In this document: piece after piece, positions 1 through 46,773 of the stretch
Layout of the letters: every line of letters begins with the position of its first letter
How positions within the stretch are numbered: position 1 is the first letter of the stretch
Virus record (IMG/VR): IMGVR_UViG_3300036851_000164
Span: 1-46,773 of that record
Length of the DNA: 46,773 nt
Source: a virus
Reading direction: 5' to 3' (one strand)
The notes under the pieces: model-generated
Told to the model about the DNA's origin: nothing
Seen by the model: only the letters and a program-made list of their open reading frames with translations
Databases searched by the model: none
Translations under genes and position numbers: made by a program

Positions 1-127
1 ACCGTCATCGCCGCGCCCAAACTCGGCAAGCATCCGCTTCCGATGGCCTTTCCGATTTATCAACCACAAGCGCGGCCATCGACCCGCAGGGCAAAACTGA
101 TCGGCCGTTACCATTCCCTCCGTCACG
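1..127. repeat. 127-bp terminal direct repeat, left copy
   Basis: These 127 bases recur exactly at 46647-46773. An exact end-to-end overlap of 127 bases, which is a common largest assembly k-mer, indicates a circular or circularly permuted molecule cut open by the assembler. A gene reading frame continues smoothly across the join, which supports this. A true short terminal repeat of the virion is the alternative. Confidence 0.95.
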
Positions 128-144
128 CTCGCCTCTGTGGTCAT
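1..144 (-). CDS. Hypothetical protein, 5' part (gene continues at 46646 across the circular join)
   Basis: This is the N-terminal part of a 120-residue protein whose remainder lies at 46428-46646. The ATG at 144-142 overlaps the TGA of the gene at 141-587 in the ATGA manner. The protein begins MTTEASVTEGMVTADQFC. On the linear window only a GTG inside the gene looks like a start, so a linear annotation would truncate it by six residues. No domain was recognised; the middle is acidic and rich in Trp and Ala. Confidence 0.75.
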   Translation of the reverse strand, partial: MTTEASVTEGMVTADQFCPAGRWPRLWLINRKGHRKRMLAEFGRGDDG

Positions 145-587
145 GGTGTGGCTTCCCAAAGCAGTTTCTTTTGAAGCGGATGTTTATCGACGCGCGGACG
201 AGACGGGACCGACCATGAGCGCCCTGGCGTTTCTCCGATGAGACGCCACCCGCTTGCTTTCAAAGTTGCGCCATTTTCTGATGCCAAGATGTATGTTCCG
301 ATGCGCTTGAAGCCGAGAGCAAAGGCGGCTCTCGCGCAGGCACCGTAAAGAAACGAGCAGGCGTTTCGAGTTCCGTCAGTGGCGAGCCGCGTAACCTCAA
401 GAGTTAATCCATCATCCCGCCGCCGAGCGGTAGGACGCCCAACAATCGCCACCCCAACAACCTCACCTTCTTTCACGGCAGCCAAAGAGAACTTATGCCC
501 GACCACAGGCCCATGATGCCGATGAACCTTCTTAACGAAGGCATTGGCTTCATCGAGCGGAAGCGACATGAGTTCTAATTTGCTCAT
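141..587 (-). CDS. XF1762 family (GNAT-like) protein
   Basis: This 148-residue protein matches, from memory, the XF1762 family of phage and prophage proteins, whose fold resembles GNAT acetyltransferases. Recognisable stretches are HRHHGPVVGHKFSLAAV near residues 22-38, GVAIVGRPTARR near 44-55 and an acetyltransferase-like LYGACARAAFALGFKR near 80-95, followed by the ILASENGATLKASGWR segment. Substrate and role are unknown. It sits in the leftward operon with 4-base overlaps on both sides. The family assignment is good; catalytic activity is an inference. Confidence 0.8.
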   Translation of the reverse strand: MSKLELMSLPLDEANAFVKKVHRHHGPVVGHKFSLAAVKEGEVVGVAIVGRPTARRRDDGLTLEVTRLATDGTRNACSFLYGACARAAFALGFKRIGTYILASENGATLKASGWRLIGETPGRSWSVPSRPRVDKHPLQKKLLWEATP

Positions 588-754
588 CCCTTCCCTTCCT
601 GTTGCTGAATGGCGCGGAGGAGAAATTCAATGCAGTCCCATTGCAACCGCTCGGTCTCCTTCCAGTAGCCGCGCAAATCATCAACCTCGGCCTGCGCCCT
701 TCGCACGATTTCTACTCTCTCCAATAAAGCTGTAAGCTCTGGCTGTGTGGTCAT
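584..754 (-). CDS. Small hypothetical protein, 56 aa
   Basis: A 57-codon frame runs from ATG at 754-752 to TGA at 586-584. Both ends overlap neighbours by four bases: its ATG overlaps the TGA of the gene at 751-1044, and its TGA overlaps the ATG of the gene starting at 587. The product (MTTQPELTALLERVEIVRRA...) is charged and probably helical, with no known domain. The start context CCACACCATGACCACA is nearly repeated at the start of the junction gene (144). Confidence 0.75.
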   Translation of the reverse strand: MTTQPELTALLERVEIVRRAQAEVDDLRGYWKETERLQWDCIEFLLRAIQQQEGKG

Positions 755-1044
755 GGTGTGGGCTGCACTTTTGCGAGCGCATCTTTCGACCGCGCGAGTT
801 GTGTGTCGTAAGCGGTGAGAAAATCTAAGGCGGCCTTGAACAGTGGCTCAAGCATTGCCGACACAGCTCGGCGCTCGGAGTCATTGGCGAGCGTCGGATT
901 GACGATGTAGCCGAAGTTATCCATGTCCCGCGCTTCTTTCAGAAAGGCCTCCATTGTTGGCTTCTCCATCTGGAGCACCATGACGGCGGTGCTCACTGCT
1001 TGAGACGCAGCGAGCAATCTGGCTTTCGCATCATCTCCCGCCAT
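751..1044 (-). CDS. Hypothetical protein, 97 aa
   Basis: Unrecognised 97-residue protein, predicted mostly helical. The start is supported by AGGAGG about 7 bases upstream of the ATG at 1044. The middle has DNFGYIVNPTL, a pattern common to phage proteins of unknown role. The downstream gene is coupled by an ATGA overlap at 751-754. Confidence 0.7.
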   Translation of the reverse strand: MAGDDAKARLLAASQAVSTAVMVLQMEKPTMEAFLKEARDMDNFGYIVNPTLANDSERRAVSAMLEPLFKAALDFLTAYDTQLARSKDALAKVQPTP

Positions 1045-1071
1045 CCTCTGATCCTCCTGGGTTGGCGCGCG

Positions 1072-1320
1072 TCATCCTGTCAGCGTGACGCCAAGCTTTT
1101 CGAGTTCCTTTTCGATGACGGTGCGCTGTGCGATCAACGCCGACTTGGCGACGGCCCATTGCAGCGGCACTTCAAAGGACTCGCCGTCCTCATTGAACAC
1201 GTTTGCATAGGAGGAGAACTTTGGCTTGGGGCCATACTCCAAAGCATCCTCAATCTTCTGGTGGTCCTCCAAAAGCGTGGCGACGCTGACACGATCTTTC
1301 AAACGAACTGCTTTCGTCAT
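1072..1320 (-). CDS. Hypothetical protein, 82 aa
   Basis: Unrecognised protein beginning MTKAVRLKDRVSVATLLEDH. The ATG at 1320 is chosen because AGGAGG lies at 1328-1333 with a 7-base spacer; an in-frame GTG at 1326 would leave only one base. The sequence is amphipathic and helical, with a short FNEDGESFEVPLQWAVAKS segment. It lies 27 bases before the next leftward gene. Confidence 0.7.
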   Translation of the reverse strand: MTKAVRLKDRVSVATLLEDHQKIEDALEYGPKPKFSSYANVFNEDGESFEVPLQWAVAKSALIAQRTVIEKELEKLGVTLTG

Positions 1321-1334
1321 TTCCACTCCTCCTG

Positions 1335-1445
1335 TTAGTCCGTGCTGCGCTTCCGCGCGTCATCCTGCTCGATCAGCCATTGGTAGTGGCCGATCCGGAG
1401 TTTTCGTCTCGCGTCAGCTTCTTGGATGCGCTCTTGCTTGGTCAT
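1335..1445 (-). CDS. Very small hypothetical protein, 36 aa
   Basis: A 37-codon frame from ATG at 1445 to TAA at 1337-1335 fills the only gap between the HNH gene and the gene starting at 1320. Its stop lies just before the AGGAGG of the next gene. The product is highly charged (Arg, Lys, Glu, Asp rich) with no domain. Packing supports it, but it has no clear ribosome binding site, so it could be spacer. Confidence 0.45.
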   Translation of the reverse strand: MTKQERIQEADARRKLRIGHYQWLIEQDDARKRSTD

Positions 1446-1449
1446 GGTC

Positions 1450-1824
1450 TTAGTCTGGGTTTCTGAGTTCGGTGCGCCCGTTGATTTTGGTTTTCCACTT
1501 TCCATTGCGCGCGTTGGGGAACCTGCTCGGCTTCTTGATGCCTAGCGCCCGCTTCTGAATGCGGGCCGTGACTGCCTTCGCTGCAACGTCGATCTTCGTC
1601 TTGAGGCTGTGGCACCAAGAGCACCGCGGCACTAAATTCCCTTCACGATGCTCTCCGCCGTTGCAGAGTGCGATCACATGGTCGCACTCCCATTTCTCGG
1701 CAGGGCCAAGTTTGCGATGGCACGTGTCGCAATAGCCGTTGGTCTTGTCGAAAACGCGCAAGCGGACACGCGGCGGGATGGCTTGGTCATCGTGCTTGGC
1801 GATCCATTCGGGAACAGTCCTCAT
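1450..1824 (-). CDS. HNH endonuclease
   Basis: This 124-residue HNH nuclease has an N-terminal Cys pair (CDTC, near residues 32-35), the core ECDHVIALCNGGEH near 46-59, the Asn in EGNLVPRC, and CSWCH, matching the zinc-ribbon HNH layout. It should make DNA breaks. In lambdoid phages such proteins act in packaging or homing; here it sits beside the recombination genes. The ATG at 1824 overlaps the TGA of the upstream gene. Confidence 0.85.
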   Translation of the reverse strand: MRTVPEWIAKHDDQAIPPRVRLRVFDKTNGYCDTCHRKLGPAEKWECDHVIALCNGGEHREGNLVPRCSWCHSLKTKIDVAAKAVTARIQKRALGIKKPSRFPNARNGKWKTKINGRTELRNPD

Positions 1825-2342
1825 GCCGCCTTCCCCGCGTTTGCATTGCCCGTCTCAGGATCCACGCCGACAAGGCCCCAGGCCCAGGCCAGCACCGCCT
1901 CCTTGCTCTTGCGGAACTCGGCTTTATCCATGGCGCGATAGCTCTGCGATTTTGCAGTTCGCACGACGACTGCGGAGCCATGAACCGACACGATGGCGAG
2001 ATCATCGAAGGGTGCAACGAATGACGCCACGCGCCTCGCCTCCTCCTCCGATGCACACAAAATAGAGCGCTGGTTATAGAAGCCAGTCGAGATCAAGCCG
2101 GTGGCGCGGAACTTGGCAAATGTCGGGAACTCGTGCGCGATGTCCTCTGGCAGATTGTCGAAGGCTTCGCCGAGTTGCGCGAAGTAGTGATTGTGCGAGT
2201 TGATTGAGCGCTCCTGGTGCTCGACCAGCAGGTAGCGCTTGCCGTCCTCAAACTGCTCGCTGCAGCGCTTGGCCTGGCGCTGCGTGGCCGGCACGAATGC
2301 GCCGTCGCGCCACAAGACGGGGATCGGGGAGAGATCGGTCAT
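1821..2342 (-). CDS. Conserved phage protein of the recombination cluster
   Basis: This 173-residue protein is unassigned. Segments such as ERSINSHNHYFAQLGEAFDNL and FRATGLISTGFYNQRS, and a C-terminus reading YRAMDKAEFRKSKEAVLAWA, look like a protein that often accompanies exonuclease and annealing genes in alphaproteobacterial phages (from memory). A role linked to recombination or replication is inferred from position only. Start and stop both show ATGA overlaps. Confidence 0.7.
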   Translation of the reverse strand: MTDLSPIPVLWRDGAFVPATQRQAKRCSEQFEDGKRYLLVEHQERSINSHNHYFAQLGEAFDNLPEDIAHEFPTFAKFRATGLISTGFYNQRSILCASEEEARRVASFVAPFDDLAIVSVHGSAVVVRTAKSQSYRAMDKAEFRKSKEAVLAWAWGLVGVDPETGNANAGKAA

Positions 2343-3028
2343 GCTACGGCCACCGATGCTGCGAGATTAGCCTTGAGTGTTGACGGAGCGCCAAGATAGC
2401 GCGAGCGCAGGGCGTCGATCTTGTCGTCAAGTTCGGCCAGGAACTCAGCCACGGCCTTTTCGAGCAGGCGAATATCACTATCGGCGCGGGGCACGCGCTT
2501 GACGAATAGGCGCATGGCTTCCGGCATCCGGGGATCATAGGAAACGAAGTCGCACCACTGGCGGCGCGTGCAAGCCATCTGCCATTGCATCTGCTTGACG
2601 TATTTGTCTGGCACCGTGCCGCTCAGCAGGGTGTCGATGTGGGTTGCGGTGTTCGGACATTTGATCTCGACCAAGCCATATAGCCCCACCATGCCATCAG
2701 GACTTCCCCCGCTCATGGGAATGGACGGATGCACAATGAAGCCGCAAGGCTCAACCTCCGGGCCGGATGAGTAGAAGTCGTAAGCCGTCCGCGCTTCCGG
2801 CTCAGTGTCGATGCCCCATTGCATTGCTGCGCTGGTGTAGCTTTCACCCGGAACGCCGGTCAGCCGCTCGGCGATCAGTTGCGCCATGTAATTGGCGCGC
2901 GAGGCGCCCCAGCCCGACTTGGTGCGCGCGGTAAGATCGGCCATGCGCGAGGCCGTGGCCTTGCCGAGCCGCTGCGTGAACCATTCCTCGCTGTATTGCA
3001 GGATGATAGTGTGTGCGTAGGGGATCAT
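2339..3028 (-). CDS. YqaJ/lambda-type recombination exonuclease
   Basis: This is a 229-residue member of the YqaJ/lambda-exonuclease family (PD-(D/E)XK fold). The active-site pattern is visible as GGSPDGMVG followed by VEIKCPN near residues 107-127, giving the Asp, Glu and Lys of the metal site. An upstream WFTQRLGKATAS segment matches the usual R-x-G-x-[ST]-AS motif. It would resect double-stranded ends 5' to 3' to feed the ERF annealing protein encoded just upstream, forming a two-component recombination system. Confidence 0.9.
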   Translation of the reverse strand: MIPYAHTIILQYSEEWFTQRLGKATASRMADLTARTKSGWGASRANYMAQLIAERLTGVPGESYTSAAMQWGIDTEPEARTAYDFYSSGPEVEPCGFIVHPSIPMSGGSPDGMVGLYGLVEIKCPNTATHIDTLLSGTVPDKYVKQMQWQMACTRRQWCDFVSYDPRMPEAMRLFVKRVPRADSDIRLLEKAVAEFLAELDDKIDALRSRYLGAPSTLKANLAASVAVA

Positions 3029-3780
3029 GCCTTTTTGCGCTTGCTCTCAAGGGCTTCGATCACGGCGTCGAATTTCGTCGCGGGGATCTCGGTCAGCGCG
3101 CCGACCTTGAAGTATTTGCAGAGCTTCACCGTGTCGGCGTTGACCTCTTTGATGAGGCTTTGGATGGCGAGTACCTGATCTTCACTAATCGGCTCGCCAT
3201 TGCCGTTGCCCCCGGCACCGGCAGCGTCATCATCCTTCGCAGCGGCAAGCCCGAGGCCGGATTTCAGGGTATAGCGTTGCAAGAAGCTGATGGTCGAGCC
3301 GATGCCTTGGATTGGATTTTTGTTGCCGCTATCATCGCGCGGCGCCGAAAGCCCATTCCTGACTGAATGGCCGTCTCTATGGCTGATGATGCAGATGACG
3401 TGAATGCGATCGGCGCTTTCCGTCTCAAACCTGTAGCTCAAGCCGTGCTTGGCGAGGATGGGATCGACGGTACGCGCGATCTCGGCTAGGCTTTCATGGT
3501 GATAGTGAGTACGGATGCCAGTCTTGCCGACAAAATCGACTTCGCGATCCTTGAGGATGACGGGAATCTCAGCCTTCGCCGCGGCCATTGCGTTGTCAAA
3601 CGCCTTGCGGGCCTGGTTGGCCTCCCATCGCTCCTGCAAGCCCATCAGCTTCTCGATGACCTCGATATTGGCGCCCGACGCCACGGCCCGGTCGAGCATG
3701 GTCATCGGCGTCATGGCTTCCGGCAACGACTCAAGCGGCGCCTGCATCCGAGTTGCAACGGCTTTTGCTTCTGCACTCAT
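3025..3780 (-). CDS. erf: ERF-family single-strand annealing protein
   Basis: This 251-residue protein has the ERF core: FDNAMAAAKAEIPVI near residues 61-75, the YHHESLAEIARTVDPILAKHGLS region near 93-114, then GSTISFLQRYTLKSGLGLA near 160-178. ERF proteins, with P22 Erf as the type, anneal single strands during phage recombination and genome circularisation. The C-terminus carries a Gly/Asn linker and a short helical domain. It is coupled by ATGA overlap to the exonuclease. Confidence 0.9.
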   Translation of the reverse strand: MSAEAKAVATRMQAPLESLPEAMTPMTMLDRAVASGANIEVIEKLMGLQERWEANQARKAFDNAMAAAKAEIPVILKDREVDFVGKTGIRTHYHHESLAEIARTVDPILAKHGLSYRFETESADRIHVICIISHRDGHSVRNGLSAPRDDSGNKNPIQGIGSTISFLQRYTLKSGLGLAAAKDDDAAGAGGNGNGEPISEDQVLAIQSLIKEVNADTVKLCKYFKVGALTEIPATKFDAVIEALESKRKKA

Positions 3781-3965
3781 GCTGTTTTCCTCTCTCTCCT
3801 GCCCGCCGCGATCAGGAACGGCAATAAGGTCGGGTGTTCCTCAATGAACCTGATGAGTTGGGCCTGGGCTCTCCACCGCTCGCGCTCCATGCCGGGCTTG
3901 AAGCAGTCCATGTGCAGCCGCTCGAGCGTGTCGAAGTCATCGGGGTTGACGGTGCAAACGGTCAT
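3777..3965 (-). CDS. Small hypothetical protein, 62 aa
   Basis: Unrecognised 62-residue protein, helical and charged, rich in Arg and Glu. It has 4-base overlaps with erf downstream and with the small membrane protein gene upstream. Confidence 0.65.
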   Translation of the reverse strand: MTVCTVNPDDFDTLERLHMDCFKPGMERERWRAQAQLIRFIEEHPTLLPFLIAAGRRERKTA

Positions 3966-4105
3966 TGTGCGCGCTCCCTTACGATGCGCTTCGCCGCGTT
4001 CTCGATCTCAGGGGACACCATGACGGTCAACTTCGGCTTGTTTGGCATGAACCAAACAAGAAACAGAAGGGCGAGGATGGCGGTAAGGGTGATATCCCGG
4101 ATCAC
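3962..4105 (-). CDS. Small single-pass membrane protein, 47 aa (GTG start)
   Basis: A 48-codon frame starts at GTG 4105-4103, which overlaps the TGA of the upstream gene (GTGA), and ends at TGA 3964-3962 overlapping the next ATG. Residues about 5-20 (ITLTAILALLFLVWFM) form a transmembrane helix. The remainder (PNKPKLTVMVSPEIENAAKR...) is a cytoplasmic-type helix. It is a membrane peptide of unknown function in the early operon. Confidence 0.7.
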   Translation of the reverse strand: MIRDITLTAILALLFLVWFMPNKPKLTVMVSPEIENAAKRIVRERAQ

Positions 4106-4356
4106 TGCTCGACCTTTCCAGCAAGGCCGCAGAAGCCAACCGGCGCCTTCGTCTCACCTGTCGTAGCCATCTTGACGAACTCCGCTTCACTCATTGCATT
4201 GTTCCACCGCCACGCCATGCACTGAGAGGCGATGCAGAGGCACATATCGTCGTAGTCTCTGTCACGGTTAGCTGGTGCCCATGTATCGCCAGCGCGCATC
4301 AGTTGCCGCGCAAACGGACACCAACGGGTTTTGGCCTCTTCCTCGGTGAGAATCAT
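4102..4356 (-). CDS. Conserved phage protein with Cys cluster
   Basis: This 84-residue protein has cysteines at WCPFAR, MCLCIASQCMAWRW and GFCGLAG. The pattern CIASQCMAWRW recurs in many phage proteins of unknown role (from memory) and may bind a metal. The start at 4356 has an ATGA overlap with the upstream gene. Function unknown. Confidence 0.7.
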   Translation of the reverse strand: MILTEEEAKTRWCPFARQLMRAGDTWAPANRDRDYDDMCLCIASQCMAWRWNNAMSEAEFVKMATTGETKAPVGFCGLAGKVEQ

Positions 4357-4709
4357 GCGGCGCGCCTTTCAAGTCGTGCGAGCCGGCCTTGCTCGACCTG
4401 CAGGGCGCCGTACAATGGCGCCAGGTGGTACATCGCGGTCGGTCCCATATGGCCGTCGCCGGTGATCGCATTCCGCCGCTGCCAAGTGCGGGCCATCGTC
4501 TCGGCGTGCAGCTTGATCGCCTCGATAACGATGCGCGTGGCGCTGAGCGAGTAATCGTGCAGGGTATGGGGCGGGACGTGTACGCCCATGCTGGCGAGCC
4601 TGTTGCGCTCATACTGCAACGCCTCTAGGTCGACCATTTTCTGCCAGCAGGCCGAGGCGGTCTTTCCCACGGCGGCGCAGAGTTCATCGGAGGGCATGGG
4701 GTGGTTCAC
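4353..4709 (-). CDS. Hypothetical protein, 118 aa
   Basis: Unrecognised helical protein, with 4-base overlaps at both ends. No membrane segment or known motif is seen. The C-terminal LYGALQVEQGRLARLERRAA resembles a short coiled coil. Confidence 0.65.
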   Translation of the reverse strand: MNHPMPSDELCAAVGKTASACWQKMVDLEALQYERNRLASMGVHVPPHTLHDYSLSATRIVIEAIKLHAETMARTWQRRNAITGDGHMGPTAMYHLAPLYGALQVEQGRLARLERRAA

Positions 4710-4969
4710 TGCTTCTCTCCGGTGGCCTGGGCGATGGCGGCGCGGGCGCGTTCAAATAGTGGCGCGGGATTGTCGCGGTCCATTTCGAGGACATATTCAG
4801 CGAAAGCGAGTAGAGCCGGCGCGGCTGCATACAAAACCGCATCAGCCAATCGCGGGACGTATGCCGTGGTGACTAAACCGCTGCCGTCACCGACCTCATA
4901 AATGTTCTCAAGTTCGCGGCAAGAAACTTTGCCGAGTACGCTAAGAGGCCCAGGTGTATGCTCGCTCAT
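4706..4969 (-). CDS. Hypothetical early protein, 87 aa
   Basis: Begins MSEHTPGPLSVLG, the HTPGP opening shared by many small early phage proteins (from memory), and has an ADAVLYAAAPALLAFAEYV central helix. AAGGAAG lies upstream of the ATG at 4969. A strong 11-bp hairpin (4989-5022) stands just upstream of that ribosome binding site. Confidence 0.7.
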   Translation of the reverse strand: MSEHTPGPLSVLGKVSCRELENIYEVGDGSGLVTTAYVPRLADAVLYAAAPALLAFAEYVLEMDRDNPAPLFERARAAIAQATGEKQ

Positions 4970-4988
4970 TCCATCTTCCTTGAGTGAA

Positions 4989-5022
4989 CCCCGGCCCGCC
5001 TATGTGCGGACGCGGGCCGGGG
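4989..5022 (-). promoter_or_regulatory. GC-rich hairpin in front of the gene starting at 4969
   Basis: CCCCGGCCCGC at 4989-4999 is perfectly complementary to 5012-5022 across a 12-base loop. In leftward mRNA it lies directly before the ribosome binding site. No T run follows, so a translational or mRNA-stability role is more likely than termination. The rest of the 217-base gap up to 5186 shows no gene. Confidence 0.5.
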
Positions 5023-5173
5023 CTATCCGATTGAGTGTGCTCCCCTCTCGGCTACGAGAGGGCGGTCATAGGTACTTGCGTTCCTCTACTGAGTTCGTTG
5101 ACTGTTCATGTCGGTACGAACCAAACTTCCCAGAACCGCTGGGCCGGTTACGCGGACACCCGCGAAATAATTT

Positions 5174-5328
5174 GGCGGCGGGCAGCTCAAATCTGGGTAT
5201 CACAGTCAGCGTGGCCCGCCGCCGCACCAGCAACCCTCCTGTGGTTGTCACTGCTAAGTTGGCCGGTGCGTTTTGATTTCGGGGCGGGCATTGAATGGCT
5301 GGGTGACAAAGGCAAACTGGCCCGCCGC
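5174..5328 (-). repeat. Palindromic element cluster A (three copies)
   Basis: Copies lie at 5174-5223 (10/10 paired arm bases), 5223-5270 (8/9, plus a G-U pair if read as leftward RNA) and 5281-5328 (8/9). Each has exactly 30 bases between the arms. On the minus strand that interval begins CA and holds a core like TGATACCCA, TGACAACCA or TGTCACCCA at the same offset. The last codons of the IS110-like gene read through all three, and its stop codon lies inside the copy at 5174-5223. Confidence 0.85.
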
Positions 5329-6341
5329 CACGCCTGCCACAGATCGCGCAGCAAGCGTTTCTCCATGTAGCGTTGCGCGCGGCGATGAATATGCCCGTCA
5401 GACATGAACTCGCTGGCACGCTTTGCTGGTATCTTCGCCGCAGGTGCGACCGTTAGTCCGCTCTCTAGGGCGCGCTGGCGCTCATACTCTTTGCGAGCGA
5501 GATAAATGGCCCGATACTCGCCGTCGCCATTTCCCCTAATGAGCGCGTCACCGATGTTCCACATGCGCGAGCGACGCAGTCGGTTATAACCGTGCTCGAT
5601 CCAATCATCTTTCGCCGCTGACTTGCTCAAGCCGCCCTGGCGCACGCCGTCCATGACGGCGAGTCCCATGCGCTTCCAGAGTTTGCTGGGGGTAGCGTAA
5701 TTGGATAGATCACCCGCTTCGGCAACGATGATCGCCAGTGAGACTTCACCGAAGCCTCTGATCGTCTCGACCAAGGAATATACGGGAAGCTGCTTGGCGA
5801 GATTCGCCATTTCCGTCTTTGCCTGCTTCTCGATCGCGTCGAACGGTGCGCGAGAGGCTATTGCGGCCAAGATCACGGCACGCCATTCGATGTAGGCGGG
5901 CTCGTCAACGCCGTCCGACTTGCCTTTAGCTTCGGCTTCTCCGAGTGAGATCAAGTCCTGCGCTTGGGAGTTGATCCGCTTGCGGTCGGCGTCCGGTAGC
6001 GCGCGTGACCAACCTAGCGCCGTGCGTAGGAAACTACCCAAGGCAAGATCGGCCCGTTTGCGTTGTTCCATCGCAAATACACGCTGGCGATGCCAGCCGC
6101 GGATTTCCGAAATGAGTGGCCCGGAGTCGGCAGCTGCACGATGGGCGTCACTGCCAGGGTGGCCGTCTCCGGGCCTGCGGGCACCGATTGCTTGGGTGTC
6201 AACTGCAACTTGGCCCGCAGTAAGAGGATCGGCGGGGGCAGCCGTGTCGTGGGCATCATCGGGAGTGAGGCCCCCGCCGTTGGCGTCGGCATCTACAAGT
6301 TGGGCATCATAGGCCAGGTGGCCTTCGCCATTCTTAGGCAT
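5187..6341 (-). CDS. Phage protein with IS110-type (Transposase_20-like) domain and inserted repeats
   Basis: A 384-residue protein. Residues about 7-75 are four repeat peptides (GHLAYDAQ, GLTPDDAH, GQVAVDTQ, GHPGSDAH). From about residue 80 there is a helical region, then a helix-hairpin-helix-like segment (IRGFGEVSLAIIVAEAGDL, then WKRMGLAV) resembling the C-terminal domain of IS110-family transposases. The place where IS110 enzymes usually read QSG here reads RQGG, so the catalytic serine seems absent, and no DEDD N-terminal domain is visible. It is therefore likely a DNA-binding relative rather than an active transposase. The last ~50 residues are read through element cluster A. Confidence 0.7.
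   Translation of the reverse strand: MPKNGEGHLAYDAQLVDADANGGGLTPDDAHDTAAPADPLTAGQVAVDTQAIGARRPGDGHPGSDAHRAAADSGPLISEIRGWHRQRVFAMEQRKRADLALGSFLRTALGWSRALPDADRKRINSQAQDLISLGEAEAKGKSDGVDEPAYIEWRAVILAAIASRAPFDAIEKQAKTEMANLAKQLPVYSLVETIRGFGEVSLAIIVAEAGDLSNYATPSKLWKRMGLAVMDGVRQGGLSKSAAKDDWIEHGYNRLRRSRMWNIGDALIRGNGDGEYRAIYLARKEYERQRALESGLTVAPAAKIPAKRASEFMSDGHIHRRAQRYMEKRLLRDLWQAWRRASLPLSPSHSMPAPKSKRTGQLSSDNHRRVAGAAAGHADCDTQI
6118..6330 (-). repeat. Palindromic element cluster B (four tandem copies)
   Basis: Copies lie at 6118-6175 (arms 13/14), 6175-6220 (8/8), 6230-6279 (10/10) and 6281-6330 (8/10). Each interval between arms is 30 bases, and neighbours abut or share one base. Minus-strand cores read TGACGCCCA, TGACACCCA, TGATGCCCA and TGATGCCCA at the same offset. 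Spacing between copies is 51, 57 and 51 bases, all multiples of three, so the reading frame of the host gene is kept. Confidence 0.88.
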
Positions 6342-6978
6342 GGGCGCCCTCCATCAGTCGGAGAGCGCGCGGTCCGCTTTCAAGAATGTCCTTGACCTGT
6401 TTCTCGTTGGCGACTTTCTCAAGCGGCGTCTTGTCGTCGTCAGGCCATGCGATCTCCGTCACCATGCGATTGCAAATGTGCTCGCCGATGTGGAACTTGC
6501 GGGCGAAGTTGATCCAGTCGGCTTTGGTTGAGCTTCGCAAGCGAAGCTCGCCGCCAATGGTGCGGTCCCAAAAGCCATGAGCGACCGTCTTGCGGACCTT
6601 GCCAGCGGCAGCGACCTCGCCAGCGGTCGGCTCACGATGTGTCGGCAATGACCTCGAGTGCTGGCGGACAGACACGGCAAGAAACGGCTGGCCTTTCGGC
6701 ATGCCCGCGATGGCCGTGCTGCCGCGAGCGGCGCTGGCATCGATAGCCTGGGCATCACCCGAAATTTGGCCAGCGCCTTTGATAAGATCGGGGCGGGCAT
6801 TCCATTTCTGGGCATCATCAACAACGTGGCCCGCCCCGGAATAAGCGGCTTGTGCAATAGCAATCAGTCGCTCGAGCGTGCCGCCGGCATTCGCCCATTT
6901 CGCTATGGCGATATTTAATTCGACCTCCCGCTGACCAGGGCCGCCTGCATGCTTCATTGCATCGCTGATCGCTGTCAT
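6334..6978 (-). CDS. Phage hypothetical protein interrupted by two palindromic elements
   Basis: A 214-residue protein and the first gene after PL. Its N-terminus (EVELNIAIAKWANAGGTLER) and the segment AGKVRKTVAHGFWDRT are recognisable as a recurring alphaproteobacterial phage protein, from memory. Residues about 47-83 are two repeat peptides (GHVVDDAQ, GQISGDAQ) from element cluster C. CGGAGAG lies before the ATG at 6978. It overlaps the next gene by 8 bases. Function unknown. Confidence 0.7.
   Translation of the reverse strand: MTAISDAMKHAGGPGQREVELNIAIAKWANAGGTLERLIAIAQAAYSGAGHVVDDAQKWNARPDLIKGAGQISGDAQAIDASAARGSTAIAGMPKGQPFLAVSVRQHSRSLPTHREPTAGEVAAAGKVRKTVAHGFWDRTIGGELRLRSSTKADWINFARKFHIGEHICNRMVTEIAWPDDDKTPLEKVANEKQVKDILESGPRALRLMEGAHA
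6730..6838 (-). repeat. Palindromic element cluster C (two copies)
   Basis: Copies lie at 6730-6777 (arms GGCGCTGGC, 9/9) and 6789-6838 (arms CGGGGCGGGC, 10/10). Each has a 30-base interval and a minus-strand core TGATGCCCA. Copy spacing is 60 bases, so both are in the same frame. The arm sequences differ between the two copies, yet each is perfectly self-complementary. Confidence 0.88.
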
Positions 6979-6995
6979 GCCGCTCTCCGAAAAAT

Positions 6996-7023
6996 TGGCC
7001 GGGACTGACTGAACCCCCGGCCA
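6996..7023 (-). terminator. Hairpin with T run in the PL leader (possible attenuator)
   Basis: TGGCCGGG at 6996-7003 pairs with CCCGGCCA at 7016-7023 over a 12-base loop. In leftward mRNA the stem is followed by ATTTTT and then by the ribosome binding site of the first PL gene. This looks like an intrinsic terminator inside the leader, so PL transcription may be subject to attenuation or antitermination. The leader at 7024-7090 is very GC-rich and holds no gene. Confidence 0.5.
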
Positions 7024-7094
7024 GTGGCTAGGAAGGGGAGCGGCGTAACGGGGATGCCGCCCCGCCCTCAGCGGGGGGCGCCGAGGGTGAACAG

Positions 7095-7123
7095 AATATC
7101 GGACTAATTGTCCGGCTTGTCAA
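7095..7123 (-). promoter_or_regulatory. Leftward early promoter PL
   Basis: On the minus strand TTGACA (7123-7118), a 17-base spacer and GATATT (7100-7095) form a near-consensus sigma-70 promoter. Operator OL1 lies in the spacer. The start point should fall near 7088, leaving a leader of about 110 bases before the gene at 6978. The stretch 6979-7300 has no gene; it holds this promoter, three operators and the leader hairpin. Confidence 0.85.
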
Positions 7124-7171
7124 GGACAAATTATCCGAACAGTGGAATCAGAAAATCGGACAGGATTGCGG
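7100..7171. promoter_or_regulatory. Left operator cluster OL1, OL2, OL3
   Basis: Three 15-base sites of consensus CGGACAAATTATCCG: OL1 at 7100-7114 (CGGACTAATTGTCCG), OL2 at 7123-7137 (AGGACAAATTATCCG) and a weaker OL3 at 7157-7171 (CGGACAGGATTGCGG). Site starts are 23 and 34 bases apart, the mirror image of the right cluster. OL1 sits between the PL -35 and -10 boxes, so binding should block PL. Confidence 0.8.
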
Positions 7172-7300
7172 ATAGTGTCCCACCTAGAGGGTAAACAGCC
7201 CCGGACAGCCCAAGCGGAGGCTTCCTGAAGGCCCGCTCGATTTCCGCCCATAGTGAAGGCGGGCCAGCATAAGGGGGCTGTGGGGCTTTCCTAGAGGCTG

Positions 7301-7636
7301 CTACGGGGAAACGGCAGACTTTCTGGTGCCGCTGCCCCGAATTGCCGTTCGCGGTCGCCGAAGGCCACTTCCGGCCCTTCGGCTTGGCACCTCCCCGGCC
7401 CTTGATTCGCCGACTCTGAAAAGCTTGTCGGCGCTGACATTGCATATCTCGCAAAAAGCGGGAATTACGTCATGGGGGAGGGGATTAACACTCTCGCACT
7501 TTCGATAGGTGTCATATTCAAGGCCAAGATCAAGAGCCATGCCCTTGATCGAGAAACCGGCCAAGGATCGGGCCGCTTTAACGCGGCCTGCAAAAGCTCT
7601 GATGTAAGCCTTGTCCTGCTTGCGGCGCTTGGCCAT
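7301..7636 (-). CDS. XRE-family phage repressor (CI-like)
   Basis: A 111-residue protein with an N-terminal helix-turn-helix (GRVKAARSLAGFSIKGMALDLGLEYDT, about residues 18-44; recognition helix probably around LGLEYDTYRKCES). No S24 peptidase domain follows; the tail is a short basic stretch. The start MAKRRKQDK at 7636 is preferred to an in-frame GTG at 7687, which would place the N-terminus across the operators. It lies between OL and OR as in lambdoid immunity regions. Control of the lytic/lysogenic choice is inferred. Confidence 0.8.
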   Translation of the reverse strand: MAKRRKQDKAYIRAFAGRVKAARSLAGFSIKGMALDLGLEYDTYRKCESVNPLPHDVIPAFCEICNVSADKLFRVGESRAGEVPSRRAGSGLRRPRTAIRGSGTRKSAVSP

Positions 7637-7646
7637 CCCACAATTT

Positions 7647-7718
7647 AAGACAAATTGTCCGGGGGAGCTATTCCCACAGCCGGACAAACTATCCTTGACA
7701 TATCGGACAAATTATCCG
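7647..7718. promoter_or_regulatory. Right operator cluster OR1, OR2, OR3
   Basis: Sites lie at 7704-7718 (OR1, CGGACAAATTATCCG, inside the 21-base near-palindrome 7701-7721), 7681-7695 (OR2, CGGACAAACTATCCT) and 7647-7661 (OR3, AAGACAAATTGTCCG, one weak half). Starts are 23 and 34 bases apart. OR1 fills the PR spacer; OR3 lies 11 bases from the repressor start and could autoregulate it. Confidence 0.85.
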
Positions 7719-7723
7719 ATATA
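7695..7723 (+). promoter_or_regulatory. Rightward early promoter PR
   Basis: TTGACA at 7695-7700, a 17-base spacer and GATATA at 7718-7723. The expected start point (7729-7731) coincides with the ATG of the next gene at 7731, so the transcript would have almost no leader. Confidence 0.85.
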
Positions 7724-7730
7724 AGCTGGC

Positions 7731-7997
7731 ATGATTTCCAGCTTCCGCGACGTTATCGCCTTTTGGGACTCGCCCACCGAAATGGCCGCTGCTGTCGGCG
7801 CCAAGGCCGACACCGTCCGCAAATGGGCTGAGCGCGACCGTATCCCCGACGAATACTGGCAACGTACGATTGATGCAGCGAGTTTGCGCGGCAAAGCCGT
7901 GACTGCCGCCGATCTTACCCGTTTGGCCGCGGAGAAATTATCGCCTCCCGAGTTTGCGGGGGCGGAGCCGGACGCGCTGACGCGGGGGACCATCTAG
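7731..7997 (+). CDS. Cro-like / YdaS-like DNA-binding protein
   Basis: An 88-residue protein with a helix-turn-helix near residues 15-40 (TEMAAAVGAKADTVRKWAER, then DRIPDEYW), the pattern of Cro/YdaS-type phage regulators, divergent from the repressor gene. It should bind the same operators and oppose the repressor. No ribosome binding site is seen before the ATG, which fits a leaderless message from PR. Confidence 0.82.
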   Translation: MISSFRDVIAFWDSPTEMAAAVGAKADTVRKWAERDRIPDEYWQRTIDAASLRGKAVTAADLTRLAAEKLSPPEFAGAEPDALTRGTI

Positions 7998-8071
7998 GCG
8001 GCGTCCGGTTCCTGTTGTGACCCGCTCGCTCAGCGTGAACGAGCAAGCGGACGTAGCGCGGAGTAAGCGTG

Positions 8072-8467
8072 ATGAGTAGCGCGAAAGCGTGGTGGAGCCT
8101 TCCGCCAATAGCTGTGGCGGAAAGTCAGCGGATGGTGAGAGCCGCAGCTTCCCCTAAGGGAGGCGAGACGGTTAAAGCCCAAGTCCGCAACGCCGCGAAC
8201 AACCTTCGCCTGGACTACTGGACGGTATGGAACGCATGGCAGGGGAAGATCGGTGGCCGCGCATTTCCAAAACTACTCGCTGCTTACCACCGATGGATTG
8301 ACGAGCAGTCCGGCAACGAGATCGAAGCATTAAGGGGCCGCATTGAGCGCTTGGAGCAAAACGGTGATTTGGCTGAGGGCGTGGACGGCAAACCGCGTGC
8401 TCAGTCTGCCGTGGCCGTCCGTAAGCACCAGGCTTCGCCTCGCACTGTGGCTCGTCCCCGCGATTAG
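8072..8467 (+). CDS. Putative DNA-binding early protein, 131 aa
   Basis: Start chosen at ATG 8072 with GGAG at 8060-8063 (8-base spacer); a GTG directly precedes it. The segment VKAQVRNAANNLRLDYWTVWNAW resembles a helical module frequent in alphaproteobacterial phage regulatory proteins (from memory). It is followed by a probable coiled coil (EIEALRGRIERLEQNG). Second gene downstream of PR. Function unknown; a DNA-binding role is inferred. Confidence 0.65.
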   Translation: MSSAKAWWSLPPIAVAESQRMVRAAASPKGGETVKAQVRNAANNLRLDYWTVWNAWQGKIGGRAFPKLLAAYHRWIDEQSGNEIEALRGRIERLEQNGDLAEGVDGKPRAQSAVAVRKHQASPRTVARPRD

Positions 8468-8491
8468 CGACGGGGGCACGCGCGCTTCCGC

Positions 8492-8878
8492 ATGGAGGCG
8501 CAAGTGATCTCCCGCAAGCCACGGCGCAACAATCCATCCCAGCCCAAGGACAGGGCTCAATTCTTCGATTTCAACTTCGCGCGCTCAGAGGCTCCCCCGT
8601 CTAGCCCGCGCGCGATGGCAGCGGAGGCGTCCGACAAGCATCCCCCCACACCGGCGGACGCCTCCCTGCACCCTTTGATGATCGCGATTGGCGATCTTGA
8701 GCTGCGCCATTGCCGCTTCCCTATCGGCGATCCTTGCAGCGAAGGCTTCGGCTTTTGCGGGCATCACCGCGCCAAGCTCAGCCTCCCCTACTGCGATTTT
8801 CACATGCGACATGCCTACCAGAAACCACGAAAGGACAATGACGATGGCAGAGAGGACACCCAAGCCGAGCAATATTGA
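8492..8878 (+). CDS. GcrA C-terminal (sigma-interacting) domain protein
   Basis: A 128-residue protein. Residues about 74-110 carry CRFPIGDPCSEGFGFCGHH and LPYCDFHMRHAYQ, the characteristic C-terminal signature of the cell-cycle regulator GcrA. In GcrA this domain binds region 2 of the housekeeping sigma factor, and the N-terminal helix-turn-helix binds methylated promoters. That N-terminal domain is not recognisable here; instead there is a Pro/Ser/Arg-rich stretch. It may therefore contact sigma-70 without GcrA-type DNA recognition. No clear ribosome binding site precedes the ATG at 8492. The family call is good; the function is inferred. Confidence 0.75.
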   Translation: MEAQVISRKPRRNNPSQPKDRAQFFDFNFARSEAPPSSPRAMAAEASDKHPPTPADASLHPLMIAIGDLELRHCRFPIGDPCSEGFGFCGHHRAKLSLPYCDFHMRHAYQKPRKDNDDGREDTQAEQY

Positions 8879-9191
8879 TGCCGCCGGCGCCAATTACGTT
8901 GAACGCATCGAGAACCTTCAGGGCGCGATCGAAGATATCATGGACGCCGCGCGCGAGGACTGCAGCGAGCACCGCGACGACCTAAAACAGCTCTTCAAGG
9001 ATGCAAAAAACGACGGCTATTCCGCCAAGGTGCTCAAGGCCGTGGTTGCCGCGCGCAAGGCCCGCCGCAAACTCAGCGCCGGCGACAAAGACCAGTTCGA
9101 CAAGGTGCGTCACGCGCTCGGCGATTTCTCCACCACGCCGCTCGGTCAAGCTGCTGTCGCAGCCGACGGCGGCGCGCAAGCCACGGCATGA
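8844..9191 (+). CDS. GapR/DUF2312-like nucleoid-associated protein
   Basis: A 115-residue protein. The start at 8844 is set by AAGGA with an 8-base spacer. The core VERIENLQGAIEDIMDAARE, then DLKQLFKDAKNDGYSAKVLKAVVAARK, follows the GapR/DUF2312 layout (IERIERLEEEK, IKDVYAEAKANGFD, LRKIVRLRK). GapR is an alphaproteobacterial protein that binds overtwisted AT-rich DNA ahead of replication and transcription. A phage copy next to RusA may help phage replication. It overlaps the upstream gene by 35 bases. Confidence 0.7.
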   Translation: MAERTPKPSNIDAAGANYVERIENLQGAIEDIMDAAREDCSEHRDDLKQLFKDAKNDGYSAKVLKAVVAARKARRKLSAGDKDQFDKVRHALGDFSTTPLGQAAVAADGGAQATA

Positions 9192-9646
9192 CGACGCCAT
9201 TCGTCATCGAATTTTGCGGGGAGCCTGTTGCCAAGGGCAGGCCACGCTTTGCCTCTATAGGGGGAAAGCCTCGCGCTTATTCCCCCGCCAAGACACGTCA
9301 CTATGAGGCTGCCCTGCAATACGCCGCGCAACAAGCCATGGACGGGCGCCCGCTTTTAGTCGGCGCCCTCTCCATGAGCATCGTCGCCTCGCTTCCGGTC
9401 CCACAATCATGGTCAAATAAGAAGCGCGTTCAAGCACTCGCCGGCAAGATCGCACCGACCAAGCGGCCCGACGTCGACAATTACGCCAAGATCGCGGCCG
9501 ACGCGCTCAACGCCGTGGTGTTTCTCGACGACAGCCAGATCACCTTCCTCATGGTCAGCAAGGTCTACGGCGAACGCCCTAGCCTGCGCATCGAAGTTTC
9601 CCCGCTCGCGCTCGACGCCGAGCAAAAGGCAAGCGAGGCGGCATGA
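9188..9646 (+). CDS. rusA: RusA-family Holliday junction resolvase
   Basis: A 152-residue protein with GEPVAKGRPRF near residues 11-21, KRPDVDNYAKIAADALN near 92-108 and FLDDSQITFL near 112-121. The conserved aspartates of the RusA active site are present. It would cut four-way junctions made during phage recombination before packaging. ATGA overlap with the GapR-like gene. Confidence 0.92.
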   Translation: MTTPFVIEFCGEPVAKGRPRFASIGGKPRAYSPAKTRHYEAALQYAAQQAMDGRPLLVGALSMSIVASLPVPQSWSNKKRVQALAGKIAPTKRPDVDNYAKIAADALNAVVFLDDSQITFLMVSKVYGERPSLRIEVSPLALDAEQKASEAA

Positions 9647-9987
9647 TGTTCGCAGTCATGGCCGAAACCCACGAGGGCAACATCTTTGCCTTGCGGCGAG
9701 GATTGACCTTCGACGCCGCTGAATCACATCCCGTCAAGCTGTCGCTGTGGAAGCGCGTATGGATCGAGGAAGATAGAAAGGCCGCTCCTTCACAGCCGCC
9801 CAAAACCGCACCCTTGCCGTGGCGCGTAGAATGCATGGGCAACATCTTCACCTACATCCGCGATGCCGAGAACCGCCGGGTTATGAGCCTGCATGGCGTA
9901 GAGGCGCGGCGCCTGAATATTGAAGCGACCTTGCGCGAAGCTGGGCTGCTGACCCTCCCCACACACATCGAGAGGGAGAGGGGATGA
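9643..9987 (+). CDS. Hypothetical protein, 114 aa
   Basis: Unrecognised. The ATG overlaps the rusA stop. The second half (LPWRVECMGNIFTYIRDAENRRVMSL) resembles short early phage proteins with a PW...I.D..G pattern. No membrane segment. Confidence 0.65.
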   Translation: MMFAVMAETHEGNIFALRRGLTFDAAESHPVKLSLWKRVWIEEDRKAAPSQPPKTAPLPWRVECMGNIFTYIRDAENRRVMSLHGVEARRLNIEATLREAGLLTLPTHIERERG

Positions 9988-9990
9988 GCG

Positions 9991-11007
9991 GTGCGAGTCT
10001 ACTACAACGAGATCGACCGCTATTGCTGCGATTGGCTGCAAAACCTCATGGATGCCGGGCTGATAACGCCGGGAAAGATTGATGACCGAAGCATTGCCGA
10101 TGTCAGCCCGGAAGATGTCAGAGGCTACAGCCGCGTCCATTTCTTCGCCGGAATTGCCGGGTGGGACCTCGCCCTCCGACTTGCCGGATGGCCCGACGAC
10201 AGACCTGTTTGGACAGGAAGCTGCCCCTGCCAGCCCTTCTCAGCCGCTGGCAAAGGCAAAGCATCAGGCGATGAACGCCATCTGTGGCCCGAATGGTTCC
10301 GGCTTATCCGCGCAATTCGACCGCCAACAATCTTTGGTGAACAGGTTGAAGCGGCTGTTGGATGGGGCTGGCTCGACCTTGTTCACTCTGACCTGGAAGC
10401 GGAAGGCTACGCCGTTGGGTCGGCCGTATTACCAGCTTGCGGCATCGGCGCGCCGCATATCCGGCAGCGATTGTGGTTCGTGGCCGACGCCGATGGTTGG
10501 CAACACGGCGGGTTGCATGGAGAGCCCGCATGGGTATGTGAGCCCGACCGGGAACAGGCGCGGCCATCAAGGCAATCACATGCTCAGGCTTGCACGGTTG
10601 GCGAGTTGGCCCACTCCGACAGTTCACGATGCCGAGCGGGGCGGCCAGGAGAAGCGGGCGCAGGGCGAGACGCGCCACGGCTCGAACCTACAGGACTTCG
10701 CGCTGACGGCGGCTTGGGCAACGCCCAGGACAAGCGATGCAAAGGGCGGTCAACGGCTGATGACGCCGGATGGCAAGCGCACCAACAAGGCGGGCGACAA
10801 GGAATACGGGCCGAACCTTCAGGATCAAGCGGCTCTCATTGGTCCGACCTCATCTGGCTCCCCTGCACAGACGGCAAGCAAAGGCCAACTCAATCCGGCA
10901 TTTTCCCTCTGGCTCATGGGGTTCCCGCCCGAGTGGCTAAGCTGCGCGCCGCAGGCAACGCGATCAACCCGTGGCAAGCCGTCCCGTTCATCAAAGCGGC
11001 AATGTGA
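9991..11007 (+). CDS. DNA cytosine-5 methyltransferase (GTG start)
   Basis: A 338-residue enzyme transferring methyl groups to cytosine C5. Motif I is around HFFAGIAGWDLAL (about 50-62), motif IV is GSCPCQPFSAAG (about 78-89), motif VI is IFGEQV (about 114-119), motif VIII is the IRQRLWFVAD segment (about 158-167), and motif X is LRAAGNAINPWQAVPFI near the end. GTG 9991 follows a GGGAGAGGGG-like purine stretch. It is fully overlapped from 10082 by a second long frame. Likely role: self-modification against restriction, or regulation. Confidence 0.88.
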   Translation: MRVYYNEIDRYCCDWLQNLMDAGLITPGKIDDRSIADVSPEDVRGYSRVHFFAGIAGWDLALRLAGWPDDRPVWTGSCPCQPFSAAGKGKASGDERHLWPEWFRLIRAIRPPTIFGEQVEAAVGWGWLDLVHSDLEAEGYAVGSAVLPACGIGAPHIRQRLWFVADADGWQHGGLHGEPAWVCEPDREQARPSRQSHAQACTVGELAHSDSSRCRAGRPGEAGAGRDAPRLEPTGLRADGGLGNAQDKRCKGRSTADDAGWQAHQQGGRQGIRAEPSGSSGSHWSDLIWLPCTDGKQRPTQSGIFPLAHGVPARVAKLRAAGNAINPWQAVPFIKAAM

Positions 11008-11023
11008 GGGGATGGATAGATGA
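10082..11023 (+). CDS. Overprinted protein in the +1 frame of the methyltransferase gene
   Basis: A 313-residue frame lies almost wholly inside the methyltransferase gene. It reads like a recurrent phage family known from other genomes (from memory): DLFGQEAAPASPSQP, GSTLFTLTWKRKATPLGRPYY, SWPTPMVGN, ASWPTPTVHDAERGG, and NPAFSLWLMGFPPEWLSCAP near the C-terminus. The TGA at 11021-11023 overlaps the ATG of the next gene, so translation coupling is possible. It could be a true dual-coded protein or a long open shadow kept by codon bias; repeated conservation of the SLWLMGFPPEW block favours a protein. Confidence 0.6.
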   Translation: MTEALPMSARKMSEATAASISSPELPGGTSPSDLPDGPTTDLFGQEAAPASPSQPLAKAKHQAMNAICGPNGSGLSAQFDRQQSLVNRLKRLLDGAGSTLFTLTWKRKATPLGRPYYQLAASARRISGSDCGSWPTPMVGNTAGCMESPHGYVSPTGNRRGHQGNHMLRLARLASWPTPTVHDAERGGQEKRAQGETRHGSNLQDFALTAAWATPRTSDAKGGQRLMTPDGKRTNKAGDKEYGPNLQDQAALIGPTSSGSPAQTASKGQLNPAFSLWLMGFPPEWLSCAPQATRSTRGKPSRSSKRQCEGMDR

Positions 11024-11253
11024 CATGGACCAAAGGCAACCACGGCGACGGCGGTGCCAAGGGCCGGCGCATTCAGAGCGAGCTCGCCTCGTTTCGCCAC
11101 GCCGTCAGGCCGAGGCACGCTTATCAGTGCGAGCCGTTCAGCCGGGAATGGTTTGAACGGTGCGATCAGGCTTTCTCTCAAGCCATGAGAAACAATCCGA
11201 GCGAGCGGCCTTCGGGCCGAGGAACTTACAACGGCGCAGGGAGTGGACGATGA
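11020..11253 (+). CDS. Hypothetical protein, 77 aa
   Basis: A small basic protein without recognised domains. Its ATG overlaps the stop of the overprinted frame and its TGA overlaps the ATG of the HNH gene at 11250. Contains a Gly-rich N-terminus (GNHGDGGAKGRR). Confidence 0.6.
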   Translation: MTWTKGNHGDGGAKGRRIQSELASFRHAVRPRHAYQCEPFSREWFERCDQAFSQAMRNNPSERPSGRGTYNGAGSGR

Positions 11254-11804
11254 GCGAGCGAGTGCCCTTATCCAAGAAACTTCGCTTTGAGGTTTTCAAG
11301 CGTGATGGGTTTCGATGCGCCTACTGCGGAGCCACCCCGTCGGAGACGGTTATCCTTGAGTGCGATCACATAAATCCCGTTGCGGCTGGCGGGACCAACG
11401 ACATCGACAATCTCGTGACCGCCTGTGAGGATTGCAACAGAGGTAAGTCCGCGACGCCCCTGTCGTCCGTTCCGCAAAGCCTTGAGGAAAAATCGGCGGA
11501 AGCTGCGGAGCGCGAGACGCAAATACGGGCCTACTACAAAATTCTGGAGGAACGGAAGGCGCGGCGAGACGAGGAGCTTTGGTCGATCGCCGACGTGTTC
11601 ATGTCGCACTTCAAAACGGACACGATTGACCGGAGGGATCTTGCCAGCATCCGTGGGTTTCTCGACCAACTAGACTATTTTGAGGTGTTAGAAGCCGCCG
11701 AGATCGCAAACGATAGGAAGCCCTATAGCCACAACCAAGCATGGAAATATTTCTGCGGTATTTGCTGGCGCAAAATAAAGCGTAACAGCGGGGGGGATGT
11801 CTAG
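11250..11804 (+). CDS. HNH endonuclease
   Basis: A 184-residue protein. The start at 11250 has GGGAG upstream and an ATGA overlap. The HNH module is N-terminal: LRFEVFKRDGFRCAYCG, ECDHINPVAAGGTNDIDNL and ACEDCNRGKS, with the CxxC...CxxC zinc pairs. The C-terminal half is helical and unassigned (AYYKILEERKARRDEELWS onward). Possibly a nuclease with a DNA-recognition tail. Confidence 0.85.
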   Translation: MSERVPLSKKLRFEVFKRDGFRCAYCGATPSETVILECDHINPVAAGGTNDIDNLVTACEDCNRGKSATPLSSVPQSLEEKSAEAAERETQIRAYYKILEERKARRDEELWSIADVFMSHFKTDTIDRRDLASIRGFLDQLDYFEVLEAAEIANDRKPYSHNQAWKYFCGICWRKIKRNSGGDV

Positions 11805-12571
11805 TGGGGCGCATCCGAACCGTCAAGCCTGACACTTTCGTCCATGAGGAATTGTTCGATTCCGAGAAGGAGACGGGCTTGCCGCTGCGGCTCGCCTATA
11901 TCGGCCTTTGGACGCAATGTGACCGGGAGGGGCGGTTTCTGTGGCGGCCTCGACAACTCAAGACGGACATTATCCCATACGACGACGTGGACTTTTCACG
12001 CGTGCTCGACGCGTTGTGGACGCGTGGCTTTCTCGTCAAGTACGCGTCCCAAGGCGAGATCTATGGCTGCATCCCAACTTGGCAAAAGCATCAGGTCATC
12101 AACAACCGGGAGAAGGATAGCACCATCCCGGCTCCAACAGATGAAACTATTATATTTATTGAACAATCTGACGCGTCAATAACGCATGCCACACGCGTGA
12201 GCGACGCGTGCCCCACGCGCTCTTCCTCTTCCCTTTCCCCTTCCTCTGACTCTCAGCGTTTACATAAGGAAGTTGTTTCAGGGAGACAACGTGCCCACAC
12301 ACTTCCTCCCGATTGGCAACCATCTGAAAACCATTTTCGTGAGGGAGCGCAGTTAGGTTACTCGGCTCAAGAGGTTGAGGATATGGCCGAGGACATGCGG
12401 CTTTGGGCCGGTGCCAAGGGTGAAACCAAGAAAAATTGGGGCATGGCCTTTTCTGGCTGGATGCGTCGCGAGAAAAAGCGACTGCAACGAGGAACGGGGC
12501 CGCCCAAACGCCCGGACCCGCTGCTCGAGGCTTGCGACCGCCTAATCGACAAATCGGAGAAGATGCTGTGA
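11804..12571 (+). CDS. Phage replication initiator-like protein (GTG start)
   Basis: A 255-residue protein. The opening GRIRTVKPDTFVHEELF and LRLAYIGLWTQCDREGRF match the N-terminal winged-helix module of phage replication proteins of the O/DnaD-like class. A Ser/Thr-rich linker (about 125-160) leads to a C-terminal helical domain (EDMAEDMRLWAGAKGETKKNW). It should bind the origin and recruit helicase. The GTG shares one base with the upstream stop. No iteron array was noticed inside the gene. Confidence 0.75.
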   Translation: MGRIRTVKPDTFVHEELFDSEKETGLPLRLAYIGLWTQCDREGRFLWRPRQLKTDIIPYDDVDFSRVLDALWTRGFLVKYASQGEIYGCIPTWQKHQVINNREKDSTIPAPTDETIIFIEQSDASITHATRVSDACPTRSSSSLSPSSDSQRLHKEVVSGRQRAHTLPPDWQPSENHFREGAQLGYSAQEVEDMAEDMRLWAGAKGETKKNWGMAFSGWMRREKKRLQRGTGPPKRPDPLLEACDRLIDKSEKML

Positions 12572-13086
12572 ACGAACTATCCCTCCCTAATTCTGAAAAC
12601 GAGCCAGCGGACGCGGCCTATGCCTCGCATGTGGTGAAGATGCTGTTCGCAGGGTATCCGGGCCAGCACCCACGCGACCCGGATACCTATGCTGCCTTCA
12701 TCGCTACACTCTGCGTCGGCAAGCCGAAGCGCATCGTGAGGGGCCTAGTTCACCCTGAAACTGGCGTAATCGCCGAGTGCAAGTTTCTCCCGACCGTGGC
12801 TGAGGTCAACGAGTGGTTTTCCACCAGGCTTCCGAAAGAACCCGCGCGGTTCAATGCGGCGGAGCATCGCAAATTCCTCCCGGCACCGCCGGAGCCTGAG
12901 ATACCGCCTGAGATCCGCGCGGCACGCGTGGCGAAGCTGAAAGCCGTGGCGGCTGAGATTAGGGCGGTCACAGAGAGCAACGTCGTGGGCAGGCCGATCA
13001 AGTGGCGTCAGACGCACGACCCGGAAAAGCTCTTGGCCGCCCTCAACCCAAAGGAACGGTCTGATGATGCCGCAAGTGGCGACTAG
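12568..13086 (+). CDS. Replication-associated protein, possible helicase loader (GTG start)
   Basis: A 172-residue protein. The GTG overlaps the TGA of the initiator gene (GTGA). The segment MLFAGYPGQHPRDPDTYAAF and KFLPTVAEVNEWFSTRLP resemble an alphaproteobacterial phage protein placed after the initiator (from memory). No Walker motif is visible, so a DnaC-like ATPase is not supported. Replication role inferred from position. Confidence 0.6.
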   Translation: MNELSLPNSENEPADAAYASHVVKMLFAGYPGQHPRDPDTYAAFIATLCVGKPKRIVRGLVHPETGVIAECKFLPTVAEVNEWFSTRLPKEPARFNAAEHRKFLPAPPEPEIPPEIRAARVAKLKAVAAEIRAVTESNVVGRPIKWRQTHDPEKLLAALNPKERSDDAASGD

Positions 13087-13642
13087 GTTGCCGCCTGCGC
13101 GGCCAAAATTGACTCAGGAAAGCCGCAAGGCCATCGAAGCGGGCATGGACCTTCTACGGTCGGAAGGGTATCAGGTGAGTTTCCCTGAGTCTCTGCCGAG
13201 TATCGTGTGGAGGCTACTCCGCGAAGCCGCCGACACACTGGCCCGGCTCCCCGATCGAGAGAGGGTGTGGCTACTTGCTGCCGATCGCGTCGCCTGGCCC
13301 GAGGTTTTGCACACCGCGCAGGAAATGTACGAGGCTGAACTTCAGCGATTGACCGACACCAGGATGTCGAAGGAGGAAACTCCCATCCGGCGGCTGTCGA
13401 TCACCAATCCCGGCGCCGTCTCGAGGATGCTGGTAGTATTGGACTGGCTGCAGTATGTGCGCGCGCGGACGGAGATCAGGGTAAAGCGGGACAAGCTGGT
13501 GGTGCTGGCTCTCGCTCAAGGGCAATCGCTTAAGAGCGTGCGCCGGCTGATGCTGGGGGACCGCACCGACCGGGCGATCTATATGGTCCGGAGCAAAGTC
13601 CTCAGTCAGATTGTGGGAGGGCTGCGAAACTTCTTGATCTAG
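13064..13642 (+). CDS. DUF6362-like protein, candidate late regulator
   Basis: A 192-residue protein resembling DUF6362: WRLLREAADTLARLPDRER, WPEVLHTAQEMYEAE, AVSRMLVVLDWLQYV, then a C-terminal helix-turn-helix-like stretch (ALAQGQSLKSVRRLMLGDRTDRAIYMV). The last gene of the rightward early operon is where lambdoid phages keep Q-type antiterminators, so late-gene control is a reasonable guess. AAGGA stands 8 bases before the ATG at 13064. Confidence 0.6.
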   Translation: MMPQVATRLPPARPKLTQESRKAIEAGMDLLRSEGYQVSFPESLPSIVWRLLREAADTLARLPDRERVWLLAADRVAWPEVLHTAQEMYEAELQRLTDTRMSKEETPIRRLSITNPGAVSRMLVVLDWLQYVRARTEIRVKRDKLVVLALAQGQSLKSVRRLMLGDRTDRAIYMVRSKVLSQIVGGLRNFLI

Positions 13643-13750
13643 CGCGAAACTTCATGCACCCTTCTACATGATGGGTGATTTGCCCCCGGACGGGAAACCG
13701 CGCCGGGGATTTTATTTTCAGCGCGCCGAACTCTCGCAATATGTCGCAGA

Positions 13751-13984
13751 TCAGCGCGCCGAAGTCTCGCTGTCCACAATCGTCCACGCTGGCGGAACAC
13801 CGTGGCGTGAGAACATTTCCGCCAGCCTGGCAATCCAGGGCGGAATAGGTCTGTCGCCGTTTTCATATTGGCGGATTGCCACGGCTCGCGTGTTCTCATT
13901 GCCGCGATAGCCGAACGCGGCGCCGAGCTCGCGCGTCGACAAGCCTAGCTCGCGGCGGATTGCCTTAAGTTCTGCGCCTGTCAT
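13751..13984 (-). CDS. XRE-family transcriptional regulator, 77 aa
   Basis: A compact helix-turn-helix protein: LKAIRRELGLSTRELGAAFGY, then AVAIRQYENGDRPIPPWIARLAE, with the second block typical of XRE recognition and dimer helices. It is encoded opposite the replication operon and may control the local leftward genes or the late switch. It is distinct from the immunity repressor. Confidence 0.8.
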   Translation of the reverse strand: MTGAELKAIRRELGLSTRELGAAFGYRGNENTRAVAIRQYENGDRPIPPWIARLAEMFSRHGVPPAWTIVDSETSAR

Positions 13985-14029
13985 GGTGTCCGCAATCGCG
14001 CCTCCGTGTTTCTTGGTGAGCCTACCTAG

Positions 14030-14055
14030 CAGGGCGCCCGGTTTTGGACGCCCTG
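14030..14055 (-). terminator. Hairpin downstream of the gene at 14067
   Basis: CAGGGCG (14030-14036) and CGCCCTG (14049-14055) pair across 12 bases, just after the stop of the leftward gene. No T run follows, so efficient intrinsic termination is uncertain. Confidence 0.4.
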
Positions 14056-14066
14056 CCCATTAGGCT

Positions 14067-14432
14067 CTAGGCAAACTCGGTCAAGATCGCACTAGCGCGA
14101 TTGGCGTAGCTCTCGCCGTCATCACTTGACCACGACGCCAAATCATTAAGCAATGGCTTAGCCTTTTCCACGAAGGCGCGAAGCCTTACAACTTCCTCCG
14201 CGTGCTTTAGCGGAACTGGCAGGGCGGATCCGTAGCCTTCTTTGGCCCATGCTTCGCCCTTGTCTCCGATCGCCTCAACATAGGTGTCGCCGCAATCGTC
14301 ATAGGCGCGCCAGCAATCATCAGTCTCGTCGTAAGCTTTCTCGCAAGCTTCCTCGATGCTGTTCGCCTCAACGTCGACCGTGCAGCTATAGCCTTGCATG
14401 TAAGCAAGCTGGACTGTGAAAGTTTGCATCAT
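14067..14432 (-). CDS. Hypothetical acidic protein, 121 aa
   Basis: Unrecognised. The N-terminus (FTVQLAYMQGYSCTVDVEANSIEEACEKAYD) resembles small phage proteins with a beta-strand/helix pattern that contain VEA.S.EEA. Start at ATG 14432, five bases from GGGAG, with a second ATG directly following. The gene has its own 5' leader hairpin (14451-14465). Confidence 0.65.
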   Translation of the reverse strand: MMQTFTVQLAYMQGYSCTVDVEANSIEEACEKAYDETDDCWRAYDDCGDTYVEAIGDKGEAWAKEGYGSALPVPLKHAEEVVRLRAFVEKAKPLLNDLASWSSDDGESYANRASAILTEFA

Positions 14433-14450
14433 CGTCACTCCCTTTTAGGT

Positions 14451-14465
14451 GAGGCGTCTTGCCTC
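14451..14465 (-). promoter_or_regulatory. Leader hairpin, copy 1 (GAGGC-5-GCCTC)
   Basis: GAGGC/GCCTC stem with a five-base loop just 5' of the ribosome binding site of the gene at 14067-14432. The 18 bases CTCCCTTTTAGGTGAGGC on the + strand are shared exactly with copy 2. Confidence 0.6.
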
Positions 14466-14521
14466 TAGTGCATGATCGCACCATGAGGCGCCCCGCACGA
14501 GGCGAGGCGCCCTAGTTGCGG

Positions 14522-15001
14522 TCAGTGCACCAAATCAGACAGCCTAATCACTTGCGGTGCATCTGCTGGCTTATTGTAGCCCCAAGGTGCATCTTCATAA
14601 CCCGGAACCTTAGACGTTGCAGCACCTATCACAAAGTCACAAAACCGCTTCGCCCAACTGTCGCGCCATCCCTCGTGCTCGCACGATTGATAGTCTAGAC
14701 AGTCGATTAGCTTGATGACCGTGATAGCGAGATTGCGCGTACTGGTGACAAAATGGGCGTCATGGCGGTAACGATATTTGTTCACGTCTATGTCGACCAT
14801 TTCCTGCCAATCATCGGGATAGCGCGCGCGCAAGCTGGCGATGTTCTCTGCCAATAGCGCCTTGCCGATCTCGGTCCACTCTTCTGGCGATGGTGACTGT
14901 TGGTGTTCGCCATTCGGCAACGGCACGCTATACCGATAGCAAGTATCAAGCCATGACAAGATCGCGTCCACGTGGTCAGTTCCTACGAACCATGCTGACA
15001 T
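14522..15001 (-). CDS. Conserved hypothetical protein, 159 aa
   Basis: Begins MSAWFVGTDHVDAILSWLDT and has ALLAENIASLRARYPDD, a pattern I recall from a widespread actinobacterial and proteobacterial phage family of unknown function. The middle has CLDYQSCEHEGWRDSWA. It follows leader hairpin copy 2. A GC-rich imperfect hairpin region (14489-14515) lies after the stop. Confidence 0.65.
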   Translation of the reverse strand: MSAWFVGTDHVDAILSWLDTCYRYSVPLPNGEHQQSPSPEEWTEIGKALLAENIASLRARYPDDWQEMVDIDVNKYRYRHDAHFVTSTRNLAITVIKLIDCLDYQSCEHEGWRDSWAKRFCDFVIGAATSKVPGYEDAPWGYNKPADAPQVIRLSDLVH

Positions 15002-15023
15002 TTTCCGTTTCTCCCTTTTAGGT

Positions 15024-15038
15024 GAGGCTCAGTGCCTC
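15024..15038 (-). promoter_or_regulatory. Leader hairpin, copy 2
   Basis: GAGGC at 15024-15028 and GCCTC at 15034-15038, loop of five bases, upstream of GGGAG and the ATG at 15001. Same architecture as copies 1 and 3. Confidence 0.6.
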
Positions 15039-15060
15039 GGTTCAGTGCTCTAGCAGCACC

Positions 15061-15085
15061 AAAAGGCGCCGGATTTTGCCGGCGC
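15061..15085 (-). terminator. Intrinsic terminator after the gene at 15098
   Basis: On the minus strand GCGCCGG, a six-base loop and CCGGCGC are followed by CTTTT. It lies between the stop at 15098 and leader hairpin copy 2, so the gene at 14522 probably has its own promoter or depends on readthrough. Confidence 0.55.
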
Positions 15086-15097
15086 TAGTTGCTGATG

Positions 15098-15535
15098 CTA
15101 TGCCTCGCAGCCTTTGGCAATGTAAGGCCGCAACAGTCGCGCCTTGGGAGCGGGCAGCGTTAGCCGCGTGCCGCTGCCATTACGCAAGGCTTGCCAGCGC
15201 TGCTCAAATCCGGCCGTCTCCGGCCAAGGCTGCACGTCTTGCAGCCTCACGCCGAACATAGGCAACAGATCGCCGATGCTGACGGGGTTAGCAGCGTTCC
15301 AATCGCGGCAGCGCTTCGCCAGTTTTAGCGTCCGCAGGATCGCGGCCTTAACGCCTGCAGTCTTGAACTTCATGGCCTGCACACGTGCTATGCGCTGCTC
15401 GAGATCGCCGCCGTCGACAATAACTCGAGCCGCCTTCGCCTTGCCGCGCCCAGGCAAGGGCAGGACGTTGAGCCCGTACTTGCGGAGTTCAACTTTAATC
15501 GCGTCGATTTGCTCTTTGGTTAGCTGGATGGTCAT
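15098..15535 (-). CDS. Hypothetical protein, 145 aa
   Basis: Unrecognised basic protein (LTKEQIDAIKVELRKYGLNV, PGRGKAKAARV). Its start overlaps the stop of the gene at 15532. Lys/Arg richness would suit nucleic-acid binding, but no motif proves it. Confidence 0.6.
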   Translation of the reverse strand: MTIQLTKEQIDAIKVELRKYGLNVLPLPGRGKAKAARVIVDGGDLEQRIARVQAMKFKTAGVKAAILRTLKLAKRCRDWNAANPVSIGDLLPMFGVRLQDVQPWPETAGFEQRWQALRNGSGTRLTLPAPKARLLRPYIAKGCEA

Positions 15536-15744
15536 GGCTTGACCCTCGCAACGTAGCCGGAAACCTCCACGCCAGTTTGCGTGCCAATCAAATCGACAAA
15601 GACCGCGCGGCGAGGCTTGGAGTGAGAGCGACGGATAAAATTTGCAACGACGCGAATTTCCGCTTTGCCAGCTTCAAGCATATGGCGAGGCGTGGCAATC
15701 GTACCATTGCCCCAATTTACTAGCTGATCCATCTTGGTTCGCAT
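15532..15744 (-). CDS. Small hypothetical protein, 70 aa
   Basis: A 70-residue basic protein with a predicted beta-rich C-terminal half (KPRRAVFVDLIGTQTGVEVSGYVARV). First gene of a leftward pair, preceded by AAAGGGA, leader hairpin copy 3 and a plausible promoter. Confidence 0.6.
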   Translation of the reverse strand: MRTKMDQLVNWGNGTIATPRHMLEAGKAEIRVVANFIRRSHSKPRRAVFVDLIGTQTGVEVSGYVARVKP

Positions 15745-15763
15745 TGGCTTTCCCTTTCATGGT

Positions 15764-15778
15764 GAGGCTCGCTGCCTC
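15764..15778 (-). promoter_or_regulatory. Leader hairpin, copy 3
   Basis: GAGGC (15764-15768) and GCCTC (15774-15778) with a five-base loop, 20 bases upstream of the ATG at 15744. Confidence 0.6.
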
Positions 15779-15789
15779 GTAACAGATGC

Positions 15790-15818
15790 AGAATAAGTAT
15801 GCGCTGGCCTACGCGCAA
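15790..15818 (-). promoter_or_regulatory. Possible promoter for the leftward pair
   Basis: Minus strand TTGCGC (15818-15813), 17 bases, TATTCT (15795-15790). A moderate sigma-70 match; expected start just upstream of leader hairpin copy 3. Confidence 0.4.
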
Positions 15819-15830
15819 TAGCACGCAACA

Positions 15831-15855
15831 GGAACAAAACATTAAATTTTGTCCC
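15831..15855. promoter_or_regulatory. Inverted repeat between divergent genes
   Basis: GGAACAAAA (15831-15839) and TTTTGTCCC (15847-15855) pair 8 of 9 around CATTAAA. It lies between the leftward pair and the small terminase gene. It may be an operator or late-promoter control site; no strong rightward promoter could be assigned. Confidence 0.4.
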
Positions 15856-15889
15856 TTTCGATCACAAATTGTTACAGGATATTTCGCCC

Positions 15890-16387
15890 ATGCCTCGCCG
15901 CAAGATCATCAAGCCTTCGGGCTTGCCCAAGCTCACCGCTAAGCAGATGAAATTCTGTGAAGGCGTGCTAGGTGGCTTGAGCCTGTCGGACGCCTATCGC
16001 GCGGCCTATGACGTGCAACGCATGGGCCCTCCGCAAGTCAACTGCGAAGCGAGCAGGCTTCGCGCGCACCCCGCGATTGCCCTATGGCTTGACGCGATAA
16101 CAACGGAGATCGCCGGCGCCCATGTTTGCACCCGTGAGGAGCACCTGCGCGAGCTCGCCCGGCTCAAGGCGATCGCTATTCGCACGGGCAACGTAGGTGC
16201 AGCTGTTCAAGCGGAGCAGCTGCGCGGCAAGGTCGGCGGCCACTATATCGAGCAATTCGCTGACGTCTCCGACCATGATCCGATCGCCACGCTTAACCAG
16301 ATCGCCCAGCAGGATCCGGAACTCGCGCAGCGCCTCGCCATCCTCCACGGCATTACTTGGGACCAAGACAATGCCAGCGTACACTAA
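15890..16387 (+). CDS. terS: Terminase small subunit
   Basis: A 165-residue protein: LTAKQMKFCEGVLGGLSLSDAYRAAYD (residues about 14-40), the N-terminal DNA-binding module of Terminase_2-type small subunits, then ASRLRAHPAIALWLD and a helical oligomerisation region. It recognises the packaging site and recruits TerL, which here is 8.6 kb away. The start at 15890 has AGGA 10 bases upstream; an in-frame TTG at 15869 is less likely. Confidence 0.85.
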   Translation: MPRRKIIKPSGLPKLTAKQMKFCEGVLGGLSLSDAYRAAYDVQRMGPPQVNCEASRLRAHPAIALWLDAITTEIAGAHVCTREEHLRELARLKAIAIRTGNVGAAVQAEQLRGKVGGHYIEQFADVSDHDPIATLNQIAQQDPELAQRLAILHGITWDQDNASVH

Positions 16388-16622
16388 CCAAATGCACGAA
16401 GCAGACGGAGACGAAGCCATAGACCTTAGCCATAAACTCGTCGAGGTATTGGGGGAACGTAAGAACTCGGTCGCTATGACTGCCCTCGTCTATGCTTCCG
16501 CTTGCATCATCGCTTCACAACGCACTATGTGCCACCGTCACGCTGCAGCCCTCATGGCCGAACAGCTCATCGACCTGGTGGACACTTGCATCGAAAACCA
16601 AGGTAGCGAGCGACGACACTAA
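16371..16622 (+). CDS. Hypothetical protein, 83 aa
   Basis: An unrecognised helical protein overlapping the end of terS by 17 bases. Contains SVAMTALVYASACIIASQRTM, weakly hydrophobic but probably not a membrane helix. A second ATG at 16392 is possible. Confidence 0.55.
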   Translation: MPAYTNQMHEADGDEAIDLSHKLVEVLGERKNSVAMTALVYASACIIASQRTMCHRHAAALMAEQLIDLVDTCIENQGSERRH

Positions 16623-16891
16623 ACATCGCCTGTGTGTGTTGCGTTTCAAATCCCCCCCCTCTCCGCATCGTGCCCGGGCCTACTAGGGCTTGGGATTAGG
16701 GCGCCTGGCTGGCAAGTTGCTGGCAAGATGGCTCAATAATTGGCTTATTTCTGCGGTTGCGCACTACGTTTGAGAGGTAGTGCATGGCTGCGTGAGAGGG
16801 GTGGCGGGACCCCCCTCGAGCCTCGCGTGAGTGCGTCTATTCCCCATCTGAGGTCCGGCTGATTGAAACCCCTTTTTGGAGGCGGCGGCAT
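16623..16891. other. Gap after terS: arm-like repeats and an inverted repeat; candidate packaging region
   Basis: No gene is seen here. It holds a paired 11-base repeat (16707-16728), a 7-base inverted repeat GCACTAC/GTAGTGC at 16761-16767 and 16777-16783, and GC-rich direct repeats. Packaging sites often lie by terS, but no known cos or pac sequence was recognised. Confidence 0.4.
16707..16728 (-). repeat. Paired 11-base arm-like repeat, distant copy
   Basis: The minus strand reads TCTTGCCAGCA then ACTTGCCAGCC, two tandem copies of the motif ACTTGNCRGCA that flanks attP. See 43545-43566 and 43766-43787. Its location far from attP is unexplained. Confidence 0.55.
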
Positions 16892-17338
16892 TTGGAAATG
16901 GCGGAAATGCTGAGGGGGGTTATAGCGGCGCGGGGGAATTGCGACCCGCGGATAGGGGTATTTGATGCGAAGGCGAAGGATGAGGGTAGGTGCCCGGGGT
17001 GTGGGCAGTTTCATTTGCGGCCCGGGTACTGTCAGGCGTTGAATCCGAAGGCTTCTGAGGCGATTGCGAGTGGGCGGGCCTTGACGGTTGAGGAGGCTCG
17101 GGAGTTGGCGCGGGGTCCGGAGCCGGAGCTTGTGACGGTTGAGGCGGGAAGTGTCACGCCAACTGTCACGGCACCCCCTCCAACTGTCACAACTGTCACG
17201 CACGAGGGGGCAACTGTCACGCGGGTTTGCGAGGCGTGCGGGACGGCGGTTGAGGGGAAGGCTCGCTATTGCAGCGGGGCGTGCCGGATGAAGGCGGCTC
17301 GGAAGCGAGCGACGGAGAAGGCGAGCGATGGCGCTTGA
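16892..17338 (+). CDS. Zn-ribbon protein with Val-Thr repeats (TTG start)
   Basis: A 148-residue protein. GGAGG (16878-16882) lies 9 bases before TTG 16892, but 15 before ATG 16898, so the TTG is preferred. It has a Cys pair near the N-terminus (CPGCGQFHLRPGYC), a central stretch of VTPTVT-type repeats, and a C-terminal ribbon CEACGTAVEGKARYCSGAC followed by basic residues. Possible DNA contact; function unknown. Confidence 0.55.
   Translation: MEMAEMLRGVIAARGNCDPRIGVFDAKAKDEGRCPGCGQFHLRPGYCQALNPKASEAIASGRALTVEEARELARGPEPELVTVEAGSVTPTVTAPPPTVTTVTHEGATVTRVCEACGTAVEGKARYCSGACRMKAARKRATEKASDGA
17152..17221 (+). repeat. Cluster of five TGTCAC repeats
   Basis: TGTCAC occurs at 17152, 17164, 17184, 17194 and 17215, four of them as AACTGTCAC. 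They encode Val-Thr steps in the overlapping gene. The irregular spacing and strong codon constancy suggest a nucleic-acid role as well, such as a binding site near the terminase genes. Confidence 0.5.
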
Positions 17339-18506
17339 GATCAAGCACGCGACGCTGAACAACGGGGCGGTTGCGGACGATCCTGCGTTTCCGGTTGGGC
17401 CGGACGAGTGGGATGCCGCACATAGCCTGACGGGTGAGCTTGAGGTCGCCAAGGGAGGCACCGGAGCGGCGACGGCTGGGGGTGCGCGGACCAATCTCGG
17501 GCTAGCCATAGGCTCTGACGTTCAAGCCTTTGACGCCGACTTGTCCGCTATTGCTGGCCTGGCCCCATCAAACGACGATGTGATCCAGCGCAAGGCTGGC
17601 TCGTGGGTCAGCCGCACGATGGCCCAGCTTATCACTGACCTCGCTGCGCTTGGGACCACGTTTCAGCCGCTTGCCGCCGCGCTTACGTCATGGGCGAGCG
17701 TTGTTAGGGCCGCGGGGTTCGATACGTTTGCGGCTACGCCGTCGAGCGCAAATCTTCGCGGGCTGCTGACCGACGAGAGCGGAACCGGGGCCGCGTATTT
17801 CCAGGGCGGCGATCTAGGCACCCCAAGCGCGGGCGCACTTACCAACGCGACGGGGCTTCCGATCTCTACCGGCGTGGCAGGGCTCGGCACTGGTGTAGCG
17901 ACGTTCTTAGGCACTCCGTCCAGTGCGAACCTAGCTTCTGCTGTTACTGACGAAACAGGTTCGGGGGCACTAGTTTTTGCCACCTCGCCTACGCTAGTCA
18001 CGCCCGCGCTTGGCACGCCTGCTTCTGGCACGCTGACCAACTGCACCGGGCTTCCTTTGGCTGGTGTTGTGGATTCGACCACGGAAGCGTTAGGTGTTGG
18101 TTCTCTTGAAGTCGGTCACGCCTCGGACACAACGGTGGACCGCGCGGCTGCGGGCGTCATTCAGGTTGAGGGCGTTCCGCTCTATTCGCAAATTCCACAG
18201 AACAGCCAGAGCGCCGCTTACACCTTAGTCCTTGCGGATGCACAGAAGCATATTCTGCATCCGGTAGTGGATGACAACGCGCGCACCTTTACCATACCGG
18301 CTAATGCCTCGGTAGCCTATCCAGTCGGGACGGCGATTACCTTCGTCAATCGGATCAACACCGTCACGATTGCTATTACGACCGACACTCTGATCCTGGC
18401 AGGCACGGGCACGACCGGGAGCAGAACGCTTGCAGCGTTCGGGATGGCCACGGCGCTCAAGGTTGGCTCTACCACCTGGATGATTTCAGGGACAGGGCTG
18501 ACCTAA
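17328..18506 (+). CDS. Tail fibre-like protein
   Basis: A 392-residue, Gly/Ala/Thr-rich protein with fibre-type repeats: GGTGAATAGGARTNLGL near residue 43, then two GTPSSANL units and SPTLVTPALGTPASGTLTNC. This is the style of trimeric tail fibre shafts. The C-terminal 130 residues (QNSQSAAYTLVLADAQKH onward) form a probable globular tip. It would bind host surface glycans. Overlaps the upstream gene by 11 bases. Confidence 0.75.
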   Translation: MALEIKHATLNNGAVADDPAFPVGPDEWDAAHSLTGELEVAKGGTGAATAGGARTNLGLAIGSDVQAFDADLSAIAGLAPSNDDVIQRKAGSWVSRTMAQLITDLAALGTTFQPLAAALTSWASVVRAAGFDTFAATPSSANLRGLLTDESGTGAAYFQGGDLGTPSAGALTNATGLPISTGVAGLGTGVATFLGTPSSANLASAVTDETGSGALVFATSPTLVTPALGTPASGTLTNCTGLPLAGVVDSTTEALGVGSLEVGHASDTTVDRAAAGVIQVEGVPLYSQIPQNSQSAAYTLVLADAQKHILHPVVDDNARTFTIPANASVAYPVGTAITFVNRINTVTIAITTDTLILAGTGTTGSRTLAAFGMATALKVGSTTWMISGTGLT

Positions 18507-19165
18507 TGGTCGGGGTGAGCTTCCAGCCGTTACTGGGTATTGGCGGCGCGGCGGCTCTTACGCTGACTTTTATCAACAACGCCACTGACGTTACCGATCA
18601 AACCACTTACAACTTTGGCAATTTCACCGCTGCCTCTGGCGGGCTGATGATTGTTGTTTTTGTGGCCCAGGGCAATCAGTCGCGCACTGTGTCATCGGTC
18701 AGCATCGGTGGTACCAACGGCACAATCCACAATAGTAACGCCTCGCTGAATCGTAAATATGCTATCGCGTCGCGGGTTGTGAGTTCTGGTGCCAATAACG
18801 TAAGTGTCACTCTGAGCGGCAATAACGGCACCACACCCAAGGCTGCGGTCGGTGTCTGGCTATTGACCGGTTATTCTTCGGCCACGCCTGTCGCTACTGG
18901 TGCCGATACGCACGGCACAGGTTCTTCGATCAACACCATCTCGTTGAACACCAGCGCAGGCGGAGTCGCCGTATTCGGCTCGTTTAACGGCAATAATGAA
19001 GCGATTACCTGGTCGAGCGCGACAGAGCGTTATGACGCCAATCTGAGCAATTCAAATGTGAGCTTTGCCGATCTCAGCCCCACCGCAGCAGAGACGCCCC
19101 ATTCTCAAACCGCCGATTGGGCGTCGTCTGAAATTGGCATGGCGGTCGGCGGGTCTTGGCTATAG
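18506..19165 (+). CDS. Fibre-associated beta-rich protein
   Basis: A 219-residue protein, Ser/Thr/Gly/Asn-rich with alternating beta strands (LMIVVFVAQGNQSRTVSSVS, VGVWLLTGYSSATPVATG). Likely a virion surface or adhesin-like domain. It starts at the fibre stop (TAATG) and may be a second part of the same appendage. Confidence 0.65.
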   Translation: MVGVSFQPLLGIGGAAALTLTFINNATDVTDQTTYNFGNFTAASGGLMIVVFVAQGNQSRTVSSVSIGGTNGTIHNSNASLNRKYAIASRVVSSGANNVSVTLSGNNGTTPKAAVGVWLLTGYSSATPVATGADTHGTGSSINTISLNTSAGGVAVFGSFNGNNEAITWSSATERYDANLSNSNVSFADLSPTAAETPHSQTADWASSEIGMAVGGSWL

Positions 19166-19250
19166 CTGTATCACAAATTGGTTCAGCCGGGCCGCACCAT
19201 GGCCGCGAGAGCCTAACCCCGCCCCGAAACGGCAGTCTATGAGGGCATGA

Positions 19251-19526
19251 ATGGCGAGGTTTTTCCAGCCGGACTTCTTCCAGAACGACTTTTACCAAAC
19301 GGTCAGCGGCGTCGGCGTTCTGACGATCACCGATACCGACATTCTGCAGAAGCCAATCGACGCCGTGCTCGCCGGTCAACAGAAGATCAAGGACCGCTAC
19401 AGGGAATATGAGCTTCACGCGCCGCGCCTCAGAACCCGCGCGAGCGGCACGCACACGGGCGTCGGCAGGCTCAAGGGCGACAAGCCATCATTCAAGGTGA
19501 CAACGACGAAGAAAGGTTACGACTGA
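19251..19526 (+). CDS. Hypothetical protein, 91 aa
   Basis: Begins [18 protein letters not shown]; unrecognised. The C-terminus is basic with [16 protein letters not shown]. It joins the next gene by a shared A at 19526. GAGGG lies five bases before the ATG. Confidence 0.6.
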
Positions 19527-19672
19527 TGCCACTCAAGAAAGGCTCATCGAAAAAGGTTATCAGTGAGAACATCAGGCGTGAAATGCACGCCGGCAAGCCG
19601 CAGAAGCAGGCAGTCGCCATCGCCTATTCGAAGGCTGGCAAGAGCCGCAAAGGATCGGCGCGCAAGCGTTAA
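19526..19672 (+). CDS. Small basic conserved phage protein, 48 aa
   Basis: A 49-codon frame tightly packed between neighbours (TGATG at its start, TAATG at its end). The product is very basic and contains [19 protein letters not shown], a motif I recall from many small phage proteins of unknown function. Probably nucleic-acid binding. Confidence 0.75.
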
Positions 19673-20463
19673 TGTCGATCCTTTTCGCTACGCCGTGCTA
19701 CGGCGGAATGCTGCACGAAGCGCATTTCATGTCGTGTATGCAGCTTAAAGAGGATCTGACCCAACTCGGCGTTGAGCATGACTGGCTCACCGGCAACAGC
19801 GAAAGCCTGGTGCATCGCGGTCGCATGAAGATGGCGGCGAAGTACCTGAAGGGGAGCTCCTACAAATTCCTGATGTGGCTCGATGCTGACATCGAGTTCA
19901 CGTCAAACGATGTCGCGGCGCTGTGGAACATGGCGACCGACCCGAAGGCACCAGCCGACATCGCCGTCGGCGTCTACGCCATGAAGAAGCGCGACAAGCA
20001 ATGGTTCGCGGCGTGGAAGGACGGCAAGCTGGTTAAAGACCTCGATCAGTTCGGGGACCAGCCGATTGAAGTCGACTACGCGGGGACCGGCTTCATGCTG
20101 ATCTCGCGCGAGGCGCTGGCGACAATTCACACGCACCTTGCGGTTAAGTACGCGATCGCCAAGAAGCTGCGAGAAGCGATGGGCGGCGATCTCAACGGCC
20201 TCCGCAAACTGGTCGCCGACGAAATGCTTGGTGCCCTGCAATTCGACTTCGAGGAAGATGAGGGCCGCATCCCGGCATTCTTCACCGCGCACATCTTCAA
20301 CGATGGGCTCGAGAGCGAGGATTATCATTTCTGCCGCATCGCGCGCGAGGCGGGACTGAAGATAATGATGCACCCGCGCGTTAGGCTGAAGCATTGGGGA
20401 CAGTATGCCTTCGGTGATCCTGACGCCGCAGCGAAGATCGGCAAAGTCGCCGGTCATGCTTGA
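19672..20463 (+). CDS. Glycosyltransferase (GT-A type)
   Basis: A 263-residue protein: SILFATPCYGGMLHEAHF at the start, NSESLVHRGRMKMAAKYL, then a DxD-type FLMWLDADIEF near residues 66-76 and TGFMLISREAL near 143. This is the layout of phage GT-A glycosyltransferases that modify surface sugars. A C-terminal EDYHFCRIAREAGLKIMMHP supports a GT2-like fold. First of a sugar-modifying block. Confidence 0.8.
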   Translation: MSILFATPCYGGMLHEAHFMSCMQLKEDLTQLGVEHDWLTGNSESLVHRGRMKMAAKYLKGSSYKFLMWLDADIEFTSNDVAALWNMATDPKAPADIAVGVYAMKKRDKQWFAAWKDGKLVKDLDQFGDQPIEVDYAGTGFMLISREALATIHTHLAVKYAIAKKLREAMGGDLNGLRKLVADEMLGALQFDFEEDEGRIPAFFTAHIFNDGLESEDYHFCRIAREAGLKIMMHPRVRLKHWGQYAFGDPDAAAKIGKVAGHA

Positions 20464-21082
20464 GGCGTTTCTGGCGGAGTACGGGTACAGCGAAAGGCAA
20501 ATGCCGGAGATCGCGGGAAAGTACGCCGGAAAATGCCTCGCCATTTGCGGTGACGCGGCGTGCGTGTGGGACGATCTCGAGCGCCTTGGCTTCCGCTACA
20601 ATCACATGCGCGGCAAGGTGTACCGCGACGGCTGGGACATTCTGACGATCAATAAGCTGATCGAGACGATGCCAGCCCACGTCGAGCACGCCTATTCGAA
20701 TGAGCCGAGCATTCTGGCAAAATACATCGCGGCGCGGCGCCCTGAGTACGCGGCAGAGTTCAACGGCCCCGTTCACACACATAGCTGCAATCCTGGGGCC
20801 AGGCATCAGTGGCCGTGGGGCGGACATGCCACGTCGGGCCTTGGCGCCTCACTGGTCGGCTACGGGCTTGGCTACGATCTGTCCGTGCTGTGCGGTGTCC
20901 CGCTCGATGACGGGCCGCATAATGGCGAGCCGCCCTGGCGCAGATGCGCGTTCACGAACGAGGCAGCGTCGTCGGTAGGCGACGACACGAACAGATATTG
21001 GAAGCGCGCGCGCGATCTCGCCTTCAAGGGCAAGGTGAAGTCGATGTCCGGTCGAACAAGAGAGTGGCTAGGCTCCCCTTGA
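20456..21082 (+). CDS. Protein of the glycosylation block, possibly DUF115/MptE-like
   Basis: A 208-residue protein. AGKCLAICGDAACVWDDL near the start and HATSGLGASLVGYGLGYDLS near 125-145 recall the Rossmann-like DUF115/MptE group found beside phage glycosyltransferases. The resemblance is weak. Eight-base overlap with the previous gene; the next gene starts at its stop. Confidence 0.5.
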   Translation: MLEAFLAEYGYSERQMPEIAGKYAGKCLAICGDAACVWDDLERLGFRYNHMRGKVYRDGWDILTINKLIETMPAHVEHAYSNEPSILAKYIAARRPEYAAEFNGPVHTHSCNPGARHQWPWGGHATSGLGASLVGYGLGYDLSVLCGVPLDDGPHNGEPPWRRCAFTNEAASSVGDDTNRYWKRARDLAFKGKVKSMSGRTREWLGSP

Positions 21083-21708
21083 TGCTGACCGTTGCTTGCG
21101 TGCTTCGACCGTCGAAGGATTTCGACGGAGAATACGTCACGCGGCTTAAGGCGGGCGTCGGCGAGCATCTAAAGATGCCACACCGCTTCGTCTGCCTGTC
21201 GAGTGTTGAGGTTCCCTGCCAGCGCATTCCGCTGATGCACAACTGGCCCGGGTGGTGGTCGAAAGTCGAATTATTCAGATTGCCGCCGCCGGTTCTGTAT
21301 TTCGACCTCGATACGATGCCAGTCGGGGACTTGGGAGACATCGGTGCCCACGCGCTGCAATCGCCGTTCACGACGTTGCGAGACTTCTACCGGGAGAATG
21401 GCATCGGCTCAGGAATGATGTCGTGGGCTGCCGATGGCGTTCGCCAGCTTTACGACACATTCGCGGCGGATCCGGCGATGTGGCAGGACCGGCTTCGCAC
21501 CCGCGGCGATCAGGCGTTCATCGAAGAAAACATGATGGGCGGTGACAGATGGCAGGACGTGTTGCCGGGCCAGGTCGTCAGCTACAAGGCTCATGTCAGG
21601 GCGGCGACGCGGCGGGGTGAAAGTGGTGAAGGTCATGCCCCGAATGGCTCGCGCGTCGTCTGCTTCCACGGCAAGCCTAAGCCCCGTGACATAGGATGGA
21701 AGATTTGA
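21082..21708 (+). CDS. Glycosyltransferase-like protein
   Basis: A 208-residue protein: MLTVACVLRPSKDFDGEYV, RFVCLSSVEVPCQRIPLM, VLYFDLDTMPVGDLGDI with a DLD motif (near residues 73-75) and RTRGDQAFIEENM. This follows GT8/GT32-like capsular transferases. CFHGKPKPRDI lies near the C-terminus. Sugar transfer inferred. Confidence 0.7.
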   Translation: MLTVACVLRPSKDFDGEYVTRLKAGVGEHLKMPHRFVCLSSVEVPCQRIPLMHNWPGWWSKVELFRLPPPVLYFDLDTMPVGDLGDIGAHALQSPFTTLRDFYRENGIGSGMMSWAADGVRQLYDTFAADPAMWQDRLRTRGDQAFIEENMMGGDRWQDVLPGQVVSYKAHVRAATRRGESGEGHAPNGSRVVCFHGKPKPRDIGWKI

Positions 21709-22748
21709 ACGTCTTTTCGTCGCTAAAGGCCGCATGGCACATCGAGAGGATTGCGCGGCTGAGAGACGGGCAAGACATTGTGCCGACGCATGTTCAACTC
21801 ATCATTTCGGATCTCTGCAACCAGGACTGTCATTTTTGCTCTTACCGAATGAGCACGGGTTTTTCTGTTGAGAAGTTCCCCGACGAGCACGGCAACAAGA
21901 ACCCGAAGCGGTTCATTCCGACTGCCAAGGCTAAGGAGATTTTGGACGATTGTGCCGCGCTTGGCGTGGGCGCGATCGAGTTCACTGGCGGCGGCGAGCC
22001 AACGGTCCACAAGGACCACTTGGAGATCATCGGGCACGCGCAGGCGCTAGGGCTCGAGACGGGGCTGGTGACGAACGGTGTCCGGCTCAAGGACCATCCG
22101 GTGTTCCACAATCTGACGTGGCTCAGGATCAGCCTGGACGCCGGCAAGGCGGAAACCTATGAGGCGATCAGGGCTTCGAAGCAATGGCCCAAGGTGATCG
22201 CCAACCTGAAGCTCGCCGCGTCGTTTGAAAAGCCCTATGTCGGCGTTGGCTTCGTGGTTACACGGGAGAATTTCACCGAGATTGTCGAAGCCTGCCGGAT
22301 CGTGAAGCAGGTCGGCATTCCTTACGTCAGGCTGTCGGCGATGTTCTCGACCGAAGGCGCCGATTATTACGAAGGGATCAGGCCGTTCATCGACTGTGCG
22401 CGCCTTGCGGTGCGCGAACTTGAGGACGAGACGTTCAAGGTTGTCGACTTCTTCGGCGACCGCGTTACCGACCTTGATCAAGGGCGCCCCGATTACAAGT
22501 TCTGTGGCGAGCAGCAATTTGTCCTCTACATCGGCGGCGATCAGCACGTCTACACCTGCTGCACCAACGCCTATACGACGCATGGCGACATCGGCGATCT
22601 GAGACAGCAGCGGTTTTCGGAGTGGCTAAGCAAGCACCGCCGCTTCGACTTCAATGCGCGGTCTTGTCATCACTGTCAGTTCAACGACAAAAATCGAGTA
22701 ATCAATTTCATGCTCGATCCGGAGCCGTCGCATGTGGATTTCGTATGA
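21696..22748 (+). CDS. Radical SAM protein with C-terminal Cys cluster
   Basis: A 350-residue enzyme. The [4Fe-4S] motif CNQDCHFC (CX3CX2C) lies at about residues 41-48, then AIEFTGGGEPTVHKDH for SAM binding and LVTNGVRLKDHP. A C-terminal cluster (CTTC-like: YTCCTNAYTTHGDIGD, then CHHCQF) resembles SPASM/twitch domains. It should modify a peptide or sugar; the substrate is unknown. It overlaps the transferase by 13 bases and the methyltransferase by four, so it is part of the block. Confidence 0.85.
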   Translation: MEDLNVFSSLKAAWHIERIARLRDGQDIVPTHVQLIISDLCNQDCHFCSYRMSTGFSVEKFPDEHGNKNPKRFIPTAKAKEILDDCAALGVGAIEFTGGGEPTVHKDHLEIIGHAQALGLETGLVTNGVRLKDHPVFHNLTWLRISLDAGKAETYEAIRASKQWPKVIANLKLAASFEKPYVGVGFVVTRENFTEIVEACRIVKQVGIPYVRLSAMFSTEGADYYEGIRPFIDCARLAVRELEDETFKVVDFFGDRVTDLDQGRPDYKFCGEQQFVLYIGGDQHVYTCCTNAYTTHGDIGDLRQQRFSEWLSKHRRFDFNARSCHHCQFNDKNRVINFMLDPEPSHVDFV

Positions 22749-23281
22749 TCCTCGACCATGAACTGCTAAGGCACCATCGAACGGAGAGAATTTTTGCTGA
22801 GCTTAAGCGCACTGAACGGATTGTCGACGTAGGTTGCGGCATTCGCCCGTGTCCAGCGTTCCGGTGCGAGGAATATATCTGCATCGAGCCGCACGATGAA
22901 TATGTCGCGCAACTTAGGGCATGGGAAGCCCCCGGCCATCTTGTCATCGTGCAGGACAAAGCCGAGGCTTTAGCAAGTCAGCCGAGGAAGGGAACGACGG
23001 TCTTTCTGCTCGATGTCATTGAGCACATGGAGCATGAGGACGGCGAGCGCATTCGGGATTTGATGGCTGATTTCGATCAGGCCGTAATCTTCACACCGCT
23101 TGGCTGGTTTGAACAGAGTGATGCGAACCCGGATGCGTGGGGCTTCAACGGCGGCTTCTGGCAAAAGCATCGCTCCGCGTGGATGCCAGAGGATTTCAAG
23201 GGCTGGCGTGTCAAGACATGGCCTCAATGGAGTCAGAAGCAAAGGGCGGGAGCCATCCTAGCCCTTCGCTCACCGTCATAA
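22745..23281 (+). CDS. Class I SAM-dependent methyltransferase
   Basis: A 178-residue protein. ATGA overlap with the radical SAM gene sets the start at 22745. Motif I is RIVDVGCGIRPCPAF (about 25-39), the acidic motif II is CIEPHDEYV (about 46), and VFLLDVIEHMEHEDG (about 85-99) matches motif IV of small-molecule methyltransferases. Probably methylates a sugar or the radical SAM product. Confidence 0.8.
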   Translation: MILDHELLRHHRTERIFAELKRTERIVDVGCGIRPCPAFRCEEYICIEPHDEYVAQLRAWEAPGHLVIVQDKAEALASQPRKGTTVFLLDVIEHMEHEDGERIRDLMADFDQAVIFTPLGWFEQSDANPDAWGFNGGFWQKHRSAWMPEDFKGWRVKTWPQWSQKQRAGAILALRSPS

Positions 23282-23976
23282 CGCCGGTCGGGCCTGGGCA
23301 CCACGAGATCGCAGAGCGAGCGCAGAGAAGCGTCATCGAAGCCGGCAAGGGAGCGTTCAATTCGGTCGTCCATGACGTGATCTTGGACAAAAGCGGAGTG
23401 CTGGGGCGAAGCGGCGCGCGCAATAGTGGCATCAGGCGGGCCAAGTCGGGCTGGCTGTTCTTTTTGGACGCCGACGACATGATGCGTCCTGACGCACTGT
23501 TCCTGATTGATCCTTGGGCAACAGCGACGTTCGGCGCCGTGTCGCTCGACGGCAAGATACTTGACAACAATGTGTGGCCCTGCACCTGGCGCGACATCGC
23601 CTTGGTCGGTGCCGCCGGCACGTTGTCGATGGGCTTCTTTTGCCGCACCGATGTAGCCCAAGAACTTCTATTCAATGAGGAGTTGGACACCGGCGAGGAT
23701 TTCGAATTTTACCTACGCCTGCCTGACTTCACCAAGCGCCGACTGCCGCTGGTTGACATCGGTTACTCGACGCCATCGGCAACGGGTCCGCGCGGCTATC
23801 GCAAAATAGATTGGACAGGCATTTGCAACGCGCAAATCGTGAAGGCGATTGAGCGGGAGCCGGAAAAATTTGATCTCCGTGGTGATGCCGTACTGGCGAA
23901 GGTCAGAAGCACTGTCGCAAAGCCTCCGACGTTTAAGGACGCTATACGGGCACAGAATAGAGATCATCGTTGTTGA
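23218..23976 (+). CDS. Family 2-type glycosyltransferase
   Basis: A 252-residue protein. PSLTVITPVGPGHHEIAE opens a GT-A fold, RNSGIRRAKSGWLFFLDADDMM (near 67-90) holds the DADD metal site, and ELDTGEDFEFYLRL is the acceptor-side acidic motif. A second ATG at 23227 is possible. It overlaps the next transferase by 128 bases. Confidence 0.8.
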   Translation: MASMESEAKGGSHPSPSLTVITPVGPGHHEIAERAQRSVIEAGKGAFNSVVHDVILDKSGVLGRSGARNSGIRRAKSGWLFFLDADDMMRPDALFLIDPWATATFGAVSLDGKILDNNVWPCTWRDIALVGAAGTLSMGFFCRTDVAQELLFNEELDTGEDFEFYLRLPDFTKRRLPLVDIGYSTPSATGPRGYRKIDWTGICNAQIVKAIEREPEKFDLRGDAVLAKVRSTVAKPPTFKDAIRAQNRDHRC

Positions 23977-24574
23977 TGATGGTTCCGGGGATTTGCCGCT
24001 CGGGCCGGAGTGCGAAGGCGTCCTGATCGTCGCTTTGCCAGAAAAGGATGCGGCCCTTAACCCATGCGTCCCGCTTAATCGCGGGGTGTTGGCATCGACC
24101 GGCGAATATGTGGTGTTGACGAACCCGGAGGTCGTTCACCGCGCACCGATCCTGCAAGCGATGGCCGACGAATTGTGGGTTCTCGGTGAGAAGGGCTACG
24201 TCGCCGCGGCGTGTTGGAGTGAAAAGACAAAGCTCTGGTTTTGCCATTCTCAGGGGCCGAAGCCGGAAGCGATGGGCAGGGCGAAGATGCCCGAAGGCTC
24301 CGGCCTGCATTTCTGCTCGATGATATTTCGGGAGTTCTTCGATGAGATCGGCGGCTTCTCCGAGGAATATCGCGACGGTCAGGGATACGAGGACAACGAC
24401 TTCCTGTGGAAGCTGCACGCCGCGGGCGCGCAGTTCGCGATTCTCGATCATCTTGTAACCGATCACATCGACTGTCCGCGCACGGCTTGGCCCAAGGGAG
24501 GGCTTGAGCGCAATAGGCGCATCTTTGAGACGAAGTGGAGCGAACGCCATGACATCAACAGACGTTTCGGTTGA
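23849..24574 (+). CDS. Family 2-type glycosyltransferase (non-ATG start)
   Basis: Up to 241 residues from TTG 23849; a TTG just after GGGAG (near 23870) is an alternative. ISVVMPYWRRSEALSQSLRR and IIVVDDGSGD are standard GT2 nucleotide-sugar motifs, with GGFSEEYRDGQGYEDNDF later. The 128-base overlap with the previous gene is unusual and could hide a frameshift. Confidence 0.75.
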   Translation: MSGSRKNLISVVMPYWRRSEALSQSLRRLRTLYGHRIEIIVVDDGSGDLPLGPECEGVLIVALPEKDAALNPCVPLNRGVLASTGEYVVLTNPEVVHRAPILQAMADELWVLGEKGYVAAACWSEKTKLWFCHSQGPKPEAMGRAKMPEGSGLHFCSMIFREFFDEIGGFSEEYRDGQGYEDNDFLWKLHAAGAQFAILDHLVTDHIDCPRTAWPKGGLERNRRIFETKWSERHDINRRFG

Positions 24575-25058
24575 AGGGAACAAAGTATCGAGCACCAATC
24601 CATTCCCGGTCACGGATGCGGCTGTAGAAGCAGCAATTTTAGGCGTTCCCGCCGCCTCAGACATCAATGCTGGTTTCCTGTCGCATACGGCGACCACCGC
24701 CGCAGCGACGTTGCTAACGGTTCCGGCGGGGAAGGTTTGGGTCGGTGAAGTTGTTATCAGTTGTGCTCTGAGCAAGGCAGCGGCGGCAAGCGGGGAAGGC
24801 GTTGCGCGTGGCGTTATCGCCACGGCGGGAGCCAATGTCACCCCGCCAGCGGGAACCCGCCTTGCCTGCGAGGCCAAGGCGGGCGCGAATGCCGCAACTG
24901 GCGTGGTCGGGACGCAGGGCAATAACTCAGTGAGAACGAAAATGATCGTCGTGGCCCCCGCAGGCAACGCGGTTACACTGACCTTGGCCAGCACGATCAC
25001 CAACGCCACCGCAGGCGTGGTTGATGCCTCCGCTATCGGCACAAACAGCGTTGCTTGA
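24549..25058 (+). CDS. Hypothetical virion-type protein, 169 aa
   Basis: Start at 24549 with GGAG 8 bases upstream. Ala/Thr/Val/Gly-rich with predicted beta strands (TLLTVPAGKVWVGEVVISCA, TKMIVVAPAGNAVTLTLAST). No close family recalled; a surface or decoration protein is possible. It overlaps terL by 35 bases. Confidence 0.6.
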   Translation: MTSTDVSVEGNKVSSTNPFPVTDAAVEAAILGVPAASDINAGFLSHTATTAAATLLTVPAGKVWVGEVVISCALSKAAAASGEGVARGVIATAGANVTPPAGTRLACEAKAGANAATGVVGTQGNNSVRTKMIVVAPAGNAVTLTLASTITNATAGVVDASAIGTNSVA

Positions 25059-26475
25059 CGATCAGACCTTGGCGCTGATTGCCAAGCTCGAGCGGGACGT
25101 GAAGGCCAATCGGCTGTTCAAATACGCGCCGTATGACTGGCAGAAGCAGTTCCACGCCGCAGGACGCGATCACGCCGAACGGATGCTGATGGCGGCGAAC
25201 CGTGTCGGCAAAACGATGTCTGCCGGCGCGGAGGTCGCCTATCACCTGACGGGAGAATACCCGGACTGGTGGGAAGGCAAACGGTTTCACAGCCCTGTTC
25301 TGGTGTGGACCGGCTCGCCGACAAACGAAACGTCGCGCGACATCGTGCAGGCGGAGTTGCTTGGCGGTTTAGGCCAGCAACTCGGCACGGGCTGGATACC
25401 GCGCAACAAGATCGTCGGGCGCCCGACCACGCGCCAGGCCGGCGTGAAAGATGTGGTCGACAAGTTCGAGGTCAAGCACAAGTCGGGCGGCGTCTCCGTC
25501 TGCATCCTGAAAACCTATGAACAGGGCTGGCAGAAATGGCAGGGCACCGCGCCGCATGTTGTGTGGCTCGATGAGGAACCTGACGACTACACGATCTATT
25601 CCGAGGCGCAGACCCGCATCCTAACCTCGAGCGGTATCGTGCTTGTGACCTTCACGCCCCTCTTGGGCGTCACGGAGCTCGTTGAGCATTTCCAGACTGG
25701 CGGGCCTGGCATCTACCTGAAGGGCGCATCGTGGAATGACGCGCCGCATCTAGCCCAGGAGGACAAGGACCGGCTGGCAGCTTCTTATCGGGCGCACGAG
25801 CGTGACGCGCGCACGCAAGGCATTCCGATGATGGGCGAGGGGGCGGTGTTCCCAGTCCCCGATGCCGATATTCGCGTCGACCCAATCCAAATTCCGGACC
25901 ATTGGGCGCGGATCAAGGGCTGCGACTTCGGCATCGACCATCCGGCGGCGGGCGTGGAGCTCGCCTGGGATCGAGAGCAAGACATCATCTACGTCATCGA
26001 CGGCTACCGGAAGGCGGGAGAGACGGCGCCGTATCATGCGGCATGGTTCAACAAGTCGAACAAGCGAGTGCCTGTCGCGTGGCCGCATGACGGCATGAAC
26101 CGGGAGAAGTCGGGCGGAAACACGCTGGCAGACGCTTATCGCAAGCATGACGTGAACATGATGGCGAAGTCAGCGCGATACCCGCATTCACCGGGGCAGA
26201 AGGAAGCCGCCGGGCCGCAGCCTGTCGAGCCGATTGTTGACGAAGTGCTCGAGAGAATGAGCACGGGCCGCTTCAAGGTGTTCACGAGCGTGCCCGAGTG
26301 GCTTGAGGAAAAGCGCAGTTATCACCGCAAGGACGGCAAGATCGTTGCGCGTCGTGACGATATGCTGAAGGCGACCTTCTACGCCGTGATGATGAAACGA
26401 TACGCAGTTGCGCCGGGTTCGTTTGCAGAGCGCCGCGCGGTGGCCCAAGGACCGATAGCGACCACGAGGCTATAG
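25024..26475 (+). CDS. terL: Terminase large subunit
   Basis: A 483-residue packaging ATPase-nuclease. Walker A is AANRVGKTMSAG (about 58-69), Walker B is VVWLDEEPDDY (about 180-190), and the coupling motif is in LVTFTPLLG. The nuclease domain has GCDFGIDHPAAG (about 300) and further acidic residues toward the C-terminus (ARRDDMLKA). Cuts and threads the genome through the portal. ATG 25024 follows an in-frame TTG. Confidence 0.93.
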   Translation: MPPLSAQTALLDDQTLALIAKLERDVKANRLFKYAPYDWQKQFHAAGRDHAERMLMAANRVGKTMSAGAEVAYHLTGEYPDWWEGKRFHSPVLVWTGSPTNETSRDIVQAELLGGLGQQLGTGWIPRNKIVGRPTTRQAGVKDVVDKFEVKHKSGGVSVCILKTYEQGWQKWQGTAPHVVWLDEEPDDYTIYSEAQTRILTSSGIVLVTFTPLLGVTELVEHFQTGGPGIYLKGASWNDAPHLAQEDKDRLAASYRAHERDARTQGIPMMGEGAVFPVPDADIRVDPIQIPDHWARIKGCDFGIDHPAAGVELAWDREQDIIYVIDGYRKAGETAPYHAAWFNKSNKRVPVAWPHDGMNREKSGGNTLADAYRKHDVNMMAKSARYPHSPGQKEAAGPQPVEPIVDEVLERMSTGRFKVFTSVPEWLEEKRSYHRKDGKIVARRDDMLKATFYAVMMKRYAVAPGSFAERRAVAQGPIATTRL

Positions 26476-26484
26476 GAGAGTGAC

Positions 26485-26631
26485 ATGGCACAGGACAAAA
26501 AATCGGTAGACTCGCACAAGACCATCAAGAGCGCACAGGCTGCTGCCAGTGCGGCTTCCGGCAAGAGTGGCGAGGGTGCCACACGCCCGACGCCGACACC
26601 GCAGACACTTGGCATGTACGGCAAGGGCTGA
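26485..26631 (+). CDS. Small hypothetical protein, 48 aa
   Basis: AGGAGAG stands just before ATG 26485, and its TGA overlaps the next ATG (TGATG). Ala/Ser/Lys-rich, then Pro-Thr repeats (RPTPTPQTLGMYG). Probably a small virion or assembly protein. Confidence 0.65.
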   Translation: MAQDKKSVDSHKTIKSAQAAASAASGKSGEGATRPTPTPQTLGMYGKG

Positions 26632-27011
26632 TGGCGGTCAAAAAGTTCAAGTTCACCAAGGCGGGCGTCGAAAAGATGCTCGCCGACGCTGGCGCTCAGC
26701 CGGCAGACCGCAAGACCTTCATGGGAACCGACGTGCTGCTTAGCGACGGCTTCGTGCAGGACGCAGACCGGATGCGCCGCTTCGGCGCCAGCAGAGACGA
26801 GTTTCCCTTGGGGTGCTTCTGCACGATCTGGTGGATCGCGCGCGGTGAGAATATCGAGATCGGCAGGCCGCTGATCTTCGATGCCCTGCACGACCCGCAA
26901 TATGACATCAAGAGCCGAAAGACTGCGCGCATCAACCGGGCGTTTGAGGATGCGAAGGACTTCATTAAGCGCCGCAAGAAGTTCGCGGCATCGGGGATGA
27001 GGTTGCACTGA
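26631..27011 (+). CDS. Hypothetical protein, 126 aa
   Basis: Unrecognised protein between terL and portal. FKFTKAGVEKMLADAG and FCTIWWIARGENIEIGRP are its main features. Basic C-terminus. Shares one base with the portal start. Confidence 0.6.
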   Translation: MAVKKFKFTKAGVEKMLADAGAQPADRKTFMGTDVLLSDGFVQDADRMRRFGASRDEFPLGCFCTIWWIARGENIEIGRPLIFDALHDPQYDIKSRKTARINRAFEDAKDFIKRRKKFAASGMRLH

Positions 27012-28903
27012 TGCCGAAGCAATCCGACGCGAAGGAGATCAGGCAGGACGGCAAGGTATCGCCCAAACGGCAATTCGACGCCCGCGATTGGCGCTACATT
27101 GGCGATCTCGTCATCAGCGAATGGGATGATCGCAAGAAGCGCCGCAAGGACCGCGAGAAGGTGTGGACCGACATCGACCGCCAGATTGCCATGCAGCCGA
27201 ATTGCACGCTCAAGAAATTGCCGAACGGGCAACTGGATCCGAACCGATATTGGATGAGCGAGATCGAGCCGCCGCTGCAGGCTCAGGCTCAGGAGGTCTT
27301 GGTAGGCGATGCGCGCAGGATGATGTTCGCCGAGGGCGGGCCGTGGTTCCGCGCCCACGCCGAACTGACGGACAAATATCTTGATGGCATCGACTTCAGC
27401 GCGATCATCAAGGGCGATGAAGCGGAAGTGCCGTCGCAGATCAACCAGGACAATGCCGACAAGCTCTCCGAAGGCTTCCTGTATCACCAATTCAAGCAGT
27501 ACGACTTCTTCACCCGCGCCGATCGGGTCAATGCCGAGACGTTCAAATATGGCTGCGGCGTTGCCCGCGGGCGTAAGATGCGTAAGAGTTTGTTCATTCA
27601 CGAGGCGAGCGGGTCTGTCCGCAAGGAAAACCAGGTCATCCCGATCTTTGTGCCTTGCTCGGTCAAGAAGCTCTATCTGGACGACAAGCCGCCTTCGATC
27701 CATTCAGCCCAGGAGCTAGGGCCGGGGTATATCTATGAGGATTACATCAGGCTCACGAGCATTCAGATGGCAGCGTCGAAGGGATCAACCGATCCAGATG
27801 ACGAGGACGGCGGCTGGATGCCCAAGAACCTCAAAGACATTGAACCCGACAAGGACGGCTATGTCACGGTGCTGGAATACGAAGGCGACATCGTGGTCCC
27901 GCGCGATACGGTGTCCAGCCTATTCCTGCCTGGCGCCATAGTCACGGTGCTGAAGGGCGACAAGAACAAGGGTGGCGATGTCACCAGCGGCGTAATCCGC
28001 TTCCGTTGGCGCAAGTCGCCCTACTCAAGCTACTTGTTGTTCCCCTATCTCTATGTGGGCTGCGAGGACGTTTACCCGACCTCGCCATTGGAGAAGGGCC
28101 GACCTATTCAGATTATGATTGCCGAGGCGCTGAACCGCTCGCTTGATAGTGCGGCTTTGAAGATTGGAGCGCCAGTTAGTTATGACCGAACCGATACCGA
28201 ATTTGCGAGGGCTGGTGGCCCAGTGATTCATCCTTATGCGATGTGGGGCAGCACCGATCCGATCAAAACCCACACCGAACTTGGCGGAGAGCCGGGCGCT
28301 ATGGCCGGGCTGATGCAGCTCGGCATTCAGCTTTACGCCGAGTTGACCGGCGTTCTGCCGGCGCGGCTTGGCGCTCAGACCGTGAGCCACACCACAGCCT
28401 TTGCCAAGAACACGGAGATCGAGCGCGGCGCCTCTAGGACCGTCAAGTACGTCAAGGGCTCCGGGCAGGGTCCGCTCACCCGCTGGCTGCACATGGCCTA
28501 TGACATGGGCCGCAACGCGCTCACAAGCGGGCAGAAGATCAGTTTCTATATCGACGCCTATGGTGGCTATGTCGAAGTGACCAAGGACCATCTGCCGGAA
28601 GGCGTGACTTTTGAATGGTTCGGTGCCGGCGGGCCGTCCGAGGAACAGATCAAGGCGCAGCGTAAGCTCCAAAGCCTGCAACTCGCGCTGCAGATGGATG
28701 AGCTCAGGCAGGCAAAAGGTCTGCCGCCGGTTGTCGATAGCGAGGCCGCAATCAAGCAGGTGCTCCGTGAGGGCACTTGGACCGACCTCGACGCCATTAC
28801 CAACGAGGAGTCGGCGGCCACGCCAGCCGCCGCCGCTCCGGTCGACACTGGCCTAGCCTCGACGGCCCTTCAGAGTATCGCCTTCGGCGGTCGCGCGGCA
28901 TGA
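27011..28903 (+). CDS. Portal protein
   Basis: A 630-residue protein following terL and preceding scaffold and capsid, the normal portal position in podoviruses. RDWRYIGDLVISEWDDRKKRR and LQAQAQEVLVGDARRMMF near the N-terminus, IAEALNRSLDSAALKIGAPV in the middle and a long C-terminal helical region with Ala/Pro tail. The length fits podovirus portals (about 530-725). Forms the dodecameric DNA channel. Confidence 0.8.
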   Translation: MPKQSDAKEIRQDGKVSPKRQFDARDWRYIGDLVISEWDDRKKRRKDREKVWTDIDRQIAMQPNCTLKKLPNGQLDPNRYWMSEIEPPLQAQAQEVLVGDARRMMFAEGGPWFRAHAELTDKYLDGIDFSAIIKGDEAEVPSQINQDNADKLSEGFLYHQFKQYDFFTRADRVNAETFKYGCGVARGRKMRKSLFIHEASGSVRKENQVIPIFVPCSVKKLYLDDKPPSIHSAQELGPGYIYEDYIRLTSIQMAASKGSTDPDDEDGGWMPKNLKDIEPDKDGYVTVLEYEGDIVVPRDTVSSLFLPGAIVTVLKGDKNKGGDVTSGVIRFRWRKSPYSSYLLFPYLYVGCEDVYPTSPLEKGRPIQIMIAEALNRSLDSAALKIGAPVSYDRTDTEFARAGGPVIHPYAMWGSTDPIKTHTELGGEPGAMAGLMQLGIQLYAELTGVLPARLGAQTVSHTTAFAKNTEIERGASRTVKYVKGSGQGPLTRWLHMAYDMGRNALTSGQKISFYIDAYGGYVEVTKDHLPEGVTFEWFGAGGPSEEQIKAQRKLQSLQLALQMDELRQAKGLPPVVDSEAAIKQVLREGTWTDLDAITNEESAATPAAAAPVDTGLASTALQSIAFGGRAA

Positions 28904-29127
28904 CGGAAGCCCTGAAGTCGCTGTTGTTTCAAATACGCCAGCATCCCGCCTTTCCTGAACTGCTGAAGTCGGTCGAGACACCGCGCTTGCCGCGGTATCG
29001 GCGCTCGAAAGGGGCTGATGTTCCAGCAATGGGGGCCGAGATAATTTATGCGTCGGGTGCGCTCGATCAGCACGAAAGCTGGATCGCGCTCCTGACCGGA
29101 CGAACTTCGCAAGAGACTAATTCGTGA
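28900..29127 (+). CDS. Hypothetical protein, 75 aa
   Basis: ATGA overlap with the portal stop sets the start. FQIRQHPAFPELLKSVE and EIIYASGALDQHESWIALL are its features; similar small proteins follow portals in other podoviruses (from memory). Unknown function. Confidence 0.65.
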   Translation: MTEALKSLLFQIRQHPAFPELLKSVETPRLPRYRRSKGADVPAMGAEIIYASGALDQHESWIALLTGRTSQETNS

Positions 29128-29137
29128 AGGAGAAGCT

Positions 29138-29758
29138 ATGAGCGAAGATACCAAGCAGCCCGCGACCACTGACGCCGATGCTACGGCAAAGCCGGAGACT
29201 GAGGATAAGGGTGCGCCGGATCAGACCGACGACTTCGACAAGGCCCTTGCCGAATATGGCGAGGTCGAGACGAAGCCGTCATCCGAACAGCCGAAGCCAA
29301 AGTCCGAGGCGAAAGCCGACGACGAAACGCTCACTCGCCTCAAGCGCCTTGAGCAAGAGCAGGCCGAGCGCGTTTACCGGGAAGATTTGGGCCATGTCAT
29401 CAAGGGCGTCCGCGGCGACTTTGCTACGGACGAAGTTGACGACGAGTTCATTGAAACCTGGATCAACGCGCAAGCCAAGAGGGACATTCGCCTGGCGAAT
29501 GCCTGGGCCAAGCGGCACGACGACCCTTCCGGGTTCAAGCGTGTCGTGAAGGGCCTTGCTCAGAAGTTTGCGGAGAAGCATTCCAAGCTCCGCAAGCAAG
29601 ATCAGGACGCGACGGATACGCGAGAAGCTGTGGCCGATGCCGTTCGGAGGGGATCAGGCAAGCCCCCTGAAGGCAAGGCGCCCGACTTCAAGGATACGTC
29701 GAACGCCGAATTTCGAGAGAAGGTCAAGAAGGAGTACGGCTACACGCCGCGCGTTTAA
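29138..29758 (+). CDS. Scaffolding protein
   Basis: A 206-residue acidic, helical protein (KALAEYGEVETKPSSEQP, then LTRLKRLEQEQAERVYREDL) with a basic C-terminus (FREKVKKEYGYTPRV) as capsid-binding scaffolds have. Directly upstream of the capsid gene. GAAGGAG precedes the ATG. Assignment by composition and position. Confidence 0.75.
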   Translation: MSEDTKQPATTDADATAKPETEDKGAPDQTDDFDKALAEYGEVETKPSSEQPKPKSEAKADDETLTRLKRLEQEQAERVYREDLGHVIKGVRGDFATDEVDDEFIETWINAQAKRDIRLANAWAKRHDDPSGFKRVVKGLAQKFAEKHSKLRKQDQDATDTREAVADAVRRGSGKPPEGKAPDFKDTSNAEFREKVKKEYGYTPRV

Positions 29759-29803
29759 TTCTCTCCTCCTGATGGGGGCCATTGAGACGAAAGGATTTGT
29801 CTC

Positions 29804-30889
29804 ATGGCTCAGACCGTAACGGCAACCGACGTTGAACTGACAAAACCAGTCAACGCGGTTTTCAATCAGACCTTCCTGCGCCGCGCGCAGCAGGTCTGCC
29901 CGTACTTCGCGGGCACCATGCCCGGTCAGATCAACAAGCAGCAAGGTACGTCCACGATCAAGTGGCGCCGTATCGAGCAGGAGACGCCGAGCACTACGGC
30001 CCTCACCGAACTGACCGGCACTTCGTCCTATATGCAGGGCCGGGACGCTGACACGCCGACCTTTACCGACGTGCTGGCTACCCTGTCCAAGTATGGGCAG
30101 TTCTACATCGTCAACGAGGAAGTCGACCTCTACAACCCGAACGGCACAACCGACGAGTTGGTGGCAATTCTTGGTGAGTCCGCAGGCCGGTCACTCAACC
30201 AGCTTATGCGCGACATCATGGAGGATAACTCCACTCAGCGGTTTGCCAGCAATGTTGCCTCTAAGGGTGCTGTCCATGCTGTCGTCGTGGTCGGCGACCT
30301 CGATCGTGTCGTCAATGAGTTGAGCCGCAATTCGGCGCGTACTTTCGTGCCGATGACCACCGGCTCCGTCAATATCGGCACGGCGCCGATCTTGCGGAGC
30401 TATTGGGCGATCAACCATCCGGACGCGAGCTACAACGTGGCGAAGCTGACCGGCTTCAAGAGCGTTGAGACTTATGCCGGGCAGACGGCGATCGTTGAAG
30501 GTGAGTATGGCTATTACGGTGCCGCCGGTCGCGGCATCCGATTCGTACAGTCCGAGGATGCGTCGATCGACACTGGCGCCGGTGCGGCGCTTTCAGGTGC
30601 CGATCTGCGGGCCACGTCAAACGTCACCGACGTCTACACCATCGTCGTGTACGGTGAGGATGCGTTCGGCTCCGTAGGACTTGGTGAGCGTCACACCGAC
30701 GGTATCTATCGCGCAGGCGACAATACCGGCGGTTGGGAAATGATCTTCCATCCGAGGGGTTCCGGCGGCATCGCCGATCCCTTCAACGAAATTGCCACGT
30801 TGGCATGGAAGGCATTTTTCGCCGGCGCTGTTCTCAATGCCAACTGGTCGCGCGCAATCCGCGTGGCCGCAACCAATCTCTCCAACTAA
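29804..30889 (+). CDS. Major capsid protein (N4-gp56 type)
   Basis: A 361-residue protein resembling the N4-gp56 family: FNQTFLRRAQQVCPYFAG, GTSTIKWRRIEQETP, LTELTGTSSYMQGRD, LATLSKYGQFYIVNEEVD, and a C-terminal GSGGIADPFNEIATLAWK. Forms the HK97-fold icosahedral shell. Followed by a strong terminator at 30911-30941. Confidence 0.85.
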   Translation: MAQTVTATDVELTKPVNAVFNQTFLRRAQQVCPYFAGTMPGQINKQQGTSTIKWRRIEQETPSTTALTELTGTSSYMQGRDADTPTFTDVLATLSKYGQFYIVNEEVDLYNPNGTTDELVAILGESAGRSLNQLMRDIMEDNSTQRFASNVASKGAVHAVVVVGDLDRVVNELSRNSARTFVPMTTGSVNIGTAPILRSYWAINHPDASYNVAKLTGFKSVETYAGQTAIVEGEYGYYGAAGRGIRFVQSEDASIDTGAGAALSGADLRATSNVTDVYTIVVYGEDAFGSVGLGERHTDGIYRAGDNTGGWEMIFHPRGSGGIADPFNEIATLAWKAFFAGAVLNANWSRAIRVAATNLSN

Positions 30890-30910
30890 TTCGTTGGGGA
30901 GTGCAGGGTG

Positions 30911-30941
30911 GGGGCGGGAGCTTCGGTTCCCGCCCCTTTTT
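30911..30941 (+). terminator. Strong intrinsic terminator after the capsid gene
   Basis: GGGGCGGGA (30911-30919) pairs with TCCCGCCCC (30928-30936), capped by a C-TTCG-G tetraloop, with TTTTT directly after. It should lower transcription of downstream tail genes relative to capsid. Confidence 0.9.
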
Positions 30942-30954
30942 ATTGGGGAACGCG

Positions 30955-31434
30955 ATGCACTTGCTCAAGGTCGAAGATTTTCGCGATTGCTTGGAAAAAG
31001 CCACGCGGTCGGAGATTACCAAATTTGCGGATGCGCGCGGCGTTAAGGAAATTGATCCGCGCATGGGCGCCATTTTGATGCGCCAGATATTGCGTGCCAA
31101 GAACATCACCGACATCGACACGATGTTCCCGCGCCTGCGGTCGCGCCGGGTAGGGCAGATCAATGGCGTCAATGCCACCGCAAAATATGCCGGAGGCGAT
31201 AGTCCAAACGTCGCGCAGATCACGGCGGCCGAGGATTTGGCTCGCCAGTGGCAAGAGCAGCAAGCCAGGGAAGGGCCACCGCCAGCACCCGTGCCATCGT
31301 CCAGGCCGGCTAACCGGATGGCCGCTCTGCGTGCCGAGTGCAAGCGCCATGGCATCAAAATGTCGCGCACAGACAAAATCGCAGATTTGAGGGCTAAGCT
31401 CGATGGCGAAAACGCTGCTCAACGCAGTCAATGA
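30955..31434 (+). CDS. SAP-like domain protein, 159 aa
   Basis: GGGGAA lies before ATG 30955. N-terminal ITKFADARGVKEIDPRMGA; the C-terminal 30 residues (RMAALRAECKRHGIKMSRTD, then KIADLRAKL) match a SAP-like DNA-binding helix pair. Between capsid and adaptor; possibly a head completion factor. Confidence 0.6.
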   Translation: MHLLKVEDFRDCLEKATRSEITKFADARGVKEIDPRMGAILMRQILRAKNITDIDTMFPRLRSRRVGQINGVNATAKYAGGDSPNVAQITAAEDLARQWQEQQAREGPPPAPVPSSRPANRMAALRAECKRHGIKMSRTDKIADLRAKLDGENAAQRSQ

Positions 31435-32068
31435 AGTCCTGAAGCGCGTGGGCATCGTCCACGGCGACAGCGGCGAATTGACCGCGCTCTCGTCCACCGC
31501 GCGCCAGCGGTCGATCGATATTGCCATTCAGGTCATCAACGAGGGAATTGACGAGCTCTATAAGGCTTGTGAGCGGCCCCTGCCGAAGGTGCAAGCCGAA
31601 AGCACGATCACGCTGGCCGCCGGAGACCGCGACTATGCGCTGGCAACCGACCTGGTGACGCTGAAATGGCCGTTCATCGACAAGACCAATAACCAATACC
31701 TCTATAAAATGCCTGGGGGCTACAACGCCCTTTTGCTGCTCGATCCCGAGCAGGATGACACGGGCCTGCCGCACTTCGCCGCGATCAGCCCGGTCGATGG
31801 CGAACTCAATCTCGATCGGGCGCCGACCAGCGTAGAGGCTGGCAGGATCTACACCTACCAATACGACAAGGACCTCGTGCTCACGGTGGCAGCCGATCAA
31901 GTGCCGTTCGGCGACATGGTGTTCCGCGCGATGGTGCCGGTTTGGGTGCAGCTTTGGCGCCGCGACCAGCAGAAGGAATTTGACGGCGAACTATTCCGCT
32001 TGAACCTCGGCAGGGCGGCGAGCGGCGTAACGCAGCAGCAGCCGCGCGAACACTACTGTCCGAGGTAG
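31403..32068 (+). CDS. Head-tail adaptor / tail tubular protein A-like
   Basis: A 221-residue protein: AVNEVLKRVGIVHGDSGELT and RSIDIAIQVINEGIDELY, then a beta domain (YKMPGGYNALLLLD) and VPVWVQLWRRDQQKEFD. This matches podovirus adaptor/gp11-type connectors. Position before the long tail protein supports it. Confidence 0.7.
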   Translation: MAKTLLNAVNEVLKRVGIVHGDSGELTALSSTARQRSIDIAIQVINEGIDELYKACERPLPKVQAESTITLAAGDRDYALATDLVTLKWPFIDKTNNQYLYKMPGGYNALLLLDPEQDDTGLPHFAAISPVDGELNLDRAPTSVEAGRIYTYQYDKDLVLTVAADQVPFGDMVFRAMVPVWVQLWRRDQQKEFDGELFRLNLGRAASGVTQQQPREHYCPR

Positions 32069-32071
32069 CAA

Positions 32072-33697
32072 ATGGTCGAGCGGGTCGGACCAAAAGATGT
32101 CGACGTTGTGGTCAAGTTCGGCGGCGGACTTCACACGCGCGCGCCGGAAGATGAGATTGACGACCGCGAAGCGGCAGACGGCTTCAACTTCGATCTCGAC
32201 GCCGAGAACAGCGATCTTCGCCCACGCGCACCGTTTGACAAGATCGGCACGGCCCCGAATGCGGGATCAATCCTTGGAGGGGGGTCGTTTCGGAAGGCTG
32301 ACGGCACGGTCAAGGCATTTTTCCAGGCTGGCGCCAACGTCTATAATTGGGACGGGGATAGCTTCGACGCTTCGCCCGTCCTCGACACGGTAAATGCCAG
32401 TGCCAAGCTCCGCGGCCATTGGCGCTCGCACGCTTGGGACTTGGACGGCCTGCTACTGATCTCCGATCTTGCGCTGCTCGAGCCGGTCATGGAGTGGGAC
32501 GGCACGCTGAACGCAGCCAACTGGAACGATGTGGCGTTCCGCTCGAGCCCGTCGACGGCGTTTGGCAGCGCCGTTCATTGCAAATATATCAGCGTGGCCG
32601 ACGAGCGGGTGTTCTACTCGAATATCAAGAACGCCTCGACCACGCTCGGACACATGCTGGTCGGGTCTGAGCGGAGCGACTATGAGGAAATTTCGGTCAG
32701 CGACAGGCCATCATCTGCGCTTGGCGAGGGCGATCCGTTCCACCTGCTGACACCCGATCTACGGAAGATCAATGGCTTCGTGGAGGCGTTCGGGGCCAGG
32801 GTGATCTCGACTGAGCAGGGCCGCATTTTCAATCTCACCGGCGCGTCGGCAAAAGACTTCGCCATTGACGAGTTCTACCCGGGATCTGCGGCGGCAGGCG
32901 AGGAAAGTCTGGCCTATATCGGCACGGACATCATCTACGGGCGCCAGGGCCGCATCGAAAGCGTGCGTGACACCGACCGCTTCGGCGACACGGAAGCCGA
33001 CGATCTGACCCGCGCTGTGCTCGATCTGGTCAAGGGCTATACGAGCTGGATCACGGTTTATAACAGCCGGCTCAATCGCGTGTATCTATTCCCATCTGGC
33101 GGATCGGAAGTTTGGGTGTTCGATACCGTCATGCGGGACAGCGACAAGTCCCCGTGGATGCGCTGGCGCACGACGCACGCGCTGGCCTTAATGCCGACCT
33201 TCGTGATGTCGATGCTCGATCCGCTCGACGGGCTCGAATATGTGTTCATGGGGGACTCGACCGGCAACATCTACCGGCTTGAGGGAACCGGACTGCTGGG
33301 CGACGGAGGCACGACCGCAATCAGCACCAAATGGCTGTCGAAGCTGTTCTCTCTGCCGCTTGGTGCCAAGGCGTTCAAAGTCTCTGGCTATATCAAATAT
33401 CGCAGACCTTCGGCGGCGATCGACGTGGCGATCCAGCTTGAATATGCCGGCGAGAACATTGGCGATGAGGCGATTGTCGTCCGCCTGCCGGCGGCTGGCG
33501 CGGGCACCTATTACGGCAACGATCAGTATTACAGCGACGGAGAGTATTACGGCGTCGCGTTCCAAGACCGCCTAGTTAGGCAGAAGATTGATTTCCCTGG
33601 CGGCGACAGCAACGAGTTTCAGGTCAGGGTCACGACGAGTTCGGTCACGCCCTTCGATGTTAATGAGATCGGACTCAGGTTCAGTGCCACAAGCTAA
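32072..33697 (+). CDS. Tail hub / stabilisation protein (P22 gp10-like)
   Basis: A 541-residue beta-rich protein with the style of podovirus stabilisation or tail tubular B proteins: VKFGGGLHTRAPEDEIDDRE, GGSFRKADGTVKAFF, LAYIGTDIIYGRQGRIESVR and YSDGEYYGVAFQDR. Forms the tail tube hub below the adaptor. Four bases after the adaptor gene. Confidence 0.75.
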   Translation: MVERVGPKDVDVVVKFGGGLHTRAPEDEIDDREAADGFNFDLDAENSDLRPRAPFDKIGTAPNAGSILGGGSFRKADGTVKAFFQAGANVYNWDGDSFDASPVLDTVNASAKLRGHWRSHAWDLDGLLLISDLALLEPVMEWDGTLNAANWNDVAFRSSPSTAFGSAVHCKYISVADERVFYSNIKNASTTLGHMLVGSERSDYEEISVSDRPSSALGEGDPFHLLTPDLRKINGFVEAFGARVISTEQGRIFNLTGASAKDFAIDEFYPGSAAAGEESLAYIGTDIIYGRQGRIESVRDTDRFGDTEADDLTRAVLDLVKGYTSWITVYNSRLNRVYLFPSGGSEVWVFDTVMRDSDKSPWMRWRTTHALALMPTFVMSMLDPLDGLEYVFMGDSTGNIYRLEGTGLLGDGGTTAISTKWLSKLFSLPLGAKAFKVSGYIKYRRPSAAIDVAIQLEYAGENIGDEAIVVRLPAAGAGTYYGNDQYYSDGEYYGVAFQDRLVRQKIDFPGGDSNEFQVRVTTSSVTPFDVNEIGLRFSATS

Positions 33698-34256
33698 GAA
33701 GCCGCACTGGAAGCTCGGCAACACGCTCCGTCAAAACGAGGAGTTCAAGCTAAAGCGCAAACTAGAATATCGTCCCATCGAGGATGAGGACGTGCGCTAT
33801 GCCTGGGCAGCATACAAGATGGGTGCTCTCAAGAGCGCGTTTGAGGACGGATTGACGCCTGAGGCGTTCAAAACTGAGTTCGTACAATTCATCTTGAGCC
33901 GATACGACGCGGCGTGGGTGCTGTTTGCGGAGACGCGCAACGGCTTTATCCCGGCTGGGTTAGCATTGGGTTTCTGGCCGCACGCGGCGGTGTCGCATTT
34001 CCTGATCTTCAACAATTTTGTCTGGTTTCCGTGGGCGACGCCGCGCAACAGGATCGAGAGCTCGGTTAATTTCTTCAAATGGATACGGCACGACATTCCG
34101 ATGATTGGATTTGCGCGTCCGCGGGACAAAAAATTCTGCGAAGTGTTGGCGCAACATGGTCTTTTAGCAAAAGTGGGAACGACGTTTAACGTGTTTCCTA
34201 GCGAAAAAGCAGCGGTTTGGGAGACGAGAAATGGGCGATCTGCTGAGCGGGCCTGA
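33684..34256 (+). CDS. GNAT-like virion protein (GTG start)
   Basis: A 190-residue protein from GTG 33684, overlapping the tail gene by 14 bases. VLFAETRNGFIPAGLALGFW and SVNFFKWIRHDIPMIGFARP, then FCEVLAQHGLLAKVGTTFNV, suggest the acetyltransferase-like fold of T7-group internal virion proteins. Likely virion-associated; catalysis not shown. Confidence 0.6.
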   Translation: MPQAKKPHWKLGNTLRQNEEFKLKRKLEYRPIEDEDVRYAWAAYKMGALKSAFEDGLTPEAFKTEFVQFILSRYDAAWVLFAETRNGFIPAGLALGFWPHAAVSHFLIFNNFVWFPWATPRNRIESSVNFFKWIRHDIPMIGFARPRDKKFCEVLAQHGLLAKVGTTFNVFPSEKAAVWETRNGRSAERA

Positions 34257-34995
34257 GATCAAAACTGGCCCTATGAACAAGGCTTTTGCGCAAGGCATTC
34301 AGGCCGCTAAGAAGCTGAAGCCGGTCGGCCTCGACGCCGGAGGTCTGACGTCGACCTTCGCCAAGAACAGCATTTCGATCAACGCCTCGCCGGAACGCGC
34401 TGGCCTAGTCGGCAGCATCGCCGATCGGTTCTTGGAGCAGGCTGGGCTCACGGCTGGCCTGCGCGCGAAGGTCGCCCCCGGCTTCAGCGACTTGCGTGCC
34501 TCGCGGCTTCAAGAGATCGAGAACGCACGCAGGGCGTCAATCTCCAATCTGCGGGACAATCTCGCGCGGCGGCGCGTGCTGGGATCGAGTTTCGGTGCCG
34601 ATGCGGAAACGCGGGCCGAGATCGAGTTCGCTCAGCAGAAAGAGCGGGTGCAGGCCGAGAGCTTCCTGCAAGAGATCGACCTGACGAACAAGTTCATCGC
34701 GCAGGAATTTGATCTGACGCGACAGGCATTCGGCACGAAGCTGGGCGAACTGAACCTTCAGGCTGACCTTGCTGCTGGCCTGACGGCGCAGGCTACGGAG
34801 ACGCTGAAAGCAAGCGCGCAGCTTCAGGCACAACTCGCCATGCAGAGCGCCACCACCAACGCTCAGCTTGGCATCGCCCAAGCGGGATTGGACGCGCAAG
34901 CGCAGGCCGGCGTCGGCTCGCTGATCGGTAAGGTCGCGGGTATTGCGCTCGCCCCGGCCACGGGCGGTCTGTCTCTCGCGGCTCTAGGGGCATAG
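34231..34995 (+). CDS. Internal virion / ejection protein
   Basis: A 254-residue protein rich in Ala, Gln and Leu, with helical repeats (LRASRLQEIENARRASISN, AETRAEIEFAQQKERVQAE) and a hydrophobic Gly/Ala C-terminus (LIGKVAGIALAPATGGLSLA). Fits DNA-ejection proteins such as T7 gp14 or P22 gp7. Confidence 0.65.
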   Translation: MGDLLSGPEIKTGPMNKAFAQGIQAAKKLKPVGLDAGGLTSTFAKNSISINASPERAGLVGSIADRFLEQAGLTAGLRAKVAPGFSDLRASRLQEIENARRASISNLRDNLARRRVLGSSFGADAETRAEIEFAQQKERVQAESFLQEIDLTNKFIAQEFDLTRQAFGTKLGELNLQADLAAGLTAQATETLKASAQLQAQLAMQSATTNAQLGIAQAGLDAQAQAGVGSLIGKVAGIALAPATGGLSLAALGA

Positions 34996-35004
34996 GAGAA
35001 CGAC

Positions 35005-35784
35005 ATGGGCATTGGCATCGCGCTCGGCGGCGTGGCGAGGGGTTTGGAGTCCGCCGAACAGGCGCTTCAAAACCAGCAAGAGCTTAAACTACGCCAGCAG
35101 ACCATTTTGCAGGATGCGGACCTGCGGAAGCAGGCAGTCGGCGTCCAAGAGCGAGGCTTGCAGCGCGCAGAACAGCAAGACCTACTCTCGCAGGCCGACA
35201 CTATCATCGGCAACGAACTCAAGGTGGTGGGCGAGGTCATCAAAGAGGGCCTAGCCGCCGGCCACACCAAAGAGCAGCTTGCCACCGCTGTGGAGCCGAT
35301 CCTGGCCGATGTCGACCGGCTCTCGGCCCGCGTGGGCCGCGACAGCAGCGTTTACCGAAATCAAGTGGGCGCCATGCTCACCCAGCCGACGGCTGCCCAG
35401 GCTGCCGCTGCCGAGGGCACGGCAGAAGCCGAAAAGAGTAAGGCGATGACCGCCGCCGGCGTATCGAGCGCGAACGTCATGGAGACGATCAAGCTCAAGA
35501 TTGCCCGCGGCGATCAGCTAACGCCTGGCGAGGAACGTCTTTACAGCGACAGCCTCAAGCAAGGCACAGGCGGCGTGGTCGAATTGCTGCGGGCGCTTGG
35601 AGTTGGCGAGGAGGCTTCGGCTGAAGCCCCGCCTGCGCCGACTGCAGCGATGCCTTCCGAGGCTCCCAAGGGCACGTTCAAGACCGAGGCTGATTACTAT
35701 AAGGCGGTCAACACTGGCCGGATCAAGGTGGAGGCCGGTGACAAGGTGGTGATTGGCGGCCAACTCCGCACGGTGATTGAATAA
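35005..35784 (+). CDS. Internal virion / ejection protein
   Basis: A 259-residue protein: a glycine-rich hydrophobic start (MGIGIALGGVARGLESAEQ), long Gln-rich coiled coil (QNQQELKLRQQTILQDADL), and a C-terminal FKTEADYYKAVNTGRIKVEAG module common at the ends of phage ejection proteins. ATG overlap with the next gene. Confidence 0.65.
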   Translation: MGIGIALGGVARGLESAEQALQNQQELKLRQQTILQDADLRKQAVGVQERGLQRAEQQDLLSQADTIIGNELKVVGEVIKEGLAAGHTKEQLATAVEPILADVDRLSARVGRDSSVYRNQVGAMLTQPTAAQAAAAEGTAEAEKSKAMTAAGVSSANVMETIKLKIARGDQLTPGEERLYSDSLKQGTGGVVELLRALGVGEEASAEAPPAPTAAMPSEAPKGTFKTEADYYKAVNTGRIKVEAGDKVVIGGQLRTVIE

Positions 35785-38453
35785 TGGTCAGGCTGGCTCC
35801 TCTCGGTCTTGACGACGTGGAGTTGGTGACGGACGAAGAAGGCCGCGTGAGCCTTGAGAAGAAGAAACACAGGATTGCTCCCGTCGAAGAAGGCCCTGCC
35901 ATCCGGGTCGGCAGGAAGGTAATGGAGGGCGTTGAGGCTGGCGCACAGGTCACGAAACTCGCCCCTGCCAGCCCGCTTGTCGGAGCCCTCGGCGCCATTA
36001 CAGCCGCCTATGAGGCTGGCGTGCGCGGGCTAGGGCAGATCGGCGAGGAAGTGACAGGCAAGCCCGGCCTCGAGCGCGACCTTCGGATGCTGGTTGACAG
36101 CGCCGCCATCGTGACGGGCGGTCTGCCAGGGGCAACGCTTCCCAAACTCGCCCGGCTCAAGGCCGAGGAAACCGCTGCGGTTGCGCCGCGTATCGCTCGC
36201 CCGGCGGAAGCCTTGAGCAGCGCGACGCCAGGGCAAAGGCTTATCGGCGATCTCGAGACGCGCGGCATGGCTGCGCTCGATAGTTCGCCGGAACTGAATG
36301 CCTTGAGGCTAGAGGCGATGGAGAAGCTGAAGCGCCTCGACGCCACCGAGCCGATCGTCAAGGAAACTCTGTCGCGCGACGTGAACCAAGCCGTCCTCGA
36401 ATTGCTCGAGGCCGGTGAGGTCCGGCTGGCACCGGACATCAAGATCAGCGATCAGGTCATGGACCTGTTGCAGACGAATATCCTTGAGCCGGAGATTTTC
36501 CAGGCGATCCTCGCGCGCAACAACGTCAATCCGGTCAAATTCTTGGAGCAAGTGACGCAGGGCGAACTCGGCGTTGCCATGCGGCAGAGCGCGACCCTGG
36601 GCGCCCGCACGCTGCAAAAGCTGAGCGAGTTGCGTAAGGCGGAAATGCGGATCCGTGCCCTGGCCGGCGAGCAGTCCGATGATGTGGCTGCGTTCCTGGC
36701 TCAACAGCAGGACATCGGCGACCGCGGTGCCACGTCGTTCATCCGGCGGGTCGGCAACATCTGGCGCGGCTCATTGGTGAGCCAGCTTGCTACTGCCGTC
36801 CGCAACTTCGAGACTTCGGTGATGAGGGGTGGCGTCGACGTGCTGGTGGAGGGCATGGAGCGCGGGCTTCGTACCGTGTTCAGTAGCCCGATCCAGCGTC
36901 GTCAATCGGCGATTGACGAGCCGCTGACCGCTTGGGGCGATTTCGTCGGGCTGGTCGGCCCGCGCAAGGCGATTGAACTGACCAAGGCCATTACCGCTGT
37001 GAAGCCGTCCGTGCGGGAAGGCTTGTTCGCACGCTATGCTGGCGACGTGAGCCGTGCGTCCGGAAGCCGCGGATTGCTCGGCGGCGTCGAGCGCGCGGTC
37101 GACATGTCGAACTTCTTTAACCGCGTGCAGGATAAGATACTCAGAAGCTCGTTCTTCTCGGCTGAGCTCCGACAGCGCATGGCAGCAAAGGGCCTCGATC
37201 TTGACGATGCCATGGCGAACAACCGTATCGGCTCCATTCCCGACGACTTGATAAAAACCAGTGTCCAAGCGGCCTTAGAAAAGACGTGGGCGGCGCCGAT
37301 CGGCAAAGGCATCCTGACCGACATCGCGCTCGGCTGGGATAAGTTCGCCACGCTTGGTGGGCGCATCCCGAACACGATCACCCCGTTCCTGCGCTTCATG
37401 GTGCAGTCGATGCGCTGGCAGTTCCAACACAGCCCGTTGGGCGCCACACGCTTGCTGCACCCGACCGAATTGAAGGGCCTCATTACCGGCAAGCCGGAAC
37501 AGGTCAAGAAGGCATCGCAAGCCCTGGTCGGCTCGAGTTTCCTGTACGGCGCCTACCTGATACGAGACAGCAAATATGCCGGGCCTCAGTGGTACGAGAT
37601 CAAGCTGCCCGACGGGCGCACGATCGACACGCGGCCGTTCGCACCGTTTTCCACTTATCTTTTCGTGGCCGATCTCATCAAGCGGCAGAACGACGGCACG
37701 CTGCTCGGCACCGATTTCAAGGCTGTGGCCCAAGGACTGATCGGCGTGAACTTCCGCGCCGGCGCCGGCCTCTACATTGTCGACCAACTCATCGACCAGT
37801 TGAGCGGCGTGAAGTCGCTCGACAAGATGGCGAACATCGTCAAGTCCTATGTCGGCAACGTGCTCGGCGGTTTCGCCGTGCCGTTCCAGACACTCAAGGA
37901 CGCCATCGCGCAATTCGACCAAGAGGAACGCATTGTGCGCGAGACGCGGGATGCGCCGCTCACGGGCCCCGCCAGGACTCGTATTCCGTTCGCTGCGCGG
38001 GGTTTGCCCGAAGCGGAGTTCCCAACCCGCTCCGAGCCTTTCGAGCGCGAGCAGCCGCTTTTGAGGCAGCTAACAGGTATCTCGCTGCGCCAGGCGCCTA
38101 ACCCTGCCGAAGCCGAACTTGGCCGGCTCGGGTTCACGCGAAGGGAAATTCTGCCTCCGACCGGCGACCTCGTATTCGACCGGCTGATGGCAAAGCACCT
38201 TGGGCCGCTGGTCGAGAACGTGCTTGGCGCCGTGGTGCAGTCGAAGAAGTATCAGTCGATCACCGACAATTTCGCCAAGGCGGAACTGGTCCGTCAAACG
38301 CTGCCGAAGCTGCGCGACCTCGCCCGGGCCCAAGCCTATGCCGAGGACAAGACGGCGCAGATCAGGCTCAAGTATTCGCGTCTCCCCCGTCGTCAGAGGG
38401 CTTTGATCGAAAGCGTTTTGCAATCCAGAGGGCAAGAGCTTCGGCTTCCTTAG
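35784..38453 (+). CDS. Large internal virion protein
   Basis: An 889-residue protein, the longest of the window. Mostly helical with hydrophobic patches (FLYGAYLIRDSKYAGPQWYE, LIGVNFRAGAGLYIVDQLID). No lytic transglycosylase motif was seen. Position after two smaller ejection proteins matches the big ejection protein of T7- or P22-like phages (gp16 type), which forms the channel across the envelope. Confidence 0.7.
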   Translation: MVRLAPLGLDDVELVTDEEGRVSLEKKKHRIAPVEEGPAIRVGRKVMEGVEAGAQVTKLAPASPLVGALGAITAAYEAGVRGLGQIGEEVTGKPGLERDLRMLVDSAAIVTGGLPGATLPKLARLKAEETAAVAPRIARPAEALSSATPGQRLIGDLETRGMAALDSSPELNALRLEAMEKLKRLDATEPIVKETLSRDVNQAVLELLEAGEVRLAPDIKISDQVMDLLQTNILEPEIFQAILARNNVNPVKFLEQVTQGELGVAMRQSATLGARTLQKLSELRKAEMRIRALAGEQSDDVAAFLAQQQDIGDRGATSFIRRVGNIWRGSLVSQLATAVRNFETSVMRGGVDVLVEGMERGLRTVFSSPIQRRQSAIDEPLTAWGDFVGLVGPRKAIELTKAITAVKPSVREGLFARYAGDVSRASGSRGLLGGVERAVDMSNFFNRVQDKILRSSFFSAELRQRMAAKGLDLDDAMANNRIGSIPDDLIKTSVQAALEKTWAAPIGKGILTDIALGWDKFATLGGRIPNTITPFLRFMVQSMRWQFQHSPLGATRLLHPTELKGLITGKPEQVKKASQALVGSSFLYGAYLIRDSKYAGPQWYEIKLPDGRTIDTRPFAPFSTYLFVADLIKRQNDGTLLGTDFKAVAQGLIGVNFRAGAGLYIVDQLIDQLSGVKSLDKMANIVKSYVGNVLGGFAVPFQTLKDAIAQFDQEERIVRETRDAPLTGPARTRIPFAARGLPEAEFPTRSEPFEREQPLLRQLTGISLRQAPNPAEAELGRLGFTRREILPPTGDLVFDRLMAKHLGPLVENVLGAVVQSKKYQSITDNFAKAELVRQTLPKLRDLARAQAYAEDKTAQIRLKYSRLPRRQRALIESVLQSRGQELRLP

Positions 38454-38640
38454 CCCGCTCGTAACCGGCGAGAGAGCCGATCAGTAGCCCGAATAGCAGA
38501 CAGATAATAATGGTTTCGGCCTCATAGCCCGCCGTGAGCGGCGCAGCGACCGCTTTGTAGAACTGCACGATCATCCAAGCGAACGGGGACAGGAATACTG
38601 TCCCCATCACCAATTCGCCTATCCAGCCCGGCTCGCGCAT
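38368..38640 (-). CDS. Possible antisense small membrane protein, 90 aa
   Basis: Reads MREPGWIGELVMGTVFLSP, then FAWMIVQFYKAVAAPLTAG and TIIICLLFGLLIGSLAGYER: two clear hydrophobic helices with a basic end. It covers the only gap (38454-38677) in the late operon, on the opposite strand, overlapping the big ejection gene by 86 bases. It lacks a good ribosome binding site. It could be a holin-like protein or a chance frame. Confidence 0.45.
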   Translation of the reverse strand: MREPGWIGELVMGTVFLSPFAWMIVQFYKAVAAPLTAGYEAETIIICLLFGLLIGSLAGYERAKEAEALALWIAKRFRSKPSDDGGDANT

Positions 38641-38677
38641 GGGCTGCGATGGTACTTGCCAAAAGAGGAAAAACGCA

Positions 38678-39448
38678 ATGCCATTTACCCCTCCTTCAGT
38701 GACCGGATTCAACGCCAATCCGCCCGAGGATGACGGGTCGGCAGTCCCCTCGAACGAGGTCGAGTGGCAGAAGCACCTAGATAAAATCGGATCGCCGCTC
38801 AAGACCGCGCTTGAAGCCTTGATGACGGAATTGTCCCGGTATATCAGCGCGAACTTCGATGGCGAGATTGCAACTGCGGCGATCCAGAATTCGGCTATCA
38901 CCACAGCGAAGATCAACGATCTCGCTGTGACGGCTGCGAAGATTGCAGCGGCGACGATTACCTTCGCCAAGTTGGCTTCTGCGGCTATTGCCAGCCAAGC
39001 AGATGCACAAACCGGAACAGCATCTAGTGTGCTTATGACGCCGGAGCGTGCCACAGACCATTTCAATGCACGCCAAACGTCCGATGCGGAGGTAACGAGC
39101 GAGGCTAACGTCACAGAGTTCATCGCCCCCGATCAACTGCAGCACTCGCAGCGAGTGGCGAAGGCGTGGGGCTATGTGACTATCTCTGGTGGCACGCCAA
39201 CGCTGGCCGACAGTTTCAAAGTCACCTCGATCACTGATGTCGGCACCGGCGATTTCACCGTCAACCTCGCCGTCACGATGGGCAATGCGAACTATGCGGT
39301 TGCCGCAAATGCGAGCACTGGGTCGAACAAGACCAACACAGCGATGGTGCATACTCGGACCACAACCGCTTTCTCCATAAAGATACGCGACCACACCAAC
39401 ACCGACATAGACCCCGACAGCTTCAGCTTCGTCGTGTTTGGAGACTAG
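38678..39448 (+). CDS. Tail fibre or tail-tip protein
   Basis: A 256-residue protein. SRYISANFDGEIATAAIQNS and TTAKINDLAVTAAKIAAATI are triple-helix/coiled-fibre repeats of the 'ITTAKI' kind; the C-terminal 80 residues (KAWGYVTISGGTPTLADSFK) form a beta-rich head. A second host-binding fibre besides 17328-18506. GAGGAA precedes the ATG. Confidence 0.75.
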   Translation: MPFTPPSVTGFNANPPEDDGSAVPSNEVEWQKHLDKIGSPLKTALEALMTELSRYISANFDGEIATAAIQNSAITTAKINDLAVTAAKIAAATITFAKLASAAIASQADAQTGTASSVLMTPERATDHFNARQTSDAEVTSEANVTEFIAPDQLQHSQRVAKAWGYVTISGGTPTLADSFKVTSITDVGTGDFTVNLAVTMGNANYAVAANASTGSNKTNTAMVHTRTTTAFSIKIRDHTNTDIDPDSFSFVVFGD

Positions 39449-39454
39449 GGGGTC

Positions 39455-39655
39455 ATGACTCCACCCATGACACCCAACGAGGAGTTACGGGCGCTCGTGC
39501 AGGAGCTAAGGGTAGAGGTTTCCGTGCTCAAGACGCAGCTCGAATCAAGAAAACTCGCGCGCGAATTGGCGGCTAAGGAATATGATCGGCGGATATTTCA
39601 GGTTGAGAGCCAACCCCGCCAACTTGGAGATAAAGGCGGAAGCCCGTGGGAATAG
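39455..39655 (+). CDS. Small coiled-coil protein, 66 aa
   Basis: NEELRALVQELRVEVSVLKTQ is a strong coiled coil. Its stop overlaps the GTG-started gene that follows. Unknown role in the lysis region. Confidence 0.55.
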   Translation: MTPPMTPNEELRALVQELRVEVSVLKTQLESRKLARELAAKEYDRRIFQVESQPRQLGDKGGSPWE

Positions 39656-39846
39656 AGTTTCAATGGACAATCACTCTTGGACAGGTGCTCAGCACCGTGA
39701 TCGTGCTGCTGATCGTCGCCATCGGCTTCGGGGTTCACACCAGCAGGGCACAACGCCGCCTAGTCGCCCTAGAGGTAGAGATCAATGTCTTGCGCGAAGC
39801 GGTGCGCAGCCTGAAGCAACTCCTAAAAGTGGAGCCCGATGGTTGA
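39646..39846 (+). CDS. Small membrane protein with coiled coil (GTG start)
   Basis: A 66-residue protein: TM helix near residues 9-30 (TLGQVLSTVIVLLIVAIGFG), then a coiled coil (LEVEINVLREAVRSLKQLL). Such N-anchored proteins act as spanin-like or holin-accessory factors. GTG 39646 overlaps the upstream stop; ends overlapping the PAS gene. Confidence 0.65.
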   Translation: MGIEFQWTITLGQVLSTVIVLLIVAIGFGVHTSRAQRRLVALEVEINVLREAVRSLKQLLKVEPDG

Positions 39847-40264
39847 GAAGGTTGACGACATTTTACAGCGCCTCGTGGAACTGGAGCACCGGCTGGACCC
39901 TGAGGTCGGCTTACCGGCATTTTCGGCAACGCTCGATGCGGTGGTGATCGCCAACGAGCGGCAGAAAATTCTCCTCGTCAATGAAACCGCTGAACAGATG
40001 TTCGGCTGGGGCACGGGGGAATTGATCGGCAAGGACGTCCAGACATTGATCCCGCAGGAATACTGGCCCGCCCACGCCGCCAAGCAAGAACAATACTTCC
40101 AGCAACCAGAGCCGCGCGTGTTCCCGCAGCTTGAGGGACTTTGCGCCGACGGCAGCAAAATTCCGATAGCGATCAGCCTAAGCCCTCTCGCCTCCAATCA
40201 TGGGACGCTTGTTATGGCCATCATACGAAAGCGGGAGGTCGTCGCGGATGACGCCATCCACTAG
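39839..40264 (+). CDS. PAS-domain protein
   Basis: A 141-residue protein. Residues about 24-130 are a PAS fold: LDAVVIANERQKILLVNETA, EQMFGWGTGELIGKDVQTLI, then RVFPQLEGLCADGSKIPIAI. PAS domains sense small ligands, redox or light, or mediate protein contacts. No kinase, HTH or other output domain is attached. A lone PAS protein between membrane proteins of the lysis block is unusual. Confidence 0.8.
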   Translation: MVEKVDDILQRLVELEHRLDPEVGLPAFSATLDAVVIANERQKILLVNETAEQMFGWGTGELIGKDVQTLIPQEYWPAHAAKQEQYFQQPEPRVFPQLEGLCADGSKIPIAISLSPLASNHGTLVMAIIRKREVVADDAIH

Positions 40265-40481
40265 AGACGACCTAGCCTCGCTAAGCGATGACTGGCGCGA
40301 ATATCGCAAGCTGGTTCTCGCCGAGTTGAAGCGGCTCAACGAGTCACTGGACAGCATCAACCGGGAGCTTGCGACAGCCAAGACGGACATCGCGCTGCTG
40401 CAACTCAAGGCGTCGGCGTGGGGCGCCGTATCCGGGGCCGTGGTGGCGACCGGCATCATTCTGATGCGCTTCATCGCGTAG
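40248..40481 (+). CDS. Holin-like membrane protein, 77 aa
   Basis: ATG 40248 follows GGGAGG. A coiled coil (EYRKLVLAELKRLNESLDSI) precedes a C-terminal membrane helix (ASAWGAVSGAVVATGIILMR), the layout of XhlA-like lysis proteins. 17-base overlap with the PAS gene. Confidence 0.65.
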   Translation: MTPSTRDDLASLSDDWREYRKLVLAELKRLNESLDSINRELATAKTDIALLQLKASAWGAVSGAVVATGIILMRFIA

Positions 40482-40508
40482 CAGCTTACCGCCTTCACCG
40501 ACTTTAGC

Positions 40509-40531
40509 AGCCCGCCTCGCGCGGGCTTTTT
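40509..40531 (+). terminator. Intrinsic terminator
   Basis: AGCCCGC (40509-40515), five-base loop, GCGGGCT (40521-40527), with TTTTT at 40527-40531. Ends a transcript after the holin-like gene. Confidence 0.85.
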
Positions 40532-40549
40532 CATTTCAGGAGATCTCTC

Positions 40550-40789
40550 ATGGAAGAAGTCAAGACGGAAACCAGGAAGGAACGCAAACTTGAAGCAGCC
40601 GCAGTGGCGGAGCTCGTCGCCCAACACAGTTCGGTCAAGGCGTTTGCGATTGCCTTCATCAATCTCGTAGTGGCGAGGATTGACGAGCTTGCAGAGCGCC
40701 CAAGCGTGGACATGGTGGAACTGCAGGCTGTTTCGAATGAGTTGAAGGTTAGCGGTCGGCAGTTAACCGAAAAGATCAAGGAAGCGTGA
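40550..40789 (+). CDS. Hypothetical protein, 79 aa
   Basis: A helical, Glu/Lys/Ala-rich protein (EERKLEAA-type start) just after the terminator, with AGGAGA upstream. Two bases before the endolysin. Possibly a lysis regulator; no motif. Confidence 0.55.
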   Translation: MEEVKTETRKERKLEAAAVAELVAQHSSVKAFAIAFINLVVARIDELAERPSVDMVELQAVSNELKVSGRQLTEKIKEA

Positions 40790-40790
40790 C

Positions 40791-41927
40791 GTGGCCTATC
40801 GCATTGCGAAGGCTCTGGACACGTTGCGCGCGCAGGTCAATGGGCAATGGCCGACGCGCAATAAAGCGAGCGACGGCTGGATTGGCGACATCTCTCACTC
40901 CTCGCGCGCCTCCGACCATAATCCTTGGGTCAAGGACGGCTCGATGGGCGTTGTCACGGCCTTCGATATTACCCATGACCCCGCTCATGGCGTGGACGCA
41001 GGACAAATCGCAGAGACGATCAATTCGGACCCTCGCGTCAAATATGTCATCTGGAACCGCCGCATCTACAATCCGTCGGTGCTGAAGGCATGGCGCAAAT
41101 ATAACGGCGTCAACCCTCACACCAAGCACGTCCATGTCTCGGTGCGCCCTGAGAAGGCGCACTACGACAACACGAAGCTGTGGAGCCTCGAGGGCGTGAT
41201 TACGGTGCCTGGGGGGGGCCCGGTGGTCACGCCAGAGCCGGCGCCGGTTCGCCCGCTACTCAAGCGGGGATCCAAGGGTCAATATGTCAGGAATCTGCAA
41301 GCCCTGCTCGGCATCACGGTTGACGGCGATTTCGGCCCCAAGACCGAAGCCGCGGTGAAGGGCTTCCAGAAAGCAAACGCGCTGATCGCGGACGGCAAGG
41401 TCGGCCCCTATACCTGGGACGTGCTTGAGGGGAAAGGCGTCCCTCCGACTTCACCGCCGCACCAAGATCACCCTGCGCGCGGCATGGCGCGATTTCAGGA
41501 GAAGCACGGCTGGCCGAAGCACCACGCCGCAGCTTTCATCGGGCGCGCGCAACAGGAAGCGTATCCGGAAATCAGAACTGGTGTCCTTGGTGACGACGAA
41601 ACGGCCTTCGGCGGCTGGCAATGGCGCCTCGATCGCCAAGCACGCCTCAAGCACCTGGCAGAAACTCTCGGCGTGCCAGCGACAGATTGGAATTTTCAGA
41701 TCGACTTCGTGCCGCTCGAACTCGCCACTACTGAGACGCGAGCGGGGCGGCTCCTAAAACAAGCCGACACGATCGAGAAGGCGTGCGCTGCCGCGATGGC
41801 TTACTGCCGACCCAGGAGGTTCCGCTGGATGGATCCCGACGTGCATGGCTGGGATGAAACCATGAAGGGTGCGATGGCCGGCCACGGTTGGGCGAACACC
41901 CTCAGAAACGCAAAGGCGCTCATGTGA
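40791..41927 (+). CDS. Modular endolysin (M15-type peptidase, PG-binding, lysozyme-like domains)
   Basis: A 378-residue enzyme from GTG 40791. N-terminal domain: SRASDHNPW, TAFDITHDPAHG and TKHVHVSVRP, matching M15 zinc peptidases. Middle: LKRGSKGQYVRNLQALLGIT and DGDFGPKTEAAVKGFQ, a PG_binding_1 repeat. C-terminal ~140 residues (AAFIGRAQQEAYPEIRTGV onward) look like the phage tail lysozyme-like fold. Three domains would make an unusually long endolysin. Confidence 0.82.
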   Translation: MAYRIAKALDTLRAQVNGQWPTRNKASDGWIGDISHSSRASDHNPWVKDGSMGVVTAFDITHDPAHGVDAGQIAETINSDPRVKYVIWNRRIYNPSVLKAWRKYNGVNPHTKHVHVSVRPEKAHYDNTKLWSLEGVITVPGGGPVVTPEPAPVRPLLKRGSKGQYVRNLQALLGITVDGDFGPKTEAAVKGFQKANALIADGKVGPYTWDVLEGKGVPPTSPPHQDHPARGMARFQEKHGWPKHHAAAFIGRAQQEAYPEIRTGVLGDDETAFGGWQWRLDRQARLKHLAETLGVPATDWNFQIDFVPLELATTETRAGRLLKQADTIEKACAAAMAYCRPRRFRWMDPDVHGWDETMKGAMAGHGWANTLRNAKALM

Positions 41928-42133
41928 TGTCGATGCCACCGAACGAACCGCAATTCATTCTCCGCCGCGACTATGACCGCTACTCGGTTCTAGTGCGCGA
42001 TGCCCACGGTGCCTACCGCACGCTGCTGACGATGGACGGCGCTTACAATTGGAAAGACGCGGCTGAGATCGTCTTGGAGGCACTGATTAACGTGGCGCCT
42101 CCCATCCTGCCAGAACCCGATAGCACGAAATAA
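41927..42133 (+). CDS. Small hypothetical protein, 68 aa
   Basis: A 68-residue protein (QFILRRDYDRYSVLVRDAHG). ATG shares a base with the endolysin stop, with a GTG just before. No motif; probably soluble. Confidence 0.6.
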   Translation: MSMPPNEPQFILRRDYDRYSVLVRDAHGAYRTLLTMDGAYNWKDAAEIVLEALINVAPPILPEPDSTK

Positions 42134-42241
42134 GTGACCACCATTCTGCCGCGCGAGCGGCCGATGCCCGAGCATCTGACTGAGCTTGGGGACTACGCCG
42201 CCCTCGCGGTCGAGGGCAAATTTGAGAAGGAGAAAACTGGA

Positions 42242-42496
42242 ATGGATAGCTCCAAATGGGTACTGAACTCGCTCACGATGTGGGGCGCGTTCATCACGGC
42301 TGTCTCGGCATCGTTGCCATCCCTTAACGTGTTCATGACGTATTTCTTCGATTGGAGCATCGAGCCGGGCTGGGTCGAAGGCATCAACGATGGTGTCAAA
42401 AACCTCATCATGGGTGTCGGCTCAATCGTCGGTATCGTCATGGTCGTCTATGGCCGCTGGGTTGCCACGGCCCCGCTCAAGATGCTTCCGAAATGA
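42242..42496 (+). CDS. Holin
   Basis: An 84-residue protein from ATG 42242, with AAGGAG 9 bases upstream. TM helix near residues 10-30 (LTMWGAFITAVSASLPSLNV) and another near 56-72 (IMGVGSIVGIVMVVYGRWVA) match small phage holins. The frame stays open upstream to GTG 42134, so a longer form with a soluble N-terminus is possible. Opens the inner membrane for the endolysin. Confidence 0.75.
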   Translation: MDSSKWVLNSLTMWGAFITAVSASLPSLNVFMTYFFDWSIEPGWVEGINDGVKNLIMGVGSIVGIVMVVYGRWVATAPLKMLPK

Positions 42497-42846
42497 GGAC
42501 AATCCTACGCGCCGCGCTTGCCGCGGCGCTTCTCTCTCTCGCTGGCTGTGGCGGCGGGAGCGCTGACGTTGTTTCCAAAGTGCAAGCCGGAATCGTCAAA
42601 GGCTGCGACTTCATTGCAGATTACGAATGGCTTCGCACCATCGTCGCTAAGCTGGACGTCACCAATACAGCGACCGCTATTGACGGTGCCGTTACCTTGG
42701 TCTGCAGGGGCGTAAATGCCAAGTACGGCAAGGTCGCGCTTCTGATCTCCAACGACGAAAGGCCATGCCCGAAAGGCGAGATCGTTGTCGATGGCAAGCG
42801 CATTTGCATCGAGGGCGAGAAAATCGAGCCTAATGAGGGCGAGTAA
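42493..42846 (+). CDS. Phage lipoprotein
   Basis: A 117-residue protein with a signal peptide and lipobox (RAALAAALLSLAGCGGGSAD, Cys near residue 19), so it is anchored in the envelope. The rest has four cysteines and an acidic end. ATGA overlap with the holin gene. Possibly an o-spanin substitute or superinfection factor. Confidence 0.75.
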   Translation: MRTILRAALAAALLSLAGCGGGSADVVSKVQAGIVKGCDFIADYEWLRTIVAKLDVTNTATAIDGAVTLVCRGVNAKYGKVALLISNDERPCPKGEIVVDGKRICIEGEKIEPNEGE

Positions 42847-43086
42847 ATGACTGACGACCCGTTCAACCCTTACGATGAGCCACGCGAGCCGTCGCCAGGA
42901 GAGATCGAGGTTGAGCACGGCAGCTTGCTCTTAATGCTGTTCCGCGCCCTCAAAGTACCCATGCCTAAAAAGGAGGACGAGGCTGCCATAGAGCGGGCGG
43001 GCGTCCTCCTTACGCGGCGCTTCCCGTGGCTCGCCAGGATCACGCGGAAGCAAAAGCAACCTCCAACCGCACCGAAAAAGGGATAA
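42847..43086 (+). CDS. Hypothetical protein, 79 aa
   Basis: Unrecognised; acidic Pro-rich N-terminus (DDPFNPYDEPREPSPGEIE) and a basic Lys/Arg C-terminus. Adjacent to the lipoprotein gene. Confidence 0.55.
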   Translation: MTDDPFNPYDEPREPSPGEIEVEHGSLLLMLFRALKVPMPKKEDEAAIERAGVLLTRRFPWLARITRKQKQPPTAPKKG

Positions 43087-43091
43087 CTGCA

Positions 43092-43268
43092 ATGGACAAT
43101 CTGGTGAATATCATCATTGCCGTCGCGGTGCTGCTTGTCGCTTGGTATGTGACCATGCGCTTCTCGCCAGACCCGCTCATCACCAAGATCGTGCAAATCA
43201 TCATTTTTGTGATCGCGCTGATTTTGGTTCTCAAGCTGGTTCTTCCGCTGGCTGGACTGTCGTTCTAA
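43092..43268 (+). CDS. Small two-helix membrane protein (Thivi_2564-like)
   Basis: A 58-residue protein almost entirely two membrane helices (NLVNIIIAVAVLLVAWYVTM and IVQIIIFVIALILVLKLVLP) joined by SPDPLITK. It resembles the Thivi_2564 family. May be a second holin or accessory lysis protein. Confidence 0.7.
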   Translation: MDNLVNIIIAVAVLLVAWYVTMRFSPDPLITKIVQIIIFVIALILVLKLVLPLAGLSF

Positions 43269-43314
43269 TGACCAGCATCAAACAACCTCCAACAGCGCCT
43301 CCGGGGGAATAGCC

Positions 43315-43545
43315 ATGATCGAATTGCTCGTCATCTTCTGCATGAAGCTCAATCCGTATATGTGCAAGACGCTCGAAATGGTCCCAGACGATGGGCACCA
43401 GGTCGCTTCACAGATGGAGTGCATCAAAGGCGGTGCGGTCGGCGGCATGACCTTCATGCTCGAGTATGTCGAGTATCAGGTCAAAGGCTGGCGCTGCATC
43501 GAGACGCCGAACGTCATGCAGACCTGGTTGCGGCAGCGCCGCTGA
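43315..43545 (+). CDS. Small hypothetical protein with Cys residues, 76 aa
   Basis: A 76-residue protein with a short hydrophobic start (MIELLVIFCMKLNPYMCKTL) and a conserved-looking MECIKGGAVGGMTFMLEYVE. Last rightward gene before attP, just left of the arm repeats. Unknown function. Confidence 0.6.
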   Translation: MIELLVIFCMKLNPYMCKTLEMVPDDGHQVASQMECIKGGAVGGMTFMLEYVEYQVKGWRCIETPNVMQTWLRQRR

Positions 43546-43566
43546 CTTGGCGGCAACTTGACAGCA
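43545..43566 (+). repeat. Paired 11-base arm-type repeat left of attP
   Basis: ACTTGGCGGCA followed directly by ACTTGACAGCA, 90 bases left of the att core. Matching pair lies at 43766-43787. Such tandem short repeats are typical integrase arm-binding sites; the motif is ACTTGNCRGCA. Confidence 0.6.
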
Positions 43567-43631
43567 AATCTGGTTCCGTTTCACCGCCGTTCGCCGCCCG
43601 TTCCCCGCGACCTCCCACCAAAATCCGCAGA

Positions 43632-44864
43632 TTACGCCACTTTCGGTTTACCGGGTTGCGTTGACATCGCAGGGGTCACTGGTTCGATCCCAGTCGCGCC
43701 CACCATTAAATTAGCGTTGTAGCGTATGAACTTGCCGCCTTGGTCTCGCACCTTCTCTCGCTTCGGCTTGTCGGCAACTTGGCGGTAGATCGACAGTTTG
43801 CACAGCCCTTCGAGCTCGGAAAGCAAGGCTTCCGCCACTGAACGCGGGCCGCTCAGCCACTTAGGATCAAAGATGCCGTAGTGGTCATTGGTCGACCGCC
43901 GGCGATGGCCCATATATTCCTCGCGCTGTTCCTCGAGGACTTCGCGCTTCCGCATTTCGGTTGCCATGAAATGCCGAAGCATGATCGGCGGGAAGCTCAA
44001 GCCCGTCGCCTCGCAGGTCCGCTCCCACGGACCTCTGATCGCCTCAACGATAAACCTCTCCCCCTCCTTTGCCCATTCCTCCATATGCGGTGCCAGGCTT
44101 GGCGGCACAGGCACGGTCGGCCGATACTTCTTGGTCTGCCGTCGACCATGCGGGTTCCACGCTATCAGTCCGTGCCGCGCGTCGTATTGATCGGTGCGCG
44201 CTTCCTCGATCGCTTCCGGGCGCCCGGCGAAGATCAGCGTCAGAAGTGTCATGCGGAGAACGTCGGTATTCTCGGCGGCGTCCATATGCGTGGCGATCTG
44301 CTGTAAGGTCGGATGCCAGTGATGCGGCTGCGGCTCGGGCGCATCGAGGATCGCCGCGATCTCCGAAACTCGCACGATGACTTCCGGGGCGTGCAAGATC
44401 ATCCTGCCGTGTTTTCTCTTTGTCGCGCGGTTGAGCGCTGCGGCGATGATCGACTGCACGCGGCTGATATAGGCCACCGATAGGCCGCGCTCGTGCAGAT
44501 GCTTCAGGAAGGCATCTTGTTTGTCCTCGATCTCTGCCACCTTGGCGGCATTGTTATCGAGGAAGTCAAGAAGCAGATTGCCAGCGCGGCGGGCGGCTGA
44601 GGGATTACCTCTAAGATCGGAATGCTCACTCCAGTATTTATTGAGAACTGTGAGGAGCGTCACGTCTCCTGGGTCACGAGTTTCAGCTTCGCCTTCCTTG
44701 AGGACGATGGCGGCGAGCAGGATCTTGGCTTCCTCGAGATCATCTGTCTTAAGCGATCGGCGCCGGACTTCTCGAGCTCCGGCGTCATACCAACAACGGT
44801 AGAGTTGGCTTGAGCCTGGGACTGTGGCGATCCAGTATCGTCCGAGTCGGAAGGCTTCTGGCAT
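43632..44864 (-). CDS. int: Tyrosine recombinase integrase
   Basis: A 410-residue protein. N-terminal arm-binding and SAM-like core regions, then IFAGRPEAIEEA (first Arg near 216-222), LRHFMATEMRKR, EEYMGHRRRSTNDHYG with the late Arg/His and catalytic Tyr. The first His of the usual HxxRH is replaced (PPIMLRHF). Its last residues (VGATGIEPVTPAMST) are coded by the attP tRNA fragment on the opposite strand. Last gene of the leftward operon. Confidence 0.9.
   Translation of the reverse strand: MPEAFRLGRYWIATVPGSSQLYRCWYDAGAREVRRRSLKTDDLEEAKILLAAIVLKEGEAETRDPGDVTLLTVLNKYWSEHSDLRGNPSAARRAGNLLLDFLDNNAAKVAEIEDKQDAFLKHLHERGLSVAYISRVQSIIAAALNRATKRKHGRMILHAPEVIVRVSEIAAILDAPEPQPHHWHPTLQQIATHMDAAENTDVLRMTLLTLIFAGRPEAIEEARTDQYDARHGLIAWNPHGRRQTKKYRPTVPVPPSLAPHMEEWAKEGERFIVEAIRGPWERTCEATGLSFPPIMLRHFMATEMRKREVLEEQREEYMGHRRRSTNDHYGIFDPKWLSGPRSVAEALLSELEGLCKLSIYRQVADKPKREKVRDQGGKFIRYNANLMVGATGIEPVTPAMSTQPGKPKVA
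43657..43705 (+). other. attP core: 3' part of tRNA-Val(GAC)
   Basis: Reads TGCG-TTGACAT-CGCA (anticodon arm with GAC), then the T-arm ACTGG-TTCGATC-CCAGT, acceptor strand CGCGCCC and ACCA. The D-arm is missing, so it is not a whole tRNA gene. This is the usual attachment site of phages that integrate in tRNA genes and restore the 3' end. The match to Val(GAC) is seen directly from the anticodon. Confidence 0.85.
43766..43787 (+). repeat. Paired 11-base arm-type repeat right of attP, inside int
   Basis: GCTTGTCGGCA then ACTTGGCGGTA, in the same orientation as the left pair, 60 bases right of the core. Lies in the int coding region. Confidence 0.55.
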
Positions 44865-45070
44865 GGCGCGACATAGCTCCTCTCGAGGCGGGCCGCGATG
44901 AAGGCGGCGAGTTCATCTGCGCGGTAGAGGACTTTCCCCCGGCGCTTATAATAGCCGATCAGACCGGACTGGCGAGCGTGCCGAAGTTCCTTCTCCTGAA
45001 GCACATGGCCGTAGAGTTCGTAGGCTTGCGCCTCGGTCACGAGTTCGGGAAGGTGCGCGATCTCCGCCAC
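44660..45070 (-). CDS. Excisionase-like DNA-binding protein overlapping int
   Basis: A 136-residue protein from GTG 45070. Its first 60 residues (LPELVTEAQAYELYGHVLQE, then GLIGYYKRRGKVLYRADELA) match the winged-helix HTH_17/MerR-like excisionases. Its last 205 bases overlap the int 5' end in another frame; that tail looks like a shifted reading. Positioned as xis upstream of int. Confidence 0.7.
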   Translation of the reverse strand: MAEIAHLPELVTEAQAYELYGHVLQEKELRHARQSGLIGYYKRRGKVLYRADELAAFIAARLERSYVAPCQKPSDSDDTGSPQSQAQANSTVVGMTPELEKSGADRLRQMISRKPRSCSPPSSSRKAKLKLVTQET

Positions 45071-45073
45071 CCT

Positions 45074-46084
45074 CTACTCTCTCCCTGTTAAGGCGGAGCG
45101 GTATTTTTCACACCATTCTGCAACTTTCCGCCCGTCATAGAGCGTGAACGTGATCGCATATTCCCTTTCAAGCCACGCGATAACTTTGTCTGCTTCGCCA
45201 AGCGCCTCCAGCAGTTTGGCTATCTCCGCCGCTTGGGAAGCGATGGTGGATTGGGCTTCGGCAAGCTCTTTCTCAGCCTTGCAACAGCGGTCGCCCCAAT
45301 ATGTCGCGTTGCGTAAAGTTGCTACGCCACTTTTAGCTTGAACCTCCGCAAACTCCTCCCACGTCGGTCTGCAAGACAACCGCTCGATGGCGGCGGCGGC
45401 TTCTCGACAACCTCCTAGCAGGTGAGAAATCCAAGGGTCATCGTTCTTGCTCTCGTCAGCGTAACGGTGCAACCGCTCCACCAGCGCACTGTCCCCGGTG
45501 TCGGGGTGATTTTCGACCTTCGTGAAGGGTTTTCGACGCACGTGGCATGTGCATGGCCTGTCATAGTGGTATTTCATCGCGCAAAACGGAGAATGTTCCT
45601 CTCCCCCAGGCTGAGCCGGGAGGGGGGTATGCCAATGCCCTTCGGACGGGTCAAAGCCCATCGCCAAGGCTGTGTTGTCTAAAATTGCTCTTAAGCGATC
45701 TTCCTCCCCTCCCGATAGGGTGCCGGTGGTTGGCGCTGTGGGGCTCCCGCCTGTCTCCGGTGAGACAGGGTTCGTGGATTTCGAGAGCCCCGTCAGTGGC
45801 GCACCTCCAGCGCCTAGAATTTCCTGTCCGACTTTGTGGCCCAAGTCTCGGGCGTAGCAGAATAGAACCGATGCCGCTCCTGTTCCGAGAGAACTCTGTA
45901 GTCCGACGAGGTAGTGCCAGAACTTATTGAGCGTCTGCTCCTCAATTTCGCCAGCCGACACGCCACGGCGAGCGGCGGCTTCGATGCGGTCGAGATCACC
46001 GTCCATGAGTTTTTGCCCGTCACGAATTAAGTTGATGACGTGCTCCAACTCCTCCGCACTTAACGTCTCGCTGTCGAGGGTCAT
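45074..46084 (-). CDS. Hypothetical mosaic early protein, 336 aa
   Basis: A protein without a clear single family. N-terminal HVINLIRDGQKLMDGDLDRI, a flexible Pro/Gly/Thr middle (SPETGGSPTAPTTGTLSGGE), a His/Cys-rich stretch (FCAMKYHYDRPCTCHVRRKP) that may bind metal, and a long C-terminal coiled coil (AEKELAEAQSTIASQAAEIA). Ea22-like early phage proteins show a similar mosaic. Stops five bases before the excisionase GTG. Confidence 0.6.
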   Translation of the reverse strand: MTLDSETLSAEELEHVINLIRDGQKLMDGDLDRIEAAARRGVSAGEIEEQTLNKFWHYLVGLQSSLGTGAASVLFCYARDLGHKVGQEILGAGGAPLTGLSKSTNPVSPETGGSPTAPTTGTLSGGEEDRLRAILDNTALAMGFDPSEGHWHTPLPAQPGGEEHSPFCAMKYHYDRPCTCHVRRKPFTKVENHPDTGDSALVERLHRYADESKNDDPWISHLLGGCREAAAAIERLSCRPTWEEFAEVQAKSGVATLRNATYWGDRCCKAEKELAEAQSTIASQAAEIAKLLEALGEADKVIAWLEREYAITFTLYDGRKVAEWCEKYRSALTGRE

Positions 46085-46087
46085 GGC

Positions 46088-46294
46088 TTAGTGCAATGTC
46101 TCCTGGTCGCTTTCACCTTCGATGAACTCTTGAAATTTGCGCTCGGCTGCCCGCTCGTTCTTCATGCCACAGCTAAAACAAACTGCCTCACCGTTTGGTC
46201 CGTATGGTCGCGTCTCTGCGACCTTGCCGCACAACTCACAAGCGCGCGCGGGTTCCGCACAAAGATACACTTGCCCGTCTTTTTTGAAGCTCAT
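46088..46294 (-). CDS. Small zinc-ribbon protein, 68 aa
   Basis: Cys pairs CELCGK and CFSCGM about 20 residues apart (near 19-22 and 40-43), likely a zinc ribbon. ATG at 46294 overlaps the TGA of the small gene upstream; an in-frame GTG at 46303 is the alternative. Acidic C-terminus. Confidence 0.65.
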   Translation of the reverse strand: MSFKKDGQVYLCAEPARACELCGKVAETRPYGPNGEAVCFSCGMKNERAAERKFQEFIEGESDQETLH

Positions 46295-46431
46295 GGCTTC
46301 CACGGTTTCATTAGTCGCAATCTCAGCCTACCGAGAGCGATATAGAGCGCGTCATGGTCGAACCACATCACTCGCCATTGACGCGACAGAGCAATCCAAA
46401 TTCCATTTTCTTTGTGCTTGCCCCACATCAT
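46291..46431 (-). CDS. Small basic protein, 46 aa
   Basis: A 47-codon frame from ATG 46431 to TGA 46293-46291, with 4-base overlaps at both ends. The product is rich in Trp, Arg and Leu (MMWGKHKENGIWIALSRQWR, then MWFDHDALYIALGRLRLRL). Too short for routine prediction, but its packing strongly supports it. Confidence 0.7.
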   Translation of the reverse strand: MMWGKHKENGIWIALSRQWRVMWFDHDALYIALGRLRLRLMKPWKP

Positions 46432-46773
46432 GGCTTCCCCTTAGAGAGCTTGGCGAGGAGGGCGCGGGCGAGCGCAATATTGTGGCAGAGCGCGGCATTG
46501 TCGGCAGGTTCAGTCACCCGGCGCAAAATTTCAAACGCCTCTCCAATCGCCTCCGCCGCGACGAACGGATCATCTGGGCAGAGGGAAGTCAGCGCGTTCC
46601 AAGCAATCTCGACAAATTTGGCGTTTGCTTCCCATTCGTCTTGCGAACCGTCATCGCCGCGCCCAAACTCGGCAAGCATCCGCTTCCGATGGCCTTTCCG
46701 ATTTATCAACCACAAGCGCGGCCATCGACCCGCAGGGCAAAACTGATCGGCCGTTACCATTCCCTCCGTCACG
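46428..46773 (-). CDS. Hypothetical protein, 3' part (gene starts at 144 across the circular join)
   Basis: C-terminal part of the 120-residue protein begun at 1-144. Features are DEWEANAKFVEIAWNALTSL and EAFEILRRVTEPADNAALCH, helical and acidic, with a basic end. The stop overlaps the ATG of the next gene. The bases 46647-46773 duplicate 1-127. Confidence 0.75.
   Translation of the reverse strand, partial: VTEGMVTADQFCPAGRWPRLWLINRKGHRKRMLAEFGRGDDGSQDEWEANAKFVEIAWNALTSLCPDDPFVAAEAIGEAFEILRRVTEPADNAALCHNIALARALLAKLSKGKP
46647..46773. repeat. 127-bp terminal direct repeat, right copy
   Basis: Identical to 1-127; see that entry. Unique circular length about 46,646 bp. Confidence 0.95.

What the first reader, a model, noticed from the sequence alone, without database searches (positions are those of the whole stretch)
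5174..6838. Family of nine palindromic elements with a fixed 30-base interior
Nine copies in three clusters share exactly 30 bases between their arms. On the minus strand the interior begins CA, has the core TGATGCCCA (or close) at the same offset, and ends in T. Arm sequences differ between copies (for example GGCGCTGGC, CGGGGCGGGC, CTGCGGGC, CGGCGGGGGC) but stay self-complementary at 8-14 bases. Different but paired arms mean selection on structure, so this looks like a DNA or RNA element, not just a peptide repeat. I know no named element with this design.
Basis: seen in the sequence. Interest (0 to 1): 0.9.

Follow-up and report, generated by a model that had tools for sequence, protein, structure and literature searches.

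The report
Phage guide-RNA hairpin array (TIGR-Tas)
The nine hairpins are guide-RNA genes of a phage TIGR-Tas system, a recently described kind of RNA-guided DNA-binding machinery; each carries two 9-letter guide sequences, and the gene for the protein that uses them lies in their midst.

Summary
In detail: nine minus-strand hairpins (5174-6838), each with a loop of exactly 30 bases. The interior is CA-N9-TGATGCCCA-N9-T, two hypervariable 9-mers framed by CCA and TG. About 420-445 copies occur in other IMG/VR phage contigs. Arms covary strongly (covariation score 0.754, shuffled 0.172); the 9-mers carry almost no shared information.

It is a TIGR-Tas stem-loop array (Faure et al. 2025, PMC12045711): box C is CCA, box D is TG, spacers A and B are 9 nt, palindromic edges replace edge repeats. 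The ORF at 5187-6341 is the effector, TasA type (Nop domain, no nuclease found). It passes the NCBIfam TIGR_Tas cut-off (123.8 vs 100 bits), and its model best matches TasR and TasH structures. Of 50 array contigs, 28 encode a Tas protein.

The kind is known; this is a new member. Not in the main text of the paper: tigRNA hairpins translated in frame inside the tasA ORF; in relatives, alternating pairs of abutting hairpins; spacers replaced while arms stay; one guide recombined from two halves. No natural target was found. The likely mechanism is RNA-guided DNA binding without cleavage, set by both spacers.

The parts
6789..6838 (-). tigRNA stem-loop 1: arm CGGGGCGGGC, CA, spacer A CGTTGTTGA, loop repeat TGATGCCCA, spacer B GAAATGGAA, T, arm; inside ORF 6334-6978
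   Evidence: folds at -27.5 kcal/mol, z -3.4
6730..6777 (-). tigRNA stem-loop 2: arm GGCGCTGGC, spacer A AATTTCGGG, TGATGCCCA, spacer B GGCTATCGA; inside ORF 6334-6978
6282..6329 (-). tigRNA stem-loop 3 (imperfect arms GGCGAAGGC/GCCGACGCC): spacer A CCTGGCCTA, TGATGCCCA, spacer B ACTTGTAGA; in frame at the start of the tasA ORF
6230..6279 (-). tigRNA stem-loop 4: arm CGGCGGGGGC, box C reads CCT, spacer A CACTCCCGA, TGATGCCCA, spacer B CGACACGGC; in frame in the tasA ORF
6175..6220 (-). tigRNA stem-loop 5: arm CTGCGGGC, spacer A AGTTGCAGT, TGACACCCA, spacer B AGCAATCGG; in frame in the tasA ORF
6119..6174 (-). tigRNA stem-loop 6: 13-bp arms with one mismatch, spacer A CCCTGGCAG, TGACGCCCA, spacer B TCGTGCAGC; in frame just before the TasA core
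5281..5328 (-). tigRNA stem-loop 7: spacer A GTTTGCCTT, TGTCACCCA, spacer B GCCATTCAA; directly after the TasA core
5223..5270 (-). tigRNA stem-loop 8: arms CGCACCGGC/GCTGGTGCG, spacer A ACTTAGCAG, TGACAACCA, spacer B CAGGAGGGT
5174..5223 (-). tigRNA stem-loop 9: arm GGCGGCGGGC, spacer A CGCTGACTG, TGATACCCA, spacer B GATTTGAGC; the TGA stop of the tasA ORF lies inside this spacer B
   Evidence: folds at -25.5 kcal/mol, z -4.7
5187..6341 (-). tasA ORF (384 aa), IS110/Nop-type RNA-binding protein; conserved core about 5316-6131, no nuclease domain found
   Evidence: PF02371 5.7e-5, phrog_4285 8e-25, NF052498 TIGR_Tas_endo 123.8 bits over cut-off 100, PDB 9MTY, fold match to TasR/TasH
6334..6978 (-). 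Upstream ORF (214 aa, unknown), carries stem-loops 1 and 2 in frame; its stop codon overlaps the tasA start (ATGCCTAA)
   Evidence: no family match
7095..7123 (-). Sigma-70-like promoter TTGACA-17-GATATT ahead of the operon
   Evidence: consensus match only (1 found, 0.6 expected)

Best explanation
A TIGR-Tas system of the stem-loop, TasA type in a temperate tailed phage. The transcript carries nine stem-loops. Each is processed to a tigRNA with spacer A and spacer B, anchored by box C (CCA) and box D (UG) on a dimer of the TasA Nop-type protein. Spacer A pairs with one strand and spacer B with the other strand of a DNA target; from the published rules I derive a target that reads spacer A, 0-2 nt, reverse complement of spacer B. 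Having no nuclease domain, TasA probably binds and bends the target and so blocks transcription or replication of competing DNA, or steers a phage DNA transaction. Shown here: anatomy, covariation, family membership of the protein, co-occurrence with arrays. Taken from published relatives: processing, dual-strand pairing, dimer. Inferred: non-cleaving blockade (about 0.75) and its use against other mobile elements (about 0.5).
For: Two 9-nt spacers between CCA and TG boxes at fixed places in 340-424 copies; arm covariation 0.754 vs 0.172 shuffled; effector passes NCBIfam TIGR_Tas_endo, matches TasR 9MTY at 4.6e-6 and, as a family profile, 1.8e-13, with TasH at 4.9e-9; AlphaFold model (pLDDT 93.9) has only TasR and TasH chains below E 1e-3; 28 of 50 array contigs have phrog_4285, 0 of 14 control genomes; arrays flank the Tas gene on its strand in all 25 loci examined; the paper describes this array type.
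Against: No tigRNA expression or DNA binding could be tested; no natural target was found; 22 of 50 array contigs show no Tas match, though many are fragments. NCBIfam calls the family an endonuclease, but no nuclease domain was found in this protein.
Confidence: 0.95

Rival explanations
1. The repeats are a peptide repeat (G-[QH]-x3-D-A-[QH]-x3-A) kept for a protein function; the palindromes are a by-product of GC-rich codons.
For: In the window all but one of the copies read in this frame, and several lie inside ORFs.
Against: Arms covary far beyond shuffles; in other contigs the longest open frame at an element falls in any of several frames and on either strand; many arrays have spacings of 49 and 62 nt that break any frame; the last copy has its stop codon inside the loop and its 3' arm outside the ORF; stop codons in spacers are not depleted in the Tas frame overall.
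Confidence: 0.02
2. A palindromic mobile element that inserts in genes, like the Rickettsia palindromic elements.
For: Palindromic ends, presence inside ORFs, and multiple copies resemble those elements (general knowledge; papers found).
Against: Copies cluster around a Tas gene and mostly on its strand; copies with identical arms have unrelated interiors at fixed 9-base positions, the reverse of what copying of an element leaves; no sign of copies scattered through the rest of the window.
Confidence: 0.02
3. Bridge RNA of an IS110-type transposon, used for recombination rather than for binding.
For: The protein shares the Transposase_20 region and fold with IS110. In relatives that carry two arm types, A-type is followed by B-type after 47-52 nt (67 cases), B by A after 55-68 nt (44 cases), A by A once, which recalls the two loops of a bridge RNA.
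Against: No DEDD/RuvC domain was found in the window protein; the IS110 model is far below its cut-off (30.9 vs 140); many hairpins per protein instead of one RNA; the window itself lacks the alternating arm types.
Confidence: 0.03

Closest known systems
TIGR-Tas, stem-loop arrays with TasA (Faure et al. 2025, PMC12045711, Fig. 7, Peromyscus gut contig)
   Same: Stem-loops with two spacers of about 9 nt between box C and box D, variable palindromic edges, a nuclease-free Nop-type TasA, several subarrays around the gene, phage origin.
   Different: Here the loop repeat is constant (9 nt, TGATGCCCA or close) and the loop exactly 30 nt; hairpins lie in frame inside the tasA ORF and the ORF before it; relatives have strictly alternating abutting hairpin pairs. 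The paper's supplement was not available to check for these.
TIGR-Tas, dual-repeat arrays with TasR or TasH (PMC12045711; PDB 9MTY, 21KL)
   Same: Spacer A, loop repeat, spacer B order, 9-nt spacers, UG and CCA boxes, related protein fold.
   Different: No edge repeats but palindromes; no RuvC or HNH domain.
IS110 family transposases and bridge RNA (PMC11208160; PDB 8WT6)
   Same: Related C-terminal region and fold; guides in loops; two-loop design resembles the paired hairpins of the relatives.
   Different: No RuvC-like catalytic domain found, many hairpins, no sign of transposition.
Archaeal box C/D sRNP (Nop5)
   Same: Two guides between C and D boxes on a Nop-domain dimer (as described in PMC12045711).
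   Different: No methyltransferase or L7 partner known here; published TIGR targets are DNA.

Membership tests
TIGR-Tas | Effector with Tas/Nop-type domain | tested here: met
   NF052498.1 TIGR_Tas_endo 123.8 bits, cut-off 100; 9MTY 4.6e-6; fold match to TasR and TasH
TIGR-Tas | Tandem units with two short (8-12 nt) variable spacers each | tested here: met
   Two 9-nt blocks at 0.02-0.17 bit per column; nine units in the window
TIGR-Tas | Spacers framed by box C (CCA) and box D (UG), the same in edge and loop parts | tested here: met
   CCA-N9-TG twice per unit; in RHph_X2_25 box D reads CG in both places in three of four units
TIGR-Tas, stem-loop type | Variable palindromic edges instead of edge repeats | tested here: met
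   10 of 11 stem pairs with changes on both sides; covariation 0.754 vs 0.172
[quoted passage not shown]
   Window and all 25 relatives examined
TIGR-Tas | Array transcribed and processed into tigRNAs | not testable with these tools
   Needs RNA; a promoter-like site lies upstream
TIGR-Tas | Guided binding of DNA through both spacers | not testable with these tools
   Target searches gave no excess over controls
TasA subtype | No nuclease domain | tested here: met
   Only Transposase_20 in Pfam; upstream ORF has no family match
IS110 transposase | Full-length IS110 model and N-terminal DEDD/RuvC domain | tested here: not met
   transpos_IS110 30.9 bits, cut-off 140; no such Pfam domain
Any Rfam family | Score at or above the gathering threshold | tested here: not met
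   0 matches in the window

The most novel reading that the evidence does not exclude
In sister phages with alternating A-type and B-type hairpins, the working unit is a pair of abutting hairpins with four guides, a form between a tigRNA and an IS110 bridge RNA; these arrays diversify by replacing 9-nt spacers in place and by recombining at the loop repeat, so that guide halves are reshuffled. In the window lineage the guides are also coding sequence of their own effector, so that cutting out tigRNAs would lower TasA synthesis.
Probability: 0.25. Interest if true: 0.8.

Novelty: new member of a known kind. Interest (0 to 1): 0.5.

Why it matters
TIGR-Tas is a young field whose main open questions are what TasA does, what the spacers target and how arrays gain spacers. 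This window leads to a lineage with a constant, searchable 30-nt loop, hundreds of related guides in phage contigs, and closely related phages that differ in their spacers, which makes array turnover measurable. It also points to a cultured phage (Rhizobium phage RHph_X2_25 on Sinorhizobium americanum) with a tasA gene beside a repressor gene, where the function can be tested.

Tried and rejected
Rfam search: nothing. Genome-contig pattern scan: only chance hits, useful as a negative control. Pairing between spacers A and B: none beyond shuffles. Self-targets and cross-targets in fetched contigs, with shuffled pairs and foreign spacers as controls: no excess in the predicted geometry; single-spacer matches in own contigs 261 vs 223 +- 18, probably base composition. 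One exact predicted target of guide 1 in contig L239 was followed by a scan of viral contigs: 6 hits, only two of them related to each other, judged chance. Blast of an A-B unit against isolate phages: none. Covariance search of five alphaproteobacterial genomes: none, but only 150 candidates per genome were scored. Tas search in 297 genomes of one order: none over the cut-off; the best hit, G213 (97.6 bits), was examined and no loop-30 array was found. Plasmids: no Tas relative. Targets of the RHph_X2_25 guides in two sibling phages: nothing better than 3 mismatches. Coding selection on arrays in general: stop codons not depleted in the Tas frame.

Full report
CHECK OF THE OBSERVATION. The window is a 46,773-base IMG/VR virus record. 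Its genes look like those of a temperate tailed phage: terminase-like and head proteins, an integrase match, ERF and YqaJ recombination proteins, RusA, a C5 methyltransferase and a Mom-like modification protein. On the minus strand nine hairpins lie at 5174-6838, each with exactly 30 bases between its arms. Perfect arms of 8 bp or more occur seven times at loop length 30 and at most five times at any other loop length from 10 to 60.

RELATIVES. An exact pattern scan of viral contigs found 81 stretches. Of 154 distinct hits, 119 pair at least 8 of 9 arm bases, whereas none of 121 hits in bacterial contigs does, the best being 7. A relaxed scan gives 340 copies, and 424 after two more scans. The full core with near-perfect arms occurs 139 times at loop 30 and at most twice at any other loop length from 24 to 36. 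In 71 aligned copies the stem has 89.5% paired cells (shuffled 56.6%) and a covariation score of 0.754 (shuffled 0.172; slid partners at most 0.133). Spacer columns carry 0.02-0.17 bit each.

IDENTIFICATION. The ORF between the clusters (5187-6341, minus) matches Transposase_20 and phrog_4285. A literature search on IS110 and guide RNAs led to TIGR-Tas (Faure et al. 2025, PMC12045711). That paper describes dual 9-nt spacers flanked by box C (CCA) and box D (UG), and a second array type in which variable palindromes replace edge repeats and form stem-loops, with nuclease-free TasA. All of this fits. The protein passes the NCBIfam TIGR_Tas_endo cut-off (123.8 vs 100 bits), while the IS110 model stays far below its own. 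It matches the TasR entry 9MTY by sequence (4.6e-6; family profile 1.8e-13, with TasH at 4.9e-9). The predicted fold (pLDDT 93.9) has TasR and TasH chains as its only matches below E 1e-3, followed by IS110 recombinases with bridge RNA. No nuclease domain was found, so it is of TasA type. Of 50 array contigs 28 have a phrog_4285 match, against none of 14 control genomes. In all 25 loci examined, elements lie next to the Tas gene on its strand; a few further copies lie far off or on the other strand.

MECHANISM. Published relatives process arrays to tigRNAs whose two spacers pair with opposite target strands (PMC12045711). From the published 3' overhang and cut rule I derive the target as spacer A, 0-2 nt, reverse complement of spacer B on one strand; this derivation is mine. 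Without a nuclease the likeliest action is binding and bending that blocks transcription or replication; the authors propose this for TasA too. What the phage aims at is not shown. In an isolate relative, Rhizobium phage RHph_X2_25, the Tas gene lies between a repressor gene and an XRE regulator gene, which is compatible with superinfection control or regulation of lysogeny; this is inference.

WHAT SEEMS NEW. (a) Guides nested in the effector gene. In the window no in-frame ATG, GTG or TTG lies between the ATG at 6341, before four hairpins, and the conserved core; that ATG overlaps the stop of the preceding ORF and has GGAGGG in front of it. So the four hairpins must be translated if the core is, and three more are translated at the C-terminus up to a stop inside the last spacer. 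In G025 three hairpins and in G037 one lie inside the coiled-coil part of the core. This is not general: other arrays have spacings of 49 and 62 nt, and stops are not depleted overall. (b) Paired hairpins. In many relatives two arm types alternate: A to B after 47-52 nt (67 cases), B to A after 55-68 nt (44 cases), A to A once; one such unit folds as two stems, though not more stably than its shuffles (z -1.2). The window does not show the two arm types. (c) Turnover. G015 and G019 differ in the spacers of two hairpins just after tas while the next A-type hairpin is kept apart from one spacer base; L030 and L066 have 98% identical flanks and identical arms but unrelated spacers in one hairpin (the alignment of repeated units there may be shifted). 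(d) One clear recombinant guide: G012 11603 has spacer A of G012 9536 and spacer B of G012 11493. Most other shared halves may be drift. I could read only the main text of the paper, so (a)-(d) are new to me, not proven new.

TARGETS. Tests in own and related contigs with shuffled pairs and foreign spacers show no excess. Scanning all viral contigs for the target of guide 1 gave 6 hits, about what chance gives by my estimate. Two sibling phages of RHph_X2_25 give nothing better than 3 mismatches. The targets remain unknown.

VERDICT. Real, strongly supported, and a member of a known kind (TIGR-Tas, stem-loop array, TasA). It is of more than routine interest because of the nested guides, the paired hairpins and the visible spacer turnover.

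Noticed in passing
L287:2400-4000 (Rhizobium phage RHph_X2_25): A cultured phage relative with a Tas gene (30% identity) and at least four loop-30 stem-loops around and inside it, most with box D as CG instead of TG in both places; the Tas gene lies between a repressor C gene and an XRE gene.
   Followed up: partly
L017 / G011:11650-12930: Array of 24 hairpins in strictly alternating arm types inside one long open frame; all 25 spacings in this contig are multiples of 3 and no in-frame stops fall in the spacers.
   Followed up: partly
L312 (G213, a bacterial genome of the order searched), about 6000-7400 on the minus strand: Tas relative (97.6 bits) in a chromosome, after an overlapping gene that contains a 14-bp stem with a 34-nt loop whose inner part TGCCGCAAGGCCA could form a GCAA tetraloop between a TG and a CCA box (read by eye).
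   Followed up: partly
phages H2-H5: Rhodococcus Peregrin, Mycobacterium Rich, Microcystis Mvi-JY20, Gordonia Morrissey: Distant Tas-like proteins annotated as hypothetical; no stem-loops of this design found nearby.
   Followed up: partly
window 141-587 (-) and 9991-11007 (+): A Mom-like DNA modification protein and a C5 cytosine methyltransferase in the same phage.
   Followed up: no

What the first reader, a model, noticed from the sequence alone, without database searches (positions are those of the whole stretch)
6118..6838. Elements inserted in frame as Gly-Gln/His-x3-Asp-Ala/Thr-Gln peptides
In eight of nine copies the genes read the element in one frame, giving GHVVDDAQ, GQISGDAQ, GQVAVDTQ, GHLAYDAQ and similar. 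Copy spacing in clusters B and C (51, 57, 51, 60) is always a multiple of three. This resembles the in-gene palindromic repeats of Rickettsia in style, though the sequence is different. Similar peptide strings occur, as I recall, in unrelated rhizobial proteins, which would suggest a mobile in-frame element.
Basis: partly seen in the sequence, partly recalled or inferred. Interest (0 to 1): 0.75.

Follow-up and report, generated by a model that had tools for sequence, protein, structure and literature searches.

The report
Guide-RNA array inside phage coding genes
A temperate phage carries an array of two-part guide RNAs (a TIGR-Tas system), and the array is written inside the reading frames of the guide-binding gene and its partner gene, so the same stretch of messenger RNA appears to serve both as protein code and as guide-RNA precursor.

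Summary
The nine elements are units of a TIGR stem-loop array, a published dual-spacer guide-RNA kind. Each unit, on the minus strand, is a private stem, CCA, a 9-nt spacer, TGAYRCCCA, a 9-nt spacer, TG and the private stem. The 'transposase-like' gene they flank is tasA: its profile matches TasR (PDB 9MTY) at E=1.2e-10, and its model matches TasR and TasH best.

In 109 related loci a unit finder gives 219 units on the tas strand, 0 on the other, and 1 in a shuffle. Selected blind to stems, 183 units pair 7.05 of 8 stem positions, against 4.05 when arms are swapped.

What looks new is the in-frame embedding. Units sit inside tas and inside a conserved, undescribed gene ("U") just upstream. In 31 of 61 loci tas starts on U's stop codon and stays open to its Nop core (other frames: 0 and 3; p=7e-15). 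In array-bearing U proteins, units interrupt a linker between two conserved helical domains.

Spacers show no codon periodicity, so the peptides look like tolerated by-products. No target was found. Processing, translation and targets are untested. Verdict: new variant of a known kind.

The parts
5187..6341 (-). tasA gene: ORF of 384 aa. The start ATG (6341) overlaps the stop of gene U (ATGCCTAA). N-terminal tail with four TIGR units, Nop core about 5307-6110, C-terminal tail running into cluster A
   Evidence: PF02371 E=5.7e-5 and phrog_4285 E=8e-25; profile hit to TasR PDB 9MTY E=1.2e-10; AlphaFold model pLDDT 85.5 with TasR/TasH as top Foldseek hits
6334..6978 (-). gene U: conserved partner gene upstream of tas, 214 aa; N- and C-terminal domains separated by two in-frame TIGR units
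   Evidence: homologues directly upstream of tas in nearly all loci; leave-one-out HMM E=4.3e-7 for the window copy; no Pfam, PHROG or PDB family
6790..6837 (-). TIGR unit 1 (in gene U): spacers CGTTGTTGA / GAAATGGAA, 8/8 stem
6730..6777 (-). TIGR unit 2 (in gene U): spacers AATTTCGGG / GGCTATCGA, 8/8 stem
6282..6329 (-). TIGR unit 3 (tas N-tail): spacers CCTGGCCTA / ACTTGTAGA, 6/8 stem
6231..6278 (-). TIGR unit 4 (tas N-tail), box C CCT instead of CCA: spacers CACTCCCGA / CGACACGGC, 8/8 stem
   Evidence: read from the sequence
6174..6221 (-). TIGR unit 5 (tas N-tail): spacers AGTTGCAGT / AGCAATCGG, 7/8 stem
6123..6170 (-). TIGR unit 6 (tas N-tail): spacers CCCTGGCAG / TCGTGCAGC, 7/8 stem
5281..5328 (-). 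TIGR unit 7 (tas C-tail, other phase): spacers GTTTGCCTT / GCCATTCAA, 7/8 stem
5223..5270 (-). TIGR unit 8 (tas C-tail): spacers ACTTAGCAG / CAGGAGGGT, 8/8 stem
5175..5222 (-). TIGR unit 9, straddling the tas stop codon: spacers CGCTGACTG / GATTTGAGC, 8/8 stem
7095..7123 (-). predicted sigma-70-type promoter of U-tas (TTGACA-17-GATATT), overlapped by operator-like palindromes at 7099-7115 and 7122-7138
   Evidence: consensus match only
7301..7687 (-). probable phage repressor (looks like an HTH protein by eye), lying between the operator-like sites at 7099-7138 and 7646-7719
   Evidence: translation; operator-like repeats; no Pfam hit for it

Best explanation
This is a TIGR-Tas system of the stem-loop class with a nuclease-less TasA effector, in the leftward early operon of a temperate phage, in which the guide array is embedded in protein-coding sequence. 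The two-gene transcript U-tas serves as mRNA and as guide precursor. Each unit folds as a private stem presenting box C (CCA), spacer A, loop TGAYRCCCA, spacer B and box D (TG). Tas dimers bind a unit, and a host nuclease would release it. The RNP would then bind DNA whose top strand reads spacer A followed by the reverse complement of spacer B, and act without cutting, most likely by blocking transcription or replication of a competing element or by regulating phage or host genes. Shown here by sequence: unit anatomy, Tas homology, strand bias, private stems, and in-frame embedding with tas starting on the U stop codon. Inferred from Faure et al. 2025 (PMC12045711): transcription, processing, Tas binding and dual-strand targeting. 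My inference: embedding puts guides under the phage's repressor-controlled promoter and couples guide supply to Tas and U synthesis, while flexible tails and linkers tolerate the encoded peptides.
For: Tas profile vs TasR 9MTY E=1.2e-10; fold hits TasR/TasH, then IS621. 219 units on the tas strand, 0 opposite, 1 in a shuffle over 109 loci. Stem-blind selection gives 183 vs 1 by strand; stems pair 7.05/8 vs 4.05 +/- 0.10 for swapped arms. Embedding: U HMM trained on unit-less proteins matches array-bearing U on both sides of the array, and the AlphaFold U model has its low-confidence linker at residues 75-99 between two helical domains. tas starts on the U stop and is open to the Nop core in 31/61 loci vs 0 and 3 for the other frames, p=6.5e-15. 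Units in U: 17 of 18 in one phase. Repressor-type operators and promoter ahead of U.
Against: No RNA or proteomic data. Spacers in embedded units lack codon periodicity, so protein-level selection on the peptides is not seen. 26 of 61 loci have a non-open interval between U and the Nop core in the tas frame, so embedding is common, not obligatory. Some loci mix phases 1 and 2 (L017, L070, L098, L110). Several relatives (L021-L031, RHph_X2_25) have tas and U but no unit detectable with this motif. No target found.
Confidence: 0.85

Rival explanations
1. TIGR array whose overlap with the reading frames is incidental: arrays sit next to tas and U and GC-rich DNA stays open by chance; the real tas starts at its Nop core.
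For: Two of three frames through a unit are free of a forced stop. 26 of 61 loci have a tas frame that is not open back to the U stop. Spacers show no GC3 periodicity.
Against: 31/61 loci start on the U stop and are open in the tas frame vs 0 and 3 in the other frames. In U the array lies between two conserved domains of one protein. Units in U are 17:1 in one phase.
Confidence: 0.08
2. Mobile palindromic repeat inserting in frame into genes, like Rickettsia palindromic elements.
For: Palindromic, in frame, present in more than one gene.
Against: Stems private and compensatory; spacers unique. Confined to the tas neighbourhood in the window; the unit pattern gave two stemless matches in 397 Hyphomicrobiales genomes. 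The co-occurring protein is TasA, not an autonomous transposase.
Confidence: 0.02
3. Ordinary protein repeat (a tandem structural or adhesive repeat) whose DNA palindromes are a side effect of codon choice.
For: Regular peptide G-[HQ]-x3-D-[AT]-[QH].
Against: Units also occur outside the U and Tas ORFs (119 of 219 units). The DNA-level motif and stem are kept across different phases and loop types. Spacer codons are unconstrained.
Confidence: 0.02
4. Embedding is itself regulatory (an addition to the best explanation, not exclusive of it): Tas bound to units in its own or the U mRNA blocks translation or triggers cleavage of that mRNA, so guide production and Tas/U translation are mutually exclusive and self-limiting.
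For: Units lie between the tas start codon and the Nop core, and between the U domains, in many phages. Processing that releases a unit must cut the mRNA (logic). Tas is required for processing in tested systems (PMC12045711).
Against: No direct data; many relatives have arrays outside the coding sequence.
Confidence: 0.3

Closest known systems
TIGR-TasA with stem-loop array (Faure et al. 2025, PMC12045711; Peromyscus gut contig, 13 units in three subarrays)
   Same: solo Nop-domain effector; [quoted passage not shown] palindromic variable stems in place of edge repeats; loop of conserved sequence; tas-adjacent array; phage-borne
   Different: units lie inside the coding sequence of tas and of a conserved upstream gene U; a two-gene U-tas operon. 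The paper's main text never mentions reading frames, and the operon partner it names is ParB-like; its supplement could not be read
TIGR dual-repeat arrays of TasR/TasH
   Same: 9-nt spacers; UG...CCA loop repeat; dual-strand target logic assumed
   Different: no fixed edge repeat, private stems instead; no RuvC or HNH domain
IS110-family transposase with bridge RNA
   Same: Transposase_20 / Nop RNA-binding fold; two guide segments
   Different: no DEDD domain, no single bridge RNA, an array of many units
TnpB omega-RNA overlapping the tnpB coding end (own knowledge, not checked here)
   Same: guide RNA and effector mRNA overlap in one transcript
   Different: one guide at the 3' end there; here an array of guides inside two genes
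Rickettsia palindromic elements (own knowledge)
   Same: palindromic and in frame inside genes
   Different: dispersed, sequence-conserved mobile repeats there; here locus-bound units with private stems and spacers

Membership tests
TIGR-Tas (stem-loop class) | effector with Nop domain homologous to known Tas | tested here: met
   9MTY TasR E=1.2e-10; Foldseek top hits TasR and TasH, prob 1.00
TIGR-Tas (stem-loop class) | tas-adjacent array of units with two 8-12-nt spacers flanked by box C (CCA) and box D (TG) | tested here: met
   nine units with 9-nt spacers in the window; 219 vs 0 by strand in 109 loci
TIGR-Tas (stem-loop class) | variable palindromic stems in place of edge repeats | tested here: met
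   7.05/8 pairs vs 4.05 with swapped arms, 98 distinct arms
TIGR-Tas (stem-loop class) | TasA subtype: no nuclease domain | tested here: met
   only Transposase_20 and related profiles; core of 268 aa folds as Nop
TIGR-Tas (stem-loop class) | array transcribed, processed and bound by Tas | not testable with these tools
   needs RNA sequencing and pulldown
TIGR-Tas (stem-loop class) | RNA-guided binding of DNA with each spacer on one strand | not testable with these tools
   target searches gave chance-level hits
Rickettsia-type palindromic element | dispersed copies in unrelated genes | tested here: not met
   all window copies at the tas locus; two stemless matches in 397 genomes
Rickettsia-type palindromic element | shared sequence across copies including stems | tested here: not met
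   only boxes and loop shared; stems and spacers private
IS110 transposon | N-terminal DEDD catalytic domain | tested here: not met
   only PF02371 matched, residues 189-257
CRISPR array | identical direct repeats of about 25-36 nt separated by spacers | tested here: not met
   no such repeat; conserved blocks are 9 nt plus boxes

The most novel reading that the evidence does not exclude
Coding-embedded TIGR arrays form a regulatory switch. The U-tas mRNA is either translated or diced by Tas-dependent processing into guides, so guide output, Tas and the new partner U are set by one repressor-controlled transcript, and U is a dedicated third component of alphaproteobacterial phage TIGR systems.
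Probability: 0.3. Interest if true: 0.8.

Novelty: new variant of a known kind. Interest (0 to 1): 0.62.

Why it matters
In the papers I could search, TIGR arrays are not described as coding, and the function of TasA is unknown. Here arrays are written into the coding sequence of tas and of a conserved neighbour gene in dozens of phages, which bears on how guides are made, how Tas is controlled, and what TasA does. Gene U is a concrete candidate third component. The locus sits where early genes under phage-repressor control would sit, which suggests a role in lysogeny or competition between phages. Automatic annotation calls these genes transposase or hypothetical, so the arrays may be missed.

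Tried and rejected
Rfam: no match to the region. Targets: all 220 units against 1.05 Mb of loci gave no exact match and 2 with one mismatch (1.1 expected); window units against their own 46.8 kb gave none at <=2 mismatches. Four window targets scanned in IMG/VR gave 6, 3, 11 and 2 hits. Most were in low-GC unrelated phages, and seven of the eleven were one homologous polymerase-like gene family. A hit in a phage zinc-ribbon primase (L126, unit 2) looked attractive but was not repeated in 397 Hyphomicrobiales genomes (five one-mismatch hits, about three expected, none in a primase). Host genomes carrying related tas: no exact target for three Magnetospirillum units. Plasmids: no related tas. 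U: no known family by Pfam, PHROGs, PDB sequence or fold. Multiple-of-three spacing as sole proof of coding was dropped because arrays outside the U and Tas ORFs can also be regular. GC3 periodicity of spacers as coding evidence was tested and absent. Paper searches for TIGR-Tas and tigRNA found no account of coding-embedded arrays, but subscription papers and the supplement of PMC12045711 were not readable.

Full report
What was claimed and what is there. The finding described nine palindromic elements read in one frame as Gly-Gln/His-x3-Asp-Ala/Thr-Gln. The nine copies are real: 6730-6837 (two), 6123-6329 (four) and 5175-5328 (three). Eight of nine are in one phase of the minus-strand ORFs 6334-6978 and 5187-6341. 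Spacings in the middle and upper clusters are 51, 57, 51 and 60. The exception is the copy at 5289-5320, and the last copy contains the stop codon of its ORF.

Identification. Read on the minus strand every copy is: private stem, CCA (CCT in one), 9-nt spacer, a 9-nt loop of the TGAYRCCCA type, 9-nt spacer, TG, private stem complement. This matches the stem-loop arrays described for TIGR systems: two 8-12-nt spacers between box C (CCA) and box D (UG) motifs, with variable palindromic stems in place of edge repeats (PMC12045711). The 384-aa ORF carries PF02371 and phrog_4285. Its family profile finds TasR, PDB 9MTY, the TasR structure deposited by those authors, at E=1.2e-10. The AlphaFold model of its core (pLDDT 85.5) has TasR and TasH as its ten best solved matches, followed by IS621 recombinase. 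No nuclease domain was found, so it is TasA.

Controls. A finder requiring the boxes, spacers and stem, run on 109 related loci (942 kb, mostly IMG/VR), found 219 distinct units on the tas strand, none on the opposite strand and one in a shuffled copy. When units were picked without looking at stems, 183 lay on the tas strand and 1 on the other. Their flanks pair at 7.05 of 8 positions, against 4.05 +/- 0.10 when arms are swapped between units, with 98 different 5' arms among the 156 well-paired units. This is strong compensatory evidence for a structured RNA with copy-specific stems.

In-frame embedding. Directly upstream of tas, nearly all loci carry a gene I call U. An HMM from unit-less U proteins matches array-bearing U proteins in two pieces flanking the array, for example L001 residues 18-120 and 169-261, and L003 residues 23-125 and 171-266. 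Leave-one-out searches recover the window copy at E=4.3e-7. The model of a unit-less U (pLDDT 86) shows two helical domains joined by a low-confidence linker at residues 75-99, the region where other phages carry units. Of 18 units inside U, 17 share one phase. For tas, 61 loci have at least 120 nt between the U stop and the Nop core. A start codon overlapping the U stop with an uninterrupted frame to the Nop core is present in 31 loci in the tas frame, but in 0 and 3 loci in the other two frames (p=6.5e-15). In the subset with detected units in that interval, the tas frame is open in 21 of 34, against 5 and 2 for the other frames. In the window the overlap is ATGCCTAA, with tas starting at 6341. 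So in about half of this clade the N-tail, often array-bearing, is part of tas.

What the peptides are. Embedded spacers have no third-position composition bias. The encoded peptides therefore appear tolerated rather than selected. The constraints seen are the guide boxes, the stems and the absence of stops. The other loci keep the array outside an open tas frame, and some embedded arrays mix phases 1 and 2 (L017, L070, L098, L110), so embedding is frequent but not obligatory.

Context. The phage record is 46,773 bp with a 127-nt terminal repeat and carries an integrase (weak Pfam match), a large terminase, and ERF and YqaJ recombination genes. U is preceded by a sigma-70-like promoter (7123-7095) lying among operator-like palindromes (TCGGACAAATTATCCGA type at 7099 and 7122, with further sites at 7646, 7680 and 7703 on the far side of a probable repressor gene). 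U-tas thus appears to be the start of the leftward early operon. In the isolated Rhizobium phage RHph_X2_25 the homologous pair also lies beside an annotated repressor, though no units were found there with this motif.

Not mobile, not dispersed. The exact unit pattern was found in two of 397 Hyphomicrobiales genomes, both without complementary arms. Related tas genes are in 2 of 397.

Targets. Using the published geometry (spacer A followed by the reverse complement of spacer B, gap 0-2; the order was derived here from the 3' overhang stated in PMC12045711), no target stood above chance: own genome, 1.05 Mb of loci, four IMG/VR scans, 397 genomes for unit 2, and host genomes.

Conclusion. The elements are guide-RNA units of a TIGR-TasA system, a known kind. 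Their conserved placement inside the coding sequences of tas and of an undescribed partner gene is, as far as the readable literature goes, a new variant. Function, processing and translation remain untested.

Noticed in passing
window 9991-11007 (+) and 10079-11023 (+): Two same-strand ORFs overlap by about 930 nt in different frames and both match established families over nearly their full length: phrog_363 (DNA methyltransferase, E=4.8e-73) and phrog_1008 (E=9.9e-37; similar ORF in 202 phage records). A large overlapping gene pair.
   Followed up: partly
window 7095-7138 and 7646-7719: Five operator-like palindromes (TCGGACAAATTATCCGA type) flank a probable repressor gene 7301-7687, a lambda-like layout with U-tas on one side and a small divergent gene (7731-7997) on the other.
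   Followed up: partly
L103, L105, L101, L110, L107: Related phages have 9-22 TIGR units in several clusters around tas, in L103 and L105 often alternating 48/60-nt spacing (loop TGAAACCCA), suggesting a paired-unit architecture.
   Followed up: no
L021-L031; L132 (RHph_X2_25): tas and U without units detectable by this motif; either the boxes differ or the arrays are elsewhere.
   Followed up: no
L002, L004, L008, L013, L062, L108: Alternative loop types in which box D and box C are joined by a hairpin or a longer linker (e.g. TGTCCAGCAGGACCA, TGGCGGCGGCGCCGCCCA) are also embedded in frame; in L013 units lie in the Tas C-tail in a different phase.
   Followed up: partly
L126 3142-3160: The predicted target of window unit 2 matches exactly (1-nt gap) a zinc-ribbon primase gene of a GC-rich phage; not supported by further hits.
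   Followed up: yes
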